From: an uncultured bacterium
GTDB taxonomy: Bacteria; Patescibacteriota; Gracilibacteria; Absconditabacterales; Absconditicoccaceae
Direction: 5' to 3'
DNA: 46,934 bases
NCBI GenBank assembly: GCA_903904875.1
Contig: CAIVEC010000006.1
Location: 1 to 46,934, forward strand
Positions 1 to 46,934 of the stretch are shown here, piece by piece. How positions within the stretch are numbered: the stretch's first letter is position 1; every line of letters begins with the position of its first letter. Position numbers and translations under genes: made by a program. The notes below the pieces were generated by a model. The model was given only the letters and a program-made list of their open reading frames with translations, searched no databases and was not told where the DNA came from.

Positions 1-50
1 GTAAGAGTTAAGCCCCCTAAAAATGGAAACGCACATCAATAAATAATACC

Positions 51-398
51 ATGGCACAAAGACAACGAGCCTATTTCTTCGATTCACCCTTCACATCGGC
101 AGGGGTAAAATTCAATCCTAATAACATACCTACCAAGGCTACGTTCTACGACTTGTTAGATAGCATCGCTTTCAAGACTGAAACAGGTGACTATGCCGGT
201 GAAACGACACAGGGATTGGTGAAACTTGCTACTACTGCTATCAGTAAGGCACGTTCTGGTGTTGGCGTGGTGTTGTTGGTCATTTCGTCAAATACATTGG
301 TTTCAGAAGGAGTTGAAACTGGTTCTTTAGGAGTGGTTACCGTTGTATCTGGATTAGGCGTTTGTCCTACGAGCACTTTCAATGCTGTGATGTACTGA
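51..398 (+). other. Phage tail-fibre-like ORF start, apparently truncated and fused to antisense of the neighbouring gene
   Basis: MAQRQRAYFFDSPFTSAGVKFNPNNIPTKATFYDLLDSIAFKTETGDYAGETTQGLVKLATTAISKAR resembles phage tail/fibre repeats (TTxGLVKLAT); from about 245 onward the DNA is antisense to the 191..1669 gene. Confidence 0.3.
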
Positions 399-1669
399 TC
401 GAATTGTGCAAAGTATCCACTGAGATTATTTATTTGTTCTCCGTTTGCAATCTTTTCAAGAAATGAAGTAGCTTTTTTGGAAATATAGAGTCCGTATTTG
501 ATGACCGTATTATTATTCATCGTTTTCCCTTGTGTGAGGAAATCGTTTCCTTGAGTAACATAATCAGTGAGTCTGCTGAGATCTGTTTGTTCTGGTACTG
601 TTGTCGTAGTTGTTAAATCATTCAATTCTCAGAATCCATTATCGACGGTTGTTCCTGTATCTGTTGTACCAGTTAATTCTGTACCGGTGAGTTCTGTACC
701 AGTCAATTCTGTACCGGTGAGTTCTGTTCCTGTTACTGCTTCGCTTGCATGCATCTGGGTTTGTCCTCCACCGAAAATATTTCCGAATTCTATGGGATAC
801 ATTGTCTTGAGGATAAAAAAGGTCGTAAATCCTAACGCTACAAAAAGCACAACAAACATCAATGCTTTGACTGATGTATTTTTTTTCTGCGGAATAGTTA
901 TTTGAGAAACTGCTTGTACTGGGACTTGCCCCTCATTTTTCGGGATAAATGCTGTTATCGTAGGTATGGTAAATACTGGTGGAACTGATGTATCCGTAAC
1001 TTTTTGCATAGGCGTTGGCATTTCAATGGTTGCTTGTGGTGCTGACTGTGCAGTTTCTATCACTGGAGCACCGCTTTGCGGCATTCACATTATTGGTCCT
1101 CCGAGCATTGCATCCAGATCAAATGTCTTTGATGCTTCAACAGGTGCTGGCTGTGGAGCTACGATAGCTTCTGGAGCTAAACCGCCTGCGCTTTTATTTC
1201 ATTCCAATTCTGAAATTATCTTCATATCTTCTTTGAGTTCAGCTGGCGCTGTAGCTGGAATCGGTTCATCTTCAACAACTTTTGATGGTTCAGTTTTTTC
1301 TTCAACTACTTCTTCTACTTTTGCTTCAGGTTGTTTTACTTCAGTTACTAATTCTGGAATCGGTTCCATGATAGGAACTGGTATCTCCCCTTGCGGGACT
1401 ATAGCTTCTGCTTTAACTTCCGGTATCGGTTGTAAAACTTCTTCTTGTTTTACTTCAGCTACTGGTTCAGCGTTTTTCTGATCTTCGGTTTTGAGTCGGT
1501 CGTCGTTTTTTGGTGCTTCAGGTAAATTAAGATCCAAATCAAGATCTAATTCAGATGTATTTGTTTCAGGTTGCAGGTTTCAAGTTGTAGGTTCGGTTTT
1601 AGGAGCCTCATCAAGATTGATTTGCAAATCTTGGGCTGGGGGAGTTGTTGGAGTTGTAGTGTCTGCCAT
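191..1669 (-). CDS. Single-pass membrane protein with acidic/proline-rich N-terminal region and TGTEL tandem repeats
   Basis: Track fragments 191..625, 629..1084, 1199..1537 share one frame and join through TGA codons from ATG at 1669; TM segment ALMFVVLFVALGFTTFFIL; C-terminus uncertain (see finding). Confidence 0.7.
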
Positions 1670-1841
1670 ATTTCATAACTAAAAGGCTAAAGCGCTCAAA
1701 CGATGAAACGCTGAAACGATTTATTTTTGGTCGTTTAGTCGTTTTATCGTTTAGTCGTTATTTCAATTATAATCCAAATCGTGGATTTTGTCAAAAAAAG
1801 CGCTGCTCAGCAGCTCATTGACTTGACTTTTTACTTAAAAA

Positions 1842-2534
1842 CTAACCAACATGTCTTCACAAAACCGCTCCTCGGACTTTTATCTTCGGATAATGATATT
1901 TAATCAACTTCGCTAATTCATTGATTGTCGATCCTGTGGTGGTGATATCGTCGATGATAAGTAAAGTTTCGTTTCATTGCAATCTTAGATTCTTGGTCAG
2001 TGAAAAGGCGTTTTTGAGATTATGTAATCTGCCGTTCCTATCCAGGCTTGCCTGCGTCTTCGTGCGTTTCTTCTTTTCCGCTACGGCGACCATGGGGACC
2101 TGTAATCTTTCGCTTATTTTTTCAGCCAATAATTCCGACTGGTTATATCACTTCACAAAATAATGCCTGTACCGATGACTGGGTATAAACGTAATGATTA
2201 CATTATTCTGTGGAAACGATTGATTTGCTTGAAAAGCTATTACCAGCCTTTCGACCAGGAAATCTCCTATGTCTTTCTTGTGAAAATATTTGAGTCTGAT
2301 GATGAGTGTTTTGAGAAGGTCGGTATAAGCGAACGGAATGATAATCCCTTCCAGATAGTTCTTTTTATTGCATCTGCATTCTATGCATGTTCTGTAATCT
2401 TTCGAGGTTCTATGGCAATACGGACAGATTTCTGGATGAGGTTCCAATTTCTTTTTACAGCTTTTACATAAATATGCTCCTGTTGCTGAGCAGTTGATGC
2501 ATTGTCTGGGAAAGAGATAGTCTATAAAGCCCAT
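1842..2534 (-). CDS. comF: ComF family phosphoribosyltransferase-like protein
   Basis: Zn-finger CINC..CKSC..CPYC..CIEC, then PSHxYRHYFVK(TGA)YNQSELLA and LLIIDDITTTGSTINELAK; TGA sits at the conserved Gly of RGxNQ; ends TAG. Confidence 0.85.
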
Positions 2535-2674
2535 AAGGTCAGTAAAGTCTAAAGTCGTTCGCGAGTATATATTAGTATTTTAAGAATAAAACTGACAAAG
2601 TTAGGACAAAAATTACTCCTATAAAAAAAAGGAGCTCACAGCTCCCCATTTTGGTATGTCTAGTCTATAAACAC

Positions 2675-3385
2675 CTATTTTTTAATAATGGCTTCTATAG
2701 CAGCGAAACTCATCTCTTCCTTGTCGTTGATCAAGATGTATAATTCATCTCATGATTTTCCTTTGAAGAAGGTTACGGCAGCCTGATTGAGGAAGTAATT
2801 TTTTCCGTCATCAGTGATCGCTATGAATTTGTTGTCATCAGTCTTGGAAAGAACCGCTCTTAGGTGTTTTCTTTCTACGGGTTGGATCAGCTTGTAGATC
2901 ATCTTTCCATCTTCCAATATTTTGAGCTTGAGGAAATCTCAAGGCACTAATTTAGTCTTACTTGAATAGTTCAATGGTACCGGATATTTCTTTTGATCAT
3001 TTCCGACCATAAAGTATCCGTCGAATTTTCCTTCTACCACTTCTGCGTTCTCTTCTGAATAGCTCTTGAGCTCTTGATTGCCCATTGACTGTTCAGCGTC
3101 TTTGTGTTCTACGCTTTCAGGATTTTCAGGATCGAACTTCGCTAATTGATTTAATGTAAGTCTGATTCTTTTCATGTCGTTTTCCATGCTTCCCAAAAGA
3201 TTTTGTACGAACTGTACCATTTGTTGATGCTTTTGCATCATTTCATCTTTGTTCACCTTTTTTGGTGCTGCAGCCTTCGCTGGAGCAACCGGCTTAGCTG
3301 GAGTAGCTGGTTTAGCTGGAGTAGTTTTTGCTACCGTTTTAGCTGCCTTTGGCTCTGCTTTCCCAGCTGTTTTTGTTTCTGCCAT
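2675..3385 (-). CDS. Hypothetical protein with Lys/Ala/Pro-rich (histone H1-like) N-terminus
   Basis: MAETKTAGKAEPKAAKTVAKTTPAKPATPAKPVAPAKAAAPKK...; continues through TGA to TAG, 236 aa. Confidence 0.7.
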
Positions 3386-3776
3386 TTTTGTTTTTGTGTA
3401 ATAAAGGTAAAAGTTTTTTGTTTCGTATAAAGTAAGTATACTGGTTTTTAAAAATTATGCAAATATTTCTACTGGTAGAAATTTCTTTGAAATATTTATG
3501 AAACAAATTTTTTTTAGTGGTGTAGTAATTTTAAAAAAATCATTTTATTATTTTTTTTCTATCGCCTCGCCGGCTGGGCGTTTCTTTTTGGCTACCAGGT
3601 CCAAAAAGAAACCAAAAAACCCCTCGTCGATTGTGATCTTCATATTTATTTGGGATTGATATTCCTTGATTTAGCTGCTTATTAAGCGATCTTACAATCG
3701 ACTTTAATTAATTATATATTATGGAAATAAAAAATAATCTGCAATTTCTGAGTAGCTTTTTCCTACTATAAAAAAA

Positions 3777-3798
3777 CTCTTCCTGAATCCAGGAAGAG
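3777..3798. terminator. Intrinsic terminator-like hairpin
   Basis: CTCTTCCT-GAATCC-AGGAAGAG with A-tract upstream. Confidence 0.6.
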
Positions 3799-3822
3799 AT
3801 AAATTTATTTGCTTAACGTTTT

Positions 3823-4182
3823 TTATTCGAGATTTTCAATCTCTCTAATTTCGGTCCCTTTTGTTCTGACTTCAAACTGAATTTTGACCTTGTGTACTCC
3901 AAATTCATTGTTTGTGGGTAGTTTTATTTCGTCTTCTGCTAGTGCTCTTTTTGCCAGAAGGAGATATTTGTAATCTACTACTGCCCTTACAATATTTATT
4001 ATACCTATATACAGGCATATTACATATACTATTATTGCAAGTTCATGTAAATTTTTTATCCACAAAAGTAATAAGCTAACTGTGGCAATGATTATAAAAA
4101 CTATGCCTAACGTTCGATTCTTGTTGATTTTTGTTTTCATATATTCTTTTTTATGTTTATATTTTTTATACCAAAATACCAA
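3823..4182 (-). CDS. Small membrane protein
   Basis: 119-aa ORF with two hydrophobic segments. Confidence 0.55.
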   Translation of the reverse strand: MVFWYKKYKHKKEYMKTKINKNRTLGIVFIIIATVSLLLLWIKNLHELAIIVYVICLYIGIINIVRAVVDYKYLLLAKRALAEDEIKLPTNNEFGVHKVKIQFEVRTKGTEIREIENLE

Positions 4183-4318
4183 TAAAAGTCAAGTCATTTG
4201 CTTTTGTATTCACTGAATGTGCCTTTGATTTCCTTATTTTTTTTTGTTTTTGCACAGGAAATCCCCATACATACCGTGTGATTCAATTTTGAATTTTAAA
4301 TTTTAAATTTAAAAACTA

Positions 4319-5245
4319 ATGAAAAAAGTATTGATTATAGTGACTTCTGTATTACTTTTGTTTGGTATAACAACCGCTGCTACAGGGGATTTACGGGATT
4401 GGATGGATAATCTCAATAGTGAAATTCCGTTCGGATATGCCGTCAGCCAAAAAATCTCTGTCGATCAGATTGCCGTCGATAAGATTATCATCAAGTCACC
4501 GGTCATCCAAGACGAACTCGGTAATAAGATCAAAAAATATACGGTGATGTTCTCTCAATATCCATTATCCCAGATCTTAGAAAATACTGCTTTGCTCGAT
4601 CAATCCAAAGAAAAAACATTTGAATTCACTACGGTGGATACTAATGTGACTATGGAACTAGATTCGCTTGCAGATGGCATCAATCCGAGTGTGGTCTATT
4701 ATGTTTCCGTTATTCCAAAAGACCAGAATGGAATCCTCGGAGAAATATCCAATGAACTTCGATTTAAGCTTGCTACGCAATCATATGGCGAAGGGAATAC
4801 TACGGGTAGCGTACCACCTGCTCATACTGCTGCTGGTGCTGATATGAGTCTGGCTAATATAACCCATACTATCACCGCCAATAGAGCGACATTGAGATGG
4901 ACTGCGGTAGATGGTTCAGATAAAGTTGATATATTTCTCCGGAATCCAACCAGTCAAATGTTTGAAAGGCTTGATACGGTAAATATGTCTGCTGAAAGTT
5001 ATGCGTTTACCCTTACGAGAAACGGTGAATATATCGTCAATTTCATGCCAAACAATGGAGGAACAGAATATCGTTATACCTTTGTTGCTAATTGAATAAC
5101 TGCTGTTGGTAGCACTACTACCAGCAATCCTGCTATCGGAAAAATTCCTGCTACCGGACCAAAAGAAAATATATTAGTCGCTTTAGCGATTGCGTTTGTT
5201 CTCTATCTTGTCTATAGAAAAATGAAAGCTAAAGCTAAACACTAA
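4319..5245 (+). CDS. Secreted FN3-like surface protein with LPxTG-like C-terminal tail (IPATGPKENILVALAIAFVLYLVYRKMKAKAKH)
   Basis: Signal peptide MKKVLIIVTSVLLLFGITTAATG; joins 4319..5095 through TGA; C-terminal motif + TM + basic tail; 308 aa. Confidence 0.75.
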
Positions 5246-5372
5246 AATTAATTCAGAATGCAGAATTCATAATTCAGAAAATAAAAAAGCAAGTCCGCGG
5301 ATGCGGGCTTTTTTTATAAAGTTTGACTCTAGTCTGAAGTTTAAGACAGAGTCTGTTAGAGAAAGTTTATTA

Positions 5373-5678
5373 TTACCTAACTTGGTCAAATGGTATTACT
5401 GTTCCTGAAACGATTTTTACTTCTTCGTCAGAATATACCTTCAGGATTTTATAGATGCCTTTTGTTTCATTATGACCTACAGTGATTTCAGTGATTATGA
5501 TACGAGCAATAACCTGCCAATCAGGTGTCATTAACTCTATTGGCGTATCAATCATAAATAATCTGTGACCATCTTTTTTGAAGGGATATTCTTTTCCTTC
5601 CACTAAATGAACACGTTCAATAAGTCATTGTTCTTTACTGATTCTTAAACAACCTTGTTGTGACCGAGTAGCTCCCAT
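5373..5678 (-). CDS. Hypothetical protein
   Basis: MGATRSQQGCLRISKEQ(TGA)LIERVHLVEGKEYPF...; 101 aa with recoding, ends TAA. Confidence 0.55.
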
Positions 5679-5705
5679 AAGTATATGTTATGTGTTAAAA
5701 TTTTC

Positions 5706-5794
5706 GCCTAACGTTTGCTTCTGTAACGACGCAGACGCCGTTCCTTAAAATTTGATATGGCAGGCGGCGTGTTGTACAGAAGCTGTTATATGGC
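5706..5794. repeat. attC-like imperfect palindrome (candidate integron recombination site)
   Basis: GCCTAACGTTTGCTTCTGTA ... TACAGAAGCTGTTATATGGC; the arms share GCC..AAC and GCTTCTGTA. Confidence 0.35.
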
Positions 5795-5830
5795 CGAGCT
5801 TTTGCGAGGTTTACGTACATTTTTTATTTC

Positions 5831-6217
5831 TTAATTATTTTCATTGAGTATTGTTATAATACTCTTGGTGGTGGCCACACCATTTCTATCAAGATTATCT
5901 ATTAGCTCAGAATATGGAAACTTTTTTGCCCATTTCATTAAATCAGATTTGTTTTTGTCATCTCCATATGCAAATCAAATGTATTTATGTGGTATTTTAT
6001 CATCTAAATTTGAACTTATTTTCGCCATAAATGGGCAATTATTTAGTAATGTAGGATCATCAAATCCAAATCTTGCCTTAACATTTATGTTACTGTCAGT
6101 AAATATATTAAATTCTTGATTGAAATACCATGGATTATGACGGATTTGAAAATCTTTATGTAGTTTTCAAAATTCTGATTCAGGGCCTTTTGGAAATAAT
6201 TTGTTTAAAAGTTTCAT
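5831..6217 (-). CDS. Hypothetical protein, candidate cassette gene
   Basis: MKLLNKLFPKGPESEF(TGA)KLHKDFQIRHNPWYFNQEFNIF...SIITILNENN; absent from the track because of TGA; 128 aa. Confidence 0.6.
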
Positions 6218-6281
6218 ATTCTTGAATTGGTAATAGAAATAAAAATGTATGCCATATAACTATTTTCTGTGTGACATGATT

Positions 6282-6794
6282 CTATCAGAATAACTTGTAG
6301 ATACCTACGGTGAGGAGCGTGGTAAGCCGGCCTATGATTTCCATGAATGCTTTCGCTGTGCTCTTTTTCTTGGTCTGTTTATTAATCATATTCCGCTGAT
6401 CTGCTGAGACTATCTGCTGTCCGAGGCTCTGTTCGATGGAAAGTATTTCTTGCTTGATCGCTTTCGCGTTCGCTAAATAATTCTCGTGTTCGCTTTCCAT
6501 GACCACTTTGATTCCCTTGATTTCTTGGCTAGCAGGATTTCCGTATTGAGCCTTGGCTATTTGATATCGTAACATATCATACAACAATACCAGGTTTTCA
6601 TGGATCCTTTTATGTCTTCTGAGTAATTTACGATGGATGAACATCAATAAGAGTATGAGGACGATGTATCACAAAATCACCAACAGCAATATTTCTGCTT
6701 TAGGTTCTGTCCGTCCGCTGACATTCGCCATGATGTGCACGATTTTTCATCGGAAGATATCGAGCTGCGCGACTATAGTATTCCGTGTTTGCAT
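6282..6794 (-). CDS. Membrane protein with coiled-coil region
   Basis: MQTRNTIVAQLDIFR(TGA)KIVHIMANVSGRTEPKAEILLLVIL(TGA)YIVLILLLMFIHRK...; in frame to TAG, 170 aa. Confidence 0.65.
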
Positions 6795-6958
6795 TTGAAT
6801 ATAACTAATAACTAAAAGTGAAAAACTAAAAACGAAAGAACTGTTTGTTTATTAACTATCGTAACATTACAATAGTTTATAATAAGATACATCATACATT
6901 TTTCACTCTTCACTATTCACTTTTCATTAAATATTTTATTATCTGATTTTTCTTATTT

Positions 6959-7094
6959 TGTCTCCCTTTGTAAAGGGACATGGTCCAGCTCAGCTGGGGA
7001 AGCCGAAGGAAGAGGGATTTATGGACTATTGTACATTTCTCCATAAATCCTCCGGTGCTTCCGCACCACCCCTCCTTTAAAAAGGAGAACAAAT
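6959..7094. repeat. MITE-like nested palindromic repeat, copy A
   Basis: TGTCTCCCTTTGTAAAGGGA...GAGGGATTTATGGA...TCCATAAATCCTCC...CTCCTTTAAAAAGGAGAACA; second copy at 38118..38234. Confidence 0.7.
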
Positions 7095-7106
7095 ATGGAT
7101 TTTTTT

Positions 7107-8360
7107 CTAAGATCTGAATATTTTCATTATCTGATTTCTCTTCACGACGATAGGGATGAAATTTCTCCGGAAAATCGGAATCTTCTGATTGATGCACCAT
7201 TCATTCCGTGTCTTCCCTTTGTATCTATCCCCTTTGCGAGGGAATCTTTTCACTGTCGTTGTATCTATTTTTTTCTGGCTATCAACCGTTTTTTCCCGGA
7301 ACGCTTTGGGTGCTGAGATGATATAGATGTTTCCGTGCGATTTGAAGAGATAGGTCTTGTTGAAATATTTATATCCGCTTTCGCTGTTCGTCAGGAATTT
7401 CGTCAATTCGTTCAAGAGAGGAGTCGTGACGTTATTCGAGATATGCAATTTTTTCATCACTTGCATCATGCATTCGCTGGTCACGTCGTTGGGATCTATC
7501 ATCCGTTGATAGGCAAATGCGGCTTTTCGATGCGGTGATTTGTCGATAGGTTTCAGATTGATATCTTTTCATTTCGGTTGCTCCAATTGTTTGTAAATGT
7601 TTTTCATACTTTCAATGAATGAATTCGTTGTAGTTGTCTGCTTATTCGCAAGTTTATATAACTCAGGTAATACCTTGCTTCTGAGCTTATTTCTGAGGCT
7701 TGTGGTTGTATCCTTGTTTGTCGGATCAGTGACGAATTGAATTTTATTTTGTTTGCAGATATTCGTAATTTCATCTTTGGTAAGTTCAAGCAATGGCCTC
7801 AAAACATTAATTCCCGCCTCGGCGGACAAGCCTGGCAACAAATGATGTTGTTCCTGGACTTGCATGGCAATGAATCCGTTGAGGTTCGCTCCACGAAGAA
7901 GATTCAGAAACGTGCTTTCAATGCGGTCAGTCAGGTTGTGTCCGAAAATAAATTGGTCGATCTGATGTTTTTTCGCTTGCGTTTTAAATTCTCCGTATCT
8001 CCGATTTCTCAATTCAGCCTCCGTGTTTTTTTTATTGCTTATTCTTTTGACTACGATAAGCTGCGTTCCTTCAAAAAATTTACGAATGAATTGCTCGTCA
8101 GTAGTATTACCTGCCCTGGTTTGGTGATTACAATGTATAAAAAACAGATTTTGTAAACTGTATTTATTCTTTAAAAAGAAATTGTACATCAGACATGCGG
8201 TCAATATGCTGTCCGCACCACCGCTTACCGCTACCATGACCTTTTGACCAGGTGATACCTTGCTTTTGAGTACTTCAAAACATTCCTGCTGCTGTGCAAA
8301 ATTCAAAGGGATATTTTTGATTCACCTTATAGTACCTGGTTTTTTTCACGATTTCTTCAT
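7107..8360 (-). CDS. tilS: tRNA(Ile)-lysidine synthase
   Basis: PP-loop MVAVSGGADSILTA, HCNHQTRAG, FGHNLTDRIESTFLNLLRG; C-terminal RFPRKGDRYKGKT..INQKIPIF.RNFIP; two track ORFs (7569..8306, 7107..7502) join through TGA; start at ATG 8360 or TTG 8306. Confidence 0.85.
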
Positions 8361-8434
8361 CAAGGCCGGATTTGAAAAATTTCAGTAAAACTTTATACTT
8401 ATGAGTACTATATATTTATGTTTTTTACAATCAA

Positions 8435-8992
8435 ATGAAAGATTCATCCGCGAAGGCGGGCAAGACAATCAAAGGTAAAACTGTTGTTAAGGATAAAATT
8501 TTCAAGATCAAGATCGCTGATTTATTGAACGAAACATGAAGACAAGATGAAGTTGTGTTTGAACACAAATTTTCCGATCAATTGCCGAATCTGGATGATG
8601 AAGGTATCGCATGAACATTCACTATCCAATCATTGGATAACACTTCTTTGCTTGGAACGCTCACCGGTGTGACTGCTCGTTTTCATGAAACGTGTGAGAG
8701 TTGCGGAGCATCATTCCTCAGATCAGTAGATATTCCTTCGTATACTGCGAGATTTGTTTTTGAAGATGAAGTTGCCAAGAAAAAAGAACCAGCGGAATCC
8801 GAAGAAGTACTCTTATATATCGATCCAAAAGCTGAAACCATCAATATCGAAGATATGGTCGTCCAAGCTATTTTACTCAACGACCCATTCGTCAAGCGTT
8901 GTGATGCTTGCACCAAGCGTTTAGCAAGTACAGATGATGATGAAGATGATTTAGGCGAATTCGAGTCCAAGTGAAATATAAATTTTTCTTAA
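8435..8992 (+). CDS. DUF177/YceD-like protein
   Basis: CESCGASFLRSVDIPSYTARF...CDACTKRL pattern; 185 aa with TGA read through. Confidence 0.6.
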
Positions 8993-9196
8993 AACCTTGT
9001 TACAGATAGACTCAGATTGTCGCAGATAGCTCCAGGTTGCTGTAATTTTACTACAATCTGAAACAATCTGTATCTATATGTGGCAATATGCGACGAACTA
9101 AGCTTCTAATAGACTAAGCTTCTAAAAGTCTTCTAGTTTGCAATTCAGGGATGTTTTTTTATATTTAAACAACCAATTTATTCCTTTATCTTATGT

Positions 9197-10003
9197 ATGC
9201 GTTCGGTCCGTCTTGTACTTGTATGTATCGTTTGTTGCTTGTTCCTATGAACCACATGGGCTCTGTTTTCCGCAGATACATTTATCGCTCAATTTCAAGC
9301 CAAACAAGCAACGCTTTCTCTTTCCGAGAAAAAAACATATTACCTGCAAGTATATAATAATCTGTCATTGCTCGCCATCAGAAACCGTAATGATGCCGAC
9401 CAATTTGCATTATACACTTCACTGAAAGACTATGTACATACCCAAATCACTAATCTCTGATCAATTACTTCTTCTATAGTTTCTACGACTTCTTCTGGAA
9501 TGACGATTCCAAAAGTTGATCTTGCCAGAGTCAGGACTACGTGGTTAGCGTTGCATAACGCTGAAAGAACAACTAAATCACTGACTTCTTTCACGTACAG
9601 TTCTGCGCTTGAATGAACCGCTACTACATGGGCGAAACATCTTGCTGATATCGGCAAGGCCAGTCATCAAAGAAATAGCACGGATGGGTATTATTCGTAT
9701 GACAGCATCAAGCAACGATTCACTGATCAATGAATCGTCTTCGCCACCAAAGAGAAAAACGGTCAGCCACTCTTCACCGAAAATCTCTGACGAGGATATT
9801 ATACCTGCAAAAAAACCGATTGCACTGATGACTTCATCAAAGCCATCAAAACCACCCGAACCTTCTTTATGAGCGAAAAAGGCAAAACGTCTAAACCGCA
9901 TTACAATGCTATTGTAGGTAACTTTTCCACTATCGGCTTAGGAGTGGCATTGATAGGCAATAAATACTATTTAGTCACCCATTATACACAGGTCTTGAAA
10001 TAA
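9197..10003 (+). CDS. Secreted CAP (SCP/PR-1-like) domain protein
   Basis: MRSVRLVLVCIVCCLFLGTTWALFSADTF...RVRTTWLALHNAER...GTATTWAKHLADIGKASHQRN...SIKQ(CGA)F..ENLG(CGA)GYY..TT(CGA)TFFMSEKG..HYNAIVGNFSTIGLGVALIGNKYYLVTHY; not visible in the track. Confidence 0.8.
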
Positions 10004-10065
10004 AAATCTATTTTCTTATATTCATTACTTGTTATTAGTCATTTTTACTTTTTATGATTTAATTC

Positions 10066-10509
10066 ATGAGAAAATTCTTTGCTGCGCTTCCTATGATCGG
10101 ATTGATTCTTGGTGCTGTAGCTATCGCTACGGAAATAAAAACTACTAATCCAGTTCCTAATGGACAACAACTTTCCGGTGCTGTCGTCACTTGTATAAAA
10201 ACCGCTTTGGAAAAAAGGGAGAATGCTGTTGTTTCTGCTGTGACTACCTTTCAAAATAGCAGCTTAGCTGCATTGAATACAAGAAAGACTTCACTTCTCG
10301 CTGCGTGGGACAAGACCACGAAAACAGATGTAAAGGCCGCCATAACTGTTGCACGGAAAGCATACAAGACATCTATGACTGATCTCAAAACCACACAATC
10401 TACCGCTAGAAAATGAGCGTGGGATATCTATAAGACTGACGTAAAGGCATGCAAGTGAATCCAGCTTGTCCAAGCCGTGGATACTAGTTCTCCAAACAGC
10501 GAACAATAA
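10066..10509 (+). CDS. Secreted/periplasmic hypothetical protein
   Basis: Signal-like N-terminus MRKFFAALPMIGLILGAVAIA; 147 aa to TAA. Confidence 0.6.
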
Positions 10510-10542
10510 TACTTTCATATATATTTCTTTACTAAAAAAAAA

Positions 10543-10569
10543 CCGTTCACCTAGGCGGACGGTTTTTTT
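10543..10569. terminator. Terminator-like palindrome
   Basis: CCGTTCACCTAGGCGGACGG followed by T7, preceded by A9. Confidence 0.55.
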
Positions 10570-10624
10570 GTATATTAATTGCTTAATTATTTCATAGCGT
10601 CTCAACTATATCGACTGGTGTCGA

Positions 10625-10679
10625 TATAGTTTCGACCTCATAAAAACACTCAATGCTTCATGTTTTTATTGGGTCTCAA
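10625..10679. promoter_or_regulatory. Structured hairpin element type B, copy 1
   Basis: TATAGTTTC-GACCTCATAAAAACA...TGTTTTTATTGGGTC-TCAA; partner at 42105..42160. Confidence 0.55.
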
Positions 10680-11003
10680 CTATCTTCTTCTCTTTTTTGC
10701 TACTGGTTTTTTTGCAGCCACAATAATTTTCACTTTGCTTTGTTTCATAAACTTATTCCATAAACATCCGAAGATCATTCCTACAAGGTATCCTACAGCA
10801 AAGGTGAAGACTACAAGAATAATTCCTTTTGTTCGAGTCGCTGTCGTTAGGGTATACACCGGTTGGATTAAATGAAGTCCGAAAATCCGGTTAAGGTAAC
10901 TTTGCATGAAGGCAGGGAAGATAGCTATCAGTAATGTTCGAATGAGATGCATCAATCAAACAAAGCTACCAATCACTAGCCCAAGTTTGTACTTATTGAC
11001 CAT
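10680..11003 (-). CDS. Small membrane protein with basic C-terminus
   Basis: MVNKYKLGLVIGSFV(TGA)LMHLIRTLL...KKPVAKKRRR, 107 aa. Confidence 0.6.
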
Positions 11004-11033
11004 GAGAGATATAATAAAGAAATAAAGAGAACT

Positions 11034-11213
11034 TTATTTTTTTATGAATGTGAATATTGCGAATACCACCATACCTGCTCACAATCCTATGAACATTCCT
11101 GCTACCAAATTATTAAACAAAAATCAACATCCCATTCCTAGGAGTACTCCTGCAGGAATAAATAATGCTGATTTGTTTTCTTGTGGTTTTTTTTCTGTTT
11201 CATGATGTGTCAT
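11034..11213 (-). CDS. Small two-TM membrane protein
   Basis: MTHHETEKKPQENKSALFIPAGVLLGMGC(TGA)FLFNNLVAGMFIGL(TGA)AGMVVFAIFTFIKK; 59 aa. Confidence 0.55.
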
Positions 11214-11314
11214 GTGAAAAATAACATGATAAAATATCATTGCATATTTTAACGATTTACTTGAGTCTTGCAATGGTTTTTATTGTAAGCCTACCTACCG
11301 GCAGGCAGGCATTT

Positions 11315-12304
11315 TTATTTTTTTCTTGATAAAATTTTTTGAAAATCTGCAGGTATGGGTGCTTCAAATGTTATTTTTTTGTTTTTAAATGGGTCTTGAA
11401 AACTGTATTTTCGGCAATGGAGCAATTGCCTGTTGATGCCTAATGATTTGTAGAGAATCCTATTCGCCGCCGGATTACCGTAGATGATATCACCGAGCAC
11501 GGGATATCCTTCATTACTGACATGTACTCTGATCTGATGCATCCTTCCTGTATGGATTTTCACTTTCAATAATGAGATCGGTCCGAGCAGCGGATGCTGA
11601 ATGAATTTTTCCAATCGACATTCTGTCCTGGCTTCCAATCCTTCGCGATAATCTATTTTGACTTGAGATCTATCAGAAATTTTATTGTAGGATTTAGTTA
11701 TGGGTTTATCGATGAGAACGTGACTGGGAAATTTACCGACGACAATGGTCAGATATTGTTTATCGATATTTCTTTCCCTGATGATGGTGTTTATATACTG
11801 CAATGCTTCATAGCTTTTGGCAGCAATCAAGACTCCTGACGTATCTCTATCGAGTCTGTACCCGAAAGATGGTTTGAAGGTGTCTGTTTTATATTCTTCA
11901 GCGTATTTATCCAAATAATCATTCATGGAAAGATCGTTCCGATGTTTGTTTCCAGGGTGCATAGGTATGCCAGCGGGTTTATCCAAGACAATCCGATGTT
12001 CATCTTCATAGAGAATCTGCTGTTTGAATTTTTTGATGTCTACTTTTTCCAGTTTGCGGTCTTTTTGGCTGACTAATACTGATAAATCTTCAGTTCCCAT
12101 CTGTACTTTATCGTTTATTTGGACAATATCGTCCTCCTGAAGCCTGTATTGTTCTTTTACTCTTTTACCATTGACTTTTATCAATCCTTTCCTGATCGTA
12201 CTGTAAATGTCCGCCAAGCGAACTTGCGGATATTTTTTGAACCGTTTCCTCAAAAACCTATCAAATCTCTGATCAGAAGCTGTTTTATCGATTTTTATCT
12301 CCAT
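11315..12304 (-). CDS. RluA-family 23S rRNA pseudouridine synthase with S4 domain
   Basis: S4 RKGLIKVNGKRVKEQYRLQEDD; HRIVLDKPAGIPMHPG; FGYRLDRDTSGVLIAAK; HTGRMHQIRVHVSNEGYPVLGDIIYG. Confidence 0.93.
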   Translation of the reverse strand: MEIKIDKTASDQRFDRFLRKRFKKYPQVRLADIYSTIRKGLIKVNGKRVKEQYRLQEDDIVQINDKVQMGTEDLSVLVSQKDRKLEKVDIKKFKQQILYEDEHRIVLDKPAGIPMHPGNKHRNDLSMNDYLDKYAEEYKTDTFKPSFGYRLDRDTSGVLIAAKSYEALQYINTIIRERNIDKQYLTIVVGKFPSHVLIDKPITKSYNKISDRSQVKIDYREGLEARTECRLEKFIQHPLLGPISLLKVKIHTGRMHQIRVHVSNEGYPVLGDIIYGNPAANRILYKSLGINRQLLHCRKYSFQDPFKNKKITFEAPIPADFQKILSRKK

Positions 12305-12555
12305 TAGGAAAGTATTCACAGCCAAAAAGTAAAAAAATCTCCATTGTTCTATCTATCGTCTGTCTATTTGCAAGAAGAGGTGAATTCCAAAGCCAAGCTA
12401 TAGATGACTATCTATATCTCTATCGTTGAAATTCTTCTTAAGAAGCCAGATTTAAAACATTACGCTTACGAAGACCACGATTATACATATTTTAGGGAAA
12501 ATGATGAATTCATATCCTATCATTTTTTAAAAAAATCGCTGAATGCGATTTTTAG

Positions 12556-12633
12556 TGGGGCGGCTGACCGGAATCGAACCGGCGACATTCTGAGTCACAG
12601 TCAGACGCTCTAACCAACTGAGCTACAGCCGCC
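12556..12633 (-). tRNA. tRNA-His (GTG)
   Basis: Cloverleaf on minus strand: G-1:C73 pair, acceptor GCGGCTG/CAGCCGC, anticodon loop CTGTGAC, T-loop TTCGATT, encoded CCA. Confidence 0.95.
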
Positions 12634-12807
12634 ATAAAAAAATATGTGTTTTCCACGTGATTATGTGTACTTTTTTCCTCAGTAAATGCAAGATTTTTTG
12701 ATATAATATCAGTGATAATCGTTGAATACCGTTTTTGTAAAATAATTTGATTTTCTTACTGAAAAGAATAAAGTTCCGTCACTATTTTACTTATTATTCT
12801 TATTATT

Positions 12808-13122
12808 ATGAAAAAGATTTTTTGGACTACTGTTTTTTGGCTTGTTGTATTTTTTGGATTCGCTTTCTATGCAAAAATGTTTGATGCAAACATGGCAGCA
12901 GGTATAAGTACTTGGCTTGGTACAACAACTATCACAACTAGTTGAGAAGTCATCCCTACTACTGGTGCTGAAAATGATGTTATGAGCGGAATCAATGCCA
13001 TCCAAACAACGCTTACTGATATGCAAACAACGCTTAATGCGCTTGCAGGTTGAACAACAACCACAACAGTTACTCCAACTCCTGTAGTCGAAACACAAAC
13101 TACGTGAGCAACAGCTAACTAA
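12808..13122 (+). CDS. Short secreted/membrane protein, paralogous N-terminus to the next gene
   Basis: MKKIFWTTVFWLVVFFGFAFYAKMFDANMAAGISTWLG...; 104 aa to TAA. Confidence 0.65.
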
Positions 13123-13169
13123 TATTCTAGGGTAAAGATTTTACCATATAAGAATTGAAATTCCTATAG

Positions 13170-13219
13170 ATAAAAACGACGTTACCCCGTAGTACTACGG
13201 GGTCGGTGTCTTATTTTAT
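13170..13219. promoter_or_regulatory. Structured hairpin element type A, copy 1
   Basis: ATAAAAACGACGTTA-CCCCGTAGTACTACGGGG-TCGGTGTCTTATTTTAT; partner at 25778..25828. Confidence 0.6.
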
Positions 13220-13235
13220 CCTTAACTTTCCATGC

Positions 13236-13901
13236 ATGAAAAAAATCTTCCGGACTACCGTATTTTGGTTTCTCGTCATTTTCCTGTTCCGATCATATAT
13301 GAGAGTATTCGATCATCCGCTCGGTAGGGAAGTAGGTTCCCGATTCGGTAAATGTCAGCAGGTCTGTCTGACAGGCGGTATAGCTACCGGTCTTACTGAA
13401 CAACTTACTAGCATCCAAACTCAACTTGATTTACTCAATCAGAAACTTCAATCTGAATCTCAACAGCCACCACAAATTTCCTTATTCCAGACGACCGCTC
13501 CGACCAAGGTCGCCTTATATTATTTCAATCAGACAGAAGATCAAAAGCTAGCTCCGGAACAACAGGTAAACTTATCTTCCATTCTTCCTGTGTATCGTAT
13601 ATTCCCTGCAAGCAAAAATCTTCTCGTAGATACCATCAATGAATTGATAAAATGAAATCTGACTGCTAATGAAAAACAGCAATGATTTATGACAGAATTT
13701 CCTAATATAAAATTCAAATTACTCTCTACTGATTTAGCTCCTGATGGTACTTTGACTTTGGAGTTTACTGATGTCCCGGGATTCACTGACGGCTGATCTG
13801 CTCGTATGCTGATCCTTTCAAACGTCATTGAAAAGACTGCACTCCAGTTCCCTGGCGTAAAGAAAGTCGTATTTGTTCCAGAAACCTTGTTCCAACCATA
13901 A
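13236..13901 (+). CDS. Membrane-anchored GerMN-like domain protein
   Basis: MKKIF(CGG)TTVFWFLVIF...; TKVALYYFNQTEDQKLAPEQQ...ILPVYRIFPASKNLLVDTINELIKGNLTANEKQQGFMTEFP...; 221 aa. Confidence 0.65.
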
Positions 13902-14025
13902 ATAGACTTTAGTTATTAGTCTTTAGACCTTAGCTAAGAACACTGACGAAAATTTAGTGTTCTTTTGCTTTTTTCAAGGAAATCATTATACTTAATACTG
14001 TTTATTTAGTGATCTTTTTGTGTAT

Positions 14026-17000
14026 ATGGCAAAAAATAAAAAAGGGAAGAATTCAAAACACATCGATCATGATGAGAAAAAAACTTCTGAAAAAACCGGT
14101 TCCAAAAAAACCAATATTTCAGATGCTTTTTTAGATGAACTCAAATGAGCTTTTGATAAATTTGAAGAAATCCCTGATTCCAAAAAAATAGAACTTTATG
14201 GTAATAATGAATACTTAGCGCAATTTTTGATCTATTTCGAAAAAGAGTATCCTGATCTGTTTAATAAGATAGATAAAAAAGATTTGCCAATCTATATGAA
14301 AGCATTGGAAGATAAAAAACGATTTTCATTTACTAATATAATAAAAAAATCTGAAACGATTCACAAAGAATTCTGACCTGAAGATACAGAACAGCATGTG
14401 ATGCAAAACAGCTTAGACAAATTACATACATTTTGTGATGACAACAAGAATAACATCCCTGCTGATGCTTTCAGTAAATTTGCCAGTGCAGCAGGTTTCC
14501 ATCCTACAACTCATGTCATCAATTTTGATGGCAAACTCAAAACCATCGATGATCTCTATCCGTTGTGGAATAAATTTCTGGAAAAAGAAGATATATCCCT
14601 TACCGATGCTGTCGCTGAAAAAGCTACGAAGATTTTAATCCCTGAATATAATCCTACAGAGAGGATCATAGTGGAGGTCGCTTTGAAAAAAATAAGGAAA
14701 GAACTTACCTGAAAACTCAAGACTGATTTTGATGAAAGATTCCCTTTACCTATCGATATTTTCAGTTCTTATCAGGATATCATCAGCTTCAAAAATGAAT
14801 GGATATCGTTCCTTGACGAACATCAGGCTGAGATCGATGGCAAACTCGCAAAAAAATTGGATGCTATCATTGTCACCAATGGTGATATTAAAAAAGTACT
14901 CTTGGAATCAGGAAGAAAATTCGATGATACGAAATGATTCTCAGAATGGGAACAATATTTCAGACGTATCTTCAATAAGCTTGCCACTCGCCAGCTGTTT
15001 GAAGAAGTCCAAAAGACACAGGAAACCATCGATCATTATCTTGATGCGATGGCCAATACATTCAAGGAATTCCCTCCGTACGTCAATGAGATTCTGCGCA
15101 TCTATCCCTTCAATGATAAAAATATTGTCGCTATCGATCCTTCATTCCATACTGATCTCGAACATATCGATATGCAGATTTCCGATCTTCAGCTTAACTA
15201 TTCTTCTGCTCCTGAAGATCAAAGAGCAGAATTAAGAAAACAAATTCATGCGCTCAAACAGGAAAGAGAATACCGCAGACGGCAAGCATATATCGCGTTT
15301 CTTAAAACCAAGGATGCTGCTCTTGCTGATATATTCACTCAATTGGTTTGAAGTAAATTTGATTTTTCCGTATTATCTCCGGATCAGCAGCAATTGCTTG
15401 TTAATACCCTCGTAAAACACAAACTCGAAGATACGATCAAAAATAAAGTCCCTGAATTGCTTTCGGTGACTGAAGAAGAGCTTACCCAATTTATGAATGA
15501 TCTTTTTGATCTCAAGAAGATGGATATCACTATTCCAACTAGAACTGGTCCTATTCCTTTGTCGTTCGTCAAAAAAGAATTTTTATCCAGTGTCCGTAAA
15601 GACCTTCTTGGAATCGATGATCTGGAAAATATCCAGAATCTTCCGCTCAATTTCGTCACGCAACTTACCGACAGCAATGCCGCGTTTTTTGAGGATAGTG
15701 CATCGATATTCGATTCGATATATACTGATTTCGTTGCAAGAAACTGAACAAGACATCGTATCAATGATGCGTATAAAGTCAGGATAAAAAAAGACGGAAA
15801 AATAGTCGAATGATATCTTTCTTCTTATTGTCCGATTGATGAGAAATATAATGATGAAAATTATGATGGAAAAGAATTGTTCCTGTATTCTGAACCAATC
15901 ACAGCGCCGAATAAAGAAAGGAAATTGGTCACCCGGGAAGGAATCGACGATGGAACTCCTGTTATCATCAAACATGATGAACAATGACAATGTGATATAG
16001 AGATTCTGGACAGAAAAATCAATCTCAATGGTGAAGCATTGTGAGCTTTGCTTTTCGGCTATGTACTCGGTCAACAGAGCAGGGAGATTTCCATGTCACC
16101 AGAAAAAGAGAAAGAATTGGCAGAAAAATTTAAGCAGCTCGGTAAACTTGATGTGTACAAAGAAAAAGAGGAATGAGAGGAAGAGGAACCAGAACCTGTG
16201 ACAGAAAAAGATGAATCCAAAGTCGAAAAATCAGAATATCAAAAATTTTTGGATGATCGAAAATTACTCAAATGATATACTTTCCCGGAAGAGAAATATA
16301 ATATTAAAGGTAAAGAAAATTTCGGTTTTGTAGAATGAACGAGATTGTTTGTCCCTTTTGCTGATAGCGAACTCTATCCTAAGAACGAATGAAAAGCATG
16401 GATACAGCTTGAGATCATAGAAATCAATGAACTAAAATGAACATTCAAGGTAAAAGTTCATGGTGGAGAATTAAAATTATGAGGCTCTGAATGAAAAACC
16501 AAGGAACTGGCTATGAATGCTTCATCATTTGAAGATATCAGGAAAAATTTCGGCGATATCTATAAGCTTCCTAACACCAAATGATTGACCATGGACGATG
16601 AGATACGTATGGTGGATTCATGATGATTGGCCAAAGATCTTCAAAAGAAACATTTGGGAAGCGTCCAACGAGATGGAAAATGATTTACGTTCGTTAACGG
16701 TGATTATGCCAATGATCCTGTTACTCACTTCGGTTTCTATGAGGCTGGAATCTGAGAATCCCATGATAAAGAAACCAGAGCAAATTATAGCTTATACACG
16801 ATCAAATATAATCCAAATGCCACCGTTTCTCTCTCAGGAGAATTTAAGGATGGTAATGTCATCAAGAAATATTTCCGTGATATGGATTATCCTACGTTTT
16901 TGATTTTTATCAAAGAAAAATGACTCCAACCAAAAAGCAAGGAACAGGCTGAGGATATGAAAAACAAACAGAAAATCGAGAATCAGGAAACGCCTACTAC

Positions 17001-19242
17001 GGTCCGCGGGTTCAGTATCAATAATATCATCGGTTTTTTCAAGAATTGATTTACCAAAATCAATGATGCTATCAAAAAATATGATGAAGAAAGAACGGAG
17101 GATTTGACTGATGCCCTTACTAGACAAGGTCAATTGTACGGAGATATAGGGAAACTCTTCGGTCCTTTTTCTAGGATTTCTTCCTCATTTGAGACTATGG
17201 GTGCAGAATATTACCTTGAGAGAGATAGTAGGATCTGGAAGAAGGTGGAAAAGCGAAAAAAATTCTATGAAGACGCTGATTTCTCATTGATCTATGAAAC
17301 TATCCTGAAACCTATGCTCCAATGACAGGTTACCATCAAACCTCATTACAAAGCCGCTGCGATATTGCTTGCTATGATTTCCAAAGGAAAATGACCATAT
17401 AGCAAAAATCCTGAATTCGCTGCAAAAGGTATGCGGGTCAATATCCTCATGTGACCTGCACATCAGCAAAGATATCTAGATATGCGTGAAAAACTCACCA
17501 GGGAACTTGAACAAGGTTCGGCTATGTATGGAGCCTTATGGACTGATAATAAGAAAAATGAAATCCTGGAACTTGAGATGAAATATATCGTCCATGTCAT
17601 GGATGGAAGACAGCTTGGAATACAGGATCAGGATAAAACAAAATATTATTTTTATGGAAAATATTCCAAAACATTCATCGATGAACTGGAAAAATGATAT
17701 ACTTCATTCTTTAGCCAATCAACGGTTGAAGACTGATTCGGAAAAGCGAAAGGCGCAAGCTTTGAATTTGCCAGAGGTGAATTTTTCAGATTTTTGCCTG
17801 ATAGGCCACAACAAGCGATACCATATCTCAGGGTGATGGCTACCAAGGCTATGAACGACAGTCAAAAAAAAGCGTTTGAAGTAGCTGTGATGGCAGGAAT
17901 GCTTTCCGGTATCTTTCTTACCATGACCGATTCTGAAACCCAATGATTTGTCCAAAAAATCTCTAGGACCATGTGATTTGTTCCTGGTATCCGGGTCAAA
18001 GATATCAATCAACAGACCAAATTACAGAGAATGCTTGATATCTTCAGCAACAGAAATTTCAGTACCTCTACAAAATATACCCCAGAAAAATTTTCCTTTA
18101 GGGATATGTCTGGAGGGACTAAAAATTTTGTAAAACGAGATGATCCTACCAAACCTTGAAAATTCGAACCATGAACTTTCCAAACATGGATATCCAAAGA
18201 TGATACTCTCACTAAATTGAGCAAATTCTTCAAAATCACCGGTGGAAATTTCGATAACAAAACATTGCTTGATATCTACGTAGATCCTAAGACTTCTCCA
18301 TCAGACAAAGCATTGATCGAAGAATTCCTCAAAAACACCAATGAAAAAAATGAAGCTCTAGATTCGGAGGTCCAAAAAAATCCTTCTGCACATACAGGAT
18401 CCATCTTGACGAGAAGCCAGAGTGCTGTCCAACAATTGATGAAATGCAAAAATGGATTTTTCGACGGTGCAAATACGGACGAAAATCAAACTATGCAGTA
18501 TTTTCGAAATAATGTCGCCAATGAGTTCCCTGCAAAAGAATGCAGTAAGGAAAGCGTGGATTTTTATCTCAAAAAATTCTTGAATCGGTTTGAAGAGAGA
18601 TGATTTACGTGAAGCGGCAGAACGATTTTTGTCAAAAGATTACAAACTGTCAAAAAATTGATGGCTGCTGGACGTCAAAGTGAAGCCCAGGATATCTTAC
18701 GATATAGTATCGTAGGAACAATCGTCAGAACTTTAAATGGAGCTGCTCCTCAAGAACTTCAAAAGTGATTGGAAGTGTTTATGAACTTTTTCAAAAGTAA
18801 TCTTAACCAGATTCTAGATTCTACCATGGTCAAGGATGTCTTTGGTCCCCAATTCGTTAAAGATAGTCAGGAACCGTATGAGTGCGGAGATTGGTATGAA
18901 TATATCGATAATTTACCGCAAAATGCGAATCTGGCTTTTGGCGCTGAAGGCAAGATAAGAGGCGCTATCAAGAAAAAATATGCTAATCCTAACTATATTA
19001 ATAGGGATATCTATAAATTGGCTGAGGATCTCTTCAGAAGTGCTGCCATACAAAATCGTTTCAATAATTATTATGTTTCTGAAAAAAAATCTGACATTGC
19101 CAAAAAATCTTCTTCTAAGGCTACCTGAGCTAAGATACAAAATCCTGAGGTAGTGGAAAAAGTAAGGCAAATTCTGGAAGGTAAACAGCCTTGAGAGATA
19201 TCTTTCCCGATAGAAAGTGAAGACATGTATGAAAATTACTAA
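14026..19242 (+). CDS. Giant uncharacterised protein (1738 aa)
   Basis: Single frame from ATG 14026 to TAA 19240..19242, interrupted only by TGA; more than eight track ORFs are in this frame; no recognised domain. Confidence 0.85.
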
Positions 19243-19408
19243 TTATTATATTCATAATATTTTTCTGACCTCCTTGCGAGGTCTTTTTCCTGTCTGCGGT
19301 AAGATTTTCATTTTCTCTCGATTTTCTTTCCTTGACTTCCTCTTTTTTTTTGCTACTACCTGAACATAAAAAACAGAAATAAAATATTTACCTTAAAATA
19401 AAAATCTT

Positions 19409-19999
19409 ATGAAAAAAGGGAAATTCATCGTTCTTTATGGCACTAATAACTTGGGAAAGACTACTCAAGCTAAATTGGTTATTGAAAAACTTCAGCAACA
19501 AGGCATTAAAGCGGAATTTACAAAATATGCACATTATGACCTTGAACCTACGGGTAAGTTGATAAATGACTATCTCAGGGAAGGTAATCCTAATAAGTTT
19601 TCGCCGAGAGAATTCCAGCTTCTTCATTTTGCTGAAAGGCTCCAATATGAGCCAATTCTTAAAGAAAAACTTGATCAAGGCATTAATGTTATTGCCGAAG
19701 ATTATTTTCCGACAGCGATTGCATGGGGGACGGGGGCAGGAGTAGACCAAGATTTTTTGGAATACCTCTACAAGTTTATCCGTCATGAAGATCTTGGATT
19801 CCTTTTTGATGGAACAAGATTTACCCAATCTATCGAATCTGGTCATAAGCATGAAACTGATGATGTATTGACACAAAAAGTCCGTGAAGTGCATCAGGAT
19901 CTAGGGAAAAAATATGGCTGGCTGCTTATCAACGCCAACGATACTATCGAAAACATTCATGCAAAAATCTGGGAAGCTATTTCAAACATCCTCGAATAA
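19409..19999 (+). CDS. tmk: Thymidylate kinase
   Basis: FIVLYGTNNLGKTTQAKLV P-loop; ERLQYEP; NVIAEDYFPTAIAWG; 196 aa. Confidence 0.88.
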   Translation: MKKGKFIVLYGTNNLGKTTQAKLVIEKLQQQGIKAEFTKYAHYDLEPTGKLINDYLREGNPNKFSPREFQLLHFAERLQYEPILKEKLDQGINVIAEDYFPTAIAWGTGAGVDQDFLEYLYKFIRHEDLGFLFDGTRFTQSIESGHKHETDDVLTQKVREVHQDLGKKYGWLLINANDTIENIHAKIWEAISNILE

Positions 20000-20062
20000 G
20001 TGCATATATGCAACGTATGCTCCTGGGTATTCTCGGGAGATTTTTTTGTTAGCTAAATAAAT

Positions 20063-20917
20063 TTGAAAAACAGAACTGATTGTATATACATTGATTGCTT
20101 GTTTTTATTGTTAAAGAAATCAATGATAGGATCGCGTACCAGGATAGTGCTTTTGACATCATTTTTCACCTTTACATTTACTCTACTGCTCTTGGCATTG
20201 GTACAAAACTATGCGCATGCCGGGACCACTACATTACCTCCTGTTCGTATCGTTGCTGTGGTAGATACTGCTGATATCCAGCCTGCTATAGAGCATGAGA
20301 TAGTGCCTACTTTTGGAGTCGAACATAACGCTCCGTGATTTGATTTTGCTAGCGATGATTCTTATCAGAGATATTTGAGTTCAGATAATCCATTCCAGAA
20401 TCTGAATTATATACCGACAGACTTGGTTGTGATTGACTCCGATTTTACGGCGAACAATTCAAGAGCGTTTCAGCTGAGACAGGAAGCCGCTACGCAATTC
20501 GCTGATATGGCGCGGCATTTCCGACATGCATTCAGCGGCGACAGACTCTATATATCAAGCGCATACAGAAGCAAATCATTTCAGGATTATCTCATCAAGC
20601 AATGATGCGCGTCCACCAAATGCGCACAAGTCGGTACGAGCGAACATCAAGCATGATTAGCCTTAGACCTCAAAGTGATTACGAAATGAGGCAAATGATA
20701 TTCACTTGATCTCAACGGCAAACCGAATAAATATTATGATCGATTGAAAACCAATGCTGCGAACTTCGGATTCCATAACACCTACCAGAAAGGCGTGGAT
20801 GTGGACGGTAAAATTGCTGAATGACGGCATCGAAGATATCTCTGAACTGAATTAGCTACAATTCTATCTGTGAACAATCAGACTTTTGCAGAATACTACA
20901 ATACAATGAAAAATTAA
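20063..20917 (+). CDS. D-alanyl-D-alanine carboxypeptidase, VanY type
   Basis: SSAYRSKSFQDYLIKQ, GTSEHQA(TGA)LALDLK, FGFHNTYQKG..AE(TGA)(CGG)H(CGA)RYLG equivalent to SEHQxGLAxD and ExWHWRYxG. Confidence 0.88.
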
Positions 20918-21030
20918 TAATTAATAATGAAAAATGTAGGAATCATATTTATTAATAAAAAAAATACCAACATTATTCATTTTTCACTTTTCATTATTCA
21001 TTCACTTTAGTTGCTTAATTACTTCATTAC

Positions 21031-21600
21031 ATGAAAACCATAAAGAAGGACGAACTTCAGGAGAAGCTTGAAGAAGCGCAGAAACATCAAGACGACAAGA
21101 AATATCAGGAACTGGAAAATAAAATCGTCCAATTGGAAAAAGCGAATAAGGAACTTGAAGAGATAGCAAAAAGATCACAATACGACTACATCAATCTCAA
21201 AATGGATTTTGATAGATATCAGAAACAGATACAGGAATCCAGCCATACGATGGAGTTGAATTCACTCTTATCAGTCGTCAAAAAGTTTTTGCCGTTTATC
21301 GAAGATCTCAGAAAATCATTGGAAAACATCACGGACGAGCACAAGGAAGATCCGCTGACGAAATGAGTTCAGATGATTTATGATAAATTTCTCAAGACGC
21401 TTGAACATTTGCATATCAAACCTATTGCATCGGTAGGATTAGTCCCTGATTCCTTTTTGCATGAACCGGTGAGTGTAGAGCCTGTGGAAGATGAAAAACT
21501 GAAAGGAAAAATCATCAAGGAATTTGAAAGAGGATTTGTGTATGACAAGGATTGAGATAAAAAAGTTGTCAGAGCTTCTAAGGTAATCGTGGGACAATAA
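21031..21600 (+). CDS. grpE: Nucleotide exchange factor GrpE
   Basis: YDYINLKMDFDRYQKQ, MIYDKFLKTLEHLHIKPI, FERGFVYDKD(TGA)DKKVVRASKVIVGQ. Confidence 0.9.
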
Positions 21601-21705
21601 TCTTGATTCTAGGCCAAGAATTACTACTCTTGGTCCGGCCATGCACGCCAGAGGCGTGTAAATCCGCCAGAGGCGGATAAAATGGAATTGGATATAATTA
21701 GTTAT

Positions 21706-21787
21706 GCTCAGGTGATGGAACTGGTATACATGTACGATTGAGGTTCGTATGCCGTAAGGCTTGAGGGTTCGAGTCCCTTCCTGAGCA
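21706..21787 (+). tRNA. tRNA-Leu (GAG)
   Basis: GCTCAGG...TACGA-TTGAGGT-TCGTA, long variable arm GCCGTAAGGC, GAGGGTTCGAGTCCCTT, CCTGAGC A; no encoded CCA. Confidence 0.93.
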
Positions 21788-21814
21788 AATTATATTTACA
21801 ACTTAATCTAAAAT

Positions 21815-22261
21815 ATGACCCTATTGGAACGTTTGACGCATGATTACAAAGAAGCGATGAAAGCCAAGGATGAAACAAAAAAAACTGTTTTGAACCTTGT
21901 TTTGGCTAAGATCAAAAATAAGAAAATAGAGCTTCAGAAAGACCTTGAAGATATCGATATCATCGGTATTCTCAAAAAAGAAGTCAAAGAAATTCTTGAA
22001 ACTATCGGATTCTTGGAAAAGGCTAATAAACCTGAAGAAATAGAGATAGAAAAACAGAAAAAAATTCTCCTCGAATTCTATCTTCCTGCTACGATGACCA
22101 AAGAACAGACCACTGAACTCATCAAAAAACTCATTTCTGACCACAATATCACTGACCTCAAAACCCAGAGATGACTACTGATGAAAGAATTGATGGCCAA
22201 CTACAAATGACAAGTGGACGGTCAGCTCGTCAACGAGATTATCAACGAAATGATTCAATAA
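21815..22261 (+). CDS. GatB/YqeY domain-containing protein
   Basis: MTLLERLTHDYKEAMKAKDETKKTVLNLVLAKIKNKKIE...TQR(TGA)LLMKELMANYK(TGA)QVDGQLVNEIINEMIQ; TGAs at conserved Gly. Confidence 0.9.
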
Positions 22262-22444
22262 TACCTTATTAGTGTTGAGTTTCCCTCCTTCGAGGACAAG
22301 TAAGTTCTAAGTTCTAAGTGAAAGACTTATTTTTGTATGGACTATCGTATATTACAATAGTCTATAATAATACAAAATCCTATACTTAACATTTAACACT
22401 TAGCACTTAACATAAGTTTGTTTTTTAGTCATTTAGTCGTTTCC

Positions 22445-23134
22445 ATGAAAAAATATCTCTTCCTTATCTCTTTATTAACCGTTGTATTTTTGTGATTAGG
22501 AAATTATTCGTTTGGACAATGAGAAACATGTACATGTACTACAGATTGAAGTTGAAATGTACAAAGCATAAATTGTCCTTCATGACGACAACAATCATGA
22601 AATTGATGTAATTGTAGACCCGAAGGTTGAAGTGAAATATTACAATGTACTAATACAAATAATTCTACTCCAGCTGGTTGAATCGGTTGAGCAGGTGGTG
22701 GGGCATGATGAGCTACTACAGTTACTTGTTCAAGTATAAAGACATGAAGTGATTGTAAATATGATAACTGATGTAAATGGCAAGATAATATGTGTAAATC
22801 TTGTAAAGCTCCTGGAGTCTGCTGTGGGATATCACTCAATACCTCTGTGCCATTTATCGGTAATTGCATAGAAAATTCGACGGGTAATGTCGGTGCAGGT
22901 GAGACTGATGTTACCTGAGATACTGCATTCCCTGTCTTGATGTGAAGTCTGACTAAGATACTCGTGACTATTATCTTGATTGTCTCATTCGTCTTGATCA
23001 TCATCTGAGGTATCATGATTGCTACGGGCAATCCTGGAGGAAAGAAAATGATCATCAGGGTAGTCGTCGGTATCGCTCTTCTCGGTGCTTCAGGCGTCAT
23101 CTTACGTTTGATCAATCCAAACTTCTTCGGATAA
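22445..23134 (+). CDS. Cys- and Gly-rich secreted membrane protein with VirB2/TrbC-like C-terminal TM pair
   Basis: 229 aa with about 20 in-frame TGA; C-terminus LTKILVTIILIVSFVLIII(TGA)GIMIATGNPGGGKKMIIRVVVGIALLGASGVILRLINPNFFG. Confidence 0.75.
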
Positions 23135-23161
23135 AATTCTTTATTATGTAATATAGATACA

Positions 23162-23554
23162 ATGGTAAACGTTAAATTCAAAAATGGCTTTTTAATAGAG
23201 CATAAACTGCTTTTCGGTTTTGAAAAACCTGATCCTAAATATATCAACTTGGCGTTGGAGCCTGGCAGTGATATGCGTTACGAAAAATTGGATTATACAC
23301 TTGTGGACTATCCCGGCGAATATGACATCCAGGATGTCAGCATCGAATGTTTTCTCGGCGCCAACAATAAGCTTAACTATATCCTCACTATCAACGGCAA
23401 AAAAATCGGCATCATCCAATCGCCTGATGTATTGGAGATGGATGAAGTGGGAGAAGTGAATTTCCGACTCTATCAAGACGATAAAATAGCAAAAAAAATA
23501 GATCAGCTTGAGCTTGAATGAGAAAAACAAAAACTAGAAATGACGACTGAATAA
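23162..23554 (+). CDS. Conserved hypothetical protein, possibly MBL-fold (UlaG-like) related
   Basis: YTLVDYPGEYDIQDVSIECFLGANNKLNYILTINGKKIGIIQSPDVLE; 130 aa. Confidence 0.6.
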
Positions 23555-23693
23555 ACTTAGATACAGATTGTTACAAGCTCATTACATTCGCGTCACATAT
23601 CGCTACATGTTGTTGTAAAATAGCTACAACCTGAAACGATCTGAGACGATCTGGAACAATCTGAGACGAAAATTAATTTATTAATTAGTTTTC

Positions 23694-24890
23694 ATGACAT
23701 TTGAACCGCTTTCATCGTATGTGAGACCGCAAAGCTTAGATGATTTTGTCTGACAATCCCACTTAGTGGGACCAGGGAAACCGCTGAGCATTTTTTTGCA
23801 ATCCGACAAAGTGCCGTCCATGATTTTCCGAGGACCCCCAGGATGCGGCAAGACGACGATAGCACATATCATCTCGCAGACATTGCAAGCGGATTTTTTC
23901 CGTCTTTCGTGAGTCACGAGCAAAAAAGAGGATCTGCTCAAATTGGTCGATCAAGCGAAAATAAATTTCCAATACGGGAAATCTACTATCATATTCCTTG
24001 ACGAAATTCACCGCTGGAATAAAGCGCAGCAAGATACCTTATTACCGTATGTAGAAAAAGGCACGGTTATCCTTATCTGAGCGACGACGGAGAATCCGAG
24101 CTTCACCGTGAATAACGCGCTGCTCAGCAGATGCAGGGTATTCGTCTTCGAAAAGTTGTCAGATGAAGAAATATTTGATTTCATCAAAAAACAATTTCCT
24201 CTGATCCTCAAAATACATCCGAAAATCTCCTTGACCGACGAACATATCCTTCTCATCAGCAAACTCGGCAACTGAGATCTCCGCAATTCCTTGAATATCC
24301 TGGAATCGGCGATCTTTCTCGCCAAGGATTGAATCATCACCGACCAGATAATTTTACAAGCAGGACAGAAGACCGTGTATTACGATAGGGACGGTGAAGA
24401 GCATTACAATATCATTTCCGCTATCCATAAATCGCTCCGTGATTCCGATGCTGACGCTGCGTGCTATCGGGTCCAGAGGATGCTCATGGGAGGCGAGGAT
24501 CCATTGTATTTAGCGAGAAGACTTTTGCGTTTTGCATCTGAAGATATCTGACCGGCTGACAATAACGCATTACTTTTAGCTAACCAGGTATATGATGCTG
24601 TCGCCAAGATCTGAATGCCGGAGTGCGATGTTTTTCTTTTCCAATTAGCCATCTATTTAGCGAAGGCAAAGAAAAATAATGTAGCGTATCGTACCGCTAT
24701 CGCTACGAGGGAGGATGTAGAAAAATACGGCAATTTGCCTGTTCCGCTTCACTTACGTAACGCGCCTACCAAACTCATGAAAGATTTGAAGTATGGAAAA
24801 TGATATAAATACGCTCATGATTATCCTGATACAAAAGTCGACCAAGAGCATTTTCCTTCTGAACTCAAAGGACGCACCTATCTTAAATAG
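23694..24890 (+). CDS. rarA: Replication-associated recombination protein A (AAA ATPase)
   Basis: [26 protein letters not shown](CGA)[39 protein letters not shown], (TGA)[41 protein letters not shown]. Confidence 0.95.
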
Positions 24891-25019
24891 TTTTCTAATT
24901 TCTTATTATTTTGAATTTTTGTCAATTCAAATTGTTTTTTTTGTCGTGTAAAAACTTGTTTTATTCCCTCAAATGCTTATGTTATTGCAAGTTTTTTTAA
25001 ATTTTTATATAATTCAAAA

Positions 25020-25415
25020 ATGGTATTTACAAAAAAAATCGCTAAAGCACCTGCAGTCATGGTAGAGACAAAAAAACTATCAGGAAAAGATACTTGTTGT
25101 GGTGGTGCTTCATGTTTTCGAAAAGTAAAACATTGTTTGGTGTTTCTTCTCGTTATCTTAAACACTATTTTACTTATCTGGGTATTGTGCAATCAAACCA
25201 AAATCGAAGCTGATAAAGTATGAGGAAGAGCTAATTACAACATGGTTGAACAAATCTACAAATCAGCAACATTCAAGGCTCAACAGAAACAACAGATCGA
25301 ACAAGCTTTACAAATGTATCAAGGATGAGGAACTCAACAAGCTGCACAACCTACAACTACAACAACTGCACAACCTACAACTACGACAACTGCTACTCCT
25401 ACCGTAACTCAATAG
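25020..25415 (+). CDS. Membrane protein, paralog 1 of tandem trio
   Basis: TM VFLLVILNTILLIWVL, NYNMVEQIYKSATFKAQQKQQIEQAL, Thr-rich tail; 131 aa. Confidence 0.7.
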
Positions 25416-25437
25416 TTTTATTTGATAATTATCTCTT

Positions 25438-25758
25438 ATGACTACAGAAAAAAAATATGAAAACATGAAAATGTTTGTCATAGCACTTTTGATACTTAAC
25501 GTATTGCTTGGCATCTATATCGCATTCATCAAACATGATGCGCTTCGATTGGAAACTTTGAAGGCTGGATGAACTGCAAATATGAATATGGCAAGACAAC
25601 TCTATGAATCACCTGTGTATATCCAACAGCAAAAATCAACATTGGATCAGATTCTGGGTAGTATGAATCAGGCTGCACAACCTACAACTACGACAACTCA
25701 ACCAACGGTTACTGCACAACCAGATACAACTACAACTACTCCTACCGTAGCACAGTAA
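25438..25758 (+). CDS. Membrane protein, paralog 2 of tandem trio (no catalytic domain)
   Basis: MTTEKKYENMKMFVIALLILNVLLGIYIAFIKHDALRLETLKAG(TGA)TANMNMARQLYESPVYIQQQKSTLDQILGSMNQ + Thr/Pro linker; 106 aa. Confidence 0.75.
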
Positions 25759-25777
25759 TTTTATCCAGCTTAGCTGT

Positions 25778-25828
25778 ATAAAAACGACGTTAAACTTTCT
25801 TTCAGAAAATTTCGGCGTCTTATTTTAT
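25778..25828. promoter_or_regulatory. Structured hairpin element type A, copy 2
   Basis: ATAAAAACGACGTTA-AACTTTCTTTCAGAAAATT-TCGGCGTCTTATTTTAT. Confidence 0.6.
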
Positions 25829-25844
25829 TTTGTAAATATTTATT

Positions 25845-26705
25845 ATGACCATAGAAAAAAAGTATGGAAACATGAAAATGCTTTTTATAGCACTTGTGAT
25901 ACTCAATGTATTGCTTGGTATCTATATCGCATTTTTCAAAAGAGACGCATATCGATTGGAAACATTGAAAGTCGGTGGAACTGAAAATATGAACATGGCA
26001 ACCCAATTGTATAAGTCAGATACATACAAACAGCAACAGAAATCCACGCTTGAACAGATTCTTGGTTCTATGAACCAAACTGGTACAACAGCTCAAGCTA
26101 ATACTACTGCACAAGCAGATACCACTACAACTACTGCTACTCAGTGAGATGCATCAAAATTTGCTGCTATCGAAAAAGACGGTTACATCAAAGGAAATAA
26201 GAATGCAAGAATCACTATCATAGAATATTCTGATCTGATTTGTCCTTTCTGCAAGAGACATTACAGTGCTCAGACTCTCGAAAATCTTGTAGCAAAATAT
26301 CCTAATGATGTAAATATGGAATTTAGGAATATGCCATTAGCACAACTTCATCCTACTGCTCCTATCTGAGCTCAAGGTGCTATCTGTGCTGGTAAACTTG
26401 GAGGAGGTGATAAATACTATGCATATATCGCTGAGGCGTTTAAAGCATCAGAATTCACTGAAGATAGTACAATTGCTATCGGTGTAAGTCTTGGTCTCAA
26501 TAAAGCTAAATTTACTACTTGTCTTACTAGTCCAGAAACTATAGCAACTGTAAACGCTCAAATACAAGAAGGTCAAGCGTTCGGTATCAATGGTACTCCA
26601 GGTAATCTCGTCGTAGATAACCAAAAAGGCACCTATACATTGATAGCTGGTGCTTATCCTGCTGAAACTTTTGAAGCTGAAATCACTAAAATCCTTGGAA
26701 AATAA
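25845..26705 (+). CDS. Membrane-anchored DsbA-like thioredoxin-fold oxidoreductase, paralog 3 of tandem trio
   Basis: Same N-terminal module as paralog 2, then GNKNARITIIEYSDLICPFCKRHY (CPFC) ... GQAFGINGTPGNLVV; joins 25845..26147 through TGA, 286 aa. Confidence 0.88.
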
Positions 26706-26724
26706 TCCATATATAGTTTTCAAA

Positions 26725-26751
26725 AAAACCCTGCTTAAGCAGGGTTTTTTT
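26725..26751. terminator. Intrinsic terminator
   Basis: AAAACCCTGC-TTAA-GCAGGGTTTTTTT. Confidence 0.85.
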
Positions 26752-26766
26752 ATTTGCTGTATATGT

Positions 26767-29637
26767 TTACTTACTGATCTTCTCTTTCTGGAGTTCGTAT
26801 TGGAGTTCTTCTATATCTTTCTTAAGTTTGTTCATCTCTCTTTTTTTCTCCCTGATTATATCGGGGTCTGCACCGCTTGATGAAAGGCTAGGCATCATGG
26901 TCCTGATAGCCTGGAGTTCTTGCTCTTTGGCACGTAAGGCTTCACGGAGATCTTCTTTTTTGTTGGTGACCACCAAAACTTTACGTTGCACTTTGATGCC
27001 TATCGTGATGTTGATGATGCTTTCGGTATGATATTTACCGAGTTCTTTTTCGTTTTCGAGGTATTCGATCGATGATGCGTTGATCAGTTTATATATTATT
27101 TTTTCCTGTTTCCTGAGGTATTGCAAGAAGTCCAATGGTGCGAAAAAACAGATATCCACTTCCTCATGCTTTGCATAGTCGTATTTCTGCTTCATCCCCA
27201 AAAACTTATCTATGATATCCATAAAAAGCTGTGTCTTGTAATTTTTGCTGATGCTGGTAAGGTGCTCTTCTATCTGCTGTACTAAGATAGGTCAGTCAAA
27301 TCCTAATTGTTCTCGTGTCTGTTGCGTTATAAACGGGATGAATGGATGCAAGAGTTTCAATAAGCTTCCTAGGCATCGTAATGTCACTTTACTGCCGTTT
27401 TCCGTATCGTGGTATTTCTGGATTTCCAGATATTTGTCGCAAAAATCCTCTTTGATCATAGTGATCATCTTGTGCTGGATTTCAGGAATCGCGTTTTTTG
27501 CCAGAGCTTCTTCATACTCTTTTTGGAGTTCTATGGTCTTGTAGATGATCCAGAGTTCAAATTCACTTAATGCACTTTTTCTCTTGTCCAAATAGCTTTT
27601 CAACTGCCCAAAATCAGAGATTTTTCTTGTTCATTTCTTATCATACAGATGCTGGCCGACAAATCTGGATGCGTTTCGAAGCTTGCTTATAAAGTGTTCA
27701 TACTCCGTGATATCCTGACTAGGATCTCCTGCATAGAGTCTGGTGCAATCCGTTCCGAAATTTTTGATCAGTTCTTTGAACGGCTCTTTATTTTTTTTAC
27801 TGATTTTCTGTTCTTTCTGGATATAACAGGTGTCGAAAAGTATTTTGTCTTGGATATTATATCCTATGATAATGGTTTTGAGAAATTCAAAAATATTATG
27901 TTCACTGATGCAGAATATCTTTTTCGGCTCTTTCTTGCTTTCACTGAATGCTTCCATCATTTTTATCAGAATCAGCGCATGACCTAGTGTTTCTTCTATT
28001 TTTTCTTTTTGCTGGACGAGTCCTTCGTCATTGCTTACGAGAGTATCTATATCCAGATTATAAAATCATTTTTTCTTGCTCGACATCGCGATGGATTTTT
28101 CCAGGAAATTCGTCAATCCTATAGAAAACTTTTCGAATTGACTCATTCATTTTTTCTTTGACAGGACTGTCGCCTTTGCAGGACCAAGGTCCTTTTCCGT
28201 GTATTCCACTATTTTTTTCAACTCATTCAGCTCCTTGCTGTATCCTCTTGGTAGTGTCTCGCTGAACAGCTCGATATATGCTTCCAGCGTGCTCTGTTCT
28301 CCGGTACGGCTTTTTCCAAGCAAGACATCTATGCATTCCTCAATGCTGAAATACTGTCTGAGGCGTCTATCGACGATAAGATTGAATATGATGAGTGAAA
28401 GTACTGTGAATTTATTCTTCGTCTTTTTGACAGGCAGATTGAGGAGTTCGTTGTCAGAAATGAAATAATTTTTTCCGCTTTCGCTTTTCCAAAGCGGCAA
28501 GGAATATCCCTTGGAATCTTCCTTGGTGACCGGTCGATATTCTATTGTCTGGATCATATTCGCGATATTCTCTTCGTATTTTTCCGGGATGATGGTGAGT
28601 TTTTTTTCTTTGATGGCTGTTTGGATATTGCTCATTTCCTTATCTATCTTGATGAATAACTGGTTGCAGAGGAGCGGTCGCGCTCTTTCGCCTGTTTTCC
28701 TGTGTACAGCGACTTCAGCTTCGGTATATTTTGTACCTTCGAGGTTATGGATATCATCGAGATTCTTTACGATATTCTTTACGAATTCGCTTGCATTCTT
28801 GCCGCAGAAATCACCTGCTGATTTGGTGAAACATCCGCTTTTGTCGATAGCGAATTTATCTATTTGAAGTCCGTGTTTCTGCGCTATCATCAACGATCTC
28901 TTATCATGTGCCGGCGTGATTCTGATAATTCCTGTCCCTTTGGTCGGATCCACGGATTCATCTGCTATGATAGGGATGGTCTTATTTACAATCGGTATGA
29001 TGACTTTATTTTTTACCAATTTTTTGTACCTTTTGTCATCAGGATGCACCGCAAGCGCCACATCGGCGAAAATAGTTTCCGGCCAGAGTGTCGGCACGAT
29101 CAGTGAAATATTTTTGGTGTCTACGAAATATCTGAGATTGTATTGTTTGACCTGCATTTTTTTCCGTTGTAATTCATCAGTACCCAGTGTTTTCTGTTCC
29201 TGTATGCTTCGATAATTGATCGAACAGTCTTCATAAATGCGTCCTTCCTGCACAAGCTCCACAAAAAGATTTCTGACAAAATTCGTATTCCTTTCTGAAT
29301 AGACGACATTATCGGTATCGATACCGAAAAATATTCCTGCTTTGGTCAGGAGATTCTCATAATTCTCGGTTTTGAGATTTTTGTCTTCCGTATCAAAAAT
29401 AGGCAATAATTTCGCCTTGATTCATTTCATCATCAGATAGGTAGCAACCATATCTTCTTTGATGAGTCCGCTGATCGAATCCAATGAGGTATCTTTGGAT
29501 ATGGTGATCGGCAACTGTGTTATGACTGTTTCCCGTTTGGTTGCATCTTTTTTGGTCGTGAAGAGTTTCTGAAAATAATTTTTTTTGAGAAGTTCTGATT
29601 CTATGGAAAAATGATTATATTTTTTTTTGATATCCAT
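26767..29637 (-). CDS. Valyl-tRNA synthetase-like protein with degenerate synthetic active site
   Basis: 956 aa in one frame; editing-domain WPETIFADVALAVHPDDKRY and GTGIIRITPAHD; HFISKL(CGA)NASRFV; LLHPFIPFITQQT(CGA)EQL; C-terminal coiled-coil; HIGH region reads TSLDSISGL. Confidence 0.85.
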
Positions 29638-29794
29638 TTTTTATTTCTAAAAAGACTAAATTTAATGAATAATGAATAGTGAATAATTAATAATTAATAA
29701 TGTTGGTATTTGCTTTATTATCTATTATTGTAAATTACTATAGTTTGTGAGTCTACAATTCCTACATTTTTCATTATTATTTTTTAATTATTAA

Positions 29795-31441
29795 TTAATT
29801 TTTGGAATATCCGTAGAGTTTGTAGATTGTATATGCAAATAAGCTTATCAAGATAATAAGCAGAATGTTTTCTACCGGTCCTGTCTGTATCTTTTTTACG
29901 CTAGATATATTGAGCGTGGTTCCGTCTTTACAGATTCATTGGACGAGATAATATGCATATGCTTCTTTTTTGGAAAGTTTATTGAACGGGTATTCAAACA
30001 TCGTACCTGTTGTTTCTCCTACTTTCTGCATACTACTTATTTCGCTGGTTTGGAAATCCGACCTATAGATGACATATTTTTCTATATTGTTGACTCAGGT
30101 CCGCATAAGGTAATATTTTTCACCGATCTGTCAGGTGGTCACGTTGATGCCAACTACAATACAACTGGCATCTTCTCCTACTTTTGCTTGGGTCACTTCA
30201 GAAGGCGTACCGGTAGGGTTACCTGCACTATCGAGCGGAGTGATCTGGAAATAATAGGTATCTCCTACCGTGAGGTTTTCTATAACGATTTGATTGGTTT
30301 GCACGGTAGTAGTAAGATTGAGATTGTTTTCGCTGGTTCCATAATCGAGTCTGTATTGTGGTATGGTTCCTAGAGCTTCTCGAGTTACATTCAATTTCGT
30401 CTTGTCGATACTATCAGAATATAATCTGATCTTACCGATAGCATTTCCTGTCTCTACAAGGATTGTCGCTACACCGGTATAACTTTTTGTCTGTCCTAGC
30501 ACGATAAGATCCACTCCTACTTGGAGACTTCCTACAGTATCCATTACTATTTCTTTAGTGAAGACTCATGCGCTTTTTTTGTCCATAGGAACTGATTTTC
30601 CATCACTCAACTTTATCTGGGCAGAAGTCACGCTATCACTGCTATTGACCGTAAAGGTCGCTTTTTCTCATTGTTTGAATGTTCCGTTAGGTTCTATCTT
30701 GATGCTATTAAATACTCCGTCTTGGATAGGTTGATAACCGAAGGAAACAATCTCGGATTCACCGATCACTTCGTTGTTGACGTTCAGAATCTTTATCTGG
30801 AGGATATTATCTCACTGAGTTATTCCGCTGACATAGGCGCTGATATCACCGTTTGCATTGGTCACCCCTTGTGAAACGGAATTATTGTTTATATAGATTT
30901 CATATGGCGCGTTAGGCAATGATGGTGCGGTTGCCATGACATTAGCAATCTGATTTTTTTCTATTCAGCCGGGAACTGGAGAAATCAGCGATATCGTTTT
31001 TTCTGCCGTGGTATTTGTTGTGGTACCTACGATCACTGTCTTTTGTCCTATAATCGTATCGTTGATGATATCTGATACTTTGATGGTAAATGTTCAGGAT
31101 TTTTTGATGGTTAGTCCTTTGGAAAATAATTTTACTCCCTGATCTTGTGGAAGGAAGGTATAGAGTCCGTCACTTGGTACGGTATAATCTGCAGTATCCA
31201 CGATACCTACTATTTCGATAAAGACATCGCCTTGGTAGTCTTTGACGATATCACCGTTTGCTGTTACTGCTTTGATGGTGATATCCACTGCTTCGCCGAC
31301 ATCAAATGAACTTGGTACGACTTCAACGATAAACGCGTCCGGGTTAGCAGCATGCACATTATTGTTTGCTACAAATCCAACTCCGAGCATACCGATAGCC
31401 AATATGCTTGCTATAAGTGTTTTGCGTGAAAATTTCATCAT
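29795..31441 (-). CDS. Secreted surface protein with Ig/FN3-like domains and TGPVENILL C-terminal tail
   Basis: Signal peptide MMKFSRKTLIASILAIGMLGVGFVANNNVHA; fragments 31094..31441 and 30131..30544 in one frame; tail VKKIQTGPVENILLIILISLFAYTIYKLYGYSKN; 548 aa. Confidence 0.8.
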
Positions 31442-31465
31442 ACGATAATAGGGATAAATACTATA

Positions 31466-31972
31466 TTACTTAGAGTGTGATGTTATCTCATTGAGTGATC
31501 CGATAGATAAGTTTTTTTGTCCCACAGCTATCGCTTCGCTCAAAAGGATATCTGTCATATCTCCGCTAAACGGCAACAATACTGCACTCTGTGTCTTGTC
31601 GATAGTTCCGTTCGGAGTAAATTGGATGACTATGTTATTTTCATCAGGAGTCTTTGCTATCCGTGTTCCTTGTCCACTGAGATTTGCTGGATCTATCGTA
31701 ACCGTATCTTTATCGAAACTTATCGTAAAATCTATGCTTGCCGGAGTTTCCAATTTTTCTGCCATAAAGATATCTACATATCCGCTATTCGTCTTATACG
31801 CTATGTCTCGTCACTTTTCGGCGATAAATGCTTTTTCCTGGAGAGAAAGCACGCTTGCAGTAAAAAAATCCGGATTCTTGACAATATAGAATAATCCGAA
31901 GGCAACCAACGCCGCTCCTATGATGATACCTATATTCTGTTTCCAGCTTCAGAAGAATTTATTTTTGCTCAT
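31466..31972 (-). CDS. Membrane-anchored protein, possible cohesin-like domain
   Basis: MSKNKFF(TGA)SWKQNIGIIIGAALVAFGLFYIV...FTISFDKDTVTIDPANLSGQGT...; 168 aa. Confidence 0.6.
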
Positions 31973-32355
31973 TTTTTTCTCCAAACAGATAAAATTTCCG
32001 CTTTTTTAAGGTATATAAAATAAGTATGTTTTTTGTTGTTAAAATCAACTATAAATTAGCTCAAAGTCAACTTTATTCTTCTAATATTTTTTAAACGCTC
32101 CGCTGGGGTCACTTTTTGGCATTGCCCTTCGTGCCTCAGGATTAAAACCCCAAAAACTGACGAAAAAACTCTAGCCAGATGCAAAACTCAGGACTATTAT
32201 TCCAAATACACATTTTCTACCAACTCGACTCCGTCCCACTTGCGGTGGGTCCCACTTCGTCTCGTTCCATTTTACTTCTTCATCTAAAAATCGCTCACTA
32301 TCTCGTGGTGTGCATCTGTCGGATGTAAAAAAGTGAAAAATAAAATAAATTTGTT

Positions 32356-33735
32356 TTACAATTCCACTTGGTCTTTTATGCTTGGTATTTCACATGTGAA
32401 GCCGATTTCTTCAAGTCTGGATTTCAGTGCTATTTGTGCGTTCCCTTCTCCATGGATGATGAATGTTTTCTGAGGCGGTTTCGTAAATCCTTTCGCCCAT
32501 CTCAAAAGCTGATCACCATCTGCATGTCCGGAAAATCCGTTTATCTTTTCTATCTCTGCATTCACATCAACTTCCATTCCCATCATCCTCACTTTTTTCT
32601 CTCATTCCAGGATATATCTTCCTAATGTTCCGTCCGCTTGATAGCCTACGAACAATAACGTATTTTTTTTGTCTCGAAGTCCGTGCCTGAGATGATGTGT
32701 AATCCTTCCTGCAGTACACATGCCATTCCCTGCTATGATGATGCAAGGATCATTGTAGGTATTCAATTTCATCGAATCTTCGACGCTTTCCATACATTCC
32801 AATTCCGGAAAATCAAATGGATGAGGATATTTATGTAATGCTTCTTCATCGAAAACTTCCGTATGCTTTTTGAATATTTCTGTCGCTTTGATGGATAACG
32901 GGCTATCCAAGAAAATCTTTTCTGCTGGAAACTTTCCTTCTTTGATGATGATATTGTAGAAATAGAGGAGTTCCTGAGTCCTTTCTACGGAGAATGACGG
33001 AATCAAAAGTTTCCCTCATTTATTGAATGTCTCTGTGGTATATTTCACCAATAATTCTTCCTTGCCTGCTGTGTCCTCATGTTTTTTGTCTCCATAGGTT
33101 GATTCTATCAGCAGATAATCTGCATCTGCGATCAATGTCGGATCCTGTACGATAGGCGTACCTCGTTGTCCTATATCTCATGAAAAAACGATCTTGGTTT
33201 TCTTGCTTCATTCCGTCACGAAAAGTTCAATGTTCGCTGATCAGAGGATATGTCCCGCATCATTGAATCTTGCCTCGATATTTTCATTCAGTGTGAATGT
33301 TTTTGTATATTCAATCGGACTGAAGAACTTCTTGCACGCTTTTGCATCATCAAGCGTATACATAGGCACTCTCGGTTCCTGATGATTTTTTTTTCTTCTC
33401 CTATTTTCGTCTTCGATATTCTTTTCCTGGATCTCCGCACTATCTTCAAATAAGATATTTGAGAGATCTATGGTCGCTGATGTCGCATAAATTTTTCCGT
33501 TGAATCCTTGTTTATATAATTTAGGGATCAATCCGCAGTGGTCGATATGGGCGTGGGTAAGTAATATAAATTCTATCTGCTTGGGATCAAAAAGAAATGG
33601 TTCGTAATTCAACCTTGTCACTTCTTTCGGTCATTGGAACATCCCGCAATCCACGAGAAATTTTGTCGTTCCCGTCTCGATGTAATAACATGATCAGGTG
33701 ACGATTTTGGCTGCTCCGCAAAAAGTAAGCTTCAT
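32356..33735 (-). CDS. MBL-fold beta-CASP ribonuclease
   Basis: MKLTFCGAAKIVT(TGA)SCYYIE; LLTHAHIDHCGLIPKL; AGNGMCTAGRITHHL; NTLLFVGYQADGTLGR; NGFSGHADGDQLLRW; IIHGE. Confidence 0.93.
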
Positions 33736-33764
33736 TTTTTTAAAATTTACGACATAAAAATTTT

Positions 33765-34178
33765 TTAAATTTCGTCTTCTGTAAATACTTTGATATTATT
33801 CTTCTTCAGAAGCTTAGTAAAAACCCCATCTCCATATACCAATTTTCCAGAAAACGTGCCGTCATAGATTTTTCCGCAACCGCAGGATGGCGATTTAGAT
33901 TTCACAATCGCTTCATTGCAATTGATAAGTTTAGCTATTTTCAACGCTTCTTCCGCTCATCTCTCAAATTGCTGGGTGACGTCTTTTCCGTCTTTGGTGA
34001 ACACTCTTCCATTTCTCTGTTCTGCAGGAATCCTTGGAATAGTCAATCCGCCCAAGAGTTCTGGACAGACAGGAACTGCTTCGTTTTGTTCAACTAATTC
34101 AATAACTTTCTGGCAAGGTCTTGCTTCACCATTCCATCTGCATTTAACCCCCGCTAGACAAGCGCTTACGATTTTCAT
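33765..34178 (-). CDS. DUF523 family protein
   Basis: MKIVSACLAGVKCRWNGEA..VPVCPELLGGLTIPRIPAEQRNGRVFTKDGKDVTQQFE(TGA)GAEEALKIAK..SKSPSCGCGKIYDGTFSGKLVYGDGVFTKLL-type pattern. Confidence 0.85.
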
Positions 34179-34210
34179 CTCATAATGATAAGATAAAAAA
34201 TGCATATTGC

Positions 34211-34393
34211 TTACATTCCTAAATACCTAAGTAATCCATAAACCAAAAATACCGGCCGAATAAGCGCTTTCATTATACCGAGCAATCATAAGCTGAATGA
34301 TGTCGCTGTTCCGATAAAATAAATCGCTGCACCGACAAGTCCTAGTCCGTACATTGCTAATTTAGGCATGTGCTGACGAATTTTCTTTACCAT
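34211..34393 (-). CDS. Small membrane protein
   Basis: MVKKIRQHMPKLAMYGLGLVGAAIYFIGTATSFSL(TGA)LLGIMKALI(CGG)PVFLVYGLLRYLGM, 60 aa. Confidence 0.55.
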
Positions 34394-34428
34394 GATGTAT
34401 ATGAAAAGATAAAATTCTTATGAATAAT

Positions 34429-34806
34429 TTATTTACCGAGTTTATACGAAAAATCGAGCTGTATTCAATCAGCATATACCGGAGTCGTGAACTCTATCCG
34501 GAATCATCAATTCGTTTTGGATCGTTGGATCAGATCCTTATTCAGAAACGGTTCGTCAAGCGCTTCCGGAGGCAGGATGAATTTTGGGTCAAATAATATT
34601 ATCCTAGCTTTATTACCATTTTCTATGAAGATCAATACCTGGCAGTGTATGATTTCCGGCAAGGTGTCTTCTTTGACATATCCGATGAGCTTTTTCTTCT
34701 TGAGCTCCGCGATATCTTCGTGAGTCAATTCCAATCTCTCGCAGGAGAAAATCATCTTTTCTGCTATTTTTGACGATTCGGAATCGTATTGTGCGTTGAT
34801 TTCCAT
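34429..34806 (-). CDS. Hypothetical protein
   Basis: MEINAQYDSESSKIAEKM...KTN(TGA)(TGA)F(CGG)IEFTTPVYAD(TGA)IQLDFSYKLGK; 125 aa. Confidence 0.6.
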
Positions 34807-34829
34807 TCTGTGATTGATTTTGAGTAAAA

Positions 34830-35471
34830 CTATTTCCCTTCCAGTTCTAATTTAAACTCTTTCAGAAATTTTATCAGAAAGTCTGTTCTTCTTTTTGCGA
34901 TTTTTTTGGCGGTCTTGGTATGCATCCTGTCTGTGACTTTAAGTAATCTTTGGTAAAATAAGTCTAAGCCAAAACGCAAAGGATTAGGAATATGATTTTT
35001 GCAAAAAGGATCTTCGGAGTTGTAGAAAGGGTTTTTCATCTGTCAGGTCGAAGAGTATGTCCTCATGATGGATATTGCACCCGTTGCCTCTAGTCCGTCT
35101 GCGTCTTGTAGAATTTTTCATTCCAATGTTTTCGGAATGATGCCTTTGCTGAATGAACATTCCAGAATACAGGTTTTGATTTTCTCTATCTTTTTCTTGG
35201 GAAATTCATCAAATCAATTCAATATATTCTCTGCCACTATCGCGCTTTCTTCCTGTGATCTGTGTGAATCCGGGTGATTCTTCTGGTAGACTACTACATC
35301 ATGAAATAATGCAGAAGGGATGATGATATCCAGATCTCATTTTTCTGTCTTTGCAATCCTTTCAGCATTCGTCAGTACTCTCAATGCATGTTCAAAATCA
35401 TGAGAAACATCCGTGTTTGGAATTTTCTTTTTAGCGATTTCTATTAATCTGTCTCTTAATTTTCTATTCAT
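34830..35471 (-). CDS. HD-domain phosphohydrolase
   Basis: VSHDFEHALRVLTNAERIA..DLDIIIPSALFHDVVVYQKNHP..LQDADGLEATGAISIMRTY. Confidence 0.8.
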
Positions 35472-35992
35472 GGAATTATTTTTCTTAATAGTAAATCACT
35501 GTAAGAAACCGAAATCAAATCTTCTTGTGGAATCTTAAATAGATCAAGAAAAGATTGACACTGTTCTAGTAGTTTCTCTTTTCCTATGCTACCATCTTTA
35601 TCAATCGCTTCAATTTCAATAAATGTCCCTAGGTCTTCAACTCCATCAATATGGAATTTCACATTATCAATAAAATAAATCTCCCTTTTTTTATCCACGA
35701 CAACCAATATCCCAAGAGCTTTCGTTAAGATCTCTTTTAATGAGGATTTTGGATCTGATTTGAATAAGACAACATCCGATTGCTTCGGTCATTCCTTATC
35801 TTCCCTCTGATAATGGATCAGATGATTCTCTATATTTCCCTCCCTTAATTTCAATCTACCAAAATTCACATTGAAATATGTATCTATCTGATGATCGATG
35901 CCTTTGAAATCTGCATTTTTTGATGTCAATATTTCTCTGATCATAGTCTGATTATCTGACTTTGCTTTGATTTCTATATTTACGTGAGCCAT
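35456..35992 (-). CDS. CYTH domain (CyaB/ThTPase-like) protein
   Basis: MAHVNIEIKAKS..IDTYFNVNFGRLKLREG..LIHYQREDK..VVVDKKREIYFIDNVKFHIDGVEDLGTFIEIE; continues past TGA to TAA at 35456, overlapping the HD gene by 16 nt. Confidence 0.88.
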
Positions 35993-36002
35993 AAGATTTT
36001 AT

Positions 36003-37013
36003 TTATTTTATAAATATTTTTCCTAATTTTTTAATTTCAGGGTTTTTTATCTTTTCAATCAATGTTTTAGCAAAATCATGTGCAAAAATCACTAGGTATG
36101 GCCTACCATAATAATCAATTACTTTTGTACGTCATGGTTTTGTTATTTTTAATGCGTTATGTTTTCTTGCTAATAATTCATATGCTTGAGAAAGATATTT
36201 TTCGCGTTCTTTTCGATTTTTTGCTTGAAAAACCTTTTCGAAAATAGGTAGAAATTTCTTTGATAATTTTAATCTGTAAAATGCTGTGCCAAGCCATTTG
36301 CTATATGGTATATATTCTTGTTCTATAAGAAAACAAAGATTCATTATATTTTGGATAATTCTGGATGTAATTATTTTTGATCCTATCTCATCGTCCAAAT
36401 CTCCGCATCTTCCTACAAATGCTTCTTCTGAACTAATTTTTTCCCATTCGCACGCCATGGTATACAACCAGACATCTTTGGGATAATAATGAAATATTTC
36501 TATCGCTTTTTTTATATGTAAATCATCATGAAATATTTTTCAACTTCTTAATACTCTTAATTTTTGTTGTGAAAATGATAATCGATCTTTCGTAGTGATT
36601 TTTTTACGTATATCTATTCCCAAATGTTCTTGAAAAAATGCCTCTACAGTCTGGATTCTAATGAGATGATTTACTTTTCCGCTCTTAGATTTTTGGAGAC
36701 GCTGTATTCCATCACTTACTTTGCCTGAAAAATTTGTTGGATATCCTTTAAATTCATGAGATAAATTTTCTGATAATACTTCACTTATTTTTTTACTATA
36801 TTTTTGATGATTTTCTTTGCTGAGAAAAATAGATAAACGAGGACCTCGTTGGTGATCTCTTGATATCGGTGTATCAAAGCCCATAACATCGGATCAATAA
36901 TCTATAAGTCCTGCCGAATAATTAACTTTTGGAAAAAATTTATGGAGAATTTTTTTTACTATCTGTTCATAATACATTTGGCTTAATTGTAATCCGGGGA
37001 TGAATTTAGTCAT
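36003..37013 (-). CDS. DUF4037 domain protein
   Basis: SDVMGFDTPISRDHQ(CGA)GPRLSIFL; EKISSEEAFVGRCGDLDDEIGSKI; LIEQEYIPYSKWLGTAF; 336 aa. Confidence 0.85.
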
Positions 37014-37026
37014 ATGTTTTATTATT

Positions 37027-38040
37027 TTATAAATACTTCGCTTTGTTCGCATTGTGTTCTTCTAACGTGCTTCCGTAATGGATATTTCCTTCCATGTCAT
37101 GGAGATAATATAAGTAATCCGAACTCTGCGGATTCATGACGGCATTGATGCTTTCCCGTGTCGGATTGGAAATCGGTGTCGGTGGCAAATCCCTATGCGT
37201 CCTTGTGTTATATATATTGTTCTTGTCTCAAATCTTTTGCGCTATCACGGCTGGCGTACATGTTGTGTAGGATTGTTTTAATCCGTAACAAAGCGTGATA
37301 TCAGCATCTAACGCCATACCTATATTCAATCTTTTCAAAAATATCCCTGCAACGGTTGCTTTGTTCACTATGTTCCTTTCTTCCTTTTCCAAGATACTTG
37401 CGAGGATTATCGTATTATACCGATTTGTTGGCGCACTCACTTTGCTTCGTACTTTCGTGTTGAAATTTTCTAATTGCGTGTAGACCAATTGATCGATGAT
37501 ATTTTTGGTCTTATCTACTTGATAGGTGTCAGGATAGAGAAAACCCTCGAGGGTTTTTAGTGTTAAGTTTTGAGTGTTAAGTGTTAAGTTATTTAAAAAT
37601 GCATATCTGGTCTGATATTTAGCTATGATAGCTGGATCGCTGACGAATGCTATATAATCGCCGCCGGTGATATATCATTTTCTCGCTAATGCTTCATCGA
37701 TATCGTAGATAGATCGTCCTTCCAAAAGCGTCAAACGAAGATAATCCTTTTCTGACCCATTCAATATTTTTTTTACGAATCCTGCTTTGCTATACCTTCA
37801 CGTGAAGGTGTAGCTTCCCGCCTCTAATTTAGAAAAATCTATATCATGCGTTCTGATATATAATTTCACACGAATTTTTTCTATCGGACCGAGCTGATTC
37901 AGAATCTTGGAGACATTCTCTCATTGTTCTATGGTTATCTTGGCGTTGAGGGTGATTCTTTTGGTGAAGAGGTATATCAATAGGATAAGCACGACGAGCA
38001 GTATCCGTCTTCAGAGTCTGATTTTTTTTCCTTTCTTCAT
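37027..38040 (-). CDS. mltG: Endolytic transglycosylase MltG-like
   Basis: LLEGRSIYDIDEALA; EGFLYPDTYQV; ILASILEKEERN; GMALDADITLCYGL; DLPPTPISNPT; YLYYLHDMEGNIHYGSTLEEHNANKAKYL. Confidence 0.88.
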
Positions 38041-38117
38041 ATTTTCTATTATAAAATAAACGTCAGAGATGATAACTATATCAGCAATAAATTCAAATAA
38101 TTAAAAGATTCTGTATC

Positions 38118-38234
38118 TGTCTCCCTTTGTAAAGGGAGAAACCGAAGGGAGAGGGATTTATGGACTAGAGTACTTCTGTCCTTAAATCCTCCTGTGCTTC
38201 GCACCACCCCTCCTTTTCAAAAGGAGGACAAAAA
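38118..38234. repeat. MITE-like nested palindromic repeat, copy B
   Basis: TGTCTCCCTTTGTAAAGGGAGA..GAGGGATTTATGGA..TCCTTAAATCCTCC..CACCACCCCTCCTTTTCAAAAGGAGGACA; near-identical to 6959..7094 minus an inner segment. Confidence 0.7.
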
Positions 38235-38338
38235 ATAGTATTTTCTTTCTTTTTCTTCTTGAAAAAAAAATGAAATACTTTATGATGGTGCCTCACAAAA
38301 AAAATGTGTCTTTTTTATTTTATATAAACTAGAGTATT

Positions 38339-40972
38339 ATGTGATTATTTGGAAGCAACGAGAAGAAGTATGTGTACTTTTTCGGAGAAGCAAAAGACCT
38401 CGGCAAGGATATGCTCGGAGGCAAAGGAAAAAATTTAGCGGAAATGGTATCATTATGATTGCCTATCCCAAGCGGATTTACTATCACCACAGAGACATGT
38501 GATCTCTACTACAAAAGCAACAAGACCTATCCACAGATAGTGTTGGATCAGATTGAAAAAGAACTTCAGAAACTTGAAGATGTCATGGGCAAAAAACTCG
38601 GAGATCCAAAAGATCCGTTGTTAGTCTCTGTAAGATCCGGAGCTGCCGATTCTATGCCTGGAATGATGGATACTATTCTTAACTTAGGACTCAATGATGA
38701 ATCCGTCCAAGGATTGATCGAAAAGACCGGTAATCCAAGATTCGTACGGGATAGTTACAGAAGGTTTTTGCAAATGTTCGGTGATGTAGTATTGGAAGTT
38801 CCTCACCATGATTTCGAAAAATCATTACAATCCGTCAAAGATGCCAAAGGTGTAAAATTAGATACCGAACTCGATGTTACTGATTTACAAAAAGTTGTTA
38901 CTTTATATAAGGAAGCCATCAAAAAAGCTACGGGAAAAGATTTCCCAAGCAATCCAAGACAGCAGTTGCATATGGCTATCGACGCGGTATTCGGTTCTCG
39001 GAACAATGACAGAGCTATCATCTATAGAAAAATAAATGATATCAAATGATTACTTGGTACCGCTGTGAATGTACAAGCGATGGTCTTCGGAAATATGGGA
39101 GATACTTCAGGTACGGGAGTATGCTTCACCAGAAATCCATCAACTGGAGAACATAAATTCTACGGAGAATTCCTCATGAACGCACAAGGCGAAGATGTCG
39201 TTGCCGGTATCAGAACTCCTATGGAGATCCAAGAACTTGATAGGGTTATGCCTGACTGTTACAAAGAACTTGTAGAGATCTATGAGGGATTAGAAAAACA
39301 TTATAGAGATATGCAGGATATGGAATTCACTATCCAAGAAGGAAAATTGTATATCCTTCAAACAAGAAATGGAAAAAGGACCGCAGCTGCAGCCATCAAG
39401 ATGGCAGTGGATATGGTGAAAGAATGACTCATCAACGAAAAGGAAGCAGTATTGAGAGTAAAACCAGAACAGCTTGATAGCTTACTTCACAAACAAATAG
39501 ATCCAGCAGCAAAAAAGACTGCTGAATTGCTTACTAAATGACTTCCTGCTTCACCAGGCGCTGCAGTCGGACAAATTGTCTTTACTGCACAAGCTGCTCA
39601 TGATCGAAACGAAGAAGGTAAGAAAGTCGTTCTCGTAAGGACAGAAACTTCTCCGGAAGATATCATAGGAATGATCGCTGCTCAAGGAATCTTGACTGCT
39701 AGAGGAGGTATGACTTCTCACGCTGCCGTAGTTGCTAGAGGAATGGGAAAAAGCTGTGTAGCTTGAGCTGGAGACATCGTTGTCGATGAACACGCTAAAA
39801 CGCTTATCGTTAAATGAAAAACATACAAAGAATGAGATATTATCACATTAGACTGAGCTACAGGAGAAGTATTTGCTAACGCATTAGCAGTAATGGATCC
39901 AGAACTCAGCGGTGATTTCTGAACGCTTATGACCTGGGCTGATAACTATAGAACATTACTTGTAAGAACAAACGCTGATACTCCGCATGACGCTGAAGTG
40001 GCAAGAAAGTTCGGTGCTCAAGGAATTTGATTGTGTAGAACTGAACATATGTTCTTCGCTGAGGACAGGATCAAGGCAGTGAGAGAAATGATTCTCGCTG
40101 ATGATGTTGACGGAAGAAAGAAAGCGCTTGCAAAAATATTACCATTTCAAAAAGAAGATTTTATCTGAATTCTCAAAGCAATGGCTGGACTACCAGTCAC
40201 GATCAGATTCTTAGATCCTCCTTTGCATGAATTCCTTCCTCAAGAAGAAAAAGATATCGTTGAACTTGCAAGAGATATGGGAGTAGATTTAGACGTGTTG
40301 AAAAAAAGAATAGAATCGCTTCATGAAGTAAATCCGATGCTTGGACATAGATGATGCAGACTCGTCATCACCTATCCTGAAATCGCAGAAATGCAAACGG
40401 AAGCAGTGATTTCTGCAGCATGCGAACTCAAGAAAACAGGTGTGGAAATTAAGCCTGAAATCATGATCCCATTAGTAGGATTCAAAGCTGAATTCGATTT
40501 CAATGCTGATATCGTCAGAAAAGTCGCTAAAGAGACCATGGACAAATATGGTGTTACTGTTGATTACAAACTCGGAACCATGATCGAAGTGCCTAGAGGA
40601 GCTGTAACAGCCGACAAAGTCGCTGAAACAGCAGAATTCTTCTCATTCGGAACCAATGATCTTACTCAGATGACGCTAGGATTCTCAAGAGACGATGCTG
40701 GTAAATTCATCAAAGAATACGTCAATAAAAACATTTTTGAAAAAGATCCGTTCCAGACATTAGATACGGAAGGAGTCGGTCAACTCGTTCAGATGGCTGT
40801 TGATAAATGAAGAAAAACGAGACCTGATATCAAGCTCGGTATCTGTGGAGAACACGGCGGAGATCCAGAATCAATTTATTTCTGTCATAAGGTCGGTTTG
40901 AACTATGTCAGCTGTTCACCGTTCAGAGTTCCTATCGCAAGATTGGCTGCTGCACACGCTGCATTGAAATAA
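38339..40972 (+). CDS. ppdK: Pyruvate, phosphate dikinase
   Basis: [14 protein letters not shown](TGA)[74 protein letters not shown](TGA)AGD; GI(TGA)[13 protein letters not shown](TGA)CRL; 877 aa. Confidence 0.98.
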
Positions 40973-41000
40973 TCATTACTTTCAAATTATTAAAAAAAAT

Positions 41001-41028
41001 GCTGGGCAAATGTCCCAGCGTTTTTTTT
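41001..41028. terminator. Intrinsic terminator
   Basis: GCTGGG-CAAATGT-CCCAGCG followed by T8. Confidence 0.85.
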
Positions 41029-41044
41029 GTTGTGGTAAGATTAA

Positions 41045-41398
41045 TTAAAAATACTCCCTCTCTTTACGGATGAAATAGAACCCATTTTCTTTGGGAAATG
41101 GATTTCCCCATGTTTCAATCAACTTGGTTTTTCGAAACCACTGATCTACTACACAAGCAATTTTTTCGGCGAGGATTTCTCTTACGATAGGAGTGCGTTC
41201 AGTTTTGTCATTGAAGGTGAATAATACATGGATTTCTCCATCATATCCACCAGCTTCTCTGAACGTAAGAACAGAAACTTGGCTTGAATTTAGTTCCATT
41301 TCGGTGATGGCAGCTACCGCCTCCCTCATTGCTGCTTTAAATTTTCTGCGGCGCCATCTGAACATTCGTGGGGCGCCAAATAGTAATATTAGTGGCAT
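41045..41398 (-). CDS. Hypothetical protein
   Basis: 117-aa ORF ending TAA, no frame interruption. Confidence 0.55.
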   Translation of the reverse strand: MPLILLFGAPRMFRWRRRKFKAAMREAVAAITEMELNSSQVSVLTFREAGGYDGEIHVLFTFNDKTERTPIVREILAEKIACVVDQWFRKTKLIETWGNPFPKENGFYFIRKEREYF

Positions 41399-41568
41399 AA
41401 AGTTTTGGTTTTAGTTTATTTTTCTTACTATATATATTTATAAACTAAAGTCAATCTTTTATTTTTTGGCTCTTCTTCGCTTCTTTTTACCACAAGACTT
41501 GACTTTCACTATTTTTTCACTAAAAGCGAAGTCCAAAAACAAAATTAATAACTAAAAATTACTACATT

Positions 41569-41979
41569 ATGACGAAAGAAAAAAGTACTGGAAAACGTAA
41601 ATTTTCCCTGAGAAAAAAGAAAACGAATGTTATTCCTGTGAGTGAAGAAGTACGAGAGGTGGTACAAACAAAAACCTATCTACCTTATCCGAAAGCTTAT
41701 ATTTCTATTCACAACATGAGTATGTCCAGTAGGATTTTGGCCGTAAAAGTTGATCATTATCTGCAACACAAAGAAACTTGTATTCCTGTGGTTGATAAGG
41801 GTCGGGTAACCTGGAATATTCTTGAACAGCACAATAAGCCATTCTCTCGTTTACGAAAGGAGGTTGAAGAAATTCAGAATCATAAATTCAAAGATCAAAC
41901 CTTGGATGTGATTGCTGAACGTGTTATCAAGTTTATCACCAAAGAACATCAGCTTAAATCTGTACCGGAACCAGTTTAA
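41569..41979 (+). CDS. Basic hypothetical protein
   Basis: 136-aa ORF followed by a terminator. Confidence 0.6.
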   Translation: MTKEKSTGKRKFSLRKKKTNVIPVSEEVREVVQTKTYLPYPKAYISIHNMSMSSRILAVKVDHYLQHKETCIPVVDKGRVTWNILEQHNKPFSRLRKEVEEIQNHKFKDQTLDVIAERVIKFITKEHQLKSVPEPV

Positions 41980-42003
41980 ATTTATTGTAATGATTATTGT
42001 AAT

Positions 42004-42033
42004 GCCTGGATTTTTTCTCCAGGCGTTTTTTTT
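42004..42033. terminator. Intrinsic terminator
   Basis: GCCTGGA-TTTTTTC-TCCAGGC followed by GTTTTTTTT. Confidence 0.85.
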
Positions 42034-42104
42034 ATATCGACTGTTTTTGAAATCATAAATTACTTCGTTATCACTCGTACTTTATGTATCAAAAATTGCC
42101 GGTA

Positions 42105-42160
42105 TATAATTTCGACGTCATGCAAACCCTTAAAAATGTCGGGTTTTCATTGCGTCTCAA
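42105..42160. promoter_or_regulatory. Structured hairpin element type B, copy 2
   Basis: TATAATTTC-GACGTCATGCAAACCC...GGGTTTTCATTGCGTC-TCAA. Confidence 0.55.
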
Positions 42161-42200
42161 ATAAAATTGCACCTGGGTGTAAAATATATACAGTAGTAGT

Positions 42201-42968
42201 ATGTGAACATATCTCGGACAGAATTTCCTTATAGACGCTAAAGTCAGAAGCTATATCGCTGATAAGATTTTGGCATTGTATCACGAATGCTGATGCAAAA
42301 CTTTAATAGAGATATGACCTGGGAAAGGCTCGATAACTAAACTTATCCATTCTATTTCGCCTAATTTTTTTGTTATAGAAAAAGATCCGACATTCTTCGA
42401 TAACGGACAATTGCAGATAGAAAATTGAGAATTTATTCTTGCTGATATACTTGAGATAGACGTTGAAGAGATGCTGAAAGAAAAGAGATTGAGTCCGAAA
42501 AAAACTTTAGTTGTAGGAAATCTGCCGTACTATATCACTTCACCGATTCTGAGAAAATTCTTTGGAAATGGATCTCAAAAATTCGCTTGATGAATATTCA
42601 TGGTTCAGGATGAAGTTGGACAGAAGATCAAAAGCGACGCGAAGAAAAAATCCTATTTATGGCGATTGCTTAATTATTGATGTGATGTTACCTATCTGAA
42701 ATGAGTTCCGGCCAAGTGTTTCAAACCTGCACCGAAAGTCAAAAGTTGCCTCGTCCAATTGACAATTAAAAATTGAGAATTGAAAATAGATTGGGAAAAA
42801 TTAATCGAGTTCTTGGAATTATTCGCGCCGTTCAGCAGGAAGACGTTGGGAGCGATCCAAAAGATGATCCAGAAAAAATCAGATATAGTTTTTGTCATCC
42901 CTGAATCATTACAAAAGAAAAGATTGGAAGAACTCAACCGGACTCAGATCCAACAAATCCTGAAATAA
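42201..42968 (+). CDS. rsmA: 16S rRNA (adenine1518/1519) dimethyltransferase
   Basis: M(TGA)TYLGQNFLIDAKV; LIEI(TGA)PGKGSITKLI; VVGNLPYYITSPILRKFF; MVQDEVGQKI; VPAKCFKPAPKVKS; 255 aa. Confidence 0.93.
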
Positions 42969-43033
42969 TTTTTTTCCTTGAATATACGGTCAAACCCATT
43001 ACTATATATCCATATTTTACTCGTTTATCATAT

Positions 43034-43492
43034 ATGATGAGCGTTCTCGTCTACAACGGAGAAAAGTTCCAGAGAAGCAAGATATGGTACTTGGTGTTTG
43101 CCGTGATTTTTGCAAGCGTCTTTTTGCTCTCCATCCTCAATGGCAATATCGTCGGGGCAGTATTGATCTTCTTTTTGCTTGGATGATATTTCTATTATTC
43201 CACGATAAACAACCAAGTCATTAAAATGATCATAGAAGAAAAACAGCTTATCATCTGAAATAAAAACTATCCGCGAAATTCGTTCACCTGATATATAGTA
43301 GAAATCTATCCAAAAACCCAGCAAATAAAAAATATCGTTTTTCTTACTCAGAAATGACATATGATTTACTCATTTGACGATTCGCTCGAACATATCAGAC
43401 TCTTCCTTCTTGAACTTGATAAATACTTACCTATGCTTGGCGATTTTCATCAAACAACTCTAGAAAAATTCTCTAGGAAAATGAAACTTTAG
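43034..43492 (+). CDS. Membrane protein, hypothetical
   Basis: MMSVLVYNGEKFQRSKIWYLVFAVIFASVFLLSILNGNIVGAVLIFFLL(TGA)(TGA?)-type TM region; 152 aa to TAG. Confidence 0.6.
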
Positions 43493-43510
43493 ACTTGTAT
43501 CATCGTACGT

Positions 43511-45094
43511 ATGAATCCAATATCTTCACATAGATTAGTTATCAAGGATGCAGCATGGCAGTTGATTTCTAGGATCATCAGCGCTGTTTTTGGTTTTGCG
43601 ACGACCAAGATCATGGCTGATTATCTTTGACCGCTGAGATATGGAGATTATAATTCCATCCTCAAATATTTTGCCTTTTGGACCGCATTAGCGGATCTCG
43701 GCCTCTATGTATTAGCCGTCAAAAGACTTGGAGAACTCAAGGAAAAATATAAGGACGATCCCAACAATACCGCCATGAAAGAAGAATACGGAAAATTCGT
43801 AGCAACAAGGATCGTGACTATGGCTGTGGTCTATCTGGTTGCAATCGGTATAGCATATCTCATCCCTAGTTATAGGGCTAATCCATATTACCTCTGGTGA
43901 TTGCCGTTGGGGCTTTTCTTCTCCGCGAGCTTCATGTTCGCTGGAATCCAGCAATTACCATTGCAGATTTTCTGGAAGATGGAAAAGCTGAGCATTGCGC
44001 TTATCACTGCTAGACTAACGCAGTTGGCCATATTGGTGCCTGTGGTATATCTATTCTTTAAACGTATAAACTTCGTCGCCACTCCTACAGGCATATCTGT
44101 GATAGCTTTCTGTTTGGTAATGTTTTCCGTCGTATGAAGCAGTTTAGGGCAGAATGTCGAAATTTCCCTGAGAGCCAGAAGATATCTGCCGCTCAAGGTC
44201 ATCCGGGATCGGAAATTCATACGTGATACCATCAAAAAAAATCGGAATTATGGCGTGTCATATTATTTCAGCAGTTTCCATACGTTGCTGCCATTGCTTT
44301 TCTTGACGTGGTTCTATCCGACAGTTTCAGGAAAAGATTATTCGTGATTGCGATGACTTTCGCTCGGATTGATAGAGATCCTTTTGATTATTCCGTCTGC
44401 GCTTGGAAATAGCCTGTTGCATAAGATACCCGCTTACAAAGACAAACATAAGCTGCAAAGTCTAGGAAGTCTGATGAATCTCATGATCCGAATAGGATGA
44501 GTTTTTGCTATAAATTTTTGGATATTTGCAAGGATGATCATCCTTGTCTGCTCAAACAAAAACTTTTTGTGAAGCTATAGTTCCATATATAGTCGGTGAT
44601 CCGATCAGTTGATGCCGCTTTTGGGAATCGTATTGTTGTTTAGTTTCGTAAAACAAGTATATAACTATATCTTCGTAGCTACCGGCAAACAAAATGTCTT
44701 GCTTGGAGTGAATGGTATAGGTGTCCTGATCTGAATATTTTTGTGATTGTATCTCATACCGAATCGGTCATTCACCCTTGGACGAGGGCTTTTCGGCGCA
44801 ATCATCACCCAATTGATCATGGAATTCATCTTCATGTCCCTGGCGATCCGGGTCGGAATCCGTAAGGCTGTCACACCTGTCTTGTCCAAAAAGGTATTCC
44901 TAAGGGTATGTCTGGTATTGGCTTGTTTCGCTGCGGTCTGATGGACTGTCACCAGTCATGTGCATATGACGTATCTCTCTTTCTTTATCATAGCTGTTAT
45001 ACTCAATTGATCTGTTGCGCTTGTCTCTTTGCCGTTGCTCAAAAAAATGGGTCGTGGTTTGACCGTAGAAACTGATGTATATTCTCCTATATAA
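43511..45094 (+). CDS. Polysaccharide flippase (MATE/MOP superfamily, Wzx-like)
   Basis: VIKDAAWQLISRIISAVFGFATTKIMADYL(TGA)PLRYGDYN...ALADLGLYVLAVKRL..., many TMs; 527 aa. Confidence 0.8.
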
Positions 45095-45111
45095 TGATGA
45101 TGTAGAAAATA

Positions 45112-46884
45112 TTATTCCGTAGCAGGCACGATGGATAATCCTATTTTTAGTTTTCCTTCTTCATCTACTATATTCTCTTTTATCATTACTTTCACTACAT
45201 CTCCGACAGCATATTTTTTTAATTCCTGTTTGTCTTCGACTCTAATCATTCCATTAATTGTCCCTTTTCTATTGAGTGTCACATATGCTATTTTATTCTG
45301 GATATTATTGATCATTCCTGGGTATTTTCCATCTTTTTTAAAATAGTTATGATCTTCTGTGTTTTCCAATTTAAGTAGATTCGCTTTTTTCTCTTTTTCT
45401 GTCTTTTCTATTCTATTTATTATTTCTTTTTCCTTTTCAATCTGAGTTTTTCTATACGCTAAAAAGTTTTCTTTCAATCATTCTTCAGCATGAATTCCAA
45501 ATTCAAACATATCAAGTATTTTTTTTAGATCTTTTAATTCAACTTTTTTGATATTGAGAAAATGATCATTGGTGGCAAATCCGTAAATCTTTTTTGGAAG
45601 AGGTGTCGGACTATACATATAGAGATCTCAGCTTTCAAATATCTTAAAAAGACCATAGTTTTCACCTGCGATTTGTTGTCCGCCGCTAAATTCTTTGCCA
45701 AGCGCAAAAATAAATCTCTGATTATTGAAATTTCCGAATCTGCCTTTTTCGTCCAATTCTTGTTGTTCTGATATTTTTTTTTCATTTTCTTTTTCTTGAT
45801 TTTCGTTTTTTATATTCAATTTTTTTAATTCCTCTTCATTCAATACTTCAAAACCTGTATGCCCAGGTGTTTCAAAATATTCGTAAATATTTTTTATCGG
45901 CACTTTACGATGAAGACCAAATAATGTTTTATGACTGACTTCTTTATCAGCTCCTGCAAACTGATAGTGTTGACTATCTGCTTTATCTACAAAATCTACG
46001 AATCTTTTTATCTGATCCTTGTGTTCTGGATGCAAAACGCCAAGCTCATTGAGGAGATTATAGATAATATGTGTGCTGGATGTCGGTTTGATGATATTTT
46101 TCGCTCAATCAGATTTATCATGTTCATCTACGATTGCTAATGTATTAAATAGTGATTTATATGTCTCTCCTTTGTGTGGTCATTTTTCATGTGCTTTTAT
46201 ATAATTTATGATATCCAATCCGTTTCGTGTTCCTCCTGAATCATATTCAAATCATTTTTTTGCTCTTTCTCCGTGAGATACTGATTTTTTAGTATAATCA
46301 ACCTTTTCACCTTTTGTATTTTCAAAAAATTTTGCTAATTTAAGCAAAAGAAATCATGCTTCTTTGTCAATATCGCTTCACCCATGACTAGTAATCTCCT
46401 TATTGAAAACACGTTTTATCGCTTCATACACTTTTTTCTTAAATTCTTTTTTCATTGCTGTTTCATACACTTTCTTTTTAAATTCTGTTTTTAATACTAT
46501 ATTAGTCGTCGTTTTGATTTCATCTTCATATGATTTCCATTTCGCATATATATCATCATCTTTATGTATTTGTGGGAGTATCTCTGTTTTTGATTGCTTG
46601 CCAAAATATTTCTTCCAGATTTTATGTTCCAATTTCTCTTGTATCCGTGATCTGAAGTTATCCATATATCATATGGCTTTTTTGTTTTTCTGATCAACAA
46701 AATATTGCAGATTATCTGAAATTTCTTTTGCTGTTTCCTGTTTTTTTCTCTCAGTTTCTGAAAGGTCAAACACCCAACCATTCAATTGTTCCATGGTGTC
46801 GAATTTTGGTTTTATTTCTTTTGAACCTCCATTATTATGGATAATATTATCGTTTTTTTTCAACGCAATTATTTTCTTTTCCAT
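45112..46884 (-). CDS. DHH-phosphoesterase-like protein with C-terminal OB/S1-like segment
   Basis: Four track ORFs join through TGA (590 aa): FEYDSGGTRNGLDIINYI, LAIVDEHDKSD, KPTSSTHIIYNLLNELGVL, FVDFVDKADS; C-terminal NKIAYVTLNRKGTINGMIRVEDKQELKKYAVGDVVKVMI. Confidence 0.55.
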
Positions 46885-46934
46885 ATTTTTGCTTTACAAG
46901 GTAAATGATATGACTATATTACATCTCAATTATA

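Follow-up and report, generated by a model that had tools for sequence, protein, structure and literature searches.

A valyl-tRNA synthetase paralog lacking the aminoacylation motifs, and most likely the editing centre, is retained under purifying selection in the Absconditabacterales

A 46,934-nucleotide stretch of DNA from an uncultured member of the Absconditabacterales (contig CAIVEC010000006.1; hereafter the window) carries a paralog of valyl-tRNA synthetase (ValRS) which retains the fold of the enzyme, has lost its aminoacylation centre and most likely its editing centre as judged from the residues at both sites, and has been kept for a long time under strong purifying selection despite this catalytic loss. 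We interpret it, with moderate confidence, as a neofunctionalised, doubly dead ValRS that was repurposed as a non-catalytic factor and would act by binding tRNA.

The gene (P0003) lies on the minus strand at 26767..29637. Translation with table 11 was rejected, as five TGA codons interrupt the frame, which becomes a single open-reading frame of 956 codons once UGA is read as glycine; the coordinates and strand given in the initial annotation are thus correct, but only under a changed code. A codon-column comparison showed that CGA and CGG in the Absconditabacterales stand where relatives encode Trp (TGG): in the family's intact ValRS genes almost every scorable CGA/CGG column is Trp, outgroup families show Arg, and reassignment of both codons to Trp has been published for Absconditabacteria (PMC8629427). 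With CGA read as Trp (W654) the anticodon-binding helix KLWNASRFV is restored, an exact match to the motif first reported for this protein. The separate, archaeal-type valS of the source genome (G000) uses 12 CGG codons, all on Trp columns, and a single TGG, which suggests that the reassignment is advanced in this UGA=Gly plus CGA/CGG=Trp code. A count of tRNA genes in G000 gave 35.

The ValRS fold and domain order are present throughout the 956-aa paralog, as indicated by profile matches, predicted models and Foldseek, and the claim that it is a full-length ValRS relative is borne out. Its best NCBIfam matches are valine--tRNA ligases (NF004349, 1.3e-82), its Pfam matches are Anticodon_1 and tRNA-synt_1 and its PDB sequence match is the T. 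thermophilus ValRS structure 1gax (E = 4.9e-29), which Foldseek also ranked first for both predicted models. AlphaFold2 reached a pLDDT of 75.5 from 12 degenerate sequences and 84.5 from 24 sequences that included intact relatives, the latter model possibly being pulled toward the intact fold; the Rossmann fold is still predicted despite the motif loss. Bacterial ValRS (class Ia, NF004349/TIGR00422; 1gax) is the nearest known protein in sequence and fold, and shares with the paralog its length and domain order, the CP1 editing-domain fold (residues 164-300; 28738..29148, minus strand), the anticodon-binding helix bundle (residues 652-795; 27253..27684, minus strand), and the C-terminal junction (796-884) and coiled coil (885-956; together 26770..27252, minus strand). 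Unlike bacterial ValRS, the paralog lacks HIGH, DHAG and KMSKS, has its editing Asp and Arg replaced, and falls far below the curated ValRS cut-offs (278 bits vs. 704, and 256 bits vs. 612 for TIGR00422). No transmembrane (TM) segment was found in the 956 residues.

The aminoacylation motifs were read from the columns of a 73-sequence family alignment. The HIGH-equivalent stretch QLPITISKDTSLDSI (residues 41-55; 29473..29517, minus strand) is modelled as a loop (42-51) between a strand (37-41) and a helix (52-70), and the HxGH column aligns to S51-L52-D53-S54, so that both His are replaced by Ser and the Gly by Asp; the loss of HIGH noted earlier is thus confirmed, but the two His are replaced by S and S rather than by D and S. 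The alignment at this column is validated by fossils of the motif kept there in two degenerate copies, HLGH in G010 and HLGN in G022. A string search found neither HxGH nor KxSKS anywhere in the paralog or its closest orthologs, including any intact HIGH displaced to another part of the protein, whilst both motifs stood at the expected places in 29 of 29 intact control sequences checked. A GHA string (EETLGHALIL, near residue 548) was rejected as a candidate HIGH, being confined to close orthologs and away from the motif site. The family alignment also upheld the two other replacements described from the sequence alone, LLPIFDTEDKN at the DHAG region and KISKK for KMSKS (residues 611-615; 27793..27807, minus strand), the latter drifting to KTNKK, KSGKR, KNTKK and KTTKK among orthologs that are 75-82% identical. 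With HIGH, DHAG and KMSKS lost, the motif alignment supports the proposal that this protein cannot activate an amino acid in the usual way.

The CP1 fold is present and the initial annotation was right to recognise it, but key catalytic residues are changed and the suggestion that editing is retained finds no support. In the family alignment S248 (28894..28896, minus strand) stands where class-Ia editing sites have a conserved Asp (D279 of T. thermophilus ValRS, which on our alignment we take to correspond to D342 of E. coli IleRS and D345 of LeuRS); this column is Asp in every intact copy, but Ser, Gly or some other residue among the degenerate copies, two poorly aligned ones excepted. In T. 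thermophilus numbering the editing site of the paralog reads T214 T, R216 W, T219 T, K270 R, T272 T, D276 D and D279 S. The T-x-R-P-E-T motif is therefore TLWPET, with T, P, E and T kept and R216 replaced by W185 (29083..29085, minus strand; from the family alignment and the Trp codon correction), and the apparent Arg of G004 at this site is encoded by CGA and is hence also Trp. More distant orthologs have lost TxRPET altogether. In IleRS (D342) and LeuRS (D345) the Asp anchors the alpha-amino group of the substrate, its mutation cripples editing, the IleRS D342A change lowers editing and T243R/D342A serves as an editing-dead mutant (PMC9023258). By analogy, the editing centre of the paralog is most likely lost.

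A free-standing trans-editing factor, in which CP1 would hydrolyse some mischarged tRNA through the altered chemistry of a K270R, D279S/G pocket, could account for several features of this domain. CP1 is the best conserved part among degenerate copies, the pocket residues T183, T188, R239, T241, H244 and D245 are largely kept within the genus and near genera, K270R is common to the better-aligned degenerate copies as if the pocket had been re-tailored, and IleRS provides a precedent for class-Ia editing in trans (PMC9023258). However, the Asp that anchors the amino group is gone, R216 has become Trp, the TxRPET motif is lost in nine genomes (G009, G011, G017, G019, G020, G021, G024, G029 and G030), and the functional archaeal-type ValRS has intact editing motifs of its own, all of which make a trans-editing role unlikely.

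The source genome encodes that archaeal-type ValRS at C11:46767-49157, an 804-aa protein without a coiled coil, with HIGH, KFSKS and the editing Asp in place (PRK13208, 821 bits). A second canonical valS, which the initial annotation had proposed looking for, is therefore present, and its reading of the gene as a paralog is supported over its alternative of an extremely divergent ValRS: because the genome has this separate, intact enzyme, the gene is a paralog and not the ValRS of the cell. That the paralog is itself an active but extremely divergent ValRS draws on its conserved fold, yet the joint loss of HIGH, DHAG and KMSKS beside an intact ValRS leaves this with a very small probability.

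Across the 36 genomes of the family surveyed, several of them incomplete and not independent data points, the degenerate gene was found in 24, representing about twenty genera, and it coexists with a functional ValRS in 23 of these 24. The accompanying enzyme is archaeal-type in 19, another bacterial ValRS in three (G004, G021, G030) and the intact ValRS of the family in one (G033); in the remaining genome (G009, 73% complete) the degenerate gene occurs without a detected functional ValRS. The other 12 genomes have only the bacterial ValRS of the family with its motifs intact, and a replacement ValRS without the degenerate gene was seen in none of the 36. In G031 only a C-terminal fragment of the degenerate gene was seen, at a contig edge. 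The complete genome G033 (RAAC1_SR1_1, CP006913; L077, L035) combines an intact family-type ValRS with a degenerate copy, and the archaeal-type ValRS was not found there, unlike in its congener G026. The third, bacterial type occurs in place of the archaeal-type enzyme in G004:C16 (L090) and G021:C1 (L069), with a fragment in G030, and in G004 and G021 is related to the ValRS of other families of Gracilibacteria.

Such regular coexistence would be expected of a non-catalytic partner of the functional ValRS, acting for example in regulation or by supplying a coiled coil in trans, which the archaeal-type enzyme lacks. Three unrelated ValRS types are found beside the paralog, however, which argues against a specific co-evolved partner and renders this reading improbable. 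The coiled coil in trans is further disfavoured by G033, where the full-length ValRS beside the paralog already has a C-terminal extension.

The degenerate copies have a single origin: 23 copies form one clade in a CP1 tree (support 100/99) and 21 form one clade in a tree of residues 652-956 (SH-aLRT 98), although long branches call for caution in both trees. The nearest intact relative of the degenerate clade in the CP1 tree is the ValRS of G015 (91/70).

Among seven close orthologs of the degenerate gene dN/dS was 0.085 for the whole gene, with no region exceeding 0.146, compared with 0.071 for the functional ValRS; synonymous sites are close to saturation, and the ratio is biased upward by this. 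The parts favoured by selection are the CP1 fold, the C-terminal junction and the signature of the anticodon helices. Between genera, CP1 identity is 0.47 among degenerate vs. 0.60 among intact copies and that of the C-terminal junction is 0.28 vs. 0.30, whilst the two halves of the Rossmann fold fall to 0.17-0.19 vs. 0.46-0.55. In the anticodon-binding domain W654-N655 is present in all degenerate copies and R658, Y736, E738 and K741 in most (a WN..R, Y-x-E..K signature); the residues of T. thermophilus ValRS that contact tRNA are presumably K581, F588, L650 and E651. The signature is weak in G017, G020, G021 and G030, whose copies have diverged most, and given this decay binding of tRNA-Val may not be general across the degenerate copies. 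A decaying pseudogene would explain the free drift of the catalytic motifs and the split open-reading frames in G005 and G026 (the latter with ambiguous bases in frame), but 21 open-reading frames are full length, dN/dS is low even with its upward bias, and about twenty genera with genomes of ~1 Mb have retained the gene, so that decay is very improbable.

A non-catalytic binding protein is the best explanation because the chemistry of both sites appears lost, yet the protein evolves almost as slowly as a working enzyme, and tRNA binding is the most economical retained function because of which parts are conserved. We envisage that the ancestor of the Absconditabacterales had one normal bacterial ValRS, and that aminoacylation then passed to another functional ValRS, which in most descendants is of the archaeal type. 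The old copy, situated near a gene for a membrane fibronectin type III (FN3) protein, would have lost its adenylation motifs and editing Asp while the gene was retained. Its product would now bind tRNA and perform no chemistry; the likeliest ligand is tRNA-Val or Val-tRNA-Val, which would be gripped by the anticodon bundle and the C-terminal domains while its CCA end sits in the altered CP1 pocket. The product could thereby serve as a carrier, a sensor or a sequestering factor in a process tied to envelope proteins that are probably co-transcribed with it.

The FN3 gene (29795..31441, minus strand) encodes a 548-aa protein with a signal peptide, FN3 and a C-terminal TM segment, and is the conserved upstream neighbour of the paralog on the same strand. 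The degenerate gene lies directly downstream of it in 22 of the 23 genomes that could be resolved; among 21 loci measured, 20 have the two genes on one strand with a gap of 30-160 nt, and adjacency in G005 and G026 was taken from neighbour tables. The exception is G020, where the paralog lacks the FN3 neighbour and abuts a FemAB-like gene. In most of the loci examined the FN3 gene is itself preceded by a gene for a 172-aa protein with an N-terminal TM segment (TM172; 31466..31984, minus strand), and a DsbA-like membrane-anchored thioredoxin-fold gene (25845..26705, plus strand) is the convergent neighbour in genus g1, G010 and G022. None of the 12 genomes with the family ValRS only has an FN3 gene adjacent to intact valS, and in several of these the FN3 and TM172 genes adjoin a homolog of MltG (in the order MltG, TM protein, FN3). 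The tree of FN3 proteins agrees with vertical inheritance of the FN3 gene together with the paralog. In G015, which has only the intact gene and is the nearest intact relative, the FN3 gene lies ~2.7 kb from valS; the adjacency may thus be partly inherited, and the pairing probably began as such proximity and was later kept.

FemAB enzymes modify the envelope using aminoacyl-tRNA. In G000 (L009:3929-4924; C11, about 49.2-50.2 kb), G001, G002, G006, G007, G008, G010 and G026 the gene after the archaeal-type valS belongs to the FemAB family, and in G004 a FemAB match is found near the other ValRS. Co-occurrence with FemAB was rejected as an association signal, as the family is present in 35 of 37 genomes and ubiquitous in the class.

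These neighbourhoods bear on an envelope-associated factor, either a scaffold or partner of TM172/FN3 with vestigial tRNA binding or a donor of Val-tRNA to a FemAB-type transferase. The near-constant FN3 adjacency, set against the MltG setting of FN3/TM172 in several genomes with the family ValRS only, speaks for it, as do the FemAB genes beside functional valS in several genomes and beside the paralog in G020, and cyanobacteria have a membrane-tethered ValRS (PMC4893482). We nevertheless consider it unlikely, as the paralog has no TM segment, G020 lacks the FN3 adjacency and the presence of FemAB is uninformative in this class. The narrower idea of a Val-tRNA handling factor tied to the envelope operon, which would pass tRNA-bound valine to FemAB-type modification or sense charging for envelope growth, is more doubtful still.

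The tRNA-binding pseudoenzyme that we favour differs from the known systems nearest to it. HisZ and YadB are likewise aaRS duplicates retained for a different job, and are shorter than the enzymes from which they derive. In contrast to these repurposed paralogs of HisRS and GluRS, respectively (PMC7373986), the protein described here preserves an entire class-Ia ValRS, CP1 included, with both chemical centres changed. YbaK, ProXp-ala and similar trans-editing domains would resemble the paralog, if it edits, in having an editing-type fold apart from aminoacylation, but they are single catalytic domains and the paralog is a full synthetase fold without the editing Asp. The cyanobacterial ValRS that is anchored by its own CAAD membrane domain (PMC4893482) also ties ValRS to a membrane complex, but it is an active enzyme, whereas the paralog has neither TM segment nor catalytic motifs and its membrane link is only genetic. 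The open-access literature searched yielded no description of a ValRS pseudoenzyme or a tRNA synthetase duplication in Absconditabacteria, and the main text of the Vampirococcus genome paper does not mention tRNA synthetases.

Other aaRS duplicates have taken on new roles, but we found no account, in the literature searched, of a ValRS deprived of its synthetic centre and, judging from sequence, of the editing centre too that is under selection as a full protein order-wide, in genomes of ~1 Mb. Intact valS, the partial HIGH fossils of G010 and G022 and complete loss form a natural series for the transition from enzyme to non-enzyme. Absconditabacteria (SR1) are tiny parasitic or predatory bacteria of the CPR, mostly uncultured, and the paralog may point to a new tRNA-linked process in them. 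Automatic annotation can label it valS, and ValRS genes are then miscounted.

Two further genes in the window were noted. A beta-CASP RNase at 32356-33735 (minus strand) has as its best NCBIfam match the CRISPR Cas14 MBL-CASP family, at a sub-threshold 420 bits (cut-off 800), and a 1740-aa open-reading frame at 14020-19242 (plus strand) contains 37 in-frame TGA(Gly) codons.
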